Below are positions 1 through 64,000 of a stretch of DNA of 64,000 nucleotides, in pieces. The notes beneath the pieces were generated by a model that ran no database searches, was not told the origin of the DNA, and saw only the letters and a list, made by a program, of their open reading frames with translations. This stretch comes from Balneola sp. Lineage in GTDB: Bacteria; Bacteroidota; Rhodothermia; Balneolales; Balneolaceae. The position numbers and the translations under genes were made by a program. The DNA lies in NCBI GenBank assembly GCA_002696035.1, contig NZQV01000005.1, positions 1 to 64,000 of the forward strand, in the 5' to 3' direction. Each line of letters begins with the position of its first letter. Position 1 is the stretch's first letter.

Positions 1-162
1 AGAAAATCCGGCAGCATCGTCTTCGGCGCGATTGATTCGCAGACCGGTTGACATACGTAACTGATTCTCTGATTGTGCCTTGTTTATTTTGTTAAGGGAT
101 AGCTGTGCGTCCAAAGACTGCACATTGGTATTTACTCTGTTTAGATCGCCAAAACTCGCCAT
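1..162 (-). CDS. Flagellin, N-terminal part (cut by window edge)
   Basis: The reverse strand reads open from an ATG at 162 to the window edge and gives 54 residues beginning MASFGDLNRVNTNVQSLDAQ. It contains the flagellin D0/D1 signature LRMSTGLRINRAEDDAAGFS, so this is the start of a second flagellin gene, the subunit of the extracellular filament. An AAAGGTG Shine-Dalgarno lies about 7 bases upstream of the ATG, and a sigma-28 promoter lies at 229-256. The gene is divergent from the flagellin at 585. The rest of the protein is outside the window. Confidence 0.93.
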   Translation of the reverse strand, partial: MASFGDLNRVNTNVQSLDAQLSLNKINKAQSENQLRMSTGLRINRAEDDAAGFS

Positions 163-228
163 AATGATTCACCTTTTGAGTTTGTTGTGGTTTCTTGCTT
201 TATGCTTTTTAGCGTTTGGTTACCACAG

Positions 229-256
229 TTATCGGGGGTGAATGGGCGGACTTAAG
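229..256 (-). promoter_or_regulatory. Sigma-28 promoter of left flagellin
   Basis: On the reverse strand CTTAAG (251-256) is followed after exactly 16 bases by CGATAA (229-234). In the enterobacterial FliA layout this is TTAAGTCC-N11-CCCGATAA. It leaves a leader of about 60 bases before the ATG at 162. Confidence 0.85.
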
Positions 257-510
257 TTTTTTTGAATTTTTATAAGAAAGATGAAATGGTGATTTGACGA
301 AAGGGCAATTCTTTGGGAATAGAGAAAATTTGCAACAGTAATATGAACCTCTGCATCAGAATGGATATACGGTCCAGTTAAAAAGCACAATACGATTCAT
401 CAGGTTTTGAATATTACATTTACATAAAAGAGACTATCTATTTCAATCTTCAATTCACTTATTAGCAAATCTTTGATCCACAGACAGGAAATGAAATTTA
501 AATATTTTTT

Positions 511-538
511 CTTAAGTCTCTGCTTTAGCTAACGATAA
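511..538 (+). promoter_or_regulatory. Sigma-28 promoter of flagellin at 585
   Basis: CTTAAG (511-516) and CGATAA (533-538) are separated by 16 bases, the same spacing as the other FliA-type promoters in the window. The expected leader is about 40 bases. Confidence 0.87.
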
Positions 539-584
539 AGATAGATATCAGACCATAGCAAATATCAAAATATTATCAGGGAAA

Positions 585-2432
585 ATGGTTTTTGGAGATA
601 TGAACCGCATTCGCACGAATAACTCGGGAATGCATGCACGACTTTCACAATATAAACTCAACATTCGTTTAGAAAATACGATGGCCCGGTTAAGTACCGG
701 AAAAAGGCTGAACAAAGCAGAAGACGGAGCCGCCGGCTTAAGTATCTCAAATAAATTAAGTGCCCGGCTTACAGGATTAAATTCCGCCTTAAATAACATT
801 GAACATTCCAAAGAAATACTATCTATTGCTGATACCTCCTATCAACAAACGGTTGATCAGCTTATAGAAATGAAATCCTTGGTCACCCGAGCAGTTAGCG
901 ATACGGTTGGGGAGGATGAAAAGGAATACCTTCTGATGCAGGTTGAAAAACTTGGAGATGAAATCAATTCAATTGCAAATCAGGCAGTTTACCAAGGTAC
1001 CGAACTGTTGAATGGCAAAGATGACGCCTTCATTCATCCTAAAAAATTAACCGCTATGACCGGAGAACGATCCGAAGACCTGCTATCTATGGAACTTCCT
1101 CCAGTAAATCTGACCAAACTGTTTGAAGGCTCCAATCATTTAATTGGCACAGGGAGCAGAAGTTATTTTTACAGTGAATTTTATGCCGGATTATGGAACA
1201 GACGTGAACCAGATCAACTCATGACCCAAACTGAGGGAATTACCAGCACGGCTGAATTAACAACAGATATCGGTGAAACAGCCAAAAAAATGGAAATCAC
1301 CGTTAATGGCACAACTACCTCACATAATATTGGTGATTTTACTGAAACACCAAGCAACTTGGACCTTCATAATATTTCTGCAGCCGTAAATAATGCTGGT
1401 ATAGCCAGATTGACTGCAGAAGTTGATTCCGGAGAAATTAAATGGACCAATAAGTCTGACCAGGATATTACGGTTGAAATCTTAAACAACACAGACAGTC
1501 CGGTTGGGATTGACCCTATAACAATTTCAGCCGCGGAAGTTATTGAGAAAGTCCGTGTTACCGTTGGTGGCACCCCGCAAGAAGCTGCTCTATCCACTCC
1601 TCAAGTAGGAGATCCCGATATCACCGTCTTTGCAGATGCTATTGAGAGTTTAAATATTGACGGTTTGTCTTCTTATGTGATAGATGAATATAATCCTGAT
1701 GAATTGGGCGTTCACAGTACAAGTTTTGAGGACATCGAAATTGAGTTTTTGAACAGCGACGGAAATGTAGCGGATGTAACTACTTTCAATATGTTATCAC
1801 CCAAAGCAAATCAGGTAACCGTAACGGGGCCGGACGGCAGCACCACTTCGCCGATTACGGAATATACCGGCTACCCCGATCCTGACTGGTACCCTCCGGT
1901 GGACGAATACATGCATGAATATGAACAAATCATCAACGACATGGAGGTTGAAGGATTCTGGGCTACTTATGATGAAGAGTTTCAGCGCTTGATCATCAAT
2001 AATGTAACGGAAGATGATTACACTCTTACCGTTGGAAGCGACACCCCTGGAACGCCCGGGATTTCCCCAAAAGTGTCAGAAGCACCGGATGAATTAATGC
2101 CTCAAGGGAAACTATATTTTGGTCGCGCTGGCAGTGATCTTGCCAGTGATGAGTCACTGCGTGTTTTCATGCGGGAATTGGATCACGCTATAGGTGATAT
2201 GACCGCCCACATGAATACCCTTGGAAGTATCCAACAAAGTCTGAATAGCCGACGAGAGCTGGTTTCTTCTTCCATCATCAGCAACAGCACGGCCCGAAGC
2301 CGAATCATAGATGCTGATTTTGCAAAAGAACAATCAAAACTGATTCGGCTGCAGATACTGCAACAAACAAACTCAGCCAGCCTCGCTCAGGCAAATATGG
2401 GGCCGAAATCTGTTTTGGGATTTTTGGAGTGA
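585..2432 (+). CDS. Large flagellin (615 aa)
   Basis: This is a filament subunit. Residues 1-145 form the conserved N-terminal D0/D1 helices (MARLSTGKRLNKAEDGAAGLSIS region) and the last 95 residues form the C-terminal helices, ending in SLAQANMGPKSVLGFLE. The 370 or so residues between are rich in Thr, Asp and Pro and should form surface-exposed D2/D3 domains. At 615 residues it is much longer than minimal flagellins of about 270. The ATG at 585 follows an AGGG purine tract and a sigma-28 promoter. The gene runs convergently into the putative flagellin-modifying gene at 2470-7632. The number of exposed Ser and Thr residues fits O-linked modification, but that is inference. Confidence 0.95.
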   Translation: MVFGDMNRIRTNNSGMHARLSQYKLNIRLENTMARLSTGKRLNKAEDGAAGLSISNKLSARLTGLNSALNNIEHSKEILSIADTSYQQTVDQLIEMKSLVTRAVSDTVGEDEKEYLLMQVEKLGDEINSIANQAVYQGTELLNGKDDAFIHPKKLTAMTGERSEDLLSMELPPVNLTKLFEGSNHLIGTGSRSYFYSEFYAGLWNRREPDQLMTQTEGITSTAELTTDIGETAKKMEITVNGTTTSHNIGDFTETPSNLDLHNISAAVNNAGIARLTAEVDSGEIKWTNKSDQDITVEILNNTDSPVGIDPITISAAEVIEKVRVTVGGTPQEAALSTPQVGDPDITVFADAIESLNIDGLSSYVIDEYNPDELGVHSTSFEDIEIEFLNSDGNVADVTTFNMLSPKANQVTVTGPDGSTTSPITEYTGYPDPDWYPPVDEYMHEYEQIINDMEVEGFWATYDEEFQRLIINNVTEDDYTLTVGSDTPGTPGISPKVSEAPDELMPQGKLYFGRAGSDLASDESLRVFMRELDHAIGDMTAHMNTLGSIQQSLNSRRELVSSSIISNSTARSRIIDADFAKEQSKLIRLQILQQTNSASLAQANMGPKSVLGFLE

Positions 2433-2469
2433 TATCCAACCAGTCTTAGGGGAAGCCGACACGTTTCTT

Positions 2470-5400
2470 TCAATCTTGATATTTATATATATAAAAATCA
2501 GCAAATGAGGTCTTTAACCCATCGCCATCAAAAGGATACTTATTTTTGATTTTTTTTATAAGCTTCCAATTTGGTTTATTGTCTCCAACCCATTTCGTAA
2601 ACTCACGATGCTTTACATGCACATTTTCAGTAGCTGAATCTTTATTAGAAGAGTATATAATTACTATTTTTCTCGAGGCATTAAATAATTCATTCATGTA
2701 ATCATAATAAACTTCTTCTTCTATTAAATGATAGATAACATCTAAAGACATTGAACAATCAGCAGTTTCTCCGTTATAATCATTAAGAACTTTGAATTCT
2801 TTTAATGCATCTCTATGATACAATCTTATACATTTCTCAACTGCCAATTCACTTACATCTATTCCCAGGTACTTGATAGGTTTAAAGTATTTAAGTTGAT
2901 TACCGTCTCCTGAACCAAATTCAATAATTGAGTTAATGTCATATTTCTCGATTATTGAATTAATAACTTCTGATTTAAACTGGGCTAATCTTCCATAGGA
3001 TCCAGCCCCAGAGTTACCTCCTTTTATATACCGGGACTTCCAATAATCTTTAGATGAAAATTTATCTTCTTTTTTATTAACCCTAAAGACACTCCCATAG
3101 AAGTTGGTTAAATTATTTATCTGTTCATCATTTTTTCCATTTACTAAATTCTCTTTCCACAACGTATTGTGATTTTCCTGCTTCCATTCTATAAGTTTAT
3201 GCTCGAAGCGGCTCACTTTGAATTTTCCACCATTCATTTTCACCATAAAATAGAGCCAAACATCATCTGCGGTGGGCGACAATCTTTGAAATAACTCAGT
3301 ATCAGTTACATCATTATGGAAAATCCCAGGGGGATAGAGGGTTCCCGCTCCTGAAGTAGGAAAATTCAATTCAGACGGTTCAAAACTTTCCCGATACTGC
3401 CATCCCCATTCCTTGTACGGTTTTAACTCTCCATTCTGTTTGAAAGATATTCTATGAGCTCTATGAGCTATCACCGTTTCATTATTCTCATAATCTCTTA
3501 CTAATCCTTCCACCCATCTTTTATTATAATACAGATCGTCATCTGCTGTAATGATAAAGGCATCAGGATGTAACTTTAATGTAGGAATGATCTTTTTATA
3601 GGATTTCAAGTCTTCACAAAACTGAATCTCTACTCCATATTCTTCAAATTGAAGAATTTCTTTGTCTAAAGCATTCTTATCTCCATTAGCAATCCACAAT
3701 ATAATTCTGTCTGGTTTTACTGTTTGATTTATTAGACTTAAGAGTGTAAGTGGTAAATTTTCGAACCGGTCAGGATAAGATGTAAATGAGACAATAAGTT
3801 CTCCAGGAAGATCATGTGAAAATGTTCTTTCTGGGCCATTCTTATTGATCATATTCACCATTGAATTGAAGTAACTACTTCGTTTCGAAGTGAAGGAGGT
3901 TTTTTTGAGATTAGTATCCTCCAAAAGATCACTAATACTACTAAAATTTTTCTCACCATCTTTTAAATACTGTGTTATTCTACTTGCCTGGTATACAATT
4001 TTACAAACCTCTGGATTCCCCTCCAACACCTCAATCAACTTCCGCTCCTGTGGACCACTCAAATACGTGGTCCAATCCTTGAGTAGGATCCAAGCTTCTA
4101 CGGTTTTCACCATCAGCCATTTGTTGACTTCAGTTTTGATAGCGGCTTTATCTTGCTCGGAAATCGGCAGCATAAATGGCAACTCCACATTCATGTTTTG
4201 CTGCCCCATATTGGTGGTTTCGATCAGCTTTTTCAGGATCTCGACCGCTTGCCCTCGTTTCCCTAACGCGTTTAGCGTACGCACCAGCGTGAATACCACC
4301 GAAGTACTGTTTCCTCCCTGATTGTATAAACCGATGAGGATCTGAGCTGCATTCAGTAATAAAACGGCCTTTTGGCTTCGTGGCTGTTCCAGATCTGAAT
4401 TTCGGACCTCAATTTGCTCCGCTGCGATCACATAATTCAGTGCCTGCAGGTAGAGATTGATCCCTTCAGAATCTCCGTGGTTTTCCCATTGCACAAATAA
4501 TTCGCTGGTCCACGGAAGATTCGATAGTTCGGTTTTCCACAGATCGTTCGCTGTTTGCTGTGCCTCCACAGTTTCATCGTGCAACCAGCCGTTTTCTTTG
4601 AGTTCATCAACTCGAGATTCATGCACGGCGATCAAGTTCTGCATATATGGATCTGCTCCGGCTTCCACGTCGTGTTGGGCAAGAATTCCAGGTCCGGGTA
4701 TGTATTCATAGAAAGCATATCCCAATTCAGATAAACTACCGATGAACGTGTTCGAATTCTTTTCGGTAATGGATAGCAAGAGCAGTGGTTTTTCTGTTTC
4801 CAGCAACTGCTTGCCTCCTTCCAAAGCTGAAGCTTCTTCACCGTTGATGTCTATTTTCATCACATCCACTGCCGGCTCACCTTCAAACTGCCACCAGCTA
4901 TCCAATGTAACCACCTGAACTTCTTCTTCACCGGATTCATCCAGCTTATTCATTTCGGGCGTTTCAGCTATTTCCCAGGTAGATTTTCCGGCTTTGGCTG
5001 CAACGGCTTTACTGATTATTTCCAGGTTTTCAAGACCATTTTCCAACTTACTTTTTTCAAGGTGGGATTTTGCGATCGCCCCCGGCTCAAAAGAATACAC
5101 CTTCCCTTCATTCCCTATCAGTTTGGCAGCAGGTAGAGCATAAACGCCAAATCCGGCTCCTATATCCACGAAATTCATTCCGGTTTTCAGGTAATCCCGA
5201 ATGAAATCCAGCTCATTTTCGTACCACTCGTTTTGCTCAAGCAGCACGTAGGGTGTCATCATTTTCAGGTCCGGCGGCGTGCAGATCGTGACACCATCTT
5301 TGGTCTTAATTTTATAGGTATCAGGCTCTTCCTGCTTTTTTGATGCCCCATTTTGGTGTGATGCGTGACCGTTTGAAGTGCCGTTTCCGTTGATAATATT

Positions 5401-7632
5401 CTTGGCTTTTTGTGCCACTTCCCTGGTCTCTTTTTTCAGGAAATCTGATTCAATCTCATCCACTTGCTCCATCGCATCTTTTCGTTTTTTGGAGCGATCA
5501 AGATCTTCTTCATTTATCGGAGTGACCTCAATATGATCTTGCCAATCACCTTCGGGAAGATTCTCTTCATAACCTTTCACACGCTGTGTCCACATTTCCC
5601 GGAATGCATTCGACAGATGGGCTCCAAATCGCTCGCCATCACAAACAGGAGAATTCGCCACTTTTTCGCGAATTCCGGTTCTGATCTCTGCAAGATTTCC
5701 GGTGTCGGATGCAAGCTCTACGGCTTTTTCGATATATTTGTCCCATGTATCGACGATCCACTCCGGGAATCCGGCATTTTGTAAATGTGTGGCTGAATGT
5801 CGCCCGGCAAAAGTAGGTCCGGGTTTGGTGATCACCGGAACGCCCATCCAAAGAGCCTCGCAGGTGGTCAGTCCACCCGAGTATGGCCACGGATCGAGCG
5901 CAATATCCACAGAATTGTAGCTTCCAAGCAGTTCATCATGCGGTGACTGCCCTTCAAACTTCAGTCTTTCTTCGGAGATGCCACACGCTTTCATAGTTTC
6001 AATAATGCGCTCGCGAAGGACTTCCGTATCGTATTGTTTGCTCTTCAGAAACAACTTACTTTTGGGTACCCGGTTCATGATCTCAGCCCACTTTTCCAGA
6101 ATCTCGTCGTTTACCTTCGTGGGATTGTTGAAGCATCCAAAGGTTATATAGTCCTTTTCTTTAGCGGGAAGTGCTGCTACATCAGGGGCGTATTCCGGCG
6201 GCAAGAAACAGATATAATCATCTGGCATGCGCACCAGTTTTTCGGTGTAAAATTCTTCTTCACCGGCAGGGGTTTCCTGATGGTCGGTGATCAAATAATC
6301 AACCGATTTCAATCCGGTCGTGTTAAACAAACCGCCCACCCATTTCACGATAACGGGAGTCGGTTCCAGAGCAACGGTTTTCAATCGCGTGTCGGCAGAG
6401 TGACCGGAAAGTTCCACCAGGATATCTATCTCATCTTCACGGATCATCCTGGCTATCACTTTATCATCATACCCGATCACGGACTGCCACTTGTCTGTAG
6501 CGGCGTGAATTTTTTTTGTGATCTGATCGTAGCGATTATGCGTAGTGTAGCAATAGGTTTCAAACTGATCTTTAGGCAGGTTTTCCAGCGCCTTGGTGAT
6601 CATCCAGCCCACGGGATGGGTTCGGAAACCGCCTGAAATAAATCCGACTCTTAGTTTCTTATCAACCGCAGTATTGAATGGAATTGGACGCGCAGGACGC
6701 TCAGCCGGGGCAAAATTCTGGTCCCACAGTTTATGCTCCTCAAAGATCTCCTCTTTTGTGCTTTTGGGATTGTAATGCAGTCCCATCAGGTAATTTGAAA
6801 GCGACTCAAATTCGGTTGGAGCATCCTCAAATGCCTGTAGATAATTTTTTTCTGATTCTTCAAATTCCCCCAATTCCTGCATGCAGAGCGCATAATTCAT
6901 CCGTGCACCTGCCATTTTGGGATACTGTTCTATCAATCGCTTATACAGCTCGATCGCCTTTTCATAATTTCCCTCATGTTTATGCAGCTCTGCCAGCAAC
7001 ACTTTGGCTGGCACATTTCGAGGCTCCAGCGAAAGCACTTCATAGATCGTGTCCTCAGATTCGCGATATTTATTCTGTTTCTTCAGAATATCGGCCTTTG
7101 CCAGATAGGCATTCAGATAGCCCTTATCGATCTTTAAAGTAATGTTGAACAACTCGAGTGCTTTGTTGAGATCGCCCTGATCATTGTAGATCTCTCCGAT
7201 CCTGTAGGCCACACTCGCACTGGAATTATCAATTTGATTGGCTTTTTGAAAGCACTTCAGGGCATCATCCAGTTTGGCCTGTGCCCGATACAATGATCCT
7301 AAATGCAGCCATCCTTTAAAGAATTCCGGATTTCGGTCCAGCGCTTTATTCGCATACTCTTCCGACTCTTCATACTGCCCCATATTAAAATAGCAGATGG
7401 AGATAGCATGATATGTTTCCGGCTCATCACTTCCCTGACTTAATGCTTCGTTCAAAAACGAAAGGGCCATGCCATACTCCCCCTTTTGCACAAAGGCGAT
7501 CCCTGAAAAATGGAAGGCCGGCCAGGGCGCATTTTTCTTATTTACGATGGGCTGCAACAGCTTCATTGCCTCATCCGTTTTCGGCTTTTTTAAATTGAGC
7601 AGGGCCTGGGCTTTTGCGAGATTTGCTTTCAA
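2470..7632 (-). CDS. Multi-domain TPR/OGT-like glycosyltransferase, FkbM methyltransferase, GT-A and methyltransferase fusion
   Basis: The 1720 residues divide into: TPR repeats (about 1-300); a GT41/SPINDLY-like O-GlcNAc-transferase domain (about 327-690; VGFISGGFRTHPVG, SGHSADTR, YSGGLTTCEALWMGVPV); a low-complexity Asn/Gly linker (745-770); a FkbM-type SAM methyltransferase (about 770-960; VDIGAGFGVY at 821-830); a helical region (1010-1240); a GT-A glycosyltransferase (about 1277-1500) with a DDD motif at 1364-1366; and a class I methyltransferase (about 1530-1720; IIEFGSGDGNQ at 1569-1579). It most likely glycosylates and methylates flagellin in the cytoplasm before export; acceptor and sugar are unknown. 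The start is a TTG without a clear Shine-Dalgarno, since an in-frame TGA lies three codons upstream; Met22 is an alternative. A sigma-54 promoter lies at 7733-7748. The last 500 or so residues are encoded by clearly more AT-rich DNA. Confidence 0.88.
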   Translation of the reverse strand: MKANLAKAQALLNLKKPKTDEAMKLLQPIVNKKNAPWPAFHFSGIAFVQKGEYGMALSFLNEALSQGSDEPETYHAISICYFNMGQYEESEEYANKALDRNPEFFKGWLHLGSLYRAQAKLDDALKCFQKANQIDNSSASVAYRIGEIYNDQGDLNKALELFNITLKIDKGYLNAYLAKADILKKQNKYRESEDTIYEVLSLEPRNVPAKVLLAELHKHEGNYEKAIELYKRLIEQYPKMAGARMNYALCMQELGEFEESEKNYLQAFEDAPTEFESLSNYLMGLHYNPKSTKEEIFEEHKLWDQNFAPAERPARPIPFNTAVDKKLRVGFISGGFRTHPVGWMITKALENLPKDQFETYCYTTHNRYDQITKKIHAATDKWQSVIGYDDKVIARMIREDEIDILVELSGHSADTRLKTVALEPTPVIVKWVGGLFNTTGLKSVDYLITDHQETPAGEEEFYTEKLVRMPDDYICFLPPEYAPDVAALPAKEKDYITFGCFNNPTKVNDEILEKWAEIMNRVPKSKLFLKSKQYDTEVLRERIIETMKACGISEERLKFEGQSPHDELLGSYNSVDIALDPWPYSGGLTTCEALWMGVPVITKPGPTFAGRHSATHLQNAGFPEWIVDTWDKYIEKAVELASDTGNLAEIRTGIREKVANSPVCDGERFGAHLSNAFREMWTQRVKGYEENLPEGDWQDHIEVTPINEEDLDRSKKRKDAMEQVDEIESDFLKKETREVAQKAKNIINGNGTSNGHASHQNGASKKQEEPDTYKIKTKDGVTICTPPDLKMMTPYVLLEQNEWYENELDFIRDYLKTGMNFVDIGAGFGVYALPAAKLIGNEGKVYSFEPGAIAKSHLEKSKLENGLENLEIISKAVAAKAGKSTWEIAETPEMNKLDESGEEEVQVVTLDSWWQFEGEPAVDVMKIDINGEEASALEGGKQLLETEKPLLLLSITEKNSNTFIGSLSELGYAFYEYIPGPGILAQHDVEAGADPYMQNLIAVHESRVDELKENGWLHDETVEAQQTANDLWKTELSNLPWTSELFVQWENHGDSEGINLYLQALNYVIAAEQIEVRNSDLEQPRSQKAVLLLNAAQILIGLYNQGGNSTSVVFTLVRTLNALGKRGQAVEILKKLIETTNMGQQNMNVELPFMLPISEQDKAAIKTEVNKWLMVKTVEAWILLKDWTTYLSGPQERKLIEVLEGNPEVCKIVYQASRITQYLKDGEKNFSSISDLLEDTNLKKTSFTSKRSSYFNSMVNMINKNGPERTFSHDLPGELIVSFTSYPDRFENLPLTLLSLINQTVKPDRIILWIANGDKNALDKEILQFEEYGVEIQFCEDLKSYKKIIPTLKLHPDAFIITADDDLYYNKRWVEGLVRDYENNETVIAHRAHRISFKQNGELKPYKEWGWQYRESFEPSELNFPTSGAGTLYPPGIFHNDVTDTELFQRLSPTADDVWLYFMVKMNGGKFKVSRFEHKLIEWKQENHNTLWKENLVNGKNDEQINNLTNFYGSVFRVNKKEDKFSSKDYWKSRYIKGGNSGAGSYGRLAQFKSEVINSIIEKYDINSIIEFGSGDGNQLKYFKPIKYLGIDVSELAVEKCIRLYHRDALKEFKVLNDYNGETADCSMSLDVIYHLIEEEVYYDYMNELFNASRKIVIIYSSNKDSATENVHVKHREFTKWVGDNKPNWKLIKKIKNKYPFDGDGLKTSFADFYIYKYQD

Positions 7633-7732
7633 AATAGGTCAGGTTTGGTGAACATTCTTTGGGGTGAACCGATCCGAAATCGAATTCAACTTCAACCCAA
7701 TGGATTTCTTTGTGTATTTCTGACCGACATTT

Positions 7733-7748
7733 TGCAAATAGGATGCCA
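7733..7748 (-). promoter_or_regulatory. Sigma-54 promoter of the flagellin-modification gene
   Basis: The reverse strand reads TGGCATCCTATTTGCA, which has the GG-N10-GC spacing and the TTGCA -12 box of RpoN promoters. The leader to the TTG at 7632 would be about 90 bases. Confidence 0.82.
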
Positions 7749-7964
7749 CCACAGATCGATGCCTCTGATCTTAAAAATCAGCTCTTTTTTATGATCTCAT
7801 CAATAATTATTGACGCAAATATTTCCAAAGACGGCAAAATTTTCCTGCCTCCGAACCGCTTTTTGCTCCTCTATTCAGCCCTGAAACGCTTCCCTTGTTC
7901 AAAAAAAATTGGCCTGACTCCTACAAAAGGGGTTCTGCATAGACTTATCTGCACTTTTACCGTA

Positions 7965-7993
7965 CTTAAGAAAAAATCAGAAATAGCCGATAA
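7965..7993 (+). promoter_or_regulatory. Sigma-28 promoter of fliS-fliD
   Basis: CTTAAG (7965-7970) and CGATAA (7988-7993) are separated by 17 bases; the -10 is a full GCCGATAA. It lies just upstream of a sigma-54 promoter, so fliS-fliD appears to have dual control. Confidence 0.78.
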
Positions 7994-7997
7994 CCTC

Positions 7998-8014
7998 ATG
8001 GCATACTAATTGCA
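7998..8014 (+). promoter_or_regulatory. Sigma-54 promoter of fliS-fliD
   Basis: The sequence ATGGCATACTAATTGCA has GG-N10-GC spacing and near-consensus -24 and -12 boxes. It starts 5 bases after the sigma-28 -10 box and about 65 bases before the fliS ATG. Confidence 0.82.
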
Positions 8015-8078
8015 GTTTTCAGCCCTGTAGATTTGCAGGAACGACTGCATATTCAACACCCAACAAATAATATTCGAT

Positions 8079-8390
8079 ATGGAGAATGCACAACTTGCTT
8101 ACCAGAAACAATCGGTAATGGATGCATCGCCACTTAAGTTAGTGGTTAAGATGTATGATCTTGCCATTCAGGCATCTTACCGTGAGGATAATCAGAAAGT
8201 GCGGGATATTTTATCCACGCTTATAGCCGGACTCGATTTCGAGCACAAACCGGCCGATCAGTTGTTTGAGCTGTACCGCTATTGTCAGGAGCTGGCCCGT
8301 AAAGGTAAGTTTGAGGAATTCCGCGAGATCCTGGAACCTCTCCGCGACACCTGGGAAGAAGCCGCTAACCAAGCCATCGCTGCCAAGTAA
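8079..8390 (+). CDS. fliS: FliS-like flagellin export chaperone
   Basis: This 103-residue all-helical protein begins with the FliS pattern YQKQSVMDASPLKLVVKMYDLAI. FliS binds the C-terminal helix of flagellin in the cytoplasm and prevents premature assembly. It is slightly shorter than the usual 120-130 residues. It lies directly upstream of fliD, its common partner in operons, and behind tandem sigma-28 and sigma-54 promoters. Confidence 0.85.
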   Translation: MENAQLAYQKQSVMDASPLKLVVKMYDLAIQASYREDNQKVRDILSTLIAGLDFEHKPADQLFELYRYCQELARKGKFEEFREILEPLRDTWEEAANQAIAAK

Positions 8391-8411
8391 TCTTGATTTA
8401 ACCACAGAGCT

Positions 8412-9815
8412 ATGAGTTCCATCCAAAATTTATTCCAACAGACTAATCCTTATGAAAAGTTCGTCGTTCAGCTTGTAGAACTGGAGAGTCAGCAAAAGTA
8501 TAAGCTGGAAGCACAGCGGGATACACAGGATGAGCAAAAGAAGGCACTCGGCGATGTAAGTTCCTCGATCTCAGAATTCATTTCCAAAATTGATGAAATA
8601 TCGGAACCGAATAACAAACCTTTTTCGGCTTTAAGCACCGAATCATCTGATGAGTCTATCGTACGGATGAACTCTGCCACCGGCATTAGTCGGGAGTCCA
8701 ATTATAATTTAGACATCGAGCGCATTGCCACCAGAGATACACAGCTTTCACAATTAACAACCGGCTCGGCTACCGATCTTTCCGGATTTGGAACCGGCAC
8801 CGTTGATATCACCATTGGCGATAAAACAGAGACCATCACCGTTGAAACACAAAAGGATGATGGCACCGGAACCATGGTGGATATGACCAACGAGGAGATC
8901 TTACGTTCCTACGCTGATGCCATCAACGTCGCTTTCGGCGAAGAAGCTCAGGCAAGTGTCTTCAAAACAAAGGACGACGAATTTCAGCTTTCCATATCAA
9001 GTCTTGAAACCGGTTCAGCGAATAAAATTGAAATGAACGGAGCAACCGGTGTGCTCACAGAAATTAATGCCGGGTTGAACCGAATGGTACCCGAAGCAGA
9101 ATTGGATGCCAAATTCACCATCGACGGAGTCACTTTCACCCGAAGCAGCAACACGGTGGATGATGCCATCGAAGGCCTGGATTTTACTTTACTGAAGGGC
9201 GGAAATTCGCAGGCGAGTATGTCGGTCACCAAAGATCTGGAGTCCTCGAAAGGCAACATCGAAGATTTTATCGACAAGTTTAATGAGATGAACCGGATCA
9301 TCCGCAGCCGGACTTTTATTGATGGCGAAAGCGGGAATAAAGGGCCATTGCAAGGGATGCGCTCCATCCGGAATTTAAGTATCAACCTTCGCATGACGGG
9401 AATAAATTCCCTCTCAGGCGCCGGCACCGATCAGTTAGACAGCCTTAGCGATATGGGCATTTCTTTTGAGAATAATGGTAATATGATCATTGACGACGAA
9501 GACAAACTAATGGAAGCCCTCAACGAAAGATCAGATGAAGTAATGACGTTCTTCTCATCGGAAAATTCACCGATCGCCCAGATGAAATCACAGGCAGAAA
9601 CTTATACAAAGTCGGGTGGGTTAATTTCATCCCTTGAAAGTGGCATTGATCAGAAGATCGACCGACTGGATCGCCGGATTGCCTCCGAAGAGCGATACCT
9701 TGAAGGCTATGAAGAACGTCAGCGCCAGCAGTTTAACGAATTACAGTTGATCATTGCACAAGGAGAAGAGCAGTATAATAAAGTCATGAGTTTCCGTAGC
9801 AGCATGGGATTCTGA
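8412..9815 (+). CDS. fliD: FliD filament cap protein
   Basis: This 467-residue protein has the FliD_N region (residues 1-100, with SSSISEFISKIDEI) and a C-terminal FliD_C region including GLISSLESGIDQKIDRLDRR followed by a long coiled coil. FliD forms the pentameric filament cap that guides flagellin polymerisation. The gene starts 21 bases after fliS and is the second gene of the fliS operon. Confidence 0.92.
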   Translation: MSSIQNLFQQTNPYEKFVVQLVELESQQKYKLEAQRDTQDEQKKALGDVSSSISEFISKIDEISEPNNKPFSALSTESSDESIVRMNSATGISRESNYNLDIERIATRDTQLSQLTTGSATDLSGFGTGTVDITIGDKTETITVETQKDDGTGTMVDMTNEEILRSYADAINVAFGEEAQASVFKTKDDEFQLSISSLETGSANKIEMNGATGVLTEINAGLNRMVPEAELDAKFTIDGVTFTRSSNTVDDAIEGLDFTLLKGGNSQASMSVTKDLESSKGNIEDFIDKFNEMNRIIRSRTFIDGESGNKGPLQGMRSIRNLSINLRMTGINSLSGAGTDQLDSLSDMGISFENNGNMIIDDEDKLMEALNERSDEVMTFFSSENSPIAQMKSQAETYTKSGGLISSLESGIDQKIDRLDRRIASEERYLEGYEERQRQQFNELQLIIAQGEEQYNKVMSFRSSMGF

Positions 9816-9835
9816 TAAATATTAATGCTTTTTAA

Positions 9836-9863
9836 TTTAAGTTTTTATGAAGATGGCCGATAA
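9836..9863 (+). promoter_or_regulatory. Sigma-28 promoter of fliT-flgM
   Basis: TTTAAG (9836-9841) is followed after 16 bases by CGATAA (9858-9863). Read as TTAAGTTT-N11-GCCGATAA it is 15 of 16 to the enterobacterial FliA consensus, the best match in the window. It lies between fliD and the fliT-like gene and puts flgM under sigma-28 control. Confidence 0.88.
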
Positions 9864-9907
9864 ACGAAGGAGAACAGACATACTTTTAATTATCAGAAGG
9901 ATTGACC

Positions 9908-10267
9908 ATGAGCCCCATTCATGAACTGTTATCGAACATCAACAGAAGCAGCAGTGTTATATTACACGAGCTGGATGGAAACGAACCCTCTTTTGAAGTT
10001 ATCACGGAAGAGCTTAACCAAAGAGAACAACTGGTTTCAAAATTATCTGACTATCAGGACCAATACTCTGCTTCATCATTTGATGGGGACGCTTTAAATA
10101 ACCTGAAACAAAAATTCGATACCTTTACCGTTCTGAACAAAGATATTCAGGGTAGAGCCGAACAATTGCTTCAGCTGCAAAAAGAGAAAATGGCCACAGC
10201 GACCAAACAGCTTAAGGCCGAGCAACAATATAAGAGTTCAAGAACACCAAATATTTCTTACTTTTAG
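9908..10267 (+). CDS. FliT-like flagellar chaperone
   Basis: This 119-residue helical, coiled-coil protein lies between fliD and flgM, the position and size expected of FliT, the FliD export chaperone. The helix LNQREQLVSKLSDY is FliT-like. The ATG at 9908 is preferred over an upstream TTG at 9902 because AGAAGG sits 7 bases before it. Sequence similarity is too weak for a firm name, so the assignment relies partly on context. It has its own sigma-28 promoter. Confidence 0.65.
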   Translation: MSPIHELLSNINRSSSVILHELDGNEPSFEVITEELNQREQLVSKLSDYQDQYSASSFDGDALNNLKQKFDTFTVLNKDIQGRAEQLLQLQKEKMATATKQLKAEQQYKSSRTPNISYF

Positions 10268-10293
10268 AATCCGAATTTAAACGGGACAAGGAT

Positions 10294-10650
10294 ATGGAAA
10301 TCAACAAACTTTCAAATCACATAAACGGACAGGTTAATAACACCAAAGGCACGGAAAGTGCGGAAGGTGCACAAAAAGCCAGTGCCGTAGAAAACAAGAA
10401 TTCCAACGCTGATAAAGTTTCCCTGAGCGGCTCTTCTGCCAGTAAAAGTGAAGAATTATTTGCCAAAATTGAGTTGGAAAAGCTGAATCATTCTTCTTTC
10501 GAAAAACTGAAAGGAATGAAGGCGAAGATCGATGCCTACCAATCGGCAAAAGCGGATTCTCCAGAAGCAGCCAACAAGACCGAGATCGGCCAGATGTTGA
10601 ACGACCCTGAAATGTGGGGTAAAATCGCCCAAAACATCATTGACAAATAG
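10294..10650 (+). CDS. flgM: Anti-sigma-28 factor FlgM
   Basis: This 118-residue protein has the FlgM layout: a disordered N-terminus starting MEINKLSNHI, the DKVSLSGSSAS motif around residues 46-58, and C-terminal helices expected to bind FliA. FlgM holds FliA inactive until it is exported through the completed hook-basal body. The gene follows the fliT-like gene, has an AAGGAT Shine-Dalgarno, and ends before an intrinsic terminator. Being downstream of a sigma-28 promoter, it forms a negative feedback loop. Confidence 0.82.
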   Translation: MEINKLSNHINGQVNNTKGTESAEGAQKASAVENKNSNADKVSLSGSSASKSEELFAKIELEKLNHSSFEKLKGMKAKIDAYQSAKADSPEAANKTEIGQMLNDPEMWGKIAQNIIDK

Positions 10651-10692
10651 GTACACCTTACTTTTCTTAGAATACATATTTTTAATTACCTT

Positions 10693-10721
10693 AAAGAGTG
10701 TTTAATAACACTCTTTTTTTA
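10693..10721 (+). terminator. Intrinsic terminator after flgM
   Basis: The 8-base inverted repeat AAAGAGTG/CACTCTTT with a short AT-rich loop runs into a T tract 43 bases after the flgM stop. Confidence 0.9.
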
Positions 10722-10925
10722 TTTCAGCCTGTTGCAGGCTCTTAAAATCAGCTCAGAAATAATATTATTGAGTGCAATAATTTCTAAAAGGTCGAAAGAA
10801 ATTTGTTGGGTTTCTTTCAGACTTACAGACATTCAATAATATAAATTAAGAGATCAGTATCTGCCGAAAGGCTTTGATATGACAACCTTCGTTGTTATTC
10901 AATAAATCATATTTAAAAAGTATTC

Positions 10926-12347
10926 ATGAAGAAATCGGTTTTAGTTGTTGACGACGATGAATTGCTACTTGAATTCCTGGAGGAATTAATTGCCGGCGAG
11001 GGATTCAATGTTTCTGCATTTAGCAACCCTTCTGAAGCCATGCAGGCTCTCGACAAAGACCCTGTGGACTTGGTTATAACCGATGTAAAAATGAATGAGA
11101 TGACCGGTGATGAGGTCCTCAAGCATGTAAAAGTAAACCATCCCAACACCGGCGTGATCATGATCACCGGGTTTGGGAATATCAATCACGCAGTACGGGC
11201 TTTGCATAAAGGTGCTTTCGATTATGTAACCAAGCCCTTTAAAGGCAAAGAATTTCTATATCGTATTAACCGGTATTTTGATGAAGATTCCGGCCTGCAA
11301 ACGCCGGCCCGCAAAGCAGAGTCGGCTCCATCCCCGGCCCAGAAAAAAGCCAGTGCCGCAAAAGAAAAGGTAAGTCCGGCCGACAAATCCGACCATCCGG
11401 ACAACAGATTCGTCGGCGAAGATCCTCAGATCAAAAAATTAATGCGCATCATTCCGCAGATCGCAAAAAATGTAGCCCCAGTGTTAATTCAGGGAGAAAG
11501 CGGAACAGGTAAAGAAGTGTTTGCTCATCAAATTCATGTTAACAGTGATCGTTCTGAGGCTCCTTATATAAAGATAAATTGCGCGAATCTGCCTTCAGAA
11601 TTGGTAGAGAGCACTCTTTTCGGCCATGTGAAAGGAGCCTTTACCGGAGCCATCTCTGATCGTGAAGGAGCTTTTGATGCCGCACAAGGCGGAACCCTTT
11701 TACTGGATGAGATCACCGAGATCGACATCAAGGTACAGGCCAAGTTATTGCGTGTTTTACAGGAAAATGAATTTTACCGTGTGGGAAGCCAAAAGCCGAT
11801 CAAGGCAGATGTTCGAATTCTTGCAACATCGAACCGAAACATTGCTGAGGCCATTGCCGAGAAGCAGTTTCGGGAAGACCTTTATTACCGATTGAATGTG
11901 TTCCCGATTGAAATTCCCCCACTCCGGCAGCGCAGAAGTGATATTCCCCTGCTGGCTAATCACTTTGTGGAACATTACAGCAAGCAGTATGGCATTGAAC
12001 CCAACCCCATTTCCGGTGAATTAATGGAACAACTTGTTTCCAGAGAGTGGCGCGGAAATGTTCGGGAGCTGAATAACAAGATCCACCGTGGCGTTATTTT
12101 ATCGCAGGATGATGAGGAGATCAACAGCGAGCATATTGATAACGATATGTTCTCGAACGTAGACGATAATCTTACCGAAGAAGTACTGAGTAACGCCGAT
12201 CTGCCTTTAATGTCGATAGAGGAAATGGAGCTTAAGATGATCCGCAAAGCCCTCGATCACACCGGCGGCAATCAAAAGGAAGCAGGTAAACTGCTGGGTA
12301 TTTCGGATCGCACTATTCGTAATAAACTGAAGGAAGATCAGTCCTGA
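10926..12347 (+). CDS. Sigma-54-dependent response regulator (FlrC/FlgR-like)
   Basis: This 473-residue NtrC-family activator has a receiver domain (1-120; phospho-acceptor Asp53, TKPF switch lysine), an Ala/Pro/Lys-rich linker, an AAA+ domain (about 162-400) with Walker A GESGTGKE at 190-197 and the sigma-54-contacting GAFTGA loop at 237-242, and a C-terminal Fis-type helix-turn-helix. Placed between flgM and flagellar structural genes, it is the likely activator of the sigma-54 promoters found here. The kinase at 47922 is a candidate partner. No sigma-28 or sigma-54 promoter was seen in front of it, so it is probably transcribed by the housekeeping sigma. Confidence 0.92.
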   Translation: MKKSVLVVDDDELLLEFLEELIAGEGFNVSAFSNPSEAMQALDKDPVDLVITDVKMNEMTGDEVLKHVKVNHPNTGVIMITGFGNINHAVRALHKGAFDYVTKPFKGKEFLYRINRYFDEDSGLQTPARKAESAPSPAQKKASAAKEKVSPADKSDHPDNRFVGEDPQIKKLMRIIPQIAKNVAPVLIQGESGTGKEVFAHQIHVNSDRSEAPYIKINCANLPSELVESTLFGHVKGAFTGAISDREGAFDAAQGGTLLLDEITEIDIKVQAKLLRVLQENEFYRVGSQKPIKADVRILATSNRNIAEAIAEKQFREDLYYRLNVFPIEIPPLRQRRSDIPLLANHFVEHYSKQYGIEPNPISGELMEQLVSREWRGNVRELNNKIHRGVILSQDDEEINSEHIDNDMFSNVDDNLTEEVLSNADLPLMSIEEMELKMIRKALDHTGGNQKEAGKLLGISDRTIRNKLKEDQS

Positions 12348-12407
12348 CCTCCTTTCAGCATGAAGTCAGGCTAATTATATTTCTGTTCTGATCTAGGCCC
12401 GGGCAGT

Positions 12408-13754
12408 CTATGCTACTTTTGTTGCCAGTTTGCGGGCTTTTTCGATACGATTTGTCTTCACGGAAGTCACGATCAGGCGACGTTTGAAATCATCGTTCTC
12501 AGGAAATTGCTCGTGCAGTTCCTCGTAGATATTATGCACCGGCTCATACCACTGATTCTCCATAAAAAGCGTGGTAAAGTCGGTGAGCTCTACCCTGTTT
12601 TGCTCATCAAGTTCTTTGTTTGATATCATGTTACCGAAGCGTTTTCCGAAGTAGAATTTGGCTTTTTTGAGATCGCCCAATTCCGTACACAGCAGCAAGA
12701 TCTTTTTCAGAAAGCTTTGGTCTACATCGCCATTCTTTATGGCAAACAGCTCATCCAGATGTTCCGAAGCTCGGGCTCGCTTTCCGGCTTTTAAAGCCAG
12801 ATCAGATAAATTCACCAGCGTTTCCTCTTCACTTATAATTACATCAAAGTTAGCGGCGGATTGCAGGTCGAACCTCCCGTAGTATTCACCGAGGGCCTCG
12901 TATGCTTCCTCCCAGCGTTGCTGGAGTGAATAGATCCGGTATTTGATAAGGTAGGGCAGATTCTGAAATGGTTCTGCTTCCAGCGACTGCTGAGCTACAT
13001 TCAGCGCTTTTTGCCATTTATACTGCTCTGCCAGGCAGCTCGCAATTCCATTCACTGCTCCCAATCTGTCAAAGGGCAACAGTCGCTCTCTCTTTAGTAA
13101 CTGCCGGAATTGAGCGGTGGCATACACATATTCTTTTTGCTGTAGGTAACGCTGACCTTCAACCAGATATACCTGCGGTGCAAAATCCTGAATCCCTAAT
13201 TCGGTAGCCGAATCGATCTGTGTAACCGGACTTTCTTTACGCTCCACCTGAATGTGAGCATTCGAAACCTGTACATTATTTTCGATCACGTAGCGGGTAC
13301 AATCAGGCAGCTCTCTTCCCCCAAAAACATTTATGGCTGAGCCCGGAATAAATCGCATTTGGTAGAGTTGAACCTCCACATCCCGTTCTTTCCATTTCAT
13401 TAATGCCGGCGGCCAGCAGGTTTCACTGATCTCCTCATTGGATGGAAAATCTAAAAACTTGAGGTTTTCACCTGCCTCCAGAAACAACACCCATTCAGCT
13501 TCACTTTTCGCAAGCTGTGCATTCCAGATATCGGCTTTGTATTGTCCGGATGGCACCTTCACCCAGTTTACATCCAGAGTTTCAGGTTTTGAAATTGACA
13601 TCGGAGCCAGTACTGTGACTTTATGGAAAATGTCAGACCATTTTTTAAGATGATCCAATTCCTGAATTTGCTCATCTGAAAGATGTAGTACCACTTCTGC
13701 CCAAGACAGGCTTTTGGTGGGATTTTCCAGGGAAAGGGTTGGCATTGTTTTCAT
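12408..13754 (-). CDS. TPR protein with degenerate glycosyltransferase-2-like N-terminus
   Basis: This 448-residue protein has an N-terminal half (1-190) that looks like a reduced GT-A fold: WAEVVLHLSD followed by EWVLFLEAGE (87-96), where active family members have a DAD/DxD. Residues about 195-445 are TPR-like helical repeats. It follows flgL in the same direction with only a short gap, so it is probably the last gene of the flgF-flgL operon. It may be an inactive glycosyltransferase scaffold or part of flagellar protein modification; the family is not certain. Confidence 0.6.
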   Translation of the reverse strand: MKTMPTLSLENPTKSLSWAEVVLHLSDEQIQELDHLKKWSDIFHKVTVLAPMSISKPETLDVNWVKVPSGQYKADIWNAQLAKSEAEWVLFLEAGENLKFLDFPSNEEISETCWPPALMKWKERDVEVQLYQMRFIPGSAINVFGGRELPDCTRYVIENNVQVSNAHIQVERKESPVTQIDSATELGIQDFAPQVYLVEGQRYLQQKEYVYATAQFRQLLKRERLLPFDRLGAVNGIASCLAEQYKWQKALNVAQQSLEAEPFQNLPYLIKYRIYSLQQRWEEAYEALGEYYGRFDLQSAANFDVIISEEETLVNLSDLALKAGKRARASEHLDELFAIKNGDVDQSFLKKILLLCTELGDLKKAKFYFGKRFGNMISNKELDEQNRVELTDFTTLFMENQWYEPVHNIYEELHEQFPENDDFKRRLIVTSVKTNRIEKARKLATKVA

Positions 13755-13780
13755 GATTTCTGGGTTTTAGATATCCGGTT

Positions 13781-14674
13781 TTAGAGATAGTTGAGCAGTG
13801 TATTCTTGAACATAGAGGTATGAACGGCCATAGCTGATTCATAGGCTACCTGATTTCGTTGCATATCAGAAAAGGCCTGTGCATAATCCGTATCCACCAG
13901 CTCACTTACATCTGAGCGCTGTGCTATTTTGGAAGATTCATACTGCTCAAACATGTAATCCATTCTGTTTATGTTATTCCCCAACCGGGAAGTCACATCC
14001 GTCACGTGTTCAACAGTATCATCCAGCGACGTCAACATGTCATTGATTCCCTGCTGATCGTTGTCTCGCAATTTTTGTTCAAGCTCTTCCAGAATTCCAA
14101 ACAAATCGCCAGACGGAGTACTTGCGAGTTCCTGACCGTTCACTCCAAAATCAATATTAACGCCATCTCCGGCTTTCACCGAAATGTTTTTGCCATTACT
14201 GTTATTGGTAACCTGTCCTGTAGCATCGTCTACTTCAAAAGGCTGCTGATCGCTGTTGGTGCCGGCAAATAAGAAGCGATCTCCATAGCTTAAATTCAGC
14301 GAATTGGCCAGTGTACTTTTGATACCCTGCACCTGATCGGCCATGTTGTCCCGGTTCTCTTCTCCATAAGAATCGGAGGACCCGTTTACGGCTAGTGCTT
14401 TGATTTCGATCAGCCCGTCGATCATTTTTCCGAGTGTATCCTGAGCGAGTCGTGCCTGACGTAATCCGTTCTGGAGGTTACTCTGAAACTGTTCGTCCTT
14501 TCGGATATTCTCTTCGGTAATTCGTGCACGCTGGAATGAAACAGGATCCTGCGAAGCCACCCGAACTCGCTTTCCACTTGAAAGGTCGGACTGAATTCTA
14601 CCTGCATCACCGCGATTTTGATTTACGTCGCGCATGAAATTCCCAAATAGTAATTTTTGTGTAACTCGCATCAT
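13781..14674 (-). CDS. flgL: FlgL hook-filament junction protein (HAP3)
   Basis: This 297-residue protein has flagellin-like ends. The N-terminus reads MRVTQKLLFGNFMRDVNQ and SGKRVRVASQDP, and the C-terminus reads AYESAMAVHTSMFKNTLLNYL. FlgL forms the second junction ring between hook and filament. Its ATG directly abuts the flgK stop codon. Tandem ATGs at 14674 and 14671 are both possible starts. Confidence 0.93.
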   Translation of the reverse strand: MMRVTQKLLFGNFMRDVNQNRGDAGRIQSDLSSGKRVRVASQDPVSFQRARITEENIRKDEQFQSNLQNGLRQARLAQDTLGKMIDGLIEIKALAVNGSSDSYGEENRDNMADQVQGIKSTLANSLNLSYGDRFLFAGTNSDQQPFEVDDATGQVTNNSNGKNISVKAGDGVNIDFGVNGQELASTPSGDLFGILEELEQKLRDNDQQGINDMLTSLDDTVEHVTDVTSRLGNNINRMDYMFEQYESSKIAQRSDVSELVDTDYAQAFSDMQRNQVAYESAMAVHTSMFKNTLLNYL

Positions 14675-16033
14675 TTACCTCACAATATTGATTAATGTGT
14701 CGTACATCGTCTGCGTAGCCGACATCACCTTGGCCGCTCCCTGATATGCATTTTGATATTGGATCATCAGGCTGAGCTCCTCGTCAATGTTTACGCCGGC
14801 TTCACGTTCCTGCTGTGTTTTTAGCATATTGATCTCGGCTTCGCGGGCATCGATCTGAGAACGGAGGCCACTTAGTTCAGATCCCGGCTCACTGATCAAG
14901 CCAATAGCAAAGTCAGAGAATTTGCGCCCATCCACGGTCTTTTCATTTCTGAGTTCAGCGATCTGTGCTGCCACATCACCATTACCGGCTTCTCCCACTC
15001 CGCTTGATGCTGCAATATTATCCGCATCCAAAAGGAGTGCTGCGTTTACTTTAATTGAGGCGGCATCGGTTCCGGATGGGTCAAAAAAGTTTCGGCTTGT
15101 ATCATCATTCAAACCCGAACCGGTTCGGTGAATGTTGTTGACCTCTTGCACCATTGAAGACGCCAATTCATTCAGCTGGTCTGATATTCCCGATATTTTA
15201 TCGGTGTACATTTCCAGTTCCGCACCCAGTTTTCCACCGGATGGATCAATCGTTTTTCCACTTTCTGCACGCAGCAAAAATTGTTTATTGATCTGATCGA
15301 TCTCAGGTTTCAGCGTTTGGGCGCCTTTGCTGTTCAGCACACTTACGCCTTCAATACGGATCTGAACGCCGCCGTTGTCATTCATCTGGCTTTCGAAATC
15401 TACCAGCTGTGAAAGTTCATCGAGTTTGGCAACACGTTTGTCAAGGCTGGCGTTATCCGGTTGCCTGGCTCCCTCGCCCTGCTCTATCGACTGATTTAAA
15501 GAATGGATCTCTTTCAATATACCGTTGATGTTATCAATGGTCTTGACGACAGAGTCTTGCGTAAGCTCACTTACCCGCTCCAGGTTTCGGTCAATATCCT
15601 TGAATTTTTCGGTGAGCTGCTGGGCATTGCTCAACAAGCTGTTTCGTACGCTAACATCCTGCGGATTGGAAGATAATTCCGAAAAACCATCCAGTAAACG
15701 GCTGATGTTCAGATCCAGGTCGTTGCCCGAATCGGTTACCATCACCGCCTCAAGTTGTTCAAATACATTGGCTTTGCCCTGCAGATACGACATATCCTGT
15801 TGCTTTTGATTCATCAGTACGTCGTTCATTTCATTACGCAACCTGGTGATGCCATCCACATTCACACCCAAGCCAGTGTTGTAGCCCGCCATCTGCATAC
15901 CTTCCGGCGATTTTTCTATGCGCTGACGTGTGTAGCCCGGGGTATCTGCATTTATGATATTATTTGCCGTAACAGATAATGACCGTTCAGCGGCTCTTAA
16001 CCCGCTTTTTGAAATTTCGAGTAGGTTCCGCAT
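14675..16033 (-). CDS. flgK: FlgK hook-associated protein 1
   Basis: This 452-residue protein has the rod/hook N-terminal motif (SVTANNIINADTPGYTRQR) and the C-terminal pattern MIQYQNAYQGAAKVMSATQTMYDTLINIVR. FlgK is the hook-proximal junction protein. It lies between flgN (its chaperone) and flgL, separated from flgN by 2 bases, so the three are co-transcribed. Confidence 0.95.
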   Translation of the reverse strand: MRNLLEISKSGLRAAERSLSVTANNIINADTPGYTRQRIEKSPEGMQMAGYNTGLGVNVDGITRLRNEMNDVLMNQKQQDMSYLQGKANVFEQLEAVMVTDSGNDLDLNISRLLDGFSELSSNPQDVSVRNSLLSNAQQLTEKFKDIDRNLERVSELTQDSVVKTIDNINGILKEIHSLNQSIEQGEGARQPDNASLDKRVAKLDELSQLVDFESQMNDNGGVQIRIEGVSVLNSKGAQTLKPEIDQINKQFLLRAESGKTIDPSGGKLGAELEMYTDKISGISDQLNELASSMVQEVNNIHRTGSGLNDDTSRNFFDPSGTDAASIKVNAALLLDADNIAASSGVGEAGNGDVAAQIAELRNEKTVDGRKFSDFAIGLISEPGSELSGLRSQIDAREAEINMLKTQQEREAGVNIDEELSLMIQYQNAYQGAAKVMSATQTMYDTLINIVR

Positions 16034-16035
16034 AA

Positions 16036-16551
16036 TTAGATCTCCTGATTGACCGCAACACCGGTAGCTACATCAGAACGCTGACCTGATGGCTGATATC
16101 TTGTATCCTTTTCGCTGTGTTTGGAATACATCCGGTGCATAAGATTTGCATTTTGCTTCATAGCAAATTCCAGCAGCTCCAATACTTGCTTATGTTTTCG
16201 TTGAAGTTCTTTGGTATTCTCGGAGATCACTTCATACCAGTGATCAACTTCGGCATGTTTTTCCGGAAAATACTCTTTAAGAGTGGTTAAGCGTACGTTT
16301 TCAACCTCTCCCCGGCTTGCTTCATTAAGTAAATTGGTAAGTTCATAAATGAACTGCTTCTCATGCTCTTTGTAGTACCACGAAAGAGAGGTATGAGCCT
16401 CTGTTAATGCATCTACTTTCAGGGTATCAGATGCGATAATGGCATCGATCTGATCTTCCATGATCTTCATAAGCTGTTTAGAACTATTGTCTAGAAGTTC
16501 CACCGTATCGGAAAGCCGTTGGAATAATTGGTTGGGTGTCTGTTTTTGCAT
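16036..16551 (-). CDS. flgN: FlgN-like chaperone
   Basis: This 171-residue mostly helical protein matches FlgN in size and position just upstream of flgK and flgL, whose products FlgN delivers to the export gate. It has long coiled-coil helices and a polar C-terminal tail. Assignment is mainly by context and fold. Confidence 0.75.
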   Translation of the reverse strand: MQKQTPNQLFQRLSDTVELLDNSSKQLMKIMEDQIDAIIASDTLKVDALTEAHTSLSWYYKEHEKQFIYELTNLLNEASRGEVENVRLTTLKEYFPEKHAEVDHWYEVISENTKELQRKHKQVLELLEFAMKQNANLMHRMYSKHSEKDTRYQPSGQRSDVATGVAVNQEI

Positions 16552-16571
16552 TTGTTCGAACTGTCTGTTTG

Positions 16572-16880
16572 TTATGAATTATCTTTAGAGCCGGTTGTGC
16601 TATTCCAGTATTGAGATACCAGGTCGGCCATTCCAAGCTTACGCTGCTGGGCCAATTCCTGTGCAAGAGCATCTGTTATATGTTCACGGTACAGGTTATT
16701 CGCATTTCCCATAGCGCCGGAACCGGACATCTTGAAGGAATCTTTGGTCATTTCCTTAACCAGGTGCTTGGCAAAGATCTCCTCGAAATCGCTGGCAGCC
16801 TGCTCTTTTTGCATCTCCTCGTTTCGCTTTTGGCTGACTTGTTGTTTAGCCAATTGCAGGAATGAATCGTCAACTTTCAT
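16572..16880 (-). CDS. flgJ: FlgJ-type rod-binding protein without muramidase domain
   Basis: This 102-residue protein contains the rod-binding motif DFEEIFAKHLVKEMTKDSFKMSGSGAMGNANNLYREHITDALAQELA. Gammaproteobacterial FlgJ adds a C-terminal peptidoglycan hydrolase of about 150 residues, which is absent here, so only the rod-cap function remains and another enzyme must open the cell wall. It sits between flgI and flgN. Confidence 0.9.
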   Translation of the reverse strand: MKVDDSFLQLAKQQVSQKRNEEMQKEQAASDFEEIFAKHLVKEMTKDSFKMSGSGAMGNANNLYREHITDALAQELAQQRKLGMADLVSQYWNSTTGSKDNS

Positions 16881-16914
16881 AAATTTTGATCCTTTTGAAT
16901 CTTTTGAATTTCAT

Positions 16915-18060
16915 TTACATCACAATAAGTTTAGCGCGAAGCACGCCCGAACGATCCAAAGCCTGAAATATCGAAATGATATCCCGTGGGCTGAGTCCAA
17001 GTGCATTCAGTGAAGCCGCCAGTTGCTGAACCGTTGTTTCCGGTTCCACCAAAAATGTTTGTGCTATATCTTCGCTAAGCTGAGCTTCCGGAACGTTAAG
17101 CACCGTTGTTTCGCCACCGCTAAAAGCCGGTGGTTGGCTGATAAATGGTGTATTCTGTGTTCTAAGCTGAATGTTTCCGTGAGAGATCATCGCATCGTCT
17201 ATGATCACTTCTCCACCTGCTACAATAGTTCCAGTTCGCTCGTTGATGACCACACGTGCAGGTGTTTCAACTTCAATAGTTTGATCAAGAATGATGCTCG
17301 TGAAAATGTTCATATTCCCCCGATCCTGAAATGCATCGGGCCACTGCACCCGCACTAATCCGGAATGATGCATGGATGCCAGCTCCTCATCAAAGGCACC
17401 GTTAATGGATTCCACAATGCTGCGTGCATTGCTATAATTGGGGTCCCGCAAAACCAGACCAAGCGGAACGGCAGTGTTTAATTCCACTTCCTCATTCCGC
17501 TCAACAGAGCCACCTCCGGGTATAGTCGCAGTCAATGTTTGATTTTGACTCACACTAGCTCCCCTTGTTTCTGCTGCAATACCTCCAACAACCAATGGTC
17601 CCTGGGCTATTACATAAATTTCATCGTTATCGGGTTCAAGCATCGGAGTTTGTAGTAAAACCCCGCCTTGCAGACTTCGGGCATCCCCCAAAGAAGAAAC
17701 TGTCACGTCAATTTCACTGCCGGGTGCGTGATATGGACTGATGGTGGCTGTAACCATTACCGCGGCTACGTTCCTGGTTCTAAGCTTCTCACGGTCAACC
17801 GTGATGCCAAAATTCTCCAGCATGTTAGCTACCGACTGAACGGTAAAAGCGGCTCCACGGCCTCCCATCGAGCGGTCTCCGGTGCGATCCAGGCCGGTTA
17901 CCAATCCATATCCGATCAGTTTCTTGCTTTGCATATTTTCCAGCTCAACCAGATCCGTCAACCGGGTTTGCGCCGATGCCTGATCAGTCACGCCCATCCC
18001 AAAAAAGAAAAGGGAAAACAACAACAGTACCGGTTTTTTAAAATTTCTACGCAGGTTCAT
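16915..18060 (-). CDS. flgI: FlgI P-ring protein
   Basis: This 381-residue protein has a signal peptide (hydrophobic 11-25, cleavage after QASA) and the FlgI signatures LIGYGLVTGLDRTGD, GSEIDVTVSSLGDARSLQGG and LDRSGVLRAKLIVM. It builds the ring around the rod in peptidoglycan. Its presence with FlgH shows a diderm envelope. Confidence 0.96.
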   Translation of the reverse strand: MNLRRNFKKPVLLLFSLFFFGMGVTDQASAQTRLTDLVELENMQSKKLIGYGLVTGLDRTGDRSMGGRGAAFTVQSVANMLENFGITVDREKLRTRNVAAVMVTATISPYHAPGSEIDVTVSSLGDARSLQGGVLLQTPMLEPDNDEIYVIAQGPLVVGGIAAETRGASVSQNQTLTATIPGGGSVERNEEVELNTAVPLGLVLRDPNYSNARSIVESINGAFDEELASMHHSGLVRVQWPDAFQDRGNMNIFTSIILDQTIEVETPARVVINERTGTIVAGGEVIIDDAMISHGNIQLRTQNTPFISQPPAFSGGETTVLNVPEAQLSEDIAQTFLVEPETTVQQLAASLNALGLSPRDIISIFQALDRSGVLRAKLIVM

Positions 18061-18084
18061 AGTGATCTCTTTTTTATACGTTTC

Positions 18085-18714
18085 TTAATCCATTGCCTTC
18101 ATGATGATAGCCGCGCCAAGTCCCGCCGAGACAGCTCCAAAAACAACTTTCCTCAGGATCTTCCGGTCCCTCGATTTCTTACTGATCCCACCCTTTTTCA
18201 GGTAGCTGATATTGGCATTTGCGATGCGATAAGACAGTACCTCATTGCGATTGTTCACATCTGTGGGACGAACTACGCCATCTAATTTCATTTCGTGAAT
18301 TTCTCCATTCACTTCCGTGAGCCGATTCCCTTTCACGATCAGATCTCCGTTTGGGGTAACTTCCGTGATCTGTACACTTATGTAACCTTCAAGCAGCTGC
18401 CTTTGATTGGATAGGTTTTTTTGATCTGAACCGTAATTCACATTGGCATCTGTTCCGAAAGTTGGCTGGAATGGGAGGAAGTTTCCGGTTACCGATCCGC
18501 CAGCTGTACCCGCCGCACTGGAGCTTAACTTGGAATCAGAAGTAGAACTTCCGCTTGTGCTTTCCTGTAAAATAACGGTGATCACATCGCCCACGCTGTT
18601 GGCTTTCACATCGCGATATAACGAATTTTGCGCGTTTGATATGGTTGGCCATATAATGGCAAGTATCAAAAAGAACGCCGTCATCAATTGTGCGCTTAGT
18701 CTGTTCGCAACCAT
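18085..18714 (-). CDS. flgH: FlgH L-ring protein without lipobox
   Basis: This is the outer-membrane L-ring subunit, 209 residues from the ATG at 18714. That start is chosen for its AGGAG 7 bases upstream; it overlaps the flgA end by 19 bases. A longer frame to 18771 exists. Core FlgH features are present (NSVGDVITVILQEST, LLEGYISVQITEVTPNGDLIVKG, GVVRPTDVNNRNEVLSYRIANANI). The signal peptide ends SNAQN and contains no cysteine, whereas FlgH is normally a lipoprotein. The C-terminus carries a basic stretch and a hydrophobic Gly/Ala segment instead of the usual short tail. Confidence 0.9.
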   Translation of the reverse strand: MVANRLSAQLMTAFFLILAIIWPTISNAQNSLYRDVKANSVGDVITVILQESTSGSSTSDSKLSSSAAGTAGGSVTGNFLPFQPTFGTDANVNYGSDQKNLSNQRQLLEGYISVQITEVTPNGDLIVKGNRLTEVNGEIHEMKLDGVVRPTDVNNRNEVLSYRIANANISYLKKGGISKKSRDRKILRKVVFGAVSAGLGAAIIMKAMD

Positions 18715-19394
18715 TGTACTTCTCCTGTATTTATAATTTTGGTCAAATATTTTTTCCGTGTTTCTTTGCAATACACCTGAATTTTTTCACCCTCAGCACC
18801 ATCCTGACGACTTTCACAACTCAGAACGATCTGAAGAGCATCCTGCTGAAAGATCATTTGCACGACTTCGCCGGCATTCACCATAAAAGAGTTCCCAATC
18901 TGACCGGGCTGTATAAATTCCCCGGCATTCAGGCTGTTTCTTAAGGTTTTGCCTATTAGCTCTTCTTTGTTTTTTATGGGCTGATCCTGGTTGAGGTCTA
19001 TGGCAACCCAACTTTTGGTCAGGTCAGACTCTTGAAGTTTCTCACCCCGCTGTTTGCGTTGGGTAAGCGTAGGTATATTGACTTCCATTTCTACCTGAAG
19101 CTGTACTTCCGCCTTTTCCGGCCATCCGGCGTCCAGATAGGAAACCTGAAAACGGGTATATTTTTTGAGGGCGCCCACCAACTGCACCGACGTAATGTTA
19201 TCGGAACTGAGCTCGCGCAGGCTGCCGGGCATCCATCGCGTGGAAAGAGTTACCCGCATGTCTTCATCTCCATAATTTTGCTCAATGGCAGAAGCTGCTT
19301 TTTGCAGGATCACATCTTCAGCATTTGCCAAAGACATCATCTCTGCTGGATTCAAAACCATCGCAAAGAAGACTATGAAGAGTTGGAAACACAT
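18696..19394 (-). CDS. flgA: FlgA P-ring assembly chaperone
   Basis: This 232-residue periplasmic chaperone for P-ring assembly has an N-terminal hydrophobic signal, a central SAF-like part and the C-terminal motif TLRNSLNAGEFIQPGQIGNSFMVNAGEVVQM. The order flgG-flgA-flgH-flgI supports the call. It begins 18 bases after flgG and overlaps flgH. Confidence 0.88.
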   Translation of the reverse strand: MCFQLFIVFFAMVLNPAEMMSLANAEDVILQKAASAIEQNYGDEDMRVTLSTRWMPGSLRELSSDNITSVQLVGALKKYTRFQVSYLDAGWPEKAEVQLQVEMEVNIPTLTQRKQRGEKLQESDLTKSWVAIDLNQDQPIKNKEELIGKTLRNSLNAGEFIQPGQIGNSFMVNAGEVVQMIFQQDALQIVLSCESRQDGAEGEKIQVYCKETRKKYLTKIINTGEVQWLRTD

Positions 19395-19412
19395 GAGCTG
19401 CTTACTTACCTG

Positions 19413-20207
19413 TTATCGTTTGATGGAGTTGGTTACCGACATCATATCTTCGGCGGTTTGCACCATCTTGGAGTTGGTTTCATAGGCACGCTGCGCCTCG
19501 ATCAACCGTACCATCTCATTTACAATATCTACGTTGGACTGCTCCAGGTATCCCTGACGAACCACCCCAAACCCTTCTTCACCAGGTGCGCCATAGAAAG
19601 GCATTCCAGAAGCTTCGGTTTCGGCAAATAAATTATCACCCATGGCTTCGAGTCCACCGGGATTGGCAAATTTAGCCAACTCGATCTGACCGAGTTCGAT
19701 CTGTGTGTTATCTCCGCTCATTAAAGCAGTCACGGTTCCGTCTTGTCCGACTTCAATAGCTACAGCATCGGCGGGCACTTCGATCTGACTAGCCAGCGGC
19801 AATCCGGAATTATTTACTAAAGTTCCGGTAGAATCCATGCTGAAGTTTCCATCCCGGGTGTATCCCAGGGATCCGTCAGGCAATTCAACCTGAAAAAACC
19901 CGGAACCACTGATGGCTACATCCAGCGGGTTGCCGGTTTCAGCTACTGCGCCCTGCATAAAATTACGTACCGTAGCAACCGCACGGGAACCATGCCCAAT
20001 TTGAAGCGACGGACCCGATCCGTTTTCACTATTTACGGATCCCCCTCTTTTTGAGGATGAAATGTTTTCATAAAACAGATCTTGAAATGCAATGGTGCTT
20101 CGTTTGAAACCGGTGGTTCCAACGTTGGCAAGGTTGTTTGCCACGTTATCTACCGATCGTTGCTGGGCACTCATTCCAAGTGCTGCTGTACTTAATGCTC
20201 TAAACAT
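19413..20207 (-). CDS. flgG: FlgG distal rod protein
   Basis: This 264-residue protein shows MFRALSTAALGMSAQQRSVD and NNLANVGTTGFKRS at the N-terminus, PLDVAISGSGFFQVELPDG in the middle and VRLIEAQRAYETNSKMVQTAEDMM at the C-terminus. The length matches FlgG. It is the second gene of the flgF operon. Confidence 0.95.
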   Translation of the reverse strand: MFRALSTAALGMSAQQRSVDNVANNLANVGTTGFKRSTIAFQDLFYENISSSKRGGSVNSENGSGPSLQIGHGSRAVATVRNFMQGAVAETGNPLDVAISGSGFFQVELPDGSLGYTRDGNFSMDSTGTLVNNSGLPLASQIEVPADAVAIEVGQDGTVTALMSGDNTQIELGQIELAKFANPGGLEAMGDNLFAETEASGMPFYGAPGEEGFGVVRQGYLEQSNVDIVNEMVRLIEAQRAYETNSKMVQTAEDMMSVTNSIKR

Positions 20208-20234
20208 AATTCTGAGGTTTGTCCGTGTTTATCT

Positions 20235-20975
20235 TTAAAATTTTCCTAACTGCGTACTCACTCTCGATAACAGATCATCGGAGGTGCGCATGGCCCGCTG
20301 TTGAGATTCAAATAGCTGCATGTTTTTCATCATGTCCACCATCTCATTCAGCGGCTCTACATTTCCTTTTTCGTAATAGCCCTGCATCAGGCTTCCTAAA
20401 TTTTCTTCGGTGATGGCGCTTTCATCAGCCACCGTGAAGTAGGCATTCCCTTTACGCTCTAATTGCGCCGGATCCGATACATTCACGATCTCCAGCTTAT
20501 CAATTTCCCTTCCATTTACGCGAATGGTGCCATCTGTAGCAATTTCGATCTGAGGCGCACCTCCATCATTTCCGGCCGAAGTAAAATACTCTGCCAGTTC
20601 AATTTCACCGGAAGCACCCTGTACTTTGGCACCCGACTGGTTCACCAAAAACCCATCCTGGTTCAACCCAAAACGGCCATCGCGAGTCAGAAATCGCTCA
20701 CCATTATCTTCGACGGTAAAAAATCCTTCTCCATTAATACCCAGGTCGAATTCATTCCCCGTGGCTTCCAAAACGCCCTGATTCAAATTCACCTGCGTCA
20801 TTGGAACACTTTTGGTCACTACGCGGCCGTCAATATTTTCCTTCATCATGCGGTAGAACACTTTGTTCCCTTTAAAACCCGGCGTGTTGATGTTAGCCAG
20901 GTTATCGGCGGTGGCATCCTGCGATCTTTGCAGAACCTGCATCGCCTGCATATGCATGTAAATTCGGTCGATCAT
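20235..20975 (-). CDS. flgF: FlgF proximal rod protein
   Basis: This 246-residue rod protein has the conserved N-terminus (NLANINTPGFKGNKVFYRMM), the FDLGINGEGFFTVEDNG motif and a C-terminal MMKNMQLFESQQRAMRTSDDLL helix. It is the first gene of the flgF-G-A-H-I-J-N-K-L cluster, divergent from flhB. A sigma-54-like site lies 80-96 bases upstream. Confidence 0.92.
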   Translation of the reverse strand: MIDRIYMHMQAMQVLQRSQDATADNLANINTPGFKGNKVFYRMMKENIDGRVVTKSVPMTQVNLNQGVLEATGNEFDLGINGEGFFTVEDNGERFLTRDGRFGLNQDGFLVNQSGAKVQGASGEIELAEYFTSAGNDGGAPQIEIATDGTIRVNGREIDKLEIVNVSDPAQLERKGNAYFTVADESAITEENLGSLMQGYYEKGNVEPLNEMVDMMKNMQLFESQQRAMRTSDDLLSRVSTQLGKF

Positions 20976-21055
20976 TATGCGTTAAATTCAATTCGTCATT
21001 TATGTTTTTCGTCGCTGCACCGATAAGTAGTGGCGCGTGACTTCCCCGTCCTATG

Positions 21056-21071
21056 TTCAATTTCTGTGCCA
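21056..21071 (-). promoter_or_regulatory. Possible sigma-54 promoter of flgF operon
   Basis: The reverse strand reads TGGCACAGAAATTGAA. The -24 box is perfect and the spacing is right, but the -12 box is TTGAA instead of TTGCA. Confidence 0.5.
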
Positions 21072-21352
21072 TCATCGTATTTATCTCTTCTTTCTTGTAT
21101 GAATTTTTTCTGATCACTGGGTTGAACACCTATTGGATCTATGTTGAATTCACGCCTTAAAAAGCGTTCAAACGATATTTTCGAGTCTATGAACCCTTCC
21201 CGAATTCTTTTCTTTCCTCTCCCCGCTCAAGCCCACACCTTCCCTGTACCCTCCTCCCTTCAGATGGAAATGTTTTCCTTTCAGCAGGATAAAACATCCG
21301 TTTGGGTTTTCAGCATCACGTGATTTTACACGACCTGTGCTGTTTATATATG

Positions 21353-21368
21353 TGGTACTGTTTTTGAA
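21353..21368 (+). promoter_or_regulatory. Possible sigma-54 promoter of flhB operon
   Basis: TGGTACTGTTTTTGAA has the right spacing but deviates at one -24 base and at the -12 box (GA for GC). If used, the transcript would start within a few bases of the flhB ATG. Confidence 0.35.
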
Positions 21369-21379
21369 TATGTGGTGGC

Positions 21380-22456
21380 ATGTCAGATAAAAATTCAGAT
21401 CAGGAAAAAACCGAAGAACCCACGGCGAAGAAGCTGGAGGATGCCCGAAAGGAAGGGAACGTCAGTATCAGTACGGAAGTCTCGTCGATGGCGGTTCTTA
21501 CCACGGCTGTGCTCATGTTTGTGGCTACCAGCTCAATGATCGGGGAACAAGTAAGCAGCTTGTTCGAGACCTTTTTCATTAACTCCGGTCAGGGTTTTGC
21601 CAATAAAGATGAAGCCATGAGCCATCTCTCGGAAGCCATGTGGGGTATTATCGGGATCATTGGGCCCACCATGTCTATTCTTTTGATCGTAACGCTCATT
21701 ATCAACCTTGCGCAAACCGGCGGGGTATTTTCGGTGAAAGCCATTCAACCCAAAGGAAGTAAAATGAGTCCCATGAATGGACTCAAAAAGATATTCTCTG
21801 CCAAGGGAGCGGTTGAGCTGATCAAAGGATTTGCGAAATTATTTATCGTAGGGCTCATCGGTTATTACACCGTCCGCAATGATGTAAGCACCTTCGTGGA
21901 ATACATGGTCTCACCCCTAGAACACAGCATGAGCGAGATGGGGTCATATATATTGATGTTCGTCACGCGGGTTCTGGCAGCCCTTCTCGTCCTTTCCATT
22001 GCCGATGCCATTTACCAGCGCTTTCAGCATCACAAAGACCTGCGTATGAGCAAGCAGGAAGTAAAAGATGAATACAAGCAGATGGAAGGAGACCCCCATG
22101 TAAAAGGACAGCGAAAACGGTTTGGGATGGAACTCCGAAATAAAAAACGTCTTGACCACGCCGTTCTGAGTTCTGATGTAGTGGTCACCAACCCTACCCA
22201 CTACGCCGTTGCCCTCCGCTATGAGCCGGAAAATAACAACGCCCCCATTGTAGTAGTGAAGGGTCAGCGACTTCGCGCTTTGAGAATTAAAGAGCTGGCC
22301 AAAGAGTATGGCATACCAATTGTAGAGAATAAACCAGTAGCGCGTGCTCTTTTTGCAACCGCAGAAGAAGATGAATTCATCCCTGAAGACCTGTTCAGAG
22401 CTGTTGCAGAGATATTAGCCTACGTTTATAAACTGAAAAAATCACAAAAAGTTTAG
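21380..22456 (+). CDS. flhB: FlhB export gate / substrate switch protein
   Basis: This 358-residue membrane protein begins EKTEEPTAKKLEDARKEGNV, has four hydrophobic segments, and carries the self-cleaving NPTH motif (VVTNPTHYAVALRYE). It sits in the flagellar type III export apparatus and switches specificity from hook to filament substrates. No Shine-Dalgarno is obvious before the ATG. It is followed 5 bases later by flhA. Confidence 0.96.
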   Translation: MSDKNSDQEKTEEPTAKKLEDARKEGNVSISTEVSSMAVLTTAVLMFVATSSMIGEQVSSLFETFFINSGQGFANKDEAMSHLSEAMWGIIGIIGPTMSILLIVTLIINLAQTGGVFSVKAIQPKGSKMSPMNGLKKIFSAKGAVELIKGFAKLFIVGLIGYYTVRNDVSTFVEYMVSPLEHSMSEMGSYILMFVTRVLAALLVLSIADAIYQRFQHHKDLRMSKQEVKDEYKQMEGDPHVKGQRKRFGMELRNKKRLDHAVLSSDVVVTNPTHYAVALRYEPENNNAPIVVVKGQRLRALRIKELAKEYGIPIVENKPVARALFATAEEDEFIPEDLFRAVAEILAYVYKLKKSQKV

Positions 22457-22461
22457 ATTGA

Positions 22462-24618
22462 ATGGCACTTGCCGGACTAAATCCCAAAGCACTAAAAGGA
22501 ACATTTTTCCAGCCAGACGTACTTATTTCCTCCAGCATCATTATGATCTTACTGATCATGATCATTCCTGTACCTACCGGAATGATGGATATATTTCTGG
22601 CGCTGAATGTCTCTCTTTCCCTTATCGTACTTTTGGTGGCTTTCTATACTTTAAAGCCGCTGGAGTTTGCCGTTTTCCCCGGTATGCTTTTGATATTGAC
22701 ACTATTCCGGCTGGCGCTGAACGTGGGGACTACCCGGCTGATTTTGGCTGAAGGATATGCCGGCTCCATTATTGAATCTTTTGGGGGATTTATAGTTCAG
22801 GGAAATTTCGTGATCGGGATCATCATATTCTCGGTGCTCGTGATCATCAACTTTGTGGTAATTACCAAAGGTTCAACCCGTATTGCTGAAGTGGCCGCCC
22901 GCTTTACCCTGGATGCCATGCCGGGTAAGCAAATGTCGATCGATGCCGACCTGAGTGCCGGACTTCTCACCGATCAGGAGGCCAAAAAGAAACGAGAAGA
23001 TATTGCCCGCGAGGCCGATTTTTACGGAGCTATGGATGGGGCCAGTAAATTTGTGCGGGGTGATGTAATTGCGGGCCTGCTCATCACCTTTATAAATATC
23101 ATCGGTGGGCTGATCATCGGAACGGTGCAGCTTGGGATGCCCATTGGAGAAGCCGCTGCCCAGTATACCTTGATGACCATTGGTGACGGACTTGTATCAC
23201 AGATCCCGGCCCTTTTGATCTCTACCGCTGCCGGTATTATTGTATCGCGTGCAGCCAGTGAAGGCGACCTGAGTAAGGAACTGCAAACCCAGCTGATGGG
23301 TAATCCCAAAACCATGGTGATCGGTTCCTTCTTTGTATTTTTACTTGCACTAACCCCCGGACTTCCTTTCGTGCCTTTTGCTATGATCGGCGGATTCTTT
23401 CTCTTTATGGCATACAGCGGGCTCAAAAAAGAAGAAGAGGAACAGCACGAACAACAGGCAGCAGAAGAGAATAAAGCCATTGAAGGCAAGAAAGAAGATC
23501 CTGTAGAAAATTATTTACTGGTTGATACACTTGAACTCGAGATCGGCTACAGTTTGATTCCCATGGTGGAAGCAAATCAGGGCGGTGACCTGCTGGAGCG
23601 AATGACATCACTGCGGAAACAGCTGGCCTCAGAGTTGGGCATCATTGTGCCTTCCATTCGTATTCGGGATAATGTGCAGCTCGATGCCAATCACTACACC
23701 ATAAAAATGAGAGGCATTCAGCAGGGCCAGGGAGAAGTTCTGCCCGGCTACCACCTTACGCTGCTTCCACAAGATTTTAAACCAGACATTCAGGGCATTG
23801 AAACAAAAGACCCGACCTTTGGCATGGATGCCATCTGGGTAAGCGGGAAAAATAAATCTCAGGCTGAGAAGTACGGACTTTCCGTGATCGAGGCCGGGGC
23901 CGTTATCACCACGCACCTGATGGAAGTACTGAAGAAAAATGCCTATAAGCTTGTGGATCGCCAAATGGTAAAACGCCTGATCGACAACATCAAAGAACAG
24001 TCGCCCGCACTGGTTGAGGAACTTGTGCCCGATGCCATGAAAGTTGGGGATATCCAGAAAGTGCTGAAACGTTTGCTTCGTGAGCGCATTCCTATTAAGG
24101 ACTTGAATACCATTATGGAAACGCTGGCCGATCAGATCACACAAACCCAAAATACCGATGTACTGAACGAATACTGCCGGGCGGCTTTATCAGAAACCAT
24201 CACCAAACAATTTACGACAGAGCAAAACCAGGTAGTGGTGACCATGATGGATTCCAATCTTGAATCTCACCTCATTTCCCAGGCCCAGCAAGGAAACCTG
24301 AATAGCAACACGCTCGGACTTACACCAGATACCGTAGAAACCATTTACCAGAATGCCTCTTCCCTTTTTGATAAGATGATCCGTGAAGGATACGAGCCGG
24401 TATTGCTCACCTCACCCATCCTGAGATTCACCATGTTTGAATTTCTGGCACCAATATTGCCAGATATAAATGTGCTGTCGTACAACGACATAAGTCAAGA
24501 TGTGCAATTCAAGACATTCGGACGATTGAAGCTTGAGAAGGAAGCCCCTTTTGAAGGAGCTCCGGTTCAGGCGCAACAGGAACCAGTAGTACAAACTGAA
24601 GAACCCGTTACGGTATGA
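22462..24618 (+). CDS. flhA: FlhA export gate protein
   Basis: This 718-residue protein has the N-terminal FHIPEP membrane domain with about eight hydrophobic segments (VFPGMLLILTLFRLALNVGTTRLIL, DAMPGKQMSIDADLSAGL) and a large cytoplasmic C-terminal domain. FlhA is the nonameric export gate that docks chaperone-substrate complexes. The length is typical. Its end overlaps the flhF start in an ATGA. Confidence 0.97.
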   Translation: MALAGLNPKALKGTFFQPDVLISSSIIMILLIMIIPVPTGMMDIFLALNVSLSLIVLLVAFYTLKPLEFAVFPGMLLILTLFRLALNVGTTRLILAEGYAGSIIESFGGFIVQGNFVIGIIIFSVLVIINFVVITKGSTRIAEVAARFTLDAMPGKQMSIDADLSAGLLTDQEAKKKREDIAREADFYGAMDGASKFVRGDVIAGLLITFINIIGGLIIGTVQLGMPIGEAAAQYTLMTIGDGLVSQIPALLISTAAGIIVSRAASEGDLSKELQTQLMGNPKTMVIGSFFVFLLALTPGLPFVPFAMIGGFFLFMAYSGLKKEEEEQHEQQAAEENKAIEGKKEDPVENYLLVDTLELEIGYSLIPMVEANQGGDLLERMTSLRKQLASELGIIVPSIRIRDNVQLDANHYTIKMRGIQQGQGEVLPGYHLTLLPQDFKPDIQGIETKDPTFGMDAIWVSGKNKSQAEKYGLSVIEAGAVITTHLMEVLKKNAYKLVDRQMVKRLIDNIKEQSPALVEELVPDAMKVGDIQKVLKRLLRERIPIKDLNTIMETLADQITQTQNTDVLNEYCRAALSETITKQFTTEQNQVVVTMMDSNLESHLISQAQQGNLNSNTLGLTPDTVETIYQNASSLFDKMIREGYEPVLLTSPILRFTMFEFLAPILPDINVLSYNDISQDVQFKTFGRLKLEKEAPFEGAPVQAQQEPVVQTEEPVTV

Positions 24619-26180
24619 TTTTAAAGAATATTTTTGGAAAAACGATCGAGGCTGCCAAGAAAAGTGCCCAGCAGATGTATGGGGATGATTTCCTTGTGAT
24701 CGAGTCTTCTGAGGGGAAAGACGGTGGCAAGGCGAGCATTACCATCTTTTCGGACGGAAAGAAGAAAGAAAATAACAGTCAGGCTCCACAAACCTCACAG
24801 CCCAAACCGGCACCGGCTCAGCAAATGGAAACCAATGCACCGGAAGAGCCCGGTGTGAAATTCGAGCGTTCTGCCCCGGCTCAACCTTCAGCGCCAAAGA
24901 GAAGCAGAGAAGATAATTTATCGAAGCTCAGACAATTTGCTGAAGAACTGGATCAAGGAAAATTTAACACCCAAACGGAAAAATTTACCCATGAAAATAC
25001 CAATCACCATGTTAACGGAACCACAGATCAAGAAAAAAGATCAGCCCAAGAAAAAAATGGCTATTCTGGTAAAAGCGGGCTCACAGCTTATAGTCGTTCA
25101 GCCGTCCGAAATCCATTAAAGAACGGATCTGTAAAAACAGGTCCTTTCTCCAATGGGTCTTCCCAAAAAGAAGAGCCTAAGCAAACAACTTCTGACAACA
25201 TCTCTAAAACAGGAAACTCCAAAGGCGGTTTCATAACGCATTTCAAACAAAGTGAGACCTCGCGACAGAAGCAAGAGCAACCGTTGATGGTTCCCCCGAA
25301 CCGCAACGACCAGCGGGAGATCAAGGCCCTTCACAAGCGCTTTGATAAGCTGGAGGCTCTGCTGGATTCCACTCTGATCTCGGCAAACCTGGATTATGCT
25401 TCGCATCCTGCTTTTCAGCAGCTGGTGCATACCGGTATCAATACCACGGTAATTGCCGGATGGTTCAGCCAGATCATTTCACAGGGCATCGACCCTGAGG
25501 TTCAGCCCGAACAGTTTATGAGTAAGCTGGCCGGTATAATCCGGAATGCGCTGGGTGAAATGACTACAGAATCACCCCAAAAATTTATGTTGTTCGTAGG
25601 ACCATCAGGAGCCGGGAAAACGAGCCTGATCATGAAGCTGAGTCAACATCCGGAGCTGATGGAAGACAAGAAAGTAGCTGTGGCTACCGTCTATCCTCAG
25701 CGGAAAAATGAGAGCCCATATTACACCATTTTGAAACCTTTTTGTGAAGATAATGATCTTCCCTATTTCGAGATCCGAAAGCCTAAAGATGTGCATGACC
25801 TGATGGAGCAGTGGGAGGAATTTGATCATGTGCTCATCGATACGCCATCCATCAATTTAGAGCAGGAAAACTCATTCCGGAATTTTTGGAAGATCCGGCA
25901 GATGCTGACGCCACTTACTCCTCTTGAGGTGCATTATGTAGTAAATGCCTCTTTGAACCGATTTTATTTCAAGCATTCTTCGGCTACGCATCATCCCATT
26001 CAGCCCGATTATGTGGCAATCACTCATTTGGATGAAGTTTCGCAGTGGGGGCCGATCATCCCTTTTTTACAGGAAATGGAGTGCAATGCCCGCTATATAA
26101 CGCGAGGCGAAGCCATTCCCGGCAGCGTGGATAGTTTTGATCCCCGCTGGTTTGCACAACGAATTTTACAGGAGAACTAA
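24615..26180 (+). CDS. flhF: FlhF, divergent SRP-type GTPase
   Basis: This 521-residue protein has an FlhF-like N-terminus (KNIFGKTIEAAKKSAQQMYGDDFLVIES), a disordered Ser/Gln/Pro/Asn-rich middle (50-230), an NG-type helical region and a GTPase domain from about 320. The P-loop is GPSGAGKTS (329-337), the usual DTAGR G3 motif is DTPS (409-412), and the G4 motif TKxD is THLD (about 474). FlhF sets the site and number of polar flagella with FlhG. Position between flhA and flhG supports the call; the G motifs diverge from canonical ones. Confidence 0.85.
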   Translation: MILKNIFGKTIEAAKKSAQQMYGDDFLVIESSEGKDGGKASITIFSDGKKKENNSQAPQTSQPKPAPAQQMETNAPEEPGVKFERSAPAQPSAPKRSREDNLSKLRQFAEELDQGKFNTQTEKFTHENTNHHVNGTTDQEKRSAQEKNGYSGKSGLTAYSRSAVRNPLKNGSVKTGPFSNGSSQKEEPKQTTSDNISKTGNSKGGFITHFKQSETSRQKQEQPLMVPPNRNDQREIKALHKRFDKLEALLDSTLISANLDYASHPAFQQLVHTGINTTVIAGWFSQIISQGIDPEVQPEQFMSKLAGIIRNALGEMTTESPQKFMLFVGPSGAGKTSLIMKLSQHPELMEDKKVAVATVYPQRKNESPYYTILKPFCEDNDLPYFEIRKPKDVHDLMEQWEEFDHVLIDTPSINLEQENSFRNFWKIRQMLTPLTPLEVHYVVNASLNRFYFKHSSATHHPIQPDYVAITHLDEVSQWGPIIPFLQEMECNARYITRGEAIPGSVDSFDPRWFAQRILQEN

Positions 26181-26182
26181 GT

Positions 26183-26980
26183 ATGAATATGCAAGATTCA
26201 ACCTCAAACGTTTTTATTAGCAGCATCCTGAGTGGAAAAGGTGGCGTTGGTAAAAGTATGGCCAGCGTAAACATGGCCGTTCAGCTTTCAAAAATGGGTT
26301 ATTCCACCGCTCTGATCGATGCCGATCTTGGGCTTTCAAATTGCGCTACTTTCTTCAACCGAAGCGTCAAATACAGCGTGGCCGATTGGGTAAATGGGAA
26401 CTGCGGACTGGAACATCTGCCGCAATCTATCGACGGACTTACGCTTATTACTGCGGCATCGGAGCCCTCTCAGGCCAATATTGGTACAGAGATCATGATG
26501 GATGCCCTCGATCAGGTGGTGGAGTTTTTGAGTACCACTCACGATTTTATTTTGATCGACACCCCGGCCGGTGCAGGCGAGATGACCCTTTGGTCGCTCG
26601 ATGCTTCAAATACCGGAATTCTGGTACTGGTGGACGAACCGGCAGCCATCTCCGATGTGTATCGTCTGTGCAAGTATATTTACAGCATCGATCCGGAGTA
26701 TGATTTTGCGGGTATCGTGAATTTCGCCGGCAATGAGCAGTCGGCCGAAAGCACCTTCAAACGATTTAACACCATTCTCGATTATTTCCTGAATAAGCAC
26801 ATTCCTTACCTGGGTTTCATTCCTGCAAGTGAGCGTATTAAAACTGCTATCAACGAGCAGCGTCCGCTTGGGTTGGAACAGGGTGATCAGGATGAGATCA
26901 ACGAAATTAAATTTATAGTACAACAACTGGTTGGGTGTGCAGCCAATCAACAGCAAACGCAACCCAAACCGGTTCATTAG
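26183..26980 (+). CDS. flhG: FlhG/YlxH MinD-like ATPase
   Basis: This 265-residue MinD/ParA-family ATPase has the deviant Walker A GKGGVGKSM near residue 18, ALIDADLGLSNC (switch I) and ILIDTPAGAGEMTLW (Walker B/switch II). FlhG counters FlhF to limit flagellar number. It lacks an obvious long N-terminal DQAxxLR FlhF-activating helix, having only about 11 residues before the ATPase fold. It sits 2 bases after flhF. Confidence 0.88.
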   Translation: MNMQDSTSNVFISSILSGKGGVGKSMASVNMAVQLSKMGYSTALIDADLGLSNCATFFNRSVKYSVADWVNGNCGLEHLPQSIDGLTLITAASEPSQANIGTEIMMDALDQVVEFLSTTHDFILIDTPAGAGEMTLWSLDASNTGILVLVDEPAAISDVYRLCKYIYSIDPEYDFAGIVNFAGNEQSAESTFKRFNTILDYFLNKHIPYLGFIPASERIKTAINEQRPLGLEQGDQDEINEIKFIVQQLVGCAANQQQTQPKPVH

Positions 26981-26995
26981 AACAAGGAGACCATC

Positions 26996-27235
26996 ATGCT
27001 TATACGACTTATAACCGTACTTACACTTTTATTATTCTTACTTCTCATGCTATCAGGAGTAAAAATCGATGTGGCCATTTATCGAAGTATGGTCGCATTC
27101 CTGAGTCTTTTTGCCGTGGTCTATGTGTCTATTTTTCTGCTGAACGTGGTAAAAGACAACAACTCATCATCATCAGATAACATGACTATGTCCGGCTCCG
27201 GAGGAGGTCAGGGTAGCAGTCAGGGAGATAAATAG
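26996..27235 (+). CDS. Small membrane protein between flhG and fliA
   Basis: This 79-residue protein has two hydrophobic helices (about 3-21 and 30-51) and a Ser/Gly/Asn-rich tail. AAGGAG lies upstream of the ATG and it ends 2 bases before fliA, so it is tightly embedded in the operon. The family is not recognised. Confidence 0.7.
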   Translation: MLIRLITVLTLLLFLLLMLSGVKIDVAIYRSMVAFLSLFAVVYVSIFLLNVVKDNNSSSSDNMTMSGSGGGQGSSQGDK

Positions 27236-27237
27236 CC

Positions 27238-28002
27238 ATGGGAGATAAAACATTACAAGAACTGGTACAAATTTATTGCAAGGATCCGGCTCCGGGATTG
27301 CGAAATTCCATTATCAGCAAATCGATGCCGCTGATACGTAGTATTATTGGGAAGATCAGCCGTCCGGATCAACCGCTCACCCAGCTCGAAGACCTGGAAA
27401 GTGCCGGTATTTATGGGCTGCTGCAAGCCATGGATTCGTATGACTGTGAGCGAAATATTCAGTTCAATACCTTCGCATATTATCGCATTCGTGGTAACAT
27501 TGTGGACTACCTCCGCAGCATCGATCAGCTTCCCCGCAAACAACGTAAGAATTATGGTGAAGTGCAGCAGGTGATCCAGGAAAAAAGTCAGATCCTGGGC
27601 CGCGAACCTTCCGACGAGGAGATCGCCGAAGAACTGGACATGGACATTGAGGAGTATCACAAGCTGCTTTCGAATGTGCAGCAGCGAAATGTACTTTCCC
27701 TCGATACCCCGGCTTATGACGACAACTCAAATTCGCACTACGATTTTCACGAGAATCCGGACAGTGAAACTCCGGATGATGAATTGGTTAAAAAAGAACA
27801 GACCAAAGCGCTTCAGGAAAAGATCGGAAAGCTTAAAGAACGCGAGCGACTCATCCTGATGCTGTACTATTACGAAGATATGACCATGAGTGAGATCGCC
27901 CTGCTGCTGGAACTTACGGAAGCACGGATCTCACAAATTGTCGGGAAGATCCTGATCAAGCTAAAAGGCGATCTAAAGGAAGAACAATTCACCTTTTCGT
28001 AA
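27238..28002 (+). CDS. fliA: FliA sigma-28 factor
   Basis: This 254-residue sigma-70-family protein has region 2 (LEDLESAGIYGLLQAMDSYDCERNIQFNTFAYYRIRGNIVDYLRSID), region 3 (GREPSDEEIAEELDMDIEEYHKLL) and region 4 (LKERERLILMLYYYEDMTMSEIALLLELTEARISQIVGKIL). This is the FliA/WhiG/SigD architecture. It should recognise the CTTAAG-N16-CGATAA promoters in this window and be held by FlgM. Confidence 0.95.
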   Translation: MGDKTLQELVQIYCKDPAPGLRNSIISKSMPLIRSIIGKISRPDQPLTQLEDLESAGIYGLLQAMDSYDCERNIQFNTFAYYRIRGNIVDYLRSIDQLPRKQRKNYGEVQQVIQEKSQILGREPSDEEIAEELDMDIEEYHKLLSNVQQRNVLSLDTPAYDDNSNSHYDFHENPDSETPDDELVKKEQTKALQEKIGKLKERERLILMLYYYEDMTMSEIALLLELTEARISQIVGKILIKLKGDLKEEQFTFS

Positions 28003-28091
28003 CAGCTATCACCAATACTGAATATTTAATTTAATAAGCAGGGCATTATCACCGATAATGAAGTACCTGAATTACTTAAAAGGTATTTCGT

Positions 28092-28355
28092 ATGACCCTG
28101 ATACCCAAAATATCGCGCCTTAAAAAACTTCCTGAGCTGCTGAAGCAAAAGAGAGAAGCAGAAGAACACGCCAGCAAAGAAAAGCAGCATCAGCAAGAAA
28201 AGCGTAAAGACCGCAAGCCTTTCGAGATCGATGATGAAGTGACGTTGAATCCTGCGACGTTGAAGAATATGAAAATTCATCATCCCCCTACGCCCCATCG
28301 CAGAGCCAAATCCGAGGATGACAACATTGGCAACAATGTAGATCTTACGGTTTGA
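28092..28355 (+). CDS. Small highly charged protein, last gene of the flh-fliA operon
   Basis: This 87-residue protein is dominated by Lys, Glu and Gln helices (KREAEEHASKEKQHQQEKRKDRK) and a C-terminal part rich in His and Pro. AAAAGG lies about 8 bases before the ATG. A weak sigma-28-like element (TTTAAT-N17-CGATAA, 28030-28058) precedes it. The function is unknown and conservation is not established. Confidence 0.5.
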   Translation: MTLIPKISRLKKLPELLKQKREAEEHASKEKQHQQEKRKDRKPFEIDDEVTLNPATLKNMKIHHPPTPHRRAKSEDDNIGNNVDLTV

Positions 28356-28568
28356 TGGTAATCAGTTATCAGTGAGTAGTGATCAGTGACAGATCCGTGG
28401 TTCATATTCCGGGTTATTGATTGATTCAAGTAACAATTCCCTCAGGTGCAGAAGCACGGGTTTTAACCCTGATTTCTTTAATGGATAGTTGTCGGAAACA
28501 GTTTTGATTGATGATCTGTGATTTGAGGTCTTCGATTTCAGATCGGATATCCTGCCGGCTCAAGCTTT

Positions 28569-28800
28569 GAGATCCCTCGCGAAAGTAAGACCATTCTTTT
28601 GCAACATTTCGGCGACTCGGGATGACAACTTTTGGACTTGGACTACTATTGGTTTGAAAATATCATCAGTTTCTTTGTTGTCATCGAATTATCTAACATC
28701 TCCAAGGGCTACAACCAAATTTGAGTATCACTCTGCATGTTGTCATCCAGAGTGCATCTCATCCTTCCAAGGAATTTTGAAGTCAAACACGAGGGATCTC
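28569..28800. repeat. Nested inverted repeat pair
   Basis: GAGATCCCTCG (28569-28579) is the exact reverse complement of CGAGGGATCTC (28790-28800). Inside it, GGATGACAAC (28620-28629) is the exact reverse complement of GTTGTCATCC (28739-28748). The two halves look like copies of one dispersed repeat in opposite orientation. Confidence 0.75.
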
Positions 28801-28901
28801 GACAATCAGCCTCCTCGCGGAATACAACTTCACCCAAAGATCTTTTAAGTCTTACAGCGATCTCACAGCCTGCCGAGCGCTGACTTAAAAGCCCCAGCTT
28901 G

Positions 28902-28918
28902 GCAAGTCTCTGACTTGC
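28902..28918. repeat. 7-bp palindrome with 3-base loop
   Basis: GCAAGTC-TCT-GACTTGC is a perfect small hairpin in the gene-free region. Confidence 0.7.
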
Positions 28919-28959
28919 ATCATGGCACCAGTTCTAATTTAACGGCACACAAGACAAGT

Positions 28960-28975
28960 GGAAGCTGGAGCTTCC
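28960..28975. repeat. 7-bp palindrome with 2-base loop
   Basis: GGAAGCT-GG-AGCTTCC is a perfect inverted repeat between two other hairpins. Confidence 0.7.
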
Positions 28976-28982
28976 GGGACTG

Positions 28983-29008
28983 CGTTACGAAGATGGACCT
29001 TCGTAACG
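28983..29008. repeat. 10-bp perfect hairpin
   Basis: CGTTACGAAG and CTTCGTAACG flank a 6-base loop. No T tract follows on either strand, so it is not a standard terminator. Confidence 0.8.
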
Positions 29009-29140
29009 AGGTTAAGGTCATCCTGAATACATGAAGGATCTGCAAAAGTTGAATACCAGGAAAAATGCTTTTCGGAACAGTGTTCGAGATGGATTTTCGT
29101 GATCAGGATAAAACCCCGGCAGGGGTGCTCACATCAATAG

Positions 29141-29160
29141 CCCCGGGTCTAAACCCGGGG
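29141..29160. repeat. 8-bp GC-rich hairpin
   Basis: CCCCGGGT-CTAA-ACCCGGGG is a perfect stem with a 4-base loop. A related CCCC-GGCA-GGGG inverted repeat lies about 27 bases upstream (29114-29125). Confidence 0.8.
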
Positions 29161-29274
29161 TCGAAAACAGAAAAAGAAAAATTTTCGCCCCTCAGCAAAC
29201 CAAGCCCCAAAATGTCTATCGAAAATTGGGCGTTTATTTTACCAAAGGCAGAGGCTTTGATTTTGTGGCCCCTC

Positions 29275-29286
29275 CAATCGTCGGAC
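29275..29286. repeat. Extra copy of the CAATCGTCGGAC arm
   Basis: This 12-base sequence equals the first 12 bases of the left arm of the 29361-29410 inverted repeat, 75 bases upstream of it. Confidence 0.7.
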
Positions 29287-29360
29287 CACTTCTTGGTTGT
29301 TTAAAGAGTTTAGAGTTTGACCGGTGGAAATATTGTGCTTTGTCATGTGGTTTTCCTTTT

Positions 29361-29410
29361 CAATCGTCGGACGAGTTTTTACTTTTTTCCCGGATATCGT
29401 CCGACGATTG
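29361..29410. repeat. 14-bp perfect inverted repeat downstream of fliR
   Basis: CAATCGTCGGACGA (29361-29374) and TCGTCCGACGATTG (29397-29410) are exact reverse complements separated by 22 bases. It lies 40-90 bases past the fliR stop and could form a strong 3' structure on the fliR transcript. Confidence 0.82.
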
Positions 29411-29449
29411 AATAAGGACAAAAAAGCTTTAATAGGATCTCAGGTTGGC

Positions 29450-30238
29450 TTAGTTGATATCAGGTGCCAGTACGCCAAGCATTTCTGCGATGAAGTCGTA
29501 GAGGTGCTGGAACATCATTTCGAAAGCGGTGGGCAGGTACGGGATGGAAAGCATCAGCAGGGCAATTCCCACGCCGATCTTGATGGGAAGGGCAATGAAC
29601 ATCATGTTGGCCTGTGGCATGATTCGGGCAAAAATAGCCAGGGATACATCCAGCAAGAATATAACGATCATAAAGGGAGTGGCGATCTGTACGCCGATCA
29701 CAAAAAGGTAGGTGGCAATTTCGAGCATATACGGTCCAGCAAGGTGAATTTCGGCTTCCGTTACCGGGATAAGCTCAAAGCTTTTGGCCAGCGCACTGAT
29801 GTAGATCTTGTCGCCATCAATGCTCAAAAAGACCAGTACTGCTATCATCATAAACAAATTACTTACAATGGCACTCTGCTTTTGAGTCATAGTATCTACC
29901 ATACTGGCAAAACTGAGGGCCGAGTTCAAACTGATGAGCATACCGGCCATTTCAAGTCCTGCAAAAACAAGCTGACCGATCAACCCGAGTGCCACTCCTA
30001 CCAGTACTTCCATGAAAATAGCCGTCACAATAAAAAGCGTATCGGAGCTGGCTGAGATATAGGCGCCCTCGGCCGGAATGGCCCAGAACAACATCACCGA
30101 AGTAACAATGGAAAAGTAGATCTTGATCTGACGGGGAAAAGCCTGCGTACTGAAAAACGGGGCTGTCATCACCAGCGCAGCTACCCGCACGAAAACGAGA
30201 AAGGCAGACAGTATCATATCTATGGACAGTGATTCCAT
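29450..30238 (-). CDS. fliR: FliR export apparatus protein
   Basis: This 262-residue protein has about six hydrophobic segments and FliR features (FVRVAALVMTAPFFSTQAFPRQIKI, GLIGQLVFAGLEMAGMLIS, ANMMFIALPIKIGVGIALLML). With FliP and FliQ it forms the export channel. It is the last gene of the long minus-strand operon. Confidence 0.94.
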   Translation of the reverse strand: MESLSIDMILSAFLVFVRVAALVMTAPFFSTQAFPRQIKIYFSIVTSVMLFWAIPAEGAYISASSDTLFIVTAIFMEVLVGVALGLIGQLVFAGLEMAGMLISLNSALSFASMVDTMTQKQSAIVSNLFMMIAVLVFLSIDGDKIYISALAKSFELIPVTEAEIHLAGPYMLEIATYLFVIGVQIATPFMIVIFLLDVSLAIFARIMPQANMMFIALPIKIGVGIALLMLSIPYLPTAFEMMFQHLYDFIAEMLGVLAPDIN

Positions 30239-30263
30239 ATCAGGCTCTCTCGTTGATTAGTAT

Positions 30264-30533
30264 CTATTGTGCTATCTGGGGGATGTATTCAAAAACACGC
30301 GTGGTAAAATCGACGGCAAACTGCAGCATAAAGCCGAACATCAAAAAGAGTACGCCTACCACCACGGCCATTTTAGGCACGTAACTGAGGGTCATCTCCT
30401 GAATGGAGGTAGCGGCCTGGAATATGGCCACGGAAAGGCCGATCACCAGTGCTCCGATCATAGCCGGAGAACACAAAACGGTGACGGCTGTTAACATTTC
30501 CTGCAACCAATATAATGCGGTTTCTATATTCAT
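30264..30533 (-). CDS. fliQ: FliQ export apparatus protein
   Basis: This 89-residue protein has two transmembrane helices and the family pattern (LVIGLSVAIFQAATSIQEMTLSYVPKM). The size is typical. It lies between fliP and fliR. Confidence 0.95.
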   Translation of the reverse strand: MNIETALYWLQEMLTAVTVLCSPAMIGALVIGLSVAIFQAATSIQEMTLSYVPKMAVVVGVLFLMFGFMLQFAVDFTTRVFEYIPQIAQ

Positions 30534-30542
30534 AATGATCTC

Positions 30543-31370
30543 CTAATTAAAACTGTTTACCAGCGACTGCACCAGCAGGTACCAGCCATCGGTTAATACA
30601 AATACTAAAATTTTGAAGGGTAGCGACACCATCACCGGGGGCAAAAACATGATCCCCATCGAAAGCAAGATCGCCGCCACCACGAGGTCAATGACCATAA
30701 AAGGCAGGTATATCATAAATCCGATCTGGAAAGCAATGCGGAGTTCGCTGAGCACATACGAAGGCACAACCACATACAGCGGCAAATTCTCGATGTTGTT
30801 CACCGTACTCACCTCGGCCATATCCATGAAGTAAAGCAGATCCTTTTCCCTGGTCTGACGAACCATGAATTCCTTCAATGGAACTGCAGCCGTGGCGAGT
30901 GCTTCAACCTGCGTCATTTCCTCATTGATGTAAGGTTGAATAGCTTCTTCGTTCATCGTATCGAAGGTCGGCTTCATGATAAAAATGGTTAGAAAAAGCG
31001 CGAGCCCGATAAGCACCTGATTGGGTGGCGATTGCTGCGTACCGAGTCCCATTCTCAAAAAGAAGAACACCACAATGATGCGGGTAAAACTGGTCATCAT
31101 GGTGACAAATGCGGCCCCAAAAGACAGGATCGTGATCAGGATCAGGGCCTGAATGGCAAGGGTGAAATCTTCATCACCTGCATCTCCGCCGCCAATGGAA
31201 AGATCGATCTGTGGGATAGACTGAAACAACATCACCCCTGAAAAGCCTGCCTGAATAGCGGCGCCGTGTACAGGAGCTGTGGATTGAGCCTGAGCAGGCA
31301 TTGCCAGCCCCAAGCTCATCACACCAACAAATAAGACCCTGATAATTAAGTTTTTGCTAAAAGATCTCAT
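30543..31370 (-). CDS. fliP: FliP export apparatus protein
   Basis: This 275-residue protein has a cleavable signal peptide (ending AQAQS) and the conserved core (FVTMMTSFTRIIVVFFFLRMGLGTQQSPPNQVLIGLALFLTIFIMKP, IDLVVAAILLSMGIMFLPPVMVSLPFKILVFVLTDGW). It forms the export channel with FliQ and FliR and starts 1 base after the fliO stop. Confidence 0.96.
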   Translation of the reverse strand: MRSFSKNLIIRVLFVGVMSLGLAMPAQAQSTAPVHGAAIQAGFSGVMLFQSIPQIDLSIGGGDAGDEDFTLAIQALILITILSFGAAFVTMMTSFTRIIVVFFFLRMGLGTQQSPPNQVLIGLALFLTIFIMKPTFDTMNEEAIQPYINEEMTQVEALATAAVPLKEFMVRQTREKDLLYFMDMAEVSTVNNIENLPLYVVVPSYVLSELRIAFQIGFMIYLPFMVIDLVVAAILLSMGIMFLPPVMVSLPFKILVFVLTDGWYLLVQSLVNSFN

Positions 31371-31371
31371 T

Positions 31372-31989
31372 CTAATTGCTGACTACTTTTAATAGAGATT
31401 TGAAATCCATATTGCCGTTCTCATTCCGCAGTTTAGTCTGCTTTCCCTTCCTCATTTCCGGGGTATTTGGCAAGCCTTCTTTCCATTCTTCTTTGGGATA
31501 TCGGTGCAGCAGGTTCATTCCGTTTTCAGAAAGACCCACGATCCAGATCTCTTCGTTTATCTCCAGGAACTTGAGCTGACTGCTTTCCGAAAGCTGATGC
31601 GAATCCACTTCGCGGGTTTTTCCTTTTCTGGGATTTGTCCCCTCTTTCTTTTTGGCCCAGTACCAGATGCCACCCAATAGACTAACCAACACCAAAAAGG
31701 TGACAAATGCATTTTGAAACAGCGCCGGAGCTTCTTTCTTCTCCACACGCTGAGCGTCTGATTGCTTTTCCTCTGCTACTGCTATTGCCTCACTTTGCGC
31801 GGCTTGTGATGTGGTATCCGTCGTTTGCTCAATGACTCTGGATGAATTTTCTGGAGAAACCGAACGTGTATCCATTTGGGAAACCAGGAACAACCACATC
31901 ACCAACAGGATGAACGAAAGCCCCAGCACGATCTTCAGGATGCTCTGTGGATTTTTTCCCGTTTTGGAAAACATCTTTTGGAAATCCAT
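31372..31989 (-). CDS. fliO: FliO-like membrane protein
   Basis: This 205-residue protein has two hydrophobic segments (about 20-36 and 90-110) followed by a cytoplasmic domain with the FliO-type strand pattern LKFLEINEEIWIVGLSENGMNLLHR. FliO assists FliP assembly. Its start overlaps the fliN stop by one base (TAATG-type), and it precedes fliP. Confidence 0.78.
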   Translation of the reverse strand: MDFQKMFSKTGKNPQSILKIVLGLSFILLVMWLFLVSQMDTRSVSPENSSRVIEQTTDTTSQAAQSEAIAVAEEKQSDAQRVEKKEAPALFQNAFVTFLVLVSLLGGIWYWAKKKEGTNPRKGKTREVDSHQLSESSQLKFLEINEEIWIVGLSENGMNLLHRYPKEEWKEGLPNTPEMRKGKQTKLRNENGNMDFKSLLKVVSN

Positions 31990-32939
31990 CAGGAGAGCGT
32001 GGCTAAACGTTGTCGGGTGGTGATCAGGTTCGAGATCCGAACACCAAAGTGTTCATCTATTACTACCACTTCGCCGTGGGCAATTCGCTGCCCGTTCACC
32101 AGAATGTCCACCGGTTCCCCGGCCAGTTTTTCCAGCTCTATAACGGATCCTTTGGAAAGCTGAAGTACTTTCCCAAGCGGAAGCTCGATACGGCCGAGTT
32201 CTACGGAAACATCCATTTCCACATCTTTCAGCAGATCCATACTGTTTCCGTTCTCATTTTCGAATGCCGGGGTGTCCTCAAAATCCTCAAACTCGATGTA
32301 CTTGGCCGAGATCACTTCCTCTTCAGCTCCCAAGGTTTCTTCGGGTAACTCAGGTTCCTCTTCAAGGGTTTCTTCCAGCACTTCGCCGTCCTCTTCCTCA
32401 ATAATTTCTTCGGGCTCCTCTGCTTCCTCTACCACTTTTTGGGCTTCCGGATCTCCGATCAAAATAGCTGCGCGGACTTTATCGTCAGCTAGGCCCTCTA
32501 CTTCCATTTCACCGTAAAAATAGTTGGTGTGATTCTGGAGTTCTTCAAGATCATTCAGCTGAAATACATCCACTTCCCCAAAGCCGGTTTCAAGGCCTTC
32601 TTCTGCAAGTTTCTTCTTCAGCGTTTCTGTGAGTTCTCCGGAGAAATTCTTGAGCAGGTCTTTGGTTACTTCGTTGAATTTCTTTTCCTCAACACCAAGC
32701 ATTACGCTTGAAAGCAACCCAAACCACTCCTCATCCAGAATGGCAAATACGTCGATCTCGAGGGCTTCATCGCGGGTATATAAAACGATATCGTTATCCC
32801 GAAGCTTTGCCGAAGTTTCCTCAGCTTGCGTTTCCTCGAAGATTGTGATGGTGATCTTGGTGTCTTCAAGAAACAGGGAGGTTAGAAATTCCTGTATATC
32901 CGGAAGATGTTTTTGAAGTTGTTCTTGATACGTATTCAT
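31989..32939 (-). CDS. fliN: FliN/FliY switch protein with long N-terminal domain
   Basis: This 316-residue protein is much longer than the usual 137-residue FliN. Residues 235-316 form the SpoA/FliN domain (VSVELGRIELPLGKVLQLSKGSVIELEKLAGEPVDILVNGQRIAHGEVVVID). Residues 1-160 form a FliM-middle/CheC-like fold, and 167-208 are an acidic Glu-rich linker. This is the FliY layout known from Firmicutes and spirochetes. No EIDALL-type CheY-binding peptide is visible at the N-terminus. It lies 2 bases after fliM. Confidence 0.88.
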   Translation of the reverse strand: MNTYQEQLQKHLPDIQEFLTSLFLEDTKITITIFEETQAEETSAKLRDNDIVLYTRDEALEIDVFAILDEEWFGLLSSVMLGVEEKKFNEVTKDLLKNFSGELTETLKKKLAEEGLETGFGEVDVFQLNDLEELQNHTNYFYGEMEVEGLADDKVRAAILIGDPEAQKVVEEAEEPEEIIEEEDGEVLEETLEEEPELPEETLGAEEEVISAKYIEFEDFEDTPAFENENGNSMDLLKDVEMDVSVELGRIELPLGKVLQLSKGSVIELEKLAGEPVDILVNGQRIAHGEVVVIDEHFGVRISNLITTRQRLATLS

Positions 32940-32941
32940 AG

Positions 32942-33877
32942 TTATACGAGTTCGGTTTCGTTGATTTCTTCAAGGATCTCAAATACCTTAATGGCTCTTC
33001 GACCTTGTTTTAGCCCGGGATATCCTTTCATTTTGGTAGTACCGTTTACACGGATCTCCAGTGGGTCTTCTGATTTTTGCTTAAGCGGAAGGGCATCTCC
33101 TTCCTTAAGATTTATGATCTCTTTGAGGGTGAGTTTAGTGGTTCCCAAAAGCGGCTGAATGCGTACCGTAGCTTTTTCAAGCGTTCGTTTGTAAGCTTCC
33201 AGTTCTTCACCTTGCAGTCTTTCCAGGCGCGATTTCATCCCTTTTTTCATGATGGTATCGCTCATAGCTTTTTTCAGCAGGCTGTACGGATAGGAAACAC
33301 CGATCTCGAGTTGTTGTTCGCCCAGGTCTATCTTGAATTTGACGATTATGGTGGGGTCGACCGATGTTAAGTGCAGGTTTTCTGTCTTACTTTCGTAGAT
33401 CATAGAGTCGATCTGAAAATCCATATAAGGCTCCCACGCAGAAATGATCTCCGCATTGATGTGCCTGACCACCCGGTTCACTATCTTCTCTTCTATGATG
33501 GTGAGTTTCCTTTTCTCGGAAAGTGACTTACCCTGTCCTCCGCTCTGTCTTTCGATAAGATGAATACAGAATTCAGCAGGCATCACAATGATGATCTCAC
33601 CGCCCATTTCATTCACTTTTAATAAATAAATGGCACTCGGGTTTTCGATATTCTGCACAAAATCGTGAGAAGAGAATTGTACGATCTTGCTAAGGCTGAT
33701 CTCGACTTTGTAACGAAGGGTGGAACTGAAAATACGATTCAAATTACGCGACAGCACATCATGGATAGTACGCAGCGTGCGCATTATCTCCTTACTGAAC
33801 AGCTTGGGCTGTCTGAAATCGTAGGATTCTACATATTTAACTTTTCCCAAAGGTTTTTTGGGGGCTCGCATTTCCAT
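32942..33877 (-). CDS. fliM: FliM switch protein lacking the N-terminal CheY-binding peptide
   Basis: This 311-residue switch protein has the CheC-like middle domain (with INEMGGEII-like VNEMGGEIIIVMPAEF) and the C-terminal SpoA domain (LTLKEIINLKEGDALPL). The usual N-terminal LSQxEIDALL peptide that binds CheY-P is missing: only about 13 residues precede the YDFRQP motif that corresponds to YDPNTQ in E. coli. An in-frame TAG lies 24 bases upstream of the ATG, so the start cannot be moved far enough to recover it. Confidence 0.92.
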   Translation of the reverse strand: MEMRAPKKPLGKVKYVESYDFRQPKLFSKEIMRTLRTIHDVLSRNLNRIFSSTLRYKVEISLSKIVQFSSHDFVQNIENPSAIYLLKVNEMGGEIIIVMPAEFCIHLIERQSGGQGKSLSEKRKLTIIEEKIVNRVVRHINAEIISAWEPYMDFQIDSMIYESKTENLHLTSVDPTIIVKFKIDLGEQQLEIGVSYPYSLLKKAMSDTIMKKGMKSRLERLQGEELEAYKRTLEKATVRIQPLLGTTKLTLKEIINLKEGDALPLKQKSEDPLEIRVNGTTKMKGYPGLKQGRRAIKVFEILEEINETELV

Positions 33878-33901
33878 ACACTTGAGTTCGTTGGTTCGCT
33901 A

Positions 33902-34369
33902 TCATTGCATTACATATTTAGTGAAGTACAAATTGCGTACCGAACGCTCTTCAATTATGGAATTAATTACGTGAATTAGTTCGAGCCGGAGTTCGTCGCG
34001 CGTTTCAACTTTTACAAGTTCCGGAATAGTGCGAATGGAAAGGGTCTCGATCAGCTCTTGTTTGAGCCTGTTGTTTTTGGCTTGAAGGACGGAAATATGT
34101 GTCTGATCGCTCAACTCGAGGCTTATTTCTACCAATAGATATCTTTTGCCATTGGTATTGGCAGGATTCACCACCAGCTCTTCCAGCTCGTAAGTGGCAA
34201 AATCGGCCGGAGTTTTCTCGTTCATAGATCGGTAAACTTTTGGATAAAATTTATCAACCACGGCATAGGCTAAAACGCCCTGCCCTACAAAAAACAGGAT
34301 CACAAGGAAATATTTTCCTATAGAGAGAAATTTTGACGTTCCTCCTTTTCGACTTTTCTTCTTCGCCAT
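33902..34369 (-). CDS. fliL: FliL stator-associated protein
   Basis: This 155-residue protein has an N-terminal basic stretch, one transmembrane helix (about 18-36) and a periplasmic stomatin-like domain (LEELVVNPANTNGKRYLLVEISLEL ... LRLELIHVINSIIEERSVRNLYFTKYVMQ). FliL surrounds MotAB stators. It is between motB and fliM. Confidence 0.92.
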   Translation of the reverse strand: MAKKKSRKGGTSKFLSIGKYFLVILFFVGQGVLAYAVVDKFYPKVYRSMNEKTPADFATYELEELVVNPANTNGKRYLLVEISLELSDQTHISVLQAKNNRLKQELIETLSIRTIPELVKVETRDELRLELIHVINSIIEERSVRNLYFTKYVMQ

Positions 34370-34394
34370 AACTTATTCTCCTTCTCAATGTTTG

Positions 34395-35117
34395 TTAAAA
34401 CCAAATATCCTGATTACGTGCGTTATTCAGCATCAGATCTCGTAAATAAATTTCAACCCTTCTGTTCCTTCGCCGTCCGTCTTCGGTATCATTTTCCACA
34501 ATAGGGTTGAATTCCCCAAAACTGCTGGCTTTAAATTTATTGGGTTCTATGTCAGCATTTTGCTGTAAAAACTGCACAACCGATACCGAACGCGCAGCAC
34601 CGAGGTGCCAGTTGGTTTTATGTTCCGAGGTGTCCTTAATGGGGACATTATCGGTATGCCCCTGCACCTCCACTTCCCATATTTTATCGTCTATTTTTTG
34701 AGCTACTTCATCTAAAATTATCCTTGCATTGGGCAACAATCTTGAAGAACCGCTTTTGAATGTAAGGGAATCGTTCAGGGTTATTTTAACCCCGCTTGAA
34801 CTTATCTCAATATCCACTTCTTCGGAGAATTCATGGTTCTCCAGGATATCTGCAAAAGCCTGCCAGTATTCAACCCGCTCTTCCATCAGGTCTTCAATAT
34901 TGGTTGAGTCCATCATGGCCTCAAAGTCTTCCGTCTTTATATTCTGGGCATCAAAAAAGCCGGAGTCATCCTGGAAATACGATATAAACTGCTTGAACAC
35001 CGCATCATTCACACTGGGCGTGAGGGTGTATAACAGCACAAAAAAGACCAAAAGCAGCGTCATTAAGTCGCCGTAGGTCATTAACCAGTTGCCAGAACTT
35101 CCTTTAGATTTTCCCAT
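34395..35117 (-). CDS. motB: MotB stator protein
   Basis: This 240-residue protein has the single transmembrane helix with the proton-channel aspartate Asp17 (WLMTYGDLMTLLLVFFVLL), a plug-like segment, and an OmpA-type peptidoglycan-binding domain (VEVQGHTDNVPI, NRRVEI). Its start overlaps the motA end by 37 bases. Confidence 0.95.
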   Translation of the reverse strand: MGKSKGSSGNWLMTYGDLMTLLLVFFVLLYTLTPSVNDAVFKQFISYFQDDSGFFDAQNIKTEDFEAMMDSTNIEDLMEERVEYWQAFADILENHEFSEEVDIEISSSGVKITLNDSLTFKSGSSRLLPNARIILDEVAQKIDDKIWEVEVQGHTDNVPIKDTSEHKTNWHLGAARSVSVVQFLQQNADIEPNKFKASSFGEFNPIVENDTEDGRRRNRRVEIYLRDLMLNNARNQDIWF

Positions 35118-35959
35118 TCCTTATCCTGTTGTTCGATCCAAAGTTTGTAGAATTTCTCATCCCTTTTCTTCAGGATACTAAGTTCTTCGTGATGCTTGAT
35201 GTACTCGGCCCGGCTTTTGGGGTCGATATAAACCAGCATTTTCTTTTCCATGATCCTTGGGTTCTCTCCCTCAATGATGGATAGAATTCCAACCCTGAAC
35301 AGCTCCTTTCGGTTTCGATCCAATTCACTCAGGTACTCTAACTTTCCTGCAAGCGGACCAAAAAATACGTTGGCGAGAATAGTTCCGTACAATGTGGTTA
35401 TGAGCGCCACTGAAAGTCCAGCTCCTAAAGACTCCGGGTCTGCAATATTTTGAAGCATTAATACCATCCCGATCACCGTACCGATCATTCCAAAGGCCGG
35501 GGCATAGTTGGCCATCGAATTCAACAACATGATGGAAAGTTCTACCTGCTTTTCCCGGGCCTCAATCTCATCCCGCAATATGCTATCCAATTGTTCTTCT
35601 TTGAAACCATCTACCGCCAGCTGTAATCCGTTCTTCAGATATTCGTCTTTCAAATGCTTTATATCGTTGTCTAATACCAATAGTCCGTTCCGGCGTACTC
35701 TGCGGGCAAACATGGAGAGTAATTCCATGTCGGTTCGCAGGTCAATGGAATTCAATTTCATTAAGCTCAGCGTAGTGTCGAAACTGATCTTAATTTTGTT
35801 AAAACTATAGTTTATGGCGGTTGAAGCAAGTACACCACCCAACACGATCAGCAGCGATGAAGCGCTAAGAAAGGTGGATAAACTACCCTGAGCCACGATC
35901 GCTCCAATAATGAGCGAAAAACCTGCAATAAATCCTATAAGCGTTGATTTGTCTACCAT
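35081..35959 (-). CDS. motA: MotA stator protein
   Basis: This 292-residue protein has four hydrophobic segments and MotA features (STLIGFIAGFSLIIGAI, YAPAFGMIGTVIGMVLML, GTILANVFFGPLAGKL). The ATG at 35959 is only 7 bases after the -10 box of a sigma-28 promoter, so the mRNA may be leaderless. An intrinsic terminator upstream separates it from flgE. Confidence 0.94.
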   Translation of the reverse strand: MVDKSTLIGFIAGFSLIIGAIVAQGSLSTFLSASSLLIVLGGVLASTAINYSFNKIKISFDTTLSLMKLNSIDLRTDMELLSMFARRVRRNGLLVLDNDIKHLKDEYLKNGLQLAVDGFKEEQLDSILRDEIEAREKQVELSIMLLNSMANYAPAFGMIGTVIGMVLMLQNIADPESLGAGLSVALITTLYGTILANVFFGPLAGKLEYLSELDRNRKELFRVGILSIIEGENPRIMEKKMLVYIDPKSRAEYIKHHEELSILKKRDEKFYKLWIEQQDKEWENLKEVLATG

Positions 35960-35966
35960 GCATCAA

Positions 35967-35994
35967 TTATCGGTAGCTGCTGCCATTTCTTAAG
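35967..35994 (-). promoter_or_regulatory. Sigma-28 promoter of motAB
   Basis: CTTAAG (35989-35994) and CGATAA (35967-35972) on the reverse strand are 16 bases apart. The motA ATG begins 7 bases after the -10 box, near or at the predicted transcription start. Confidence 0.87.
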
Positions 35995-36017
35995 CTTTTT
36001 TAGGATCTAATTTTAAA

Positions 36018-36066
36018 CAAAAAAACTCCGTCAGGATGGATCCACAGACCCACCTGAAACGGAGTT
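36018..36066 (-). terminator. Intrinsic terminator after flgE
   Basis: On the reverse strand AACTCCGT pairs with ACGGAGTT, extended by TTCAGG/CCTGA, followed by a run of seven T. It separates the flgB-flgE operon from motA. Confidence 0.9.
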
Positions 36067-36079
36067 CTACGTTTTTTAT

Positions 36080-36095
36080 CGAGAGCGCGCTCTCG
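36080..36095. repeat. 16-bp perfect palindrome between flgE and its terminator
   Basis: CGAGAGCGCGCTCTCG reads the same on both strands with no loop. It lies 27 bases after the flgE stop. It could be a transcript-end structure or a dimeric protein-binding site. Confidence 0.75.
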
Positions 36096-36121
36096 GAAAT
36101 TACGTGCTAAACTTTAACGAA

Positions 36122-37768
36122 TTAACGCTTGAGGTTTACCGCCTCAGTCAGCATTTCATCGGAGGTACTGATCACTCGTGCACTGGACTGATAGGCCCGT
36201 TGTGCGGTGATCATATCCGTAAATTCTTTAGCCAGGTCCACGTTTGAACCTTCCAGAGAACCAGAATTGATAGCCGTTCCGGAAAAGTTATTCGCGGTAT
36301 TCACAAACAGTTCTCCGGCTGCAGAAGTAGCGCGGAATAACCCACTGCCTACCGTCTCCAGTCCATTGTTATTCTGAACCTGACCAAGCGCCATTTGTGC
36401 AAGAACCTGAGAGTTTCCGTTGTCATAAATTCCCTCAATTTGTCCTGCACCGTTAATGGCCACATCGATCAGTTCACCCTGCGTATATCCATCCTGACCA
36501 ACTACTTTAGCTGAATTGGAGCCCGCATACTGGGTGAATTTGGTTCCGCTTTCGGAATCTCCAAGGTTAATGGTGAAACTGGTGTCAGCAGCGCCTCCGC
36601 CTGGTTCAAAAGCGACGGTTAGTTTATCATCAGAAACCAATTGTCCGGCTTCATCAAAACTAACAGTACCGGATTGCCCGGATGTAATGGATTCACCGTC
36701 AAGGAATTTGGCTTCGTATTCCCACTCGTTTGTATTGGTTTGGGTGAATTCCACCATCAGCGAATGTGCATTTCCGAGATCATCATACACGGTAGTACTC
36801 ATGGTTTGCATATTATTTGCTCCTTCCTGAACGGTCTGGAAGCTTGGAACACTTATATTTCCAGCGCCTGGGTTCACTGTTACATCCAGACCAAGTTCAC
36901 TGTCGCCCATTTGGTTTGAACGCATTACCATCAATCCGTCAACCAACGCAAGGCTTGCACCAGCTTCATCCGGCATTCCGGAAACAGCTGCTTCAAGCTG
37001 ACTGTTTACATCACTGACCAAGTCATCCAAAGTTGTGGTTTCATCATAATTTGAAGTAATGGTTTGAGTGGTTCCGTCATTCAGTGTAAACTCAAAATCC
37101 ATAGATCCAGAGAAGTTTCCGGCATCCGGAGTTGACTGATTCAGATCTGCAAGCAGTGTGGTTCCATCGGCAGGACTTCCACCTTCTGTAAATCCACTGA
37201 GTGCCTGTTGTACTTCAGAAGTACTGGTACTTGCATTCAGGTTACCGGCAAGGTTTACGTTATCGGTTTTCTTCGGAGGTAATACGTTCTCAAAATCCAC
37301 ACGAACATCTTCCGTAGCTCCGCCACCTAAAATATTTCCATTCTTGTCAGCAATATATCCCTGAACTGAACGACCAGCCTGATCTACCAGGTTACCGTCT
37401 TTGTTGAACACAAAGTTGCCTGCACGCGTCAGCAGGTTTTCACCGCCGTCTGATACCATAAAGTATCCGTCGCCTTCAATAGCAAGATCGGTGGTTCGGC
37501 CTGTACTTTGCATGGAACCCTGACTGAAGTCACGATCGATGGAAGCCACGCGCACGCCCAGCCCAACCTGATTGCTAAGCTGCGGGGAAGAATCTCCGCC
37601 GCCACCGCTTCGCCCAAGTCGTTCACTCATCATTTCTGCAAAAGACACTCTGGAAGATTTGAATCCGGCCGTCTCTACGTTTGCGATGTTATTACCGATT
37701 ACATCCATTTTGGTTTGAAAGGCTTTCAAACCACTTACACCTGAATTAAGGGATTTTATTAATGACAT
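36122..37768 (-). CDS. flgE: FlgE hook protein
   Basis: This 548-residue protein has the rod/hook N-terminal motif (VIGNNIANVETAGFKSSRVSFAEMM), central FlgE segments (TLDDLVSDVNSQLEA, AHSLMVEFTQTNTNEWEY) and the C-terminal helix (MITAQRAYQSSARVISTSDEMLTEAVNLKR). AGGAG precedes the ATG. It is longer than the 400-residue enterobacterial hook protein. Confidence 0.95.
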   Translation of the reverse strand: MSLIKSLNSGVSGLKAFQTKMDVIGNNIANVETAGFKSSRVSFAEMMSERLGRSGGGGDSSPQLSNQVGLGVRVASIDRDFSQGSMQSTGRTTDLAIEGDGYFMVSDGGENLLTRAGNFVFNKDGNLVDQAGRSVQGYIADKNGNILGGGATEDVRVDFENVLPPKKTDNVNLAGNLNASTSTSEVQQALSGFTEGGSPADGTTLLADLNQSTPDAGNFSGSMDFEFTLNDGTTQTITSNYDETTTLDDLVSDVNSQLEAAVSGMPDEAGASLALVDGLMVMRSNQMGDSELGLDVTVNPGAGNISVPSFQTVQEGANNMQTMSTTVYDDLGNAHSLMVEFTQTNTNEWEYEAKFLDGESITSGQSGTVSFDEAGQLVSDDKLTVAFEPGGGAADTSFTINLGDSESGTKFTQYAGSNSAKVVGQDGYTQGELIDVAINGAGQIEGIYDNGNSQVLAQMALGQVQNNNGLETVGSGLFRATSAAGELFVNTANNFSGTAINSGSLEGSNVDLAKEFTDMITAQRAYQSSARVISTSDEMLTEAVNLKR

Positions 37769-37842
37769 AATTATCTCCTGTTTTTATGCAGATCTGATCT
37801 GCCAGCATTCGTTAATGCTTTTTTGTTATTAAAATTGTTTGA

Positions 37843-38523
37843 TTAAAAGAGATTCATTCCTACTTCTTCAACATCTCCAATAGGTATCTCTGTGTTGTTT
37901 ACCGTTATGTATACTCCGTCTGCTCCAAATCGCACTTTGGATGCCACGCCTTCCATGAATACCAGGGAATTCACAGTATCTTCGCCATTTTTGGCCACTA
38001 CTTCTATCTGGTAATCACCTTCGCCAACCCGTTCACCGGAGTTGTTCTTTCCATCCCAGGTCCAGCTATTGTCGCCAGAGGACAATCCTTCCAGCGTCTC
38101 CCTGCGGATCTCGGTACCACTTCCGTCACGGATAATGATCTCTGTTTCTTCAGCGGGTGTCTTCAACTTAAAGTTGATCTCAGCATTACCTTCAGCGCCC
38201 AGGCTCAACTGATTGCCAATGGCCCGGACCTGCTTGCCTGTTAATGTAGCCGCCATGGAATTCGTCAAGCTTGCGCTCATTATATTCTGGCTGCTTTGCA
38301 AACCACCGATCCCATCATTTACATTGATCAGCTGCTCCACAGAGTTAAACTGTGCAAGCTGGGTTGCAAACTCGGTTCCTTCTACCGGGTTGATGGGATC
38401 CTGATTTCTCATCTGAGCGATCAGAAGCTGCAAAAACTGTTGCTGCCCCATCTGGGTTTTGCCGGTGCTGTTCTGCGCCTGCATGGCAGACATTGTGTTC
38501 GCATTAATACTGTTGATATCCAT
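37843..38523 (-). CDS. flgD: FlgD hook cap/scaffold protein
   Basis: This 226-residue protein has the N-terminal FlgD signature QQFLQLLIAQMRNQDPINPVEGTEFATQLAQFNSVEQL and a FlgD Ig-like domain (WTWDGKNNSGERVGEGDYQIEV). It caps the growing hook. A 74-base gap with a small palindrome (37788-37802) precedes flgE. Confidence 0.95.
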   Translation of the reverse strand: MDINSINANTMSAMQAQNSTGKTQMGQQQFLQLLIAQMRNQDPINPVEGTEFATQLAQFNSVEQLINVNDGIGGLQSSQNIMSASLTNSMAATLTGKQVRAIGNQLSLGAEGNAEINFKLKTPAEETEIIIRDGSGTEIRRETLEGLSSGDNSWTWDGKNNSGERVGEGDYQIEVVAKNGEDTVNSLVFMEGVASKVRFGADGVYITVNNTEIPIGDVEEVGMNLF

Positions 38524-38534
38524 ATTTTACCTGT

Positions 38535-40412
38535 TTATGCGGTCCATTCCATTCGGTTGTAACCGAAATTGCGAACTGCGTGCTGAAGATGTTCTTGTGA
38601 TTTTTGCTCTGCTTTTGCGCCGGAACCGGAACTAAACTGATTTCCTGACCTTCCTTTTCCCTGCGAATCGGTTCCTCCAAAAAATCCCGACATATCATTT
38701 CCTTCATCAAATTGAAGGTCTACCTGTATTTCACATTCTTTCTCTAAATGATCGCTGATCTCTTGCCCATACTGCTGCATCAGCTTCGATAACTCCGGAC
38801 TCGCCGATGCGATCTTCACCTGTAATACGCCATCTACATTCCGGGTTGAAAGTTCGATGCGATTCCCATCCTCCATCTCAAAACTATGCCGCTGCCAAAC
38901 CTGAGTATTTTCTTTTCCCCCGGCTGCTGCGCGCTGAACGGAAGTGGTCAATCCGGGTAAAATGCTTCTTCTTAATGTTACGTTTGCAATGGGCACATCA
39001 CTCAATCGACTCATATTAATGCCCATTTTCTCAGCTTCATCCGTCTCAGTCTCGCTGGTAGCGTTAGCGATCTGCTCATTCAAAAATGCCTGCTGATCTT
39101 CACTGAAAGAAGAATTTTGTGGGCCAGCCGTTTGAAACTTCAACCAGTTTGGCTGACCGCTGAACGACATATTCTGTTGCTGTCCCCCCGATGTACCTGC
39201 CCCTGCTATGGGTTGAAGGCGCTCACCGGAAATACTGTTTCCATCAGCTGAAGAGCGACTGAGATCATATCTTTTCTCTCGCTCTTCCTGAGATTGCTGC
39301 GTCTGCATTTTCACCTGTGCTTTCAGAGAGTCTTTGACATCATCTCCCAAAGAGATCTCCTTCTCAGCTCGCTGTACCTGCTGAACCGGGTTTTCATTCG
39401 GTACTGATCTTCTTGGTTGTTCTGTTTCGGGCACAGTGGCTTTTGTAGTTACTGCAGACTCTTTACCCTGAACTTCGCGAATACCCTGGCCTGCCTGACC
39501 GATCTTGCCTTCAGCATTCAACAGTTCGCTACTTGATTGGGAATTGGTTTTATCTGTGGCAGGAATTTCCGGGTCAGCATCATCACCTGAAGTGGTTGAG
39601 TTCAGTTTTGTATCGACGGCATTTTTACCTGAGATTTGTACTTTTCCCTCTTCTATTTCCACCTCTGCAAGCGGAGTAGTTTTGGTGCTTGCAGCCGTTT
39701 GTTCTAAAGATTCTGTTTCTGCAGATACCACTAAAGGTGCGCTATTTTCTGTCAGCTGTGTCTTGGAATCTCCCCGGGCATTTCCCGGTTGAGCATGGAG
39801 GTCAACATCAGTTTTTGTTTGTACAGCTTCAGCATTAATAGTTTGCGTTTTCTGTGCCTTCAGGACTTCATTTTCATCGGTACTTTCAGTGTGTTGGGGT
39901 TCAGCTGATACTGCAGCATCTAAGCCCTGAGATTCTTCTGTAGCCTTTCCGATCGGTTCTTCAACTTTGGATATTGACGTGTTGGAATCCCCGGCTATCA
40001 TTTCCTTTTCAATGTCCTGATCGGTTTCTGAAGCGCCGGCATTATCAGCTCCTTCTTCCACCTTTACTATTCCGATGGAAAGCGCGGGCGTCTCTTCATG
40101 CTCTGAAGTCGGAACCTGCATTTCCCCCGAGTCTTTTATAGTGGATGAAAGCTGTTCGGGCATCACTCCAAAATGAAGGGTCTGTTTTTTCCCTTCCGCC
40201 TCTGAATCTACCTGTAGTGCTGAATTTGTGGTTCCAGCTGCTTGTTCCTGGTTTCCTGATGGTGCAGCTTCCCCATCCTGGTTCTGAAATGACATCAACA
40301 TCTTTCCAAAAAATCCGGGAGTGACCTTTCCTGCCCCTTTGCCGGCCGTTCCTTTCAGGGATGCAGCTTCAGTAGAATTATGAATGGCATTGAATACGTT
40401 TTTGATCATCAC
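38535..40412 (-). CDS. fliK: FliK hook-length control protein
   Basis: This 625-residue protein has a long, low-complexity, Gln/Glu/Ser/Thr-rich N-terminal region (the ruler) and a C-terminal FliK domain (LSTRNVDGVLQVKIASASPELSKLMQQYGQEISDHLEKE). It is long for FliK (about 400), which agrees with the large hook protein. Its ATG overlaps the upstream gene stop (ATGA). Confidence 0.85.
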   Translation of the reverse strand: MMIKNVFNAIHNSTEAASLKGTAGKGAGKVTPGFFGKMLMSFQNQDGEAAPSGNQEQAAGTTNSALQVDSEAEGKKQTLHFGVMPEQLSSTIKDSGEMQVPTSEHEETPALSIGIVKVEEGADNAGASETDQDIEKEMIAGDSNTSISKVEEPIGKATEESQGLDAAVSAEPQHTESTDENEVLKAQKTQTINAEAVQTKTDVDLHAQPGNARGDSKTQLTENSAPLVVSAETESLEQTAASTKTTPLAEVEIEEGKVQISGKNAVDTKLNSTTSGDDADPEIPATDKTNSQSSSELLNAEGKIGQAGQGIREVQGKESAVTTKATVPETEQPRRSVPNENPVQQVQRAEKEISLGDDVKDSLKAQVKMQTQQSQEEREKRYDLSRSSADGNSISGERLQPIAGAGTSGGQQQNMSFSGQPNWLKFQTAGPQNSSFSEDQQAFLNEQIANATSETETDEAEKMGINMSRLSDVPIANVTLRRSILPGLTTSVQRAAAGGKENTQVWQRHSFEMEDGNRIELSTRNVDGVLQVKIASASPELSKLMQQYGQEISDHLEKECEIQVDLQFDEGNDMSGFFGGTDSQGKGRSGNQFSSGSGAKAEQKSQEHLQHAVRNFGYNRMEWTA

Positions 40413-41050
40413 ATGATCTCCGTCATCAGTTCAGCAGCTCGCTTGGGTTCCAGTGAACGCAGGATCTTTTGTCTCTGGATGGTTCCTCCCCCAAAATACA
40501 GCCGAACAACCTGCTCGTTGGTCATCTGCTGCAAAATGGGACTGAGTTCATCTTCTTCCAGGTTCAGCAAACTTTTCACGCGCTCGGTAAATTCTGCCGG
40601 ATCCAGCTCTTCTTTTTCCGATGAGGCCTCTGCCATTCCCGTTAGCTGTTGATCCAGCTGGTCAATTTCAGCGTATAAAGAGTCTATGAGGCTATGGAGA
40701 CGGATTTCATTATTTTCCATCTCTTTTAATTTAAGTTGGTACTGCTCCCGGTCGATAACCATCAAAGAGTCGGGCAAAGTTGTATTGCCGGATGAAATGG
40801 AAGCAGAATCTAAACCCAGGTCAGATCCTGCAAAACCTGCTGTTTGGTAAGCGGATGGATCAACTTCCGACACAGAATATTGCTGGGATTCACTTTGAAG
40901 CACTTGCTCTTGCTGAGCTTCAAATTCAGATACCATCTGGGTGTATTCCTCTTCGTTGATCTTAGGGTAGAGAAAGAATATGGCCACCACCATCACGATG
41001 AAGGTGACAAGGATCGCTCCAGTTATTTTTAAAATGGCTGCTTTATTCAT
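40409..41050 (-). CDS. MotE-like coiled-coil protein
   Basis: This 213-residue protein has an N-terminal transmembrane helix (about 8-28), a coiled coil (about 100-140) and a C-terminal MgtE-N-like segment (ELSPILQQMTNEQVVRLYFGGGTIQRQKILRSLEPKRAAELM). This architecture is that of MotE-type proteins found between fliJ and fliK in other bacteria. The periplasmic or cytoplasmic placement is uncertain. Confidence 0.65.
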   Translation of the reverse strand: MNKAAILKITGAILVTFIVMVVAIFFLYPKINEEEYTQMVSEFEAQQEQVLQSESQQYSVSEVDPSAYQTAGFAGSDLGLDSASISSGNTTLPDSLMVIDREQYQLKLKEMENNEIRLHSLIDSLYAEIDQLDQQLTGMAEASSEKEELDPAEFTERVKSLLNLEEDELSPILQQMTNEQVVRLYFGGGTIQRQKILRSLEPKRAAELMTEIM

Positions 41051-41055
41051 ACTGT

Positions 41056-41484
41056 TTAACGGCTATAAGATTGTGTCGCTATTTCATCCATAAACTTCTG
41101 CTCTTCCCGGTCTACATTTTCTTTGAAGGCAGCGTGTTCAAACTCTTTTACCTTTTCAATGATGTGCAGATTTTTATGGGCATCAGCTAAATGTTTTCTG
41201 GCTTTGCTCACCTTCAGGTCGGCCCTGCCCAACTCGTCACTCAGTTTTTTCATTTTCTCGTGAACCTGCTGAATATGAGCAGCTTTCTGCCTTACCTGTT
41301 GCACATTCATGATCTGCTCCGAATCATCATCTTGCAGGTATCCGCTCAGCTTATCTTTAATCTGTTCTCGAAGCTTGATGATCTCTTGCTTATGGGCCAT
41401 TTCTTCGGCCAGCTTTTGCTTCTTCATTTTCTGTTCGTGATTTCTCACTTTCAGAACCGAGTCAAGAGAAAACTGAAACTTCAT
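41056..41484 (-). CDS. fliJ: FliJ export chaperone
   Basis: This 142-residue protein is a continuous coiled coil starting MKFQFSLDSVLKVRNHEQKMKKQKLAEE, the FliJ pattern. It is the central stalk of the FliHI ATPase complex. The order fliI-fliJ-motE-like-fliK supports it. Confidence 0.88.
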   Translation of the reverse strand: MKFQFSLDSVLKVRNHEQKMKKQKLAEEMAHKQEIIKLREQIKDKLSGYLQDDDSEQIMNVQQVRQKAAHIQQVHEKMKKLSDELGRADLKVSKARKHLADAHKNLHIIEKVKEFEHAAFKENVDREEQKFMDEIATQSYSR

Positions 41485-41495
41485 GTCTGTCCTTT

Positions 41496-42833
41496 TTAGT
41501 TGATGATCTTTTTAAGTGTCTCCCACAAATTCTGGTCGAAGTCACTTTCGTTTAGGTCTTGTATCAAAAATGATTCCAAACTCGGATATTTTTTGATGGC
41601 ATCATCAATTTTTGGGTTCGAGCCTTTCACATAAGCCCCGATATTGATGAGGTCTTCGGCCTCTCTATAAGTAGCCAGGATCTCTCTGGCTTTCATGGCA
41701 ATGTTGCGCTGTTCGTCGTTTACGATCTTCGGCATCACCCTCGAAATACTTTCCAGCACATCAATTGCGGGATAATGATTTTTATGGGCTAAACGGCGCG
41801 AGAGCACGATATGGCCGTCTAAAATGGATCGCACGGCATCCGCAATGGGCTCATTCATATCGTCATTATCTACCAAAACAGTGTACAATCCGGTGATGCT
41901 TCCGCGCTCGGTTTTGCCTGGACGTTCCAGTAATTTTGGTAAGATCGTGAACACACTTGGGGTATATCCTTTGGTAGTTGGAGGCTCGCCTGAAGCCAGT
42001 CCAATTTCTCTTTGGGCCATAGCTACCCTCGTCACAGAATCCATCATCAAGAGGACATTTTTTCCTTTGTCGCGGAAATATTCTGCAATGGCGGTTGCGG
42101 TGAAGGCTCCTTTTACCCGGCTCATCGCTGCCGTATCTGAAGTTGCCGTGACCACAACTGATTTCGCCAGACCTTCTTCGCCCAGGGTATCGTGTACAAA
42201 TTCCTGCACTTCGCGCCCACGTTCCCCGATCAGCCCGATCACATTTACATCAGCAGAAGAGTGCTTCGCTATCATCCCCAAAAGCACACTTTTACCAACA
42301 CCGGAACCGGCGAAAAGCCCCACACGCTGTCCAATTCCAATGGTATTTAAAGCATCCAGCGAGCGAATACCTGTGTGCATGATCTCGTTGATGGGAGCCC
42401 GGTCAAGAGGAGAAGGCGGACTGTTATGCACCGGCTGCTGATGCGTGGTTTGCAGATGTCCTTTTCCATCAATGGGTTTTCCGTTGGTATCAACAACGCG
42501 ACCCAGCAGTTTTGAGCCAACCGATATGTTCATAGATTGCCCGATGTTTTCAACCAGGCATCCGGCTTTCATTCCCGTAACACGATCGAAGGGCATTAAC
42601 AAGGTCTTGCCATCTTTCAGGCCTACCACTTCAGCCGGAATCATTTCCCCGGTTGTAGAGTGAATGCCAAAAAGCTCCCCCACGCTGCCTTGCAATCCTG
42701 AGCATTCAATGATGGTTCCCACTACCGACGCTACTTTGCCAAAATGTTTGATGTTATTGACCTCTTGTTCAGCAAGACCCTTTTTGATCTCATTGAAATG
42801 TTCGTTCAATGTGGGAATGGCTTTTAGTTCCAT
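41496..42833 (-). CDS. fliI: FliI export ATPase
   Basis: This 445-residue F1-like ATPase has Walker A GLFAGSGVGKSVLL, Walker B NVLLMMDSVTRVAMAQREIGLA and GEPPTTKGYTPSVF. The length is typical. It energises flagellar export and overlaps fliH by 10 bases. Confidence 0.96.
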   Translation of the reverse strand: MELKAIPTLNEHFNEIKKGLAEQEVNNIKHFGKVASVVGTIIECSGLQGSVGELFGIHSTTGEMIPAEVVGLKDGKTLLMPFDRVTGMKAGCLVENIGQSMNISVGSKLLGRVVDTNGKPIDGKGHLQTTHQQPVHNSPPSPLDRAPINEIMHTGIRSLDALNTIGIGQRVGLFAGSGVGKSVLLGMIAKHSSADVNVIGLIGERGREVQEFVHDTLGEEGLAKSVVVTATSDTAAMSRVKGAFTATAIAEYFRDKGKNVLLMMDSVTRVAMAQREIGLASGEPPTTKGYTPSVFTILPKLLERPGKTERGSITGLYTVLVDNDDMNEPIADAVRSILDGHIVLSRRLAHKNHYPAIDVLESISRVMPKIVNDEQRNIAMKAREILATYREAEDLINIGAYVKGSNPKIDDAIKKYPSLESFLIQDLNESDFDQNLWETLKKIIN

Positions 42834-43504
42834 GTGGGCAGCGAGAGGTTTTTCTTAAATTCTTTCAGCATTTCCCGAAATTTATGCACGATGGTTTCCT
42901 GTTCGTTTTCAAGTTCAAATTCCCCGGGATTGCATTCTGCATCGGCTTCGATATACATGGTCATTTCCGGAGCGTGATCTTCCTGCAGTTTCTTAACCAG
43001 TCCCAGATCACAGGATGACACCTTCACCACCGGCCGGCTTTCCCGATCCAGTTTCCGGAAGATGGGAATCAGTTGTCCTTCCAGGTTTTTACTGAGTTCC
43101 TCTCTTTCAATAGGAATTCCCAGGATGGCTTCACAGATCTCAAAGGTCAGATCCAGCACGCCGGGCTCAAGCAGTTGCTGGCGTGCCCGCCATTCCTGAT
43201 GTCCCTGCGCTATCGCCGATTTCACCACTTTGATCTTCGAGTCGATCTCAGCTTCTGCTTCCTTAAAGCCTTCTTTCCTTCCGGCTTCTAAACCTTCCTG
43301 AAAAGCTTTTTCTTTTTCCTGCTTTAACCTTTTCTTCCACTTTTCATCACGAAAACTTAGTCGCTCCCGGAGTGCATCAGTGTCGAACTGCAGTCTTTCT
43401 TCTTCCTGCTCTTTTTCCTGAAACAGCATCTGATAGTTCAGGCGCGAGCCATCCCCATCCTGCCATTTAATTTGCTGATCACTGAATACCTTGTGGGTGC
43501 TCAT
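42824..43504 (-). CDS. fliH: FliH ATPase regulator
   Basis: This 226-residue protein has a long Glu/Lys-rich central helix (EKEKAFQEGLEAGRKEGFKEAEAEI) with the GxxxG spacing of FliH, and a C-terminal globular domain. It anchors FliI to the switch. Its start overlaps the fliG stop by one base. Confidence 0.87.
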   Translation of the reverse strand: MSTHKVFSDQQIKWQDGDGSRLNYQMLFQEKEQEEERLQFDTDALRERLSFRDEKWKKRLKQEKEKAFQEGLEAGRKEGFKEAEAEIDSKIKVVKSAIAQGHQEWRARQQLLEPGVLDLTFEICEAILGIPIEREELSKNLEGQLIPIFRKLDRESRPVVKVSSCDLGLVKKLQEDHAPEMTMYIEADAECNPGEFELENEQETIVHKFREMLKEFKKNLSLPTWN

Positions 43505-44544
43505 TATTCTACGATCTCCTCTTCATCCATCTTACGTGTAGTAATTTGTCCTTCTTCCTCGAGTTCTTTGATCTTCTTGATGATACGCTGTTGTGCTTCT
43601 TTCACATCCTTCAGCGGCACAGGCCCAAGGGCATCCATATCTTCACGCAGCATATCGGCCGCACGATTCGACATGTTTTTGAGGAATTTGTCGGCAAGTT
43701 CCATATCCACGCCTTTGAGTCCCATAACCATATCTGCTTTTTCCATCTCGTTGATGATAAGCTGAACGGTACGGTCGTCGAAGTGAATGATGTCTTCGAA
43801 CAAGAACATTTGCTCCTTAATATCACTCGCCATTTGTTCATCACGCTTGGTGATCTCATCAAGTACATGGCGTTCAACATTGATCTCTGCACCGTTAAGG
43901 ATCTGAGCCACAATATTGGTACCACTTTTCACCCGGTCGCCCATGGTATCCATGCCATCCATATGCTCTTTTATGACTTCCTCAATTTCCTCAATAACCT
44001 CACCGGAAATTTTATCCATCGAGGCCAGGCGGAATATGATCTCGGACTGCATTTCTGCATCAAGCAAGCCCAGGATCTCTGCCGAGCGCTCAACATCCAG
44101 TTGCGAAAATATCAACGCGGCTACCTGTGGATGCTCATTTTGTATGAAATTGGCGATCTGACTGATCTTACTTTCCTGAAACTCATCGAAGACCGTACTG
44201 CCTGACTGTGCCCTCAATTTCTTAAGGATCTTATCCGCATCAGCTCCCTCGCCCAGATGGCCCAGCATTTCTTCGGCAAAATCGAGTCCTCCATTAATCA
44301 TGTGCTGCTTTACCTGCATCATCTGGTAAAACTCACTAAGCACTTCGTCCACGATCTCCGATTTTACATCTTTGATCTTGGCCACTTCCAGGGTGATCTT
44401 CTCAACCTCGTTGCTTCGCAGTGATTTCATCATGGTTGAAGCTGATTTCATGCCTATACTCATAATGACTATCGCTGCTTTCTGGAAGCCATTCAGGTCA
44501 TCTACACTCTCGAAGTTTTTACTATTTTTTGTTGCTACTGCCAT
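43504..44544 (-). CDS. fliG: FliG switch protein
   Basis: This 346-residue protein has FliG N, middle (QNEHPQVAALIFSQL) and C domains, including the torque helix segment (LELADKFLKN-like, MELADKFLKNMSNRAADMLREDMDALGPV). It couples stator to rotor. Confidence 0.95.
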   Translation of the reverse strand: MAVATKNSKNFESVDDLNGFQKAAIVIMSIGMKSASTMMKSLRSNEVEKITLEVAKIKDVKSEIVDEVLSEFYQMMQVKQHMINGGLDFAEEMLGHLGEGADADKILKKLRAQSGSTVFDEFQESKISQIANFIQNEHPQVAALIFSQLDVERSAEILGLLDAEMQSEIIFRLASMDKISGEVIEEIEEVIKEHMDGMDTMGDRVKSGTNIVAQILNGAEINVERHVLDEITKRDEQMASDIKEQMFLFEDIIHFDDRTVQLIINEMEKADMVMGLKGVDMELADKFLKNMSNRAADMLREDMDALGPVPLKDVKEAQQRIIKKIKELEEEGQITTRKMDEEEIVE

Positions 44545-44567
44545 TGGATTGAATGTATTTCCTTCAG

Positions 44568-46208
44568 TTAGTCGTTTATCATTGCACGCACAACCTGTGC
44601 TGCTTCAGCCGGTTTCACTTCCACAAAATTGATGATCTCTTCCTTGCTATATTTTCTTTCCGGAAGTTGCTTAGGACCTTTGGACTCTGGCAGGCTTGCA
44701 GCTGCTTCGCCTTCTTTGAGAGCTTGTCCCTGTCCTTCCTGACCATTCAGAGCTTGCTGTTTTTGCCCTTCGGAAACTTGCTTGTCTGCTTTGAATTCAC
44801 TCATCACGGTGAGATTGTCATCTCCCATTTTCTTGCGAATATTGTTGATCAACAACATGACAGCTATGAAAGTGAGCCCAATTATAGACCAGCGAAAAAT
44901 ATCGTTGTAGGAAGTAGGCTGATCTACGAAATAGCTCGCATTGTTTACAAATTCACGGTCAAAAAATTCAACCTGCTTAATACTAAGCTGATCGCCACGC
45001 TCCTCCTGCATACCCAGGGCCATCATCACCACTTCACGAAACCCTTCAATTTCTACTTCGGGATAAGGCTCATAGGTGACCTGTTCTTCTCCTTCCGGTC
45101 CTTCGTTCACCACTTTTTTGAAGTTAAGCAGCACCGAGGCGGTTACACTTTCCAGTTCCCCCTGTGTTTTTTCGAAGACTTCGCGGGTGCGGTTTACTTC
45201 ATAATTTCGGGTCTCAGAAGTTGAGGTATTTTCATTTGAGGAAACTACTACTGCACCACCTCGCTGATCAGCCGGTATACGCTGATCGAGGGGAAGTGGC
45301 TCAGACTGCTCGTTTGCATCTTGCTGTTCACGGGTTTCTTCAGAGATAATGGTCCGGCTATCAGGGTCAATAAGGTCTGATTCACGCAGTAACCGATCAA
45401 AATTATGGCTTACTGAAACACGAAGAATACTGTTTCCTGCTCCTAAAACACGATCCAGCATCGATTGCCCACGTTCGGTGAGGTAGGCTTCCGTCTTTTG
45501 GCGAAGCTGCATTTGTGTGCTTCCAAAGCCGAGTTCATCCTCCATGTTAATTTCGTCTGTCAAACGGTTTCCGGCCTGATCCAGCACCGTCACATTCGAG
45601 GCTTCCAGAGTTTCCACACTTCCGGCGATCAACCCGGTAATACCTTGGATCTGATCGTCATTTAGTTTTTTGCCTCTCTTTATATTTAAGATTACAGAGG
45701 CTGAAGCTTCCACGGCAGCATCTTCAAAAGGAGAACGCTCTGGTAACACCAGGTGAATGCGTGAAAATTCAACCTGCTCCAGGCTATTGATAGAACGGGC
45801 TAATTCGCCTTCCAGAGCTCGTTTCTTGTTCACCTGCTGCATGAAATCCGTCATCCCAAGCGCATTGGTATCAAAAAGTTCGTAGCCTTTTACATCAGAT
45901 GAAGCCGAAGTCCCTAGTGAGGCCAGCTGCATCCGCAGTTCATGCACCTGATCGTCGGACACAAATATGGCACCGCCTTCGCGCATCTCGTAATCCACAC
46001 CCTGATTTTTAAGTTCGGTCACGATCTCCTGTGCGGCATCGGGCTGCAGCTTCCCAAACAATAGGGAGTAGTTGGTTTGTTGTGACCAGTAAAAAATACC
46101 ACCGATCACAGCGATGACCATCACCATCAAACCAATAAACATAGCCCGCTGCGCATTACTTAAGGGACCAAAAAATTCTTGAAATGATTCTAAATACTTG
46201 TCCATCAA
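44568..46208 (-). CDS. fliF: FliF MS-ring protein
   Basis: This 546-residue protein has transmembrane helices near 21-42 and 430-450, the YscJ-type N-terminal region (YSLLFGKLQPDAAQEIVTELKNQGVDYEMREGGAIFVSDDQV) and a C-terminal tail expected to bind FliG. It starts 7 bases after the fliE stop. Confidence 0.95.
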   Translation of the reverse strand: MMDKYLESFQEFFGPLSNAQRAMFIGLMVMVIAVIGGIFYWSQQTNYSLLFGKLQPDAAQEIVTELKNQGVDYEMREGGAIFVSDDQVHELRMQLASLGTSASSDVKGYELFDTNALGMTDFMQQVNKKRALEGELARSINSLEQVEFSRIHLVLPERSPFEDAAVEASASVILNIKRGKKLNDDQIQGITGLIAGSVETLEASNVTVLDQAGNRLTDEINMEDELGFGSTQMQLRQKTEAYLTERGQSMLDRVLGAGNSILRVSVSHNFDRLLRESDLIDPDSRTIISEETREQQDANEQSEPLPLDQRIPADQRGGAVVVSSNENTSTSETRNYEVNRTREVFEKTQGELESVTASVLLNFKKVVNEGPEGEEQVTYEPYPEVEIEGFREVVMMALGMQEERGDQLSIKQVEFFDREFVNNASYFVDQPTSYNDIFRWSIIGLTFIAVMLLINNIRKKMGDDNLTVMSEFKADKQVSEGQKQQALNGQEGQGQALKEGEAAASLPESKGPKQLPERKYSKEEIINFVEVKPAEAAQVVRAMIND

Positions 46209-46215
46209 TCAGCTG

Positions 46216-46530
46216 TTATATTTGCATTCTGCTTAGTTCCTGGTAGGCTTCGATGGCTTTATTTCGTACTTCCACCATCATCTGGAAGCTGAGCTGTGCC
46301 CGCTGCATGGAGATCATTACATCGTGCACGTTATCGGTTTTACCGGCCACATAATCCTGCATGTTTTGCTCGGCCCCTTTCATGGAGCTATCTACTCCGT
46401 TCACGGCTTTCTTGAGCATGTCGGCAAAGGAATCCTGCCCATCCGGTATTTCGATCTCAAAATGCCGGGGATTGTTGAGCTCTACATTTTGTGGGACCTT
46501 AATACCCTGTAGTTGCGCTGGATCTATCAT
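46216..46530 (-). CDS. fliE: FliE MS-ring/rod adaptor
   Basis: This 104-residue protein has FADMLKKAVNGVDSSMKGAEQNMQDYVAGKTDNVHDVMISMQRAQLSFQMMVEVRNKAIEAYQELSRMQI, split here by pattern: the C-terminal AYQELSRMQI end is typical of FliE. It lies between the 76-residue gene and fliF. Confidence 0.93.
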   Translation of the reverse strand: MIDPAQLQGIKVPQNVELNNPRHFEIEIPDGQDSFADMLKKAVNGVDSSMKGAEQNMQDYVAGKTDNVHDVMISMQRAQLSFQMMVEVRNKAIEAYQELSRMQI

Positions 46531-46547
46531 CGTTTATACTTCCTGAT

Positions 46548-46778
46548 CTATATTCTGGTATCGATATTCATTCCACGTCTGAGCTGCTCCTGATTGAAGC
46601 TGCCATCTACAGAATAAAAGTCGAGGGTTTTATTTTCGGTGAATTTTTCTTCAATCAGTGAGGACTCATCTTGTGTTAAACCAGGCATGGCCGGTGCTTC
46701 TGCCGCCTGACGAAGAGAACTGGGTTGATTGAGTTGAGTTACTTGCTGCTGGGGAAATAAATTTCTGATTGCATTCAT
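46548..46778 (-). CDS. Small protein between flgC and fliE
   Basis: This 76-residue protein starts 2 bases after the flgC stop and ends 17 bases before fliE, so it is translated inside the basal-body operon. It has a Gln/Pro/Ala-rich N-terminus and a more ordered C-terminal half with TQDESSLIEEKF and FNQEQLRRGMNIDTRI. No signal peptide or membrane segment is seen. The family is not recognised; a rod-assembly accessory or early export substrate is possible. Confidence 0.7.
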   Translation of the reverse strand: MNAIRNLFPQQQVTQLNQPSSLRQAAEAPAMPGLTQDESSLIEEKFTENKTLDFYSVDGSFNQEQLRRGMNIDTRI

Positions 46779-46780
46779 AC

Positions 46781-47275
46781 TTAGATCTCCATCGATCGTT
46801 TAATAATTTCTTTTTCAGCTTCAATGCTGCTCAGGTTGGCTTCATATAACCTGTTGGCACTTACCATTTCAGCCATCTCACGAACGAGGTCGATATCCGG
46901 GTAACGCACCATTCCGTTTTCATCTGCATCGGGGTGATCCGGATCGAATTCAAATCGAAAGCTTTCGCGCTCAACTACGTTGAACTCGGGACCAAGTCCA
47001 CCTGTTTTGTCCGGAGATTTTGGAGCAAGCGGTCCTTGTCCGGGATTAAATTGTCCTGCTCCGCCGCCCAGCGTCTCGCCCAGCACTTTCATGAAATTAT
47101 CCTGAGTTGGCCCTTTAGTTTGTACGGTTTGTGGCCGATAAACATTATCAGCGCCCTTGGGAGCTGTAGTTTGTGCATTGGCAATATTGCGGGAAGCAAC
47201 CGCAAGGCGCTCGCGTTGTACAGCAAGACCTTGTGCAGCAGTTTGAAATGTTGATGAAATTCTATCTGGTAACAT
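46781..47275 (-). CDS. flgC: FlgC proximal rod protein
   Basis: This 164-residue protein has the rod N-terminal motif (LAVASRNIANAQTTAPKG) and the FlgC C-terminal pattern VRYPDIDLVREMAEMVSANRLYEANLSSIEAEKEII. The motif region carries TTAPKG rather than TPGYK, a common FlgC variation. Confidence 0.93.
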   Translation of the reverse strand: MLPDRISSTFQTAAQGLAVQRERLAVASRNIANAQTTAPKGADNVYRPQTVQTKGPTQDNFMKVLGETLGGGAGQFNPGQGPLAPKSPDKTGGLGPEFNVVERESFRFEFDPDHPDADENGMVRYPDIDLVREMAEMVSANRLYEANLSSIEAEKEIIKRSMEI

Positions 47276-47286
47276 AGGTTAGTCTT

Positions 47287-47631
47287 TTAGCGGTTAACTC
47301 CGGTAATTCCATTTTTCAGCATGCTGAAATGATGCCGCAGAGAGCGTGTCACCACTTGTACACGAATCTGTGTATCAGCCATTTCGATCATTTCATCTTC
47401 CAGAACCACATTTTCGTCGGTTTGCCGGATAGCCCCGGTTACATCTTTCATTCCGGAAACGCCCTTACGCTGTTGTGCTCGCTGAAGCTCATCTTCGAAC
47501 TGAACTTCATGGCGTTTATATCCCGGGGTGTCGGCATTGGCAATATTTGAAGCCGTCATTTTCTGACGAAGCGAATAGGTATCCATCGCTTTGCTCAGCA
47601 TCTGGCTGTGACTACTATCAATAAACTTCAT
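47287..47631 (-). CDS. flgB: FlgB proximal rod protein
   Basis: This 114-residue protein has MTASNIANADTPGYKRHEVQFEDEL and a C-terminal helix. It is the first gene of the operon running to flgE, with AAGG 5 bases before the ATG and a sigma-54 promoter at 47673-47688. Confidence 0.94.
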   Translation of the reverse strand: MKFIDSSHSQMLSKAMDTYSLRQKMTASNIANADTPGYKRHEVQFEDELQRAQQRKGVSGMKDVTGAIRQTDENVVLEDEMIEMADTQIRVQVVTRSLRHHFSMLKNGITGVNR

Positions 47632-47672
47632 TGACCTTGGTGTTGATTACTTTGATTATTCTTCTGCCCTTG

Positions 47673-47688
47673 TGCAATTGTTATGCCA
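47673..47688 (-). promoter_or_regulatory. Sigma-54 promoter of the flgB operon
   Basis: The reverse strand reads TGGCATAACAATTGCA with GG-N10-GC spacing, about 42 bases before the flgB ATG. Confidence 0.85.
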
Positions 47689-47813
47689 TCTCAACTTTTT
47701 TAGCTAATTTGAGGCTCAGTTAGGTTTCAGAAACAGAAAACACATTTAAGGGTAGTATACAATTGACCTTTTGGTGGCAAATTTTTCCTCGGTGAGTGAT
47801 AATTATGCCAGTG

Positions 47814-47841
47814 CTAAAGAATTACCGATCTGCGTTGATAA
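47814..47841 (+). promoter_or_regulatory. Possible sigma-28 promoter of the sensor kinase gene
   Basis: CTAAAG (47814-47819) and TGATAA (47836-47841) are separated by 16 bases, the FliA spacing seen elsewhere, but each box has one change. It lies about 80 bases before the ATG at 47922. Confidence 0.45.
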
Positions 47842-47921
47842 CTTGGGAACTCATCCCTGAACATGTACCTACAAGTCATGTGATAAGAGACGGTAATCCA
47901 CATAATTTTTAGTCATTTTTC

Positions 47922-48860
47922 ATGAAATTCCTTCAACAATTTATAGCAGATCTTCAGTACCCAGTGTTTATTACCAGGGAGAGTAGTCCTGAAATTCAGT
48001 TTGCCAATTCTATTGCTGTTAATAAAGCAGGAAAGCCTTCATTAGACGGAACATCATTGGATGATAGCGTGAAGCGATACCCCACTTTATTAAATGGCAG
48101 ATCGTATGGACAGTATCTGCGGGAGTGGTATGAGATAAAGGAACGAGCTATTAAAAATGGAGACTGTTCTTACCTGGTTACGGAACTGAGATACAGAGAC
48201 GACCTCCCCTTCGGAGAATCTTTTGAGAACTGGAAAAAGATGGTGGAAGTTATGCTCCATCGCCTGCGGTCACCCCTCACCGGCATTGCCGGTTATCTGG
48301 AAATGATGGAAGAGGAAAACACCAATAAAGACCTGGAAAAACGATTCTCACCCATCAACAAGGGATTCGATCAGGTTTTTGATATCATGGATGAACTGGA
48401 GGAACTGTACCAGCTTGACAATACCTTTGACGATGAAGGATTTACCGAGATATCCCCGCAGCAGACCCTCCAGGAAACAACTGATCTTTTTTCCGAGGAA
48501 GCCCGACAGCGTTTTCAATTTCAAAATCCCCAGCCCGACTTAACCATACTCTCTGATCCTGAACCGCTCCGCTTATTACTGCGCCAGCTTCTTGAAAATG
48601 CCCTGCGTCATTCCGATGGCGATATTTCAATTTCCCTGAATTCTCAGAATCCCGTTACTATTACTATTGAAAATGAAGCCGGGGACATCACACCTGAGAT
48701 CACTGAAAAAGCGTTCTTCCCCTTTGTAACCTCACGTGCTGATGACCTTGGCATTGGCCTTACCACCGCTCTGCTGCAGGCCAACAGGATCGGAGCCACA
48801 CTCTTTTTCGAACATAAAGAAGAGAAAATAGCGGTAAGCCTTGTTTTCCCGTTCCAGTAA
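47922..48860 (+). CDS. Soluble sensor histidine kinase, candidate partner of the sigma-54 activator
   Basis: This 312-residue protein has no membrane segment. It has an N-terminal PAS-like region (1-95), a dimerisation domain with phospho-acceptor His113 in MLHRLRSPLTGIAGYLEMM, an N-box (LLENALRHSD), and a G-box (DDLGIGLTTALLQ). The family normally has an acidic residue right after the histidine (H-E/D-L-R); here it is Arg. It is divergent from flgB. It could be the FlrB/FlgS/AtoS-type kinase for the activator at 10926, but that pairing is inferred from context. Confidence 0.85.
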   Translation: MKFLQQFIADLQYPVFITRESSPEIQFANSIAVNKAGKPSLDGTSLDDSVKRYPTLLNGRSYGQYLREWYEIKERAIKNGDCSYLVTELRYRDDLPFGESFENWKKMVEVMLHRLRSPLTGIAGYLEMMEEENTNKDLEKRFSPINKGFDQVFDIMDELEELYQLDNTFDDEGFTEISPQQTLQETTDLFSEEARQRFQFQNPQPDLTILSDPEPLRLLLRQLLENALRHSDGDISISLNSQNPVTITIENEAGDITPEITEKAFFPFVTSRADDLGIGLTTALLQANRIGATLFFEHKEEKIAVSLVFPFQ

Positions 48861-48995
48861 TTTCCCTCCTCTTTATTCCGTTTCTTCTGTGGTTCTCAAC
48901 AGATCTTTTTTCCATACCTGGAGATATTTTCCTCTCGGATCCTATTCATATGACCATCCCCCTTCTCTAATCATCACTTGGCGGTTTTTGTTCTT

Positions 48996-49012
48996 TTGGC
49001 ATGAGAAATGCA
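48996..49012 (+). promoter_or_regulatory. Sigma-54 promoter of the Aer-like gene
   Basis: TTGGCATGAGAAATGCA has the GG-N10-GC spacing of RpoN promoters. It overlaps an upstream in-frame ATG at 49001, which argues that translation starts at 49061. Confidence 0.75.
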
Positions 49013-49060
49013 GTTAGGTTGCAATGTCAACAATTAAAAAAGACACCAAAGCAGCATAGC

Positions 49061-50446
49061 ATGCAAGCCATCGACCAAAATTTATTTAAGCTCAAAGACC
49101 TGGAACAACCTGTGCCCGTGGATGCAGAAAGTCCTTTTAAGATCAGGGAACTGTTCTTTTCCATTACAGACCCAAAATCTCATATTCAATTTGCCAACGA
49201 TGTTTTTATCCGCATCAGTAAATATGAGCAAGAAGAGATCATCGGACAGCTTCATAAAGTAATCCGCCATCCTGATATGCCACGATCCGTTTTTCATGTG
49301 TTCTGGGAATACCTTTTAGCCAATAAACCGGTGGCGGCTTATGTGAAGAATATGGCCAAAGACGGTTCTTATTATTGGGTGATGGCTTTGGCTTTTCCCT
49401 GCAAAGGAGGCTATTTATCCATTCGGTTAAAACCAAGCAGTCCTTTATTCCATAAAGTAAAGGATATCTACGCTTCTACTTTAGCACACGAAAAAGAAGC
49501 CGAGAAACTGACAGGTAAGCGAAAAGCGATGCTCTCAGGGAAAGAGAGCCTGTTGACATCACTCCAAAAAGAAGGCTTTGCCGATTATCAGGAGTTTATG
49601 TGGAATGCATTGCAGGCAGAGATGTCGCACCGGGAACAGCAGATCCAAAGCTTAATGGTTACGTCAAGAAAAGAGGTGGACGTTCCCCCGGCATTATTGG
49701 AGCTGGAAACTGTACTCAGTGAACTCGTGCTTTCACTCGAAAAACTGAAGACGCTGCATGGCGGACTGATGTCGCACTCGGATTACATTCTGAATCTGGC
49801 CCGTTCCATTCTACTGCTGTCACTGAATGCACAGATCGGCTCAGCAAAACTGGATGGCGAGGATCTCTCCCTGTCCGTAGTAGCCGAAAAAATGGGCGAA
49901 CAGTCTGTTGATGGCGAAGAAAAACTGATCCGGATGAAACGTAGTATTCAGGAATTCAGTGAGCTTATCGGCACGCTAAACTTTGATATCATCTCATCGA
50001 AGCTTCAGGTTGAAATGACCATCGACTTTATAAAAGAATTAAGATCAAAGAAAAACCACGAATTCTATTCCTTCATCACGCCTGATGAAACACAGGAACT
50101 GCTTTTTGATGCTTTTCTGCCAAATATGGACCGCATAGTTACAGGCCTTGGAAAAGTCTCGGGATCTATGCAAGACCTGCTTTCCGGGGTGAAAACTATC
50201 GAGCGGTTTTTGATGGTGCTTCGGTTCATTCACATTACCGGAAAGGTGGAAGTGGCGCGTATGAATGACAGTCAGAACTCATTTTCAACAACCTTTCAGG
50301 AACTGGTCACAGAAATTGAAACCGCTGAATCTCACCTTACTGAACTGGAAAATGTGGTCCTTGAAAATAAAGACACTGTAAGCATATACCTTAAGCTACA
50401 GCAACGGATAAAGAAACTTTCTGAGGAGCTTAATTTCAATCGTTAG
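49061..50446 (+). CDS. Soluble Aer-like PAS protein with degenerate chemoreceptor hairpin
   Basis: This 461-residue protein has an N-terminal PAS domain (about 25-130) with the Aer-type motif VIRHPDMPRSVF and the KDGSYYWV pattern. There is no membrane anchor. The C-terminal 260 residues are helical, and 245-285 (LARSILLLSLNAQIGSAKLDGEDLSLSVVAEKM) aligns with the chemoreceptor hairpin consensus [29 protein letters not shown], but most kinase-control residues are changed. It may be a redox sensor that no longer, or differently, contacts CheA and CheW. The start at 49061 is chosen because the upstream ATG lies inside the sigma-54 promoter. Confidence 0.75.
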   Translation: MQAIDQNLFKLKDLEQPVPVDAESPFKIRELFFSITDPKSHIQFANDVFIRISKYEQEEIIGQLHKVIRHPDMPRSVFHVFWEYLLANKPVAAYVKNMAKDGSYYWVMALAFPCKGGYLSIRLKPSSPLFHKVKDIYASTLAHEKEAEKLTGKRKAMLSGKESLLTSLQKEGFADYQEFMWNALQAEMSHREQQIQSLMVTSRKEVDVPPALLELETVLSELVLSLEKLKTLHGGLMSHSDYILNLARSILLLSLNAQIGSAKLDGEDLSLSVVAEKMGEQSVDGEEKLIRMKRSIQEFSELIGTLNFDIISSKLQVEMTIDFIKELRSKKNHEFYSFITPDETQELLFDAFLPNMDRIVTGLGKVSGSMQDLLSGVKTIERFLMVLRFIHITGKVEVARMNDSQNSFSTTFQELVTEIETAESHLTELENVVLENKDTVSIYLKLQQRIKKLSEELNFNR

Positions 50447-50472
50447 CTTGAAAGGAGTAATGGAAATGTCTG

Positions 50473-51738
50473 TTAAAACGGATTTCCCAGCCTCGCATTT
50501 GAAGCACCTTTGGCATCACTGATCTCAAAGTGTAAATAAAAATTGGTGCCGGTCAGGTCGGAAGTATATTGGTAGACTCCTTCCAGCTGATCGACCAGCA
50601 GATTCAACAGTTCATATCCGGTTGTTTTCTTTCGTTCTCCGATCACCTGATATTTCATAGGAAGCCCCACACCGTTGTCGGTAATAGAGAGAAAAACCAG
50701 GTTACTGCGTTGATATAATTTCACCCAGATCTTACCCTTTTCCCTGTCTTCAAAGGCATGTTTGAATACGTTTGATATCACTTCGTGCAGGATCAGCGAC
50801 AAGGGATGGGCCTGATTTATATTCAAATTCACGATCTCAAGATCGTTATCGATCTCTGACTTCTCATACTCTTCCCGATATAAACCGCCCACCGATTCCA
50901 CGATACGCTTTACAATTTTCGAGAACTCAATGTTGCTCAGGCTTTGGGATTCATAAAGTGCTTCGTGCATGGAAGCCATCGACTGCACTCGGCCTGCAGA
51001 GGTAAGCAGCCTGTTTTGTAGCAATCTGCTGTTTTCGTTAAAGGCCTGTAGCTGCATCAGTCCGGAAACAATTGCCAGGTTATTTTTTACGCGATGATGA
51101 AGTTCAGCGAGCAGCACATTCTTTTCTTCCAGCGCTTGCTGCAGCTTATTTTCCGTTTTTCTAAATGGACTTATATCCTGCCCGGAAAGTATAAAACCGG
51201 TGATGAAGCCATAGGAATCTTCCAGAGGCATCAGCGATCCTGAAAAACTATACTCTTCGCCACATTTGCGTACTTGTTTCATTTCGCCTCGCCAGACTCT
51301 GCCTTTTTGCAAGGCGCGGGCAAATTCTTCAGCACCTTTGGATTCAATTACCCCGGAGAGAACAGAAGTATCCTGATCTTTGATCTCTTCAAGGGCATAA
51401 CCGGTCGTCTCCGTAAATTTAGGGTTTACAAATTCAAAATGTCCCCAACGACCCAGAATAGCGATCATCGCCGGGTTCAGCTCCAGCGCCTTCATTAATT
51501 TAGATTGGGACGGATAGGTTTCTTCGGGTTCTTCCTCGGCTACTCCATAAACATCAAAAAAAGAACCCAGTGCAGGATTATTCCTTAAATCTCCATGCAT
51601 GGCCATAATTTCACTGACCTTAAGACCTTCCTTCAGTATCTGATTCAGATCCGCAACTTTTCCAGGACTTCCATTTTCTACTGAAAGTGCAGAGGAAGAT
51701 TCACCATTTTTCGGATTTGATGATTTACGGTCTTTCAA
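50473..51738 (-). CDS. PAS-containing HisKA_2-family histidine kinase
   Basis: This 421-residue cytoplasmic protein has a PAS domain (about 85-195; GRWGHFEFVNPKFTETTGYALEEI) and a HisKA_2 dimerisation domain with ELHHRVKNNLAIVSGLMQLQ (phospho-acceptor His214 or His215), followed by an HATPase domain (LILHEVISNVFKHAFED, ITDNGVGLP). Kinases of this family usually signal to stand-alone receiver or PAS outputs. It lies downstream of a chemoreceptor gene with a 184-base gap. The target is unknown. Confidence 0.9.
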   Translation of the reverse strand: MKDRKSSNPKNGESSSALSVENGSPGKVADLNQILKEGLKVSEIMAMHGDLRNNPALGSFFDVYGVAEEEPEETYPSQSKLMKALELNPAMIAILGRWGHFEFVNPKFTETTGYALEEIKDQDTSVLSGVIESKGAEEFARALQKGRVWRGEMKQVRKCGEEYSFSGSLMPLEDSYGFITGFILSGQDISPFRKTENKLQQALEEKNVLLAELHHRVKNNLAIVSGLMQLQAFNENSRLLQNRLLTSAGRVQSMASMHEALYESQSLSNIEFSKIVKRIVESVGGLYREEYEKSEIDNDLEIVNLNINQAHPLSLILHEVISNVFKHAFEDREKGKIWVKLYQRSNLVFLSITDNGVGLPMKYQVIGERKKTTGYELLNLLVDQLEGVYQYTSDLTGTNFYLHFEISDAKGASNARLGNPF

Positions 51739-51922
51739 AATATCTCCGGATGATTTTTTGGAGTTGGTTGGTCAGGTCATGATCAGTTATTCATTGCTAC
51801 CGTACGAGATAGTTTTGGTATTCATTTTTGGTGAACTCTTAGACTCCGCAGACTCTTCACGCTAGATTATCATTGGTTTGGTCTTGTTGAAGCCTTTTGG
51901 AATTCACCATTTTCACGCTCAG

Positions 51923-53602
51923 TTAGTTCTTACTCATAAAGAAATCGTTAACGGTATCTTTATGGGCATGGCCATTCTTATAATTTCCATTCCTGCTGTG
52001 GCCATTTCCATTTGGGGAATGATATCCATTACCATTCAACCCATTTATAGATGTTCCATTTGTACGGGCAGCAGCTTTTTGGAGTGAACCTTTCTCATTA
52101 TGCCCGATCAGATCCATCAAGTTGCGAACTATGCCTTTCAGTTCGCTGGCCTGAGATGATAACTCTTCAGATGCGCTGGCTGATTCTTCAGCAGATGACG
52201 CATTGGACTGAACCACTTCATCGATCTCACGCATCACCGAATTTAGCTGCTCAATACCCGTTGCCTGTTCTTTTGATGCAGCCGAGATCTCGACCACCAT
52301 CGTACTTACATTCCCAATACTCTCTTCAATACGTTTCAGGTTGGCAGAAACTTCTTCTGCTACACTTGCTCCACGATCCGAACTTTCCTGAGAGCGCTGA
52401 ATCAATTCAGATGTGTTACGGGCGGCTTCTGCACTGCGTTGAGCAAGATTCCGTACTTCTTCCGCTACCACAGCAAATCCTTTACCGGCTTCTCCGGCAC
52501 GGGCAGCTTCAACCGCAGCATTTAATGCCAACAGGTTGGTCTGGAAGGCAATATCATCGATCGTCTTTATGATCTTGGATGTTTCTTCCGAAGAATTCTT
52601 GATCTCATCCATGGCCTTGGTCATACGCTGCATGGCTTGCACTCCATTTTCAACGAGAGGTCTAGACTCATTCATGGCAAATTCAGCCTGACTTGAATTC
52701 TCAGCCGACTGTTTGGTTTGAGCCGACATTTCCTCCAGAGATGAAGTGGTCTCCTGAAGATTCGCTGCCTGCTGACTGGTACTTTCAGCCAGACTTTGAC
52801 TGGAAGAAGACACTTCTGTGGAAGCCGACTGAACCTGGTCGCTGGCAGAATTCAGGACATTGATCACAGATAGCAAGTTGTTGCCAATAGATCGTTTCAT
52901 GATCAAACCAAATATAAAAGCACCTAATACAGAGAAGATCCCTACAACAGTAATGATCCATCTGTAATTGGTTACCGTACTACTTGTGAGAGCTGCCAGT
53001 TCTCTTGCGCCGTCCTCGGCTGCCTGATTGATCTCAGAACTGATCGCCAAAAGATTTTGGTACTGCTGATCAGCATTTTCCTTAGCCTGCTCTAATTTTG
53101 ATGTAAGTGCATTTAGCTGAGACAGATCATTGGTTGTAGCCAACTCTTCATTAGCTTCACGGAAAGCCTGCAAGTTCAATTTATAGCTTTCAATGGCAGT
53201 TTTCAGATTACCGATCTCTGCTGTCAATAGCGGCAGGTCATACGTTTGCTCATATTCTTCCAGTTCGGCATACTCTCCTTCTATTTTCTCAAATCTATCC
53301 AAAGCCGATTTAATATATTCCTCATTGTTAGAGTTGGAATACTGTAAATGTTCGTATCCTGCTTTTCGCACTGCAACTTCAAGGGCTGAAGCTGTGCCCC
53401 ATTCTGCGATATATGCATTTGCAATCTCATCTGCATAAGCATTGATCTTAGTGAGCGAGAAAATAGAAATAGCCCCCACGATCATGATCACCACAGAAGC
53501 TGTAACCGTCAGAAACAGAATTCTTTTTCCTATGGTCCATTTTGCTCCTTCAGCACTGTTCGTGCTATTTACTTTTTCGAGGATCTTATCTTTTAGCGAC
53601 AT
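51923..53602 (-). CDS. Methyl-accepting chemotaxis protein 1 (HAMP-less)
   Basis: This 559-residue receptor has TM1 (about 27-50), a periplasmic four-helix-type sensor (51-212), TM2 (213-235) and a cytoplasmic signalling domain with the conserved tip ([33 protein letters not shown]). TM2 runs almost directly into the signalling helices with no HAMP domain. The ATG at 53602 aligns with the starts of the other two receptors; a TTG at 53677 with an AGAGG Shine-Dalgarno would add 25 residues. A sigma-28 promoter lies at 53728-53755. The C-terminus is Asn/Gly/His-rich and ends in a short polar tail. Confidence 0.92.
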
Positions 53603-53727
53603 AGTTCTTGGTTTTTTGTAGTGATCCGGCTCATTCTTAGGTTTGCAGGACGTTGATTCATTAATTTTCTGTTTCAATTACCTCTCATTTATCCTTCACT
53701 GGCATAGAAGGGATAGAGGTTTTCTTA

Positions 53728-53755
53728 TTATCGGACGAAACCAAAAATTCTTAAG
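53728..53755 (-). promoter_or_regulatory. Sigma-28 promoter of chemoreceptor 1
   Basis: CTTAAG (53750-53755) and CGATAA (53728-53733) on the reverse strand are 16 bases apart, just after the cheY stop at 53774. Confidence 0.86.
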
Positions 53756-53773
53756 GCAGAATTGCGATTTTTT

Positions 53774-54163
53774 TTAGTCCGCTTTAGAGAAGCTGTCGTT
53801 GATCTTATCTTTCAGGTACAAATGGGTTAGCGGCTTATGCACAAAGCCCATTCCCTTTCGCTGAATGGCATCGATACGATCTTCATCACTTTCTGTAGAA
53901 ACCACGATAGCCGGAATTTTACTCCACTCAGGATGATCGTAGGTATAATCAAGCATTTCCATTCCATCCATCACCGGCATATAGATATCAACAAGCATGA
54001 GATCCACTTTTTTCTCGCCGAGCACTTCCAGACCTACTTTACCATTTTCCGCTTCATAGATCTCATTTACTTCCACATCCAGTTCTGCGGAAAGAACGGT
54101 ACTTCGCAACACTACCCGCATAGCCGGATCATCTTCCACAATCAACACATTGATCTTTTTCAT
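53774..54163 (-). CDS. CheY-like single-domain response regulator 1
   Basis: This 129-residue receiver has IVEDDPAM, the phospho-acceptor motif MLVDIYMPVMDG, the VVSTES switch residues and the GFVHKP lysine motif. It follows the tail-anchored protein gene in the receptor-2 operon and precedes the promoter of receptor 1. Which of the three CheY-like proteins binds the motor cannot be told. Confidence 0.9.
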   Translation of the reverse strand: MKKINVLIVEDDPAMRVVLRSTVLSAELDVEVNEIYEAENGKVGLEVLGEKKVDLMLVDIYMPVMDGMEMLDYTYDHPEWSKIPAIVVSTESDEDRIDAIQRKGMGFVHKPLTHLYLKDKINDSFSKAD

Positions 54164-54196
54164 TGCTCTAAAGACACTTTAGTACTTATTTGGGGT

Positions 54197-54598
54197 TTAC
54201 AAAACGGCAAGTATGATCGCAAAAATGGATAACGCGATGGCTGTGCCGGAGACGATCAAATACTGATCGGCTTTTTGTTTCTCTTGTTTCATTTCGGCAA
54301 GCGTTGAAGCTACCAGGGCAAAATTCACGCTCAGGCCTTCAAATTTGTCGGTAATAAAGAAAGTGGTTATATCCCCCTTCTCATCCTTATAGCTGTACTT
54401 TTTGTTGAAGTGATAAAAAACACGTCCAAAGATCATATCCTGTTCCACTCCTATTGCTTCAGCTACTTCATTTATTTTTATGGGCACCCGGATCCTGGCA
54501 ATGCGATCCGGTTCCTCAGTGGCATATTTCCGGAAGGTATCGTAATACCGATCGTGGATCTCTTCCATAATTTCAAAGTCGGTAGGTATTTTACTCAT
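54197..54598 (-). CDS. Tail-anchored protein of unknown function between receptor 2 and cheY
   Basis: This 133-residue protein starts at the ATG at 54598 behind AAAGGAG; a longer frame to 54625 lacks such a site. Residues about 38-80 (INEVAEAIGVEQDMIFGRVFYHFNKKYSYKDEKGDI) look like a small winged-helix-type fold. A single C-terminal transmembrane helix (113-133) ends at the last residue, giving a tail anchor. The family is not recognised. Its place suggests a role in receptor signalling. Confidence 0.75.
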   Translation of the reverse strand: MSKIPTDFEIMEEIHDRYYDTFRKYATEEPDRIARIRVPIKINEVAEAIGVEQDMIFGRVFYHFNKKYSYKDEKGDITTFFITDKFEGLSVNFALVASTLAEMKQEKQKADQYLIVSGTAIALSIFAIILAVL

Positions 54599-54670
54599 CG
54601 TATCTCCTTTTAGAAACAGGTGCAAGCAAGGTGCTCCTACACGCCTCGCCCAACATCTGTTCAGCTAATA

Positions 54671-56791
54671 TTAAAAGTCACTGAAGTCCTCATCGTCATC
54701 AAAAGGAATCAGTTCATGTGCTTCTTTCTTAGGCGTTCTTTTATTATTCTCGTCTTTTGCACTCGCTCCATTGGGTGAAAATTGTTTTCCATAACCGTTT
54801 CCATTGTTCTCTGAGAAACTACCTTTGTATTCATTTGGGGCCTCTTCTTTTGGGTAAGGCTCAGCTTCATTGGAACTCAGGGCTCCCAAATAAGTATTCT
54901 GGCTTTGCCGGATCACATCTTGCGTTCCGCCAACCAAGCGTTGCAATTCTTCCACAATGGTATTCATTTCTGCTGCCTGAGAAGAAAGCTCCTCTGCTGC
55001 ACTTGCCGATTCTTCAGAGCTTGATGCATTCCCCTGCACGGTCTTGTCCATTTCGTGCATTACCGAACTCATTTCTTCGATACCGGTATTTTGCTCTTTT
55101 GCGGCTGCCGCAATTTCAACCACCAACAGGCTCACGCTCTTCACACTTTCTTCTATCATTTTAAGATTCTCAGAAACTTCTGCTGCTACGGTTGCTCCCC
55201 GATCGGAACTAACCTGCGAACTTTCTATCAGTTCAGACGTATTTTTTGCCGCTTCGGCGCTACGCTGAGCCAGATTCCGAACTTCCTCAGCCACCACAGC
55301 AAATCCCTTTCCGGCCTCTCCGGCACGGGCAGCCTCAACCGCCGCATTCAGCGCCAGCAGGTTGGTCTGGAAAGCAATATCATCGATCGTCTTTATGATC
55401 TTAGATGTTTCTTCCGAAGAATTCTTGATCTCAGCCATCGCCTTGTTCATGCGCTCCATAGCCTCTACACCGCTTACCACGCGGGGCTCAGCTTCTTGCA
55501 TAGCTTGTTCAGCTTCACTCGCATTGCCGGCCGTTTGCTTGGTTTGGGTTGAAATTTCCTCCAGAGATGAACTGAACTGTTGCAAACTGGCTGCCTGCTC
55601 ACTGGAACTTTCAGCCAGGCTTTGGCTGGCTCCCGATAGCTGATTCGAAGACACGTTGACTTGTTCTGCACCACTGTTCAGGCGCCCGGTAATGGAACCA
55701 AGTTTCTTATTGATGGATTTTGTTATGAATAATCCAAGTACGATCGCCAAACCAACCCCAAGCACCAGCCCCAGTATGGAAATAGTTTTGATCAAATTTG
55801 AATTCGTACCGGCTTGTTCCATTTCCAGGCGGGCGAGTTCATCATTTATAAGTGTAGTGGCCGCCATTACATCGGCTCTGTTATCTTTGGCTTCGGTATA
55901 AGCACCCCGAAGCTGGTCTCTCGCTGTCATCATTACATCAAGTGATTTATTTGAGACCACACGCATATTATCAAAACTTGAAAACACGGCTTCCATGGCG
56001 GGCAGCATATCACGGTTATACGCCTGACGGGCCGTTGTTAACTGCCCGGAACCGGCACGATCTTTAATTTCGGCCACGGCCTCATGAAAATCTCTGTGAT
56101 GGGCTTCAAAATTTTTGATCATCCCCTGCAGGTCCCCGTTCTTGCTTTCAAATGTGGGCAGAAAAGAGCCTGCATTACATGCCGTAAAATCTTCACCTCC
56201 TTCAAAAACCGTATTATTTACATACAGCATTTCAAGTACTTTTTGTACTACGGTGTAGTGATCTTTCATGTACATTTCGAGGCGCCGGGACAGGTCAACC
56301 GGATCTTCGATACCCAGCTGATCAAATTCCCTTGCATGCTGCAAAAAGGTCGCTATTTCGCCGGACCATGCCTGCGCGGCCTCATCAAAATCAGCCCAAA
56401 CCTTTGCTTCTTCTTTACTTTGTGGAAGGCTCGTATATACCTCAACGGCTTCCTGAAATGCATCAAGGTTTTCTTCGATGTTTTTATAATGCCCGGCTCT
56501 TTCTTCAAATGGAATTCCTGCAGTACTCAGGGTTACCATTTCACCATTCAATGCCTCAGCTTCCAGCCGCGCTTCAAGTAAACTTTGAATGCCGGGGAGC
56601 CGGACTTCGCCAACCTCATCCAGCGCATTATCCATTACCGAGGCCCCACCAAATCCGATCAGAGCCACGATCAATGTGATCCCTGCAATACTCAAAAATG
56701 ATGCAGTTAATTTCTTCCCTATCGTCCAATTCTTCATCCCGCCAAACTCATTTGAGTTCAAACTCTCTTTGATATGATCTAATCTACTCAT
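54671..56791 (-). CDS. Methyl-accepting chemotaxis protein 2 with CZB-like periplasmic domain
   Basis: This 706-residue receptor has TM1 (about 28-50), a large periplasmic region (51-333), TM2 (334-357) and the signalling domain (tip at about 476-503). In the periplasmic region His178, Cys205, His231 or His232 and His236 ([27 protein letters not shown]) reproduce the spacing and C-x-x-G-x-F/W pattern of CZB zinc-binding domains. No HAMP domain follows TM2. Glu/Gln methylation sites are present as in the other receptors. A sigma-28 promoter lies at 56845-56872. Confidence 0.9.
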
Positions 56792-56844
56792 GGTTCTTAT
56801 TTTGATTGAATTCTAAAACCTAATTGATTCCTAATGCTGTTTAT

Positions 56845-56872
56845 TTATCGACCTAATCTGCACGAGCTTAAG
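56845..56872 (-). promoter_or_regulatory. Sigma-28 promoter of chemoreceptor 2
   Basis: CTTAAG (56867-56872) and CGATAA (56845-56850) on the reverse strand are 16 bases apart, leaving a leader of about 45 bases. Confidence 0.87.
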
Positions 56873-57031
56873 GTATTTTTTAAAGAAGGAATGCCTTGAA
56901 CAAGCGGTGTGGATAGTTTTCAAATATTTAAGAATAACATCCATCATGAGTCTCTTATTTTGAGCATCCTGAAGCTGAAATACTCACAGAAATAAGTTTG
57001 GGAGAACTGTAGCCAGAATACTTTGGCCATA

Positions 57032-57064
57032 AAAAAAGCACCGCCTTATCCAGACGGTGCTTTT
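57032..57064 (-). terminator. Intrinsic terminator after the TonB-domain gene
   Basis: AAAGCACCG pairs with CGGTGCTTT across an 11-base loop and on the reverse strand runs into seven T. It could also work in the other direction. Confidence 0.9.
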
Positions 57065-57099
57065 GACTTAATTATCAGGGTATATATGATTTATATTCG

Positions 57100-57567
57100 T
57101 TATTGAATCTGGAAGTTTACCGGCAGAGTGAAGTAAACCTTCACCGGCTGACCGTTATGTTTACCCGGCTCAAACTCCACTTTTTTAATGCCTTCCACAG
57201 CAGCTTCTCCGCATCCGCCGCCTATGTCTTTAAGAATTTTAGGATCTTCTACTTTCCCCTGTTCGTTAACTACAAACTTTATGAACACTTTTCCTTCAAT
57301 TCCGCTACGGCTTGCAAGTCTGGGGTACTTTACGTGCTCATAAATTTTACTCATGCCGCCTTTGATCTTCGGCATTTCATCTACCACATCAAAGACTTTG
57401 GTAGAATCTGTCATAATGCCAATCTCATCAGAAGTAGTAAGCTTGATGTCGGCATATGCAGTTCCTGTTGTTGATGCAAGTATCATCGCAATTACTAGAA
57501 CCAAACCAACGGCTTTACATGCCCGGTTTTGGCATATCGATATAAATGTATGTATTGAATTTTCCAT
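57100..57567 (-). CDS. Short TonB-C-terminal-domain protein in the chemotaxis cluster
   Basis: This 155-residue protein has an N-terminal hydrophobic segment (18-37) ending TAYAD, a likely signal peptide, and a TonB C-terminal domain (about 60-155: YPRLASRSGIEGKVFIKFVVNEQGKVEDPKIL, AAVEGIKKVEFEPGKHNGQPVKVYFTLPVNF). The Pro-rich periplasm-spanning linker of true TonB is missing, so it is not an ordinary energy transducer. It has its own sigma-28 promoter and terminator, so it is co-regulated with motility. Confidence 0.88.
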   Translation of the reverse strand: MENSIHTFISICQNRACKAVGLVLVIAMILASTTGTAYADIKLTTSDEIGIMTDSTKVFDVVDEMPKIKGGMSKIYEHVKYPRLASRSGIEGKVFIKFVVNEQGKVEDPKILKDIGGGCGEAAVEGIKKVEFEPGKHNGQPVKVYFTLPVNFQIQ

Positions 57568-57630
57568 ATTTGTAAGTGAATTAGCGTTCCTACGATCAGA
57601 TATAAAATTGGATTTTCTATCCTGTTGTAA

Positions 57631-57658
57631 TTATCGGCGACAGATCTTTTTTCTTAAA
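57631..57658 (-). promoter_or_regulatory. Sigma-28 promoter of the TonB-domain gene
   Basis: TTTAAG (57653-57658) and CGATAA (57631-57636, as GCCGATAA) on the reverse strand are 16 bases apart, about 65 bases before the ATG. Confidence 0.83.
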
Positions 57659-57738
57659 TCTTTTTTTATTCACGCTCAGGAGCACTTCCTGCAAGTATGG
57701 GAAATAGCCTGCAAGCAACGCCCACAGGTGTTTTCGAC

Positions 57739-58254
57739 CTACGATTCTTCAACCTCAACCGGAACTTCTACTTCATCTGCCACATCAAATACTACTTTGT
57801 GGATATCCACTATCATCTTCACAGACTCTTTCACTTTAGCAATACCCGCCAGATAATCTGAGTTTGCCCGGATACCAAAAGACGGCACTTCCTCAATCTG
57901 GTTTTCAATGATATCGGCTACTTCAGATACTTTATCCACCAGTACGCCCATCAGGTGTTGTTCATCCTGAACTACGATCACACAGGTTTCGTCGGTATCT
58001 TCAACCGGCTTTAGTCCAAACCGCAACCGTAAATTCATTACCGGTACGATCTTGCCTCTCAAATTCAATACGCCACGGATATAATCAGGCATTTTGGGAA
58101 CAGGAGTAATGGGCATCAACCCAATTATTTCCTGAACTTTCAGGATCTCAATAGCATATTCTTCCTGCCCTAAAAAGAAGCTGAGAAATTTCCCTCCTTC
58201 AATATCTGCGCCGTTCTCCACGGCTTTCTGTCCTTTTACAATTGTGTCTTCCAT
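57739..58254 (-). CDS. cheW: CheW coupling protein
   Basis: This 171-residue protein has the CheW fold (FLSFFLGQEEYAIEILKVQEIIGLMPITPVPKMPDYIRGVLNLRGKIVPVMNLRLRFGL) and a short acidic C-terminal tail. It links chemoreceptors to CheA, whose gene is not in the window. A sigma-28 promoter lies at 58298-58325. Confidence 0.95.
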   Translation of the reverse strand: MEDTIVKGQKAVENGADIEGGKFLSFFLGQEEYAIEILKVQEIIGLMPITPVPKMPDYIRGVLNLRGKIVPVMNLRLRFGLKPVEDTDETCVIVVQDEQHLMGVLVDKVSEVADIIENQIEEVPSFGIRANSDYLAGIAKVKESVKMIVDIHKVVFDVADEVEVPVEVEES

Positions 58255-58297
58255 GATTTTCGAAATTTGGTTATAAGAAGCGTTGCTCTTAAATACG

Positions 58298-58325
58298 TTA
58301 TCGGCAATTGCGCCTTTTTCTTAAG
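58298..58325 (-). promoter_or_regulatory. Sigma-28 promoter of cheW
   Basis: CTTAAG (58320-58325) and CGATAA (58298-58303, as GCCGATAA) on the reverse strand are 16 bases apart, leaving a leader of about 38 bases. Confidence 0.87.
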
Positions 58326-58467
58326 TTTATTCTGGGGTGAATTTCAATCTATTCCGATACTGCAATGTGCTGAAATTCATTTCTCTCACTCATCTTTTTC
58401 AAGATGGGCTGCCGGTTTTGCCAGCAGCCCATTCACAGAATATGAGTTTGTATATTGGTTGACGGGC

Positions 58468-60114
58468 TTAGAAATCTTCAAACAGAGCTTTCTCGTCAAA
58501 CTGTGGCTTTATGGTTGGTTCAAATGACCTGGATGCGGATCCGTTGTATGAATTTCCATTCCCGTTCATTTTATGAATTACGCGTTCGTCGGGTCTGTAT
58601 AAAACCTCCTCCTCGCTTCCGCCGCCAACCAAAGCAGACAACTCCATAACCACCTGTTTCAGGTCGTTGGCTTGTGCCGACAGTTCTTCTGCTGCACTCG
58701 CTGATTCTTCTGAAGTAGAAGCATTGCCCTGCACCACCTGGTCCATTTCTGCCATTACGCCGTTCATCTGCTGAATGCCCACGGCCTGTTCTTTGGAAGC
58801 TGCTGATATCTCAGAAACCAAACTTGAAACACTCGTGATGCTTTCCTCAATACTTTCAAGATTCTTAGAAACCTCACCGGCCACCTGTGAGCCACGCTCA
58901 GAACTGGTCTGGGACCGCTCGATAAGCTCAGAGGTATTCTTAGCTGCCTCTGCACTTCGCTGAGCCAGGTTGCGAACTTCCTCGGCCACTACTGCAAAGC
59001 CTTTTCCGGCCTCACCTGCGCGAGCAGCCTCAACTGCGGCATTCAGCGCCAAGAGGTTGGTCTGAAAGGCAATATCATCGATCGTCTTTATGATCTTGGA
59101 TGTTTCCATGGAAGCCGAACGAATTTCATTCATTGCCTGATTCATGCGCTTCATAGATAACACGCCTTCCTCCACTTTAGGTTTGGCTTCGCCCATGGCG
59201 TTTTCTGCTTCCCCGGCATTACCGGCATTTTGTTTGATCTGGGATGACATTTCTTCCAGCGAAGAAGTAGTCTCCTGCAAACTCGCAGCCTGCTGGCTTG
59301 CCTGTTCTGCCAATCCCTGACTGGCTCCGGACAATTGTGCAGATGCCGCATTCACCTGCTCCGAACCGCCTTCCAGCCTTTGAATAATAGAACGAAGGGT
59401 TTTGTTAATAGAGCGGGTATTGAAATATCCTAATGCTGCAGATAACAACACGCCCAGGACCAACCCAAAGATGCTTAATGTTTTCAGTACGGCATTTTCG
59501 GTCACAGCTGCTTTCACTTCTTGCTCTGCATAAGTGCCATTCAGATCCGTCAGATCTTTAAGGTCCTGTACGAGTTGCTTATTAGAAACCTTGCTCGTTT
59601 CTAAAAAGTGAGTTCTCAAATTCATCAAACTTGACGCTGCCAACGCTTCATCTGCCAGGTTCTCTTCATAGGTCTCCGCCAGGTCCATATATTTATCATG
59701 GTCGGATTTCCAATTTATCATGGAAACCTCAAATTCTTTCCACATCACTGCCTCCTCATCTGATTGTGGCAATGATTCGTATATACTTTTTGAATTCTCA
59801 AAATTGCTCCAATACTGCTTCAGATCTTTTTTTAAACCATTTCTGTCATCCTTAGTCAATAACTGAATTTGTAATGCTTGCTCAACACTTCGTATAGCTG
59901 TAATAGCCTGAGTCATAGACTGAAGCGATTGTACACCTGGAAGCCGTACCACTCCAATTTCATTGATTGACTTTTGGCTACTTGCAGCTCCATAAAAACC
60001 TAAAACACCCAATCCAAGAGTGATCAGTGATATTGCTACAAATGCTACTGTTAGTTTTTTACCTATGGTCCAGCTACTGGAGGAACCTGGTATTATTTGT
60101 TTTACGATACTCAT
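58468..60114 (-). CDS. Methyl-accepting chemotaxis protein 3 (HAMP-less)
   Basis: This 548-residue receptor has TM1 (about 21-44), a short four-helix-type periplasmic domain (45-209), TM2 (210-231) and a signalling domain nearly identical at the tip to those of receptors 1 and 2. There is no HAMP domain. The start at 60114 gives the MSxxKxI...WTIGKK N-terminus common to the three. A sigma-28-like promoter lies far upstream at 60396-60424. Confidence 0.92.
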
Positions 60115-60507
60115 ATTCTGATACCTTTTCGTTATTTGGCCTGTTTAACCAATATTCTTGACTAAATGATTAATCACCACACATTGAACTATGAGGTGAT
60201 AGTTTATGCCTTTTTTTAAGGCTTGTATGCTGCAATTAAATTGCCGGTAGCACTCTCCTTATATACTACCTTCTTTCTTGTACTTCTTTTTGAGATGAGT
60301 TTCGGATCAGAAGTTAACCCGCATCTGTTTCTCATTCGGAATTTCGGCCTTGGCCTGCTTCACTATTTTACAAAGTGAGCTTCCTTCTGAAACAGTTATC
60401 GTACCCGTATTAGAAAATCTTAATAGTTCTAAGCCATTTATTTTGTGAAAAAACCAAGGGATGGCATTCATGAAATCTTCACAAAAGAAAAGCCTGTTCT
60501 CAACAGA
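60115..60507. other. Intergenic region upstream of chemoreceptor 3
   Basis: About 390 bases without a supported gene. Apart from the sigma-28-like element at 60396-60424 nothing clear is seen. If that promoter is used, the receptor-3 leader would be about 275 bases, unusually long here. Confidence 0.55.
60396..60424 (-). promoter_or_regulatory. Sigma-28-like promoter upstream of chemoreceptor 3
   Basis: ATTAAG (60419-60424) and CGATAA (60396-60401) on the reverse strand are 17 bases apart. One base deviates in the -35 box and the distance to the gene is long. Confidence 0.6.
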
Positions 60508-60888
60508 TCATTGAGGAACGCCCAAAACGGACATGATCTTCTCTCGCAACATTTCCGGGGTGAAGGGCTTGTGAACAAATCCTGCATTATGCTTATTGAT
60601 CATCTCGATTCTCTGTGCGTTACTTTCGGTGGAAACGATCAAAACAGGAAGGTCGGAAGTCTCTGGAGTATTGCGGATGATATTCAGCATTTCCATACCA
60701 TTCATGATGGGCATGTTCACATCCAAAAAAAGTAAGTCCAGCCAGTTCTTGTGTAGCTTATCCAACCCATCGATGCCGTTTTCGGCTTCATAGATCTCAC
60801 CTATTTCGACATCACTGCGCTCTATGGTTTTGCGGATCATGCTTCGCATTACCGCACTGTCATCTACTATTAAAATATTAATTGCCAT
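60508..60888 (-). CDS. CheY-like single-domain response regulator 2
   Basis: This 126-residue receiver has IVDDSAVMRSMIR, LLFLDVNMPIMNG, LIVSTES and GFVHKPF motifs. It starts 11 bases after the cheB stop and ends the cheR-cheD-cheY-cheX-cheB-cheY operon. Confidence 0.91.
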   Translation of the reverse strand: MAINILIVDDSAVMRSMIRKTIERSDVEIGEIYEAENGIDGLDKLHKNWLDLLFLDVNMPIMNGMEMLNIIRNTPETSDLPVLIVSTESNAQRIEMINKHNAGFVHKPFTPEMLREKIMSVLGVPQ

Positions 60889-60899
60889 AACCGTCTCCG

Positions 60900-62464
<1,565 letters not shown>

Positions 62465-62490
62465 TACCCATACATTTTTTATCGTGTATT

Positions 62491-62898
62491 TTACTGCTCA
62501 GCTTTTGGTTTTACTATTATCGCTTCTTTGCTTAAAACCTTAAAAATTTTATCCCGAAGCACTTCAACTCTAAAAGGTTTATGTACAAAACCGTTTACCA
62601 GGCTTGAGATCACATTCACCCGGGAGTCATTGCTTTCTGCGGATACCGCCAACACTGGAATTGCATCTGTTTTAGGATCGGTTCGCATGGTAGCTATCAT
62701 CTCGGCGCCGGTCATAACCGGCATGTTCAGATCGGCTACCACAAAATCAAAGTCAATGGTTTTCATCCAATCCAGTCCTTCTTTACCATCTCCGGCTTCA
62801 ATAACTTCACCAAGTTCAAATTCGCACATGTTTAGAGTGCGCCGTATCACCATTCGCATTATCGGACAGTCATCTACTATTAAAATATTCAGGCTCAT
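62491..62898 (-). CDS. CheY-like single-domain response regulator 3
   Basis: This 135-residue receiver has IVDDCPIMRMVIRR, VVADLNMPVMTG, LAVSAES and GFVHKPF motifs. It sits between cheD and cheX. It is the third CheY-like protein in 10 kb. Confidence 0.91.
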   Translation of the reverse strand: MSLNILIVDDCPIMRMVIRRTLNMCEFELGEVIEAGDGKEGLDWMKTIDFDFVVADLNMPVMTGAEMIATMRTDPKTDAIPVLAVSAESNDSRVNVISSLVNGFVHKPFRVEVLRDKIFKVLSKEAIIVKPKAEQ

Positions 62899-62909
62899 GA
62901 TTCTCTCCG

Positions 62910-63434
62910 TTAGATAGTTGGTTTAAATTCCCTGTTCGCGATTGCCTGTTTTCTGCTGCTTTCGTTTACGGGTTGTTTGTTGATGGTGACCAATCCATTA
63001 TTTATGGAAAGTGTCATGGTTCTGGAAATATGGCCGCCTACATCCTGGTGATCGATCATAAACCCATTTTTCCAGAGCAACTTCCGAAGAACGGTAAAGT
63101 TTCTTTTGCCAATTTTGAAGTAGTCGTCGGCTCCTTCCCGTTTCATGCTGGCCCCACCTGCAACGGTAATTTCCAGATTCTCTTTCCGGGCTCCGAGACC
63201 ATACACTTCTTTAAGCAATAGTTGAAATCCGGTATCAACATACATAGCGGGTTTGGCGATGGCCTTTTCGGGATCGGCTTTTGAAAGAGGCAGCATCACG
63301 TGTACCATGCCTCCCACAGCTGCTTTATAATCGTAGGCTGTAATCCCAAGGCAACTTCCCAGGGCATGAGTGATAATAAACTCCTCCGGGTTCTTTGACA
63401 CTTTCAGATCACTTACGCCAACTACTTTTCTCAT
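62910..63434 (-). CDS. cheD: CheD receptor deamidase
   Basis: This 174-residue protein has the CheD catalytic cysteine in ITHALGSCLGI and histidine in GGMVHVMLP, plus the C-terminal GxISRTM-type motif (GGHISRTMTLSI). It deamidates receptor glutamines and commonly pairs with CheC/CheX. Confidence 0.95.
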   Translation of the reverse strand: MRKVVGVSDLKVSKNPEEFIITHALGSCLGITAYDYKAAVGGMVHVMLPLSKADPEKAIAKPAMYVDTGFQLLLKEVYGLGARKENLEITVAGGASMKREGADDYFKIGKRNFTVLRKLLWKNGFMIDHQDVGGHISRTMTLSINNGLVTINKQPVNESSRKQAIANREFKPTI

Positions 63435-63445
63435 AGTTCCCTATT

Positions 63446-64000
63446 TCAACGTTTTTGATATACGGCAGGGGCTAGACTCTTAAAGCCTTTATTTTCTTTG
63501 GGGATGCTTTCCGAATGTCCTAAAAACAGATATCCGCCGGGCTCCAATAGCCGGTGAAACTTATTTACAATATCATTTTGTGTTTGCCGGTTGAAATAGA
63601 TCATCACATTTCGGCACATGATCACGTGAAAAGGGCCTTTCAGTGGCCATTGGTCCGTCAAATTCAACCGCCCATAGGTGATCATCTCCCGGATCTTATT
63701 GCCAACCACATAATCAGATCCTTCTTTTCTGAAATATTTTTCGAGTATATAGTCTGGTACATCCGGCATTTTTGCGGCCGAATATCGCCCTTCTTTGGCA
63801 ACGGACAGAATATCCCTGGAAATATCAGTAGCCAGTATCTTAACTTGATTCCAGTTCGCCTGATTTCTGCTTTCCAACAGGGTGATGGCAGTAGTAATGG
63901 GCTCTTCACCGGATGAGCAACCGGCCGACCACCACTTTACATTTCGGCCCCTCATTTCAGGTAGAATGTGGCTTCGGATATATTCGAAATGTTTTATCTC
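63446..64000 (-). CDS. cheR: CheR methyltransferase, C-terminal part (cut by window edge)
   Basis: The frame is open to the window edge, giving 184 residues; the internal Met at 63955 is not the start because the upstream codons HFEYIRSHILPEMRGR continue the CheR family pattern. Motifs are WSAGCSSGEEP (SAM site), ATDISRDILSVAKEGRYS, FHVIMCRNVMIYFN and LFLGHSES. It methylates chemoreceptor glutamates and opposes CheB. The N-terminus is outside the window. Confidence 0.95.
   Translation of the reverse strand, partial: EIKHFEYIRSHILPEMRGRNVKWWSAGCSSGEEPITTAITLLESRNQANWNQVKILATDISRDILSVAKEGRYSAAKMPDVPDYILEKYFRKEGSDYVVGNKIREMITYGRLNLTDQWPLKGPFHVIMCRNVMIYFNRQTQNDIVNKFHRLLEPGGYLFLGHSESIPKENKGFKSLAPAVYQKR

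Follow-up and report, generated by a model that had tools for sequence, protein, structure and literature searches.

A 1720-residue protein in a flagellar gene cluster

The window, by which we mean the whole 64,000-nucleotide stretch of DNA analysed here, carries on its minus strand a gene (2470..7632) for a protein of 1720 amino acids. The protein is encoded in one unbroken open reading frame (7632..2470) that opens with TTG, with an in-frame TGA three codons 5′ of this start. Related genomes repeatedly contain single open frames that share its first ~1205 residues, so the frame is neither a chance opening nor a sequencing fusion, and the single-chain protein proposed in a preliminary description of this DNA is confirmed. 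It is the only GT41 gene that we found in the window's own genome.

The neighbours of the gene are flagellar. A flagellin gene (585..2432, plus strand; PF00669 and PF00700), whose product is the proposed substrate, converges on it across 37 bp. On the divergent side lie fliS (8079..8390, plus; PF02561), fliD (8412..9815, plus; PF07195 and PF02465), two small open reading frames (ORFs) and a gene for a sigma-54 activator with a receiver domain (10926..12347, plus; PF00158 and PF00072). Past the activator, on the opposite strand, come a 448-residue TPR-repeat protein (12408–13754, minus), flgL and then an ORF that we take, from its sequence, to be flgK. The 448-residue protein is present in 34 of the 92 family genomes, exactly the 34 that have FliD, a distribution that marks it as an unnamed flagellar gene. 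Positions 1–163 (minus) encode the beginning of another flagellin, truncated at the contig end, and in L047 ORFs that overlap flagellin loci match this translation.

The 64-kb window has five matches to a strict sigma-54 pattern, two of them between the 1720-residue gene and fliS: TGGCATCCTATTTGCA (7733..7748, minus) stands 116 bp 5′ of the gene's start codon, and TGGCATACTAATTGCA (7999..8014, plus) stands before fliS. Further strict sites lie at 24446 (plus) and 47688 (minus), and the same scan of the window found no strict consensus before the flagellin gene at 585–2432. The preliminary description had set the gene against a flagellin gene and its sigma-54 promoter; the convergent flagellin neighbour stands, but the strict sites precede the 1720-residue gene and fliS, not flagellin. 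The best upstream sigma-54 site was better than shuffled sequence (p ≤ 0.05, by simple letter shuffles) in 20 of 31 homologues, among them a doubtful one far upstream at −293 (G016).

Domain organization of the chain

All parts of the protein are encoded on the minus strand and are given here from the N terminus. Residues 1–300 (6733..7632) form a TPR domain, with repeats over the cut-offs of Pfam TPR families along about this whole length, for which a role in flagellin docking is proposed by analogy with FlmG. A SPINDLY/OGT-like GT41 transferase follows (residues 301–690, 5563..6732; PF13844, 145.4 bits against a cut-off of 25), and then a variable low-complexity tether (residues 691–770, 5323..5562; G+C 42.9%). 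The core FkbM methyltransferase (residues 771–1015, 4588..5322), with the SAM motif VDIGAGFG at 822, is over the cut-off both for PF05050 (51.8 bits) and for NCBIfam TIGR01444 (72.5 bits). The constant core ends with a spacer defined by alignment and predicted to be helical (residues 1016–1205, 4018..4587), after which comes the junction motif NPE (residues 1206–1208, 4009..4017). A model of FkbM plus spacer reached a pLDDT of 90.6, and its FkbM part has a methyltransferase fold (Z 16.1, rmsd 3.4, 169 residues aligned); the fold matches listed span model residues 1–239 only, barely cover the spacer and gave no named relative for it.

Beyond the junction, residues 1251–1520 (3073..3882) form a putative GT-A, or GT2-like, transferase with a DDD motif at 1364–1366 (3535–3543). 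Its match to Glycos_transf_2 (PF00535) scores 23.2 bits, just under the cut-off of 23.3, and the equivalent GT2 module passes in two full-length homologues (G018 and G019; 26.1 and 24.7 bits), in which Methyltransf_11 is also over the cut-off for this module; the DDD motif is retained in all three proteins. The C-terminal domain (residues 1521–1720, 2473..3072), with EFGSGDG at 1571, gave weak methyltransferase matches below the Pfam cut-offs, and its predicted model has a class I methyltransferase fold, matching NodS (3ofk_B; Z 18.8, rmsd 2.7, 184 aligned) over residues 320–515 of a model of the C-terminal 515 residues. This methyltransferase part took up both fold-match lists for the module, with no GT-A entries among the matches listed, and a sequence search of the PDB with the same 515 residues gave nothing up to E 0.1.

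The preliminary description had counted four enzymes in the chain, to be checked by domain search and structure prediction. These bear out the TPR domain and three of the enzymes, GT41 and FkbM by Pfam and the last methyltransferase by predicted fold; the putative GT-A is borderline, lying below its cut-off in a module modelled at a pLDDT of 65.8. The key motifs of all four enzyme domains are intact.

Distribution follows the flagellum

Matches to the window protein at E ≤ 0.001 occur in 88 of the 92 family genomes, mostly through the TPR domain alone. Only 28 of the 92 have a strong match (E 7e-183 or better), and each of these is a genome with FliD: 28 of the 34 FliD-positive genomes, against none of the 58 FliD-negative ones; a protein from a genome without FliD (G038; 33% identity, E 7.6e-120) was set aside from this tally and from the locus counts below. 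The FliD-positive genomes that lack a strong match are G037, G043, G053, G082, G086 and G088. Across 244 genomes of the class, alignment of the spacer puts the core of TPR, GT41, FkbM and helical spacer in 27, every one from a single order: 20 belong to the same family as the window genome and 7 to three other families.

Of the 33 loci whose upstream sequence can be read, spacer-less forms included, 32 have the gene divergent to fliS; G084 (at a contig start, with no upstream sequence), G087 (a short stretch) and G038 are outside this count. The exception is G017, where the gene diverges from that of the sigma-54 activator and has fliS and fliD on its other flank. With the sigma-54-like site, the FliD tally and this arrangement bear out the earlier claim that a multi-enzyme protein is tied to the flagellum.

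Although 169 plasmid records matched the core, none covered 80% of it. The best plasmid match comes from Azospirillum lipoferum, where a TPR protein and FkbM are encoded by separate genes next to one for GDP-L-fucose synthase; in this 18-kb stretch no flagellar gene is annotated (the plasmid gene table is incomplete). As TPR and FkbM are separate there and no flagellar gene is annotated, we do not count that locus as the same arrangement.

A constant core joined to varying tails

Homologues align throughout over the first ~1205 residues, and homology ends at an N-x-E motif. Beyond it, the 26 spacer-bearing proteins with readable tails (G033, which meets a contig end, was dropped) show 12 tail architectures. 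The window protein shares its GT-A transferase and methyltransferase with G018 and G019. Other tails consist of a GT56 domain (G022, G031 and G032), a PF13524 GT-B domain (G012, G075 and G125), a GT2 domain with PF13524 (G010, G011 and G015), a GT2 domain with a further part that has no family name (G091), a second FkbM domain (G009, G014, G016, G017, G096 and G102) or another FkbM (G060). G062 and G103 carry a kinase-like part, called below the Pfam cut-offs, and a nucleotidyltransferase-like part named by eye. G104 combines a methyltransferase, a kinase and a part that looks by eye transferase-like; G109 has an APH kinase and a weak methyltransferase; and the tail of G118, by eye GT4-like, is incomplete at a contig end. 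The last, a GT2 tail (G047), was read from a second contig (L096), which we take to continue the protein, since the 98 residues with which it opens match residues 1103–1200 of the window protein and the chassis, as we call the constant part, stops at its contig end at residue 1140.

A blastp comparison of 25 modules at 1e-5 (that of G047 is absent from the set) sorted them into 8 connected groups. One group links FkbM and kinase-like tails only through a 35-residue stretch with which the trimmed modules start; read as leftover spacer, this link leaves about nine module families unrelated in sequence.

Close relatives show how sharp the junction is. The window protein and its counterpart in Gracilimonas mengyeensis (G022), from the same genus as the window genome, have cores that are 72.5% identical and different tails, and identity collapses at the junction: at the nucleotide level it is 76% in the 15 codons before, 48% across and 33% after. 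Same-tail control pairs (G019 with G018, and G009 with G016) show no drop there. Other pairs with close cores and different tails are G103 and G104 (78.8%; left out of the nucleotide comparison, as its profile is not centred on the motif), G012 and G011 (75.2%), one of which gains a GT2 domain, and G019 and G014 (74.9%). Downstream of the G. mengyeensis gene (L034:12841–18782; the same region is in L003), ORFs read by eye as acetyltransferases, a DegT aminotransferase, an acyl-activating enzyme, an SDR and a methyltransferase resemble a viosamine-type flagellin island.

In some relatives the chain is divided. In four genomes (G023, G024, G026 and G029), a chassis of 974–975 residues, made of TPR, GT41 and then directly, without spacer, a tail-type FkbM, adjoins a separate TPR-GT56 protein of 561–564 residues. 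The chassis FkbM of G026 is 46–53% identical to six FkbM tails and 27% identical to the window's core FkbM. Residues 1–170 of the G026 TPR-GT56 protein are 54.7% identical to its own chassis TPR, against 31.4% to the TPR of the window protein. From this one comparison, we read the detached GT56 module as probably re-addressed to the same client by a copy of the chassis TPR. Two further genomes (G083 and G084) have TPR-GT41 alone, in proteins of 691–700 residues beside flagellin genes, probably the simple form.

Departures of other kinds were also seen. G015 (L045:1277–4021) and G010 (L049:808–3552) carry an extra 914-residue protein in which FkbM and spacer are followed by a PF13524-like tail, without TPR-GT41. 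In G060 (L053:1919–6151), whose tail is an FkbM domain, the core FkbM lacks its SAM motif and has a long alignment gap, and is thus probably dead.

The GT41 donor site and candidate sugar donors

The donor-site residues of the window GT41 domain are H339, N503, K506, K530, Y584 and E592. Equivalents of SPINDLY (SPY) N662, K665, K689, Y744 and E752 are all present in 34 of 35 homologous proteins, an invariance that makes the first transfer look fixed, while later steps vary. K506 corresponds to K665, described as essential for SPY (PMC9715652, PMC10027727), and is conserved in all 35 aligned proteins. In SPY-type enzymes as described, K689, A731 and Y744 replace OGT L866, R904 and C917 (PMC10027727). 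The equivalents of K689 and Y744 favour a GDP-sugar over UDP-GlcNAc as donor. The A731 position is S in the window protein and A, C, S, T, K, E, H or R among homologues; the positions of S496, T747 and T748 are P, G and L.

Which sugar this might be was approached through the genomes' donor pathways. GDP-fucose as the common donor is weakened, not settled: gmd is over the cut-off in 43 of the 92 family genomes, while among the 20 spacer-bearing ones of this family it is over the cut-off in 14 and not in the other six, two of which are only 82–84% complete; the changes at S496, T747 and T748 weigh in the same direction. Pseudaminic or legionaminic acid is unlikely as a common donor, as NeuB, found in 36 of the 92 genomes including the window's own, is present in 8 of the 20 and was not found in 12. 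A search for GDP-mannose guanylyltransferase (TIGR01479) was uninformative, with no genome over the cut-off and partial matches in all 92. In the window's genome (G000), gmd and neuB are adjacent (contig C1:1708–3586).

The preliminary description had called the enzyme self-contained, and here it has to be corrected: the protein makes no donor sugar, and its GT-A and methyltransferase half is an exchangeable module present in 3 of the 26 spacer-bearing homologues.

History of tail exchange

On a core tree of 30 tips in 13 tail classes, 18 module changes are needed, where the minimum is 12. Shuffled labels needed 22.3 on average, and none of 200 shuffles came as low as 18; tail labels are thus clustered on the tree, which makes inheritance part of the story. 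Tail G+C is below that of the protein's own core in all 18 proteins measured (32.6% against 46.5% in the window protein). In 28 same-class pairs, modules are about as diverged as cores, with differences from −17 to +10.5 points, which dates exchange as old and gives no support to the idea that modules recently moved horizontally among the species sampled. Judged by these comparisons, tail exchange is old and partly inherited.

Proposed mechanism and alternatives

We think it likely that the protein is a cytoplasmic enzyme of flagellin O-glycosylation, built from a constant chassis and an exchangeable tail. Flagellin is suggested as the substrate by the locus and by FlmG. The TPR domain, if it works as in FlmG, would bind flagellin before export. 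The GT41 domain would then place the first sugar on Ser/Thr, perhaps from a GDP-sugar, and the core FkbM domain would O-methylate the glycan. The helical spacer, ending at the fixed NPE junction, would carry the tail module of each lineage; in the window protein, the GT-A transferase would add a second sugar and the last methyltransferase would cap it. The first reaction would be constant across the bacterial order and the later glycan structure would be set by the module; the donor, the order of steps and the methyltransferase targets are those that the domains suggest. For the fuller picture, a single-chain assembly line for flagellin glycans with C-terminal enzymes swapped at one junction and a copied chassis TPR to re-address a module encoded separately, we judge the balance to tip slightly in favour.

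The tail might instead act elsewhere, be it on free nucleotide sugars, on a surface polysaccharide or on a flagellar protein other than flagellin, and be fused to a flagellin-modifying chassis only for co-expression. Free-standing relatives of the GT-A domain (in G062, G022 and G041) and of the methyltransferase (in G003 and G006), encoded elsewhere in family genomes, would fit such a role, as would the kinase-like character of certain tails. Yet the fusion is at one place in all 26 readable spacer-bearing proteins, and the detached GT56 modules of four relatives have a TPR of their own, which in G026 so closely copies that of the chassis that it points to the same client; we hold this separate role for the tail to be unlikely. 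A flagellar position that is merely incidental, with the protein a general cytosolic O-glycosyltransferase and SPINDLY-like regulator, is harder still to credit: plant SPINDLY is the best PDB match (E 2.4e-99), but the strict company of fliS and FliD, the sigma-54-type site and the tailoring enzymes in the same chain make this very improbable.

A different objection concerns history, namely that nothing was exchanged and that an ancestor with several tails, in one longer protein or in paralogues, lost them differentially. The two enzymes in the tails of G010, G011 and G015, the extra 914-residue proteins retained in G010 and G015, the clustering of tail labels and the similar divergence of same-class modules and cores are all compatible with loss. 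Against it, an ancestral chain with about nine unrelated module families is implausible, modules begin no more than a few residues from one shared motif and the lower module G+C fits acquisition. We give differential loss little credence and retain exchange at the junction as the preferred account.

Discussion

From one bacterium to the next, flagellin glycans differ widely, and the differences are usually told in terms of the gain and loss of whole gene islands. Here the same diversity may arise within one protein, which keeps the portion responsible for finding flagellin and for the first sugar and exchanges the finishing enzyme at a fixed joint. If so, lineages would alter their flagellar glycan by a domain swap instead of a gene-island swap, and exchanged tails could explain species-specific flagellar sugar coats. 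Having both parts in one gene makes it testable which of them sets flagellin specificity and which sets the glycan, and the forms from TPR-GT41 proteins of 691–700 residues up to chains of 2068 residues are a natural fusion series for glyco-engineering.

Several known systems share parts of this design. Arabidopsis SPINDLY, an O-fucosyltransferase, has TPR and GT41 as in the window protein (PMC10027727, PMC9715652); the equivalents of K665, K689 and Y744 are common to both, S496, T747 and T748 differ, and SPINDLY is without fused tailoring enzymes. The bacterial TPR-GT41 OGT of Thermobaculum terrenum (5djs; E 2.9e-88) has the HPV motif in common with the window protein but an isoleucine at the K689 position, and likewise no tailoring domains. 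In the Klebsiella O-antigen enzymes, as described, catalytic modules occur in varied organisation, so that glycan-building modules are arranged differently in related systems, but their client is the lipopolysaccharide O antigen and not a protein (PMC11231755).

Closer to flagellin, TPR-GT41 enzymes such as FlmG and GT41-methyltransferase proteins in flagellin islands are already known. The enterobacterial islands, reported as highly variable and bearing marks of horizontal transfer, hold SPINDLY-type GT41 with methyltransferase domains beside the flagellin gene (De Maayer and Cowan 2016, PMC4875605), and the combination that the preliminary description called unusual is to that extent already published, leaving the claim half right. 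As those islands are described (PMC4875605), they vary by gene content, whereas the present family varies by its C-terminal module. We found no description in the open-access literature of a constant core with exchangeable tails. FlmG of Caulobacter crescentus acts in the cytoplasm and, like the window protein, has an N-terminal TPR domain followed by an OGT-like transferase; as described, the TPR domain binds flagellins, the C-terminal transferase modifies them with a pseudaminic acid donor, and both domains are needed (PMC7591256). The window protein differs in what follows GT41, a methyltransferase, a spacer and an exchangeable tail, and the FlmG-like layout, TPR and GT41 in a flagellar locus, recurs in the short forms of G083 and G084.
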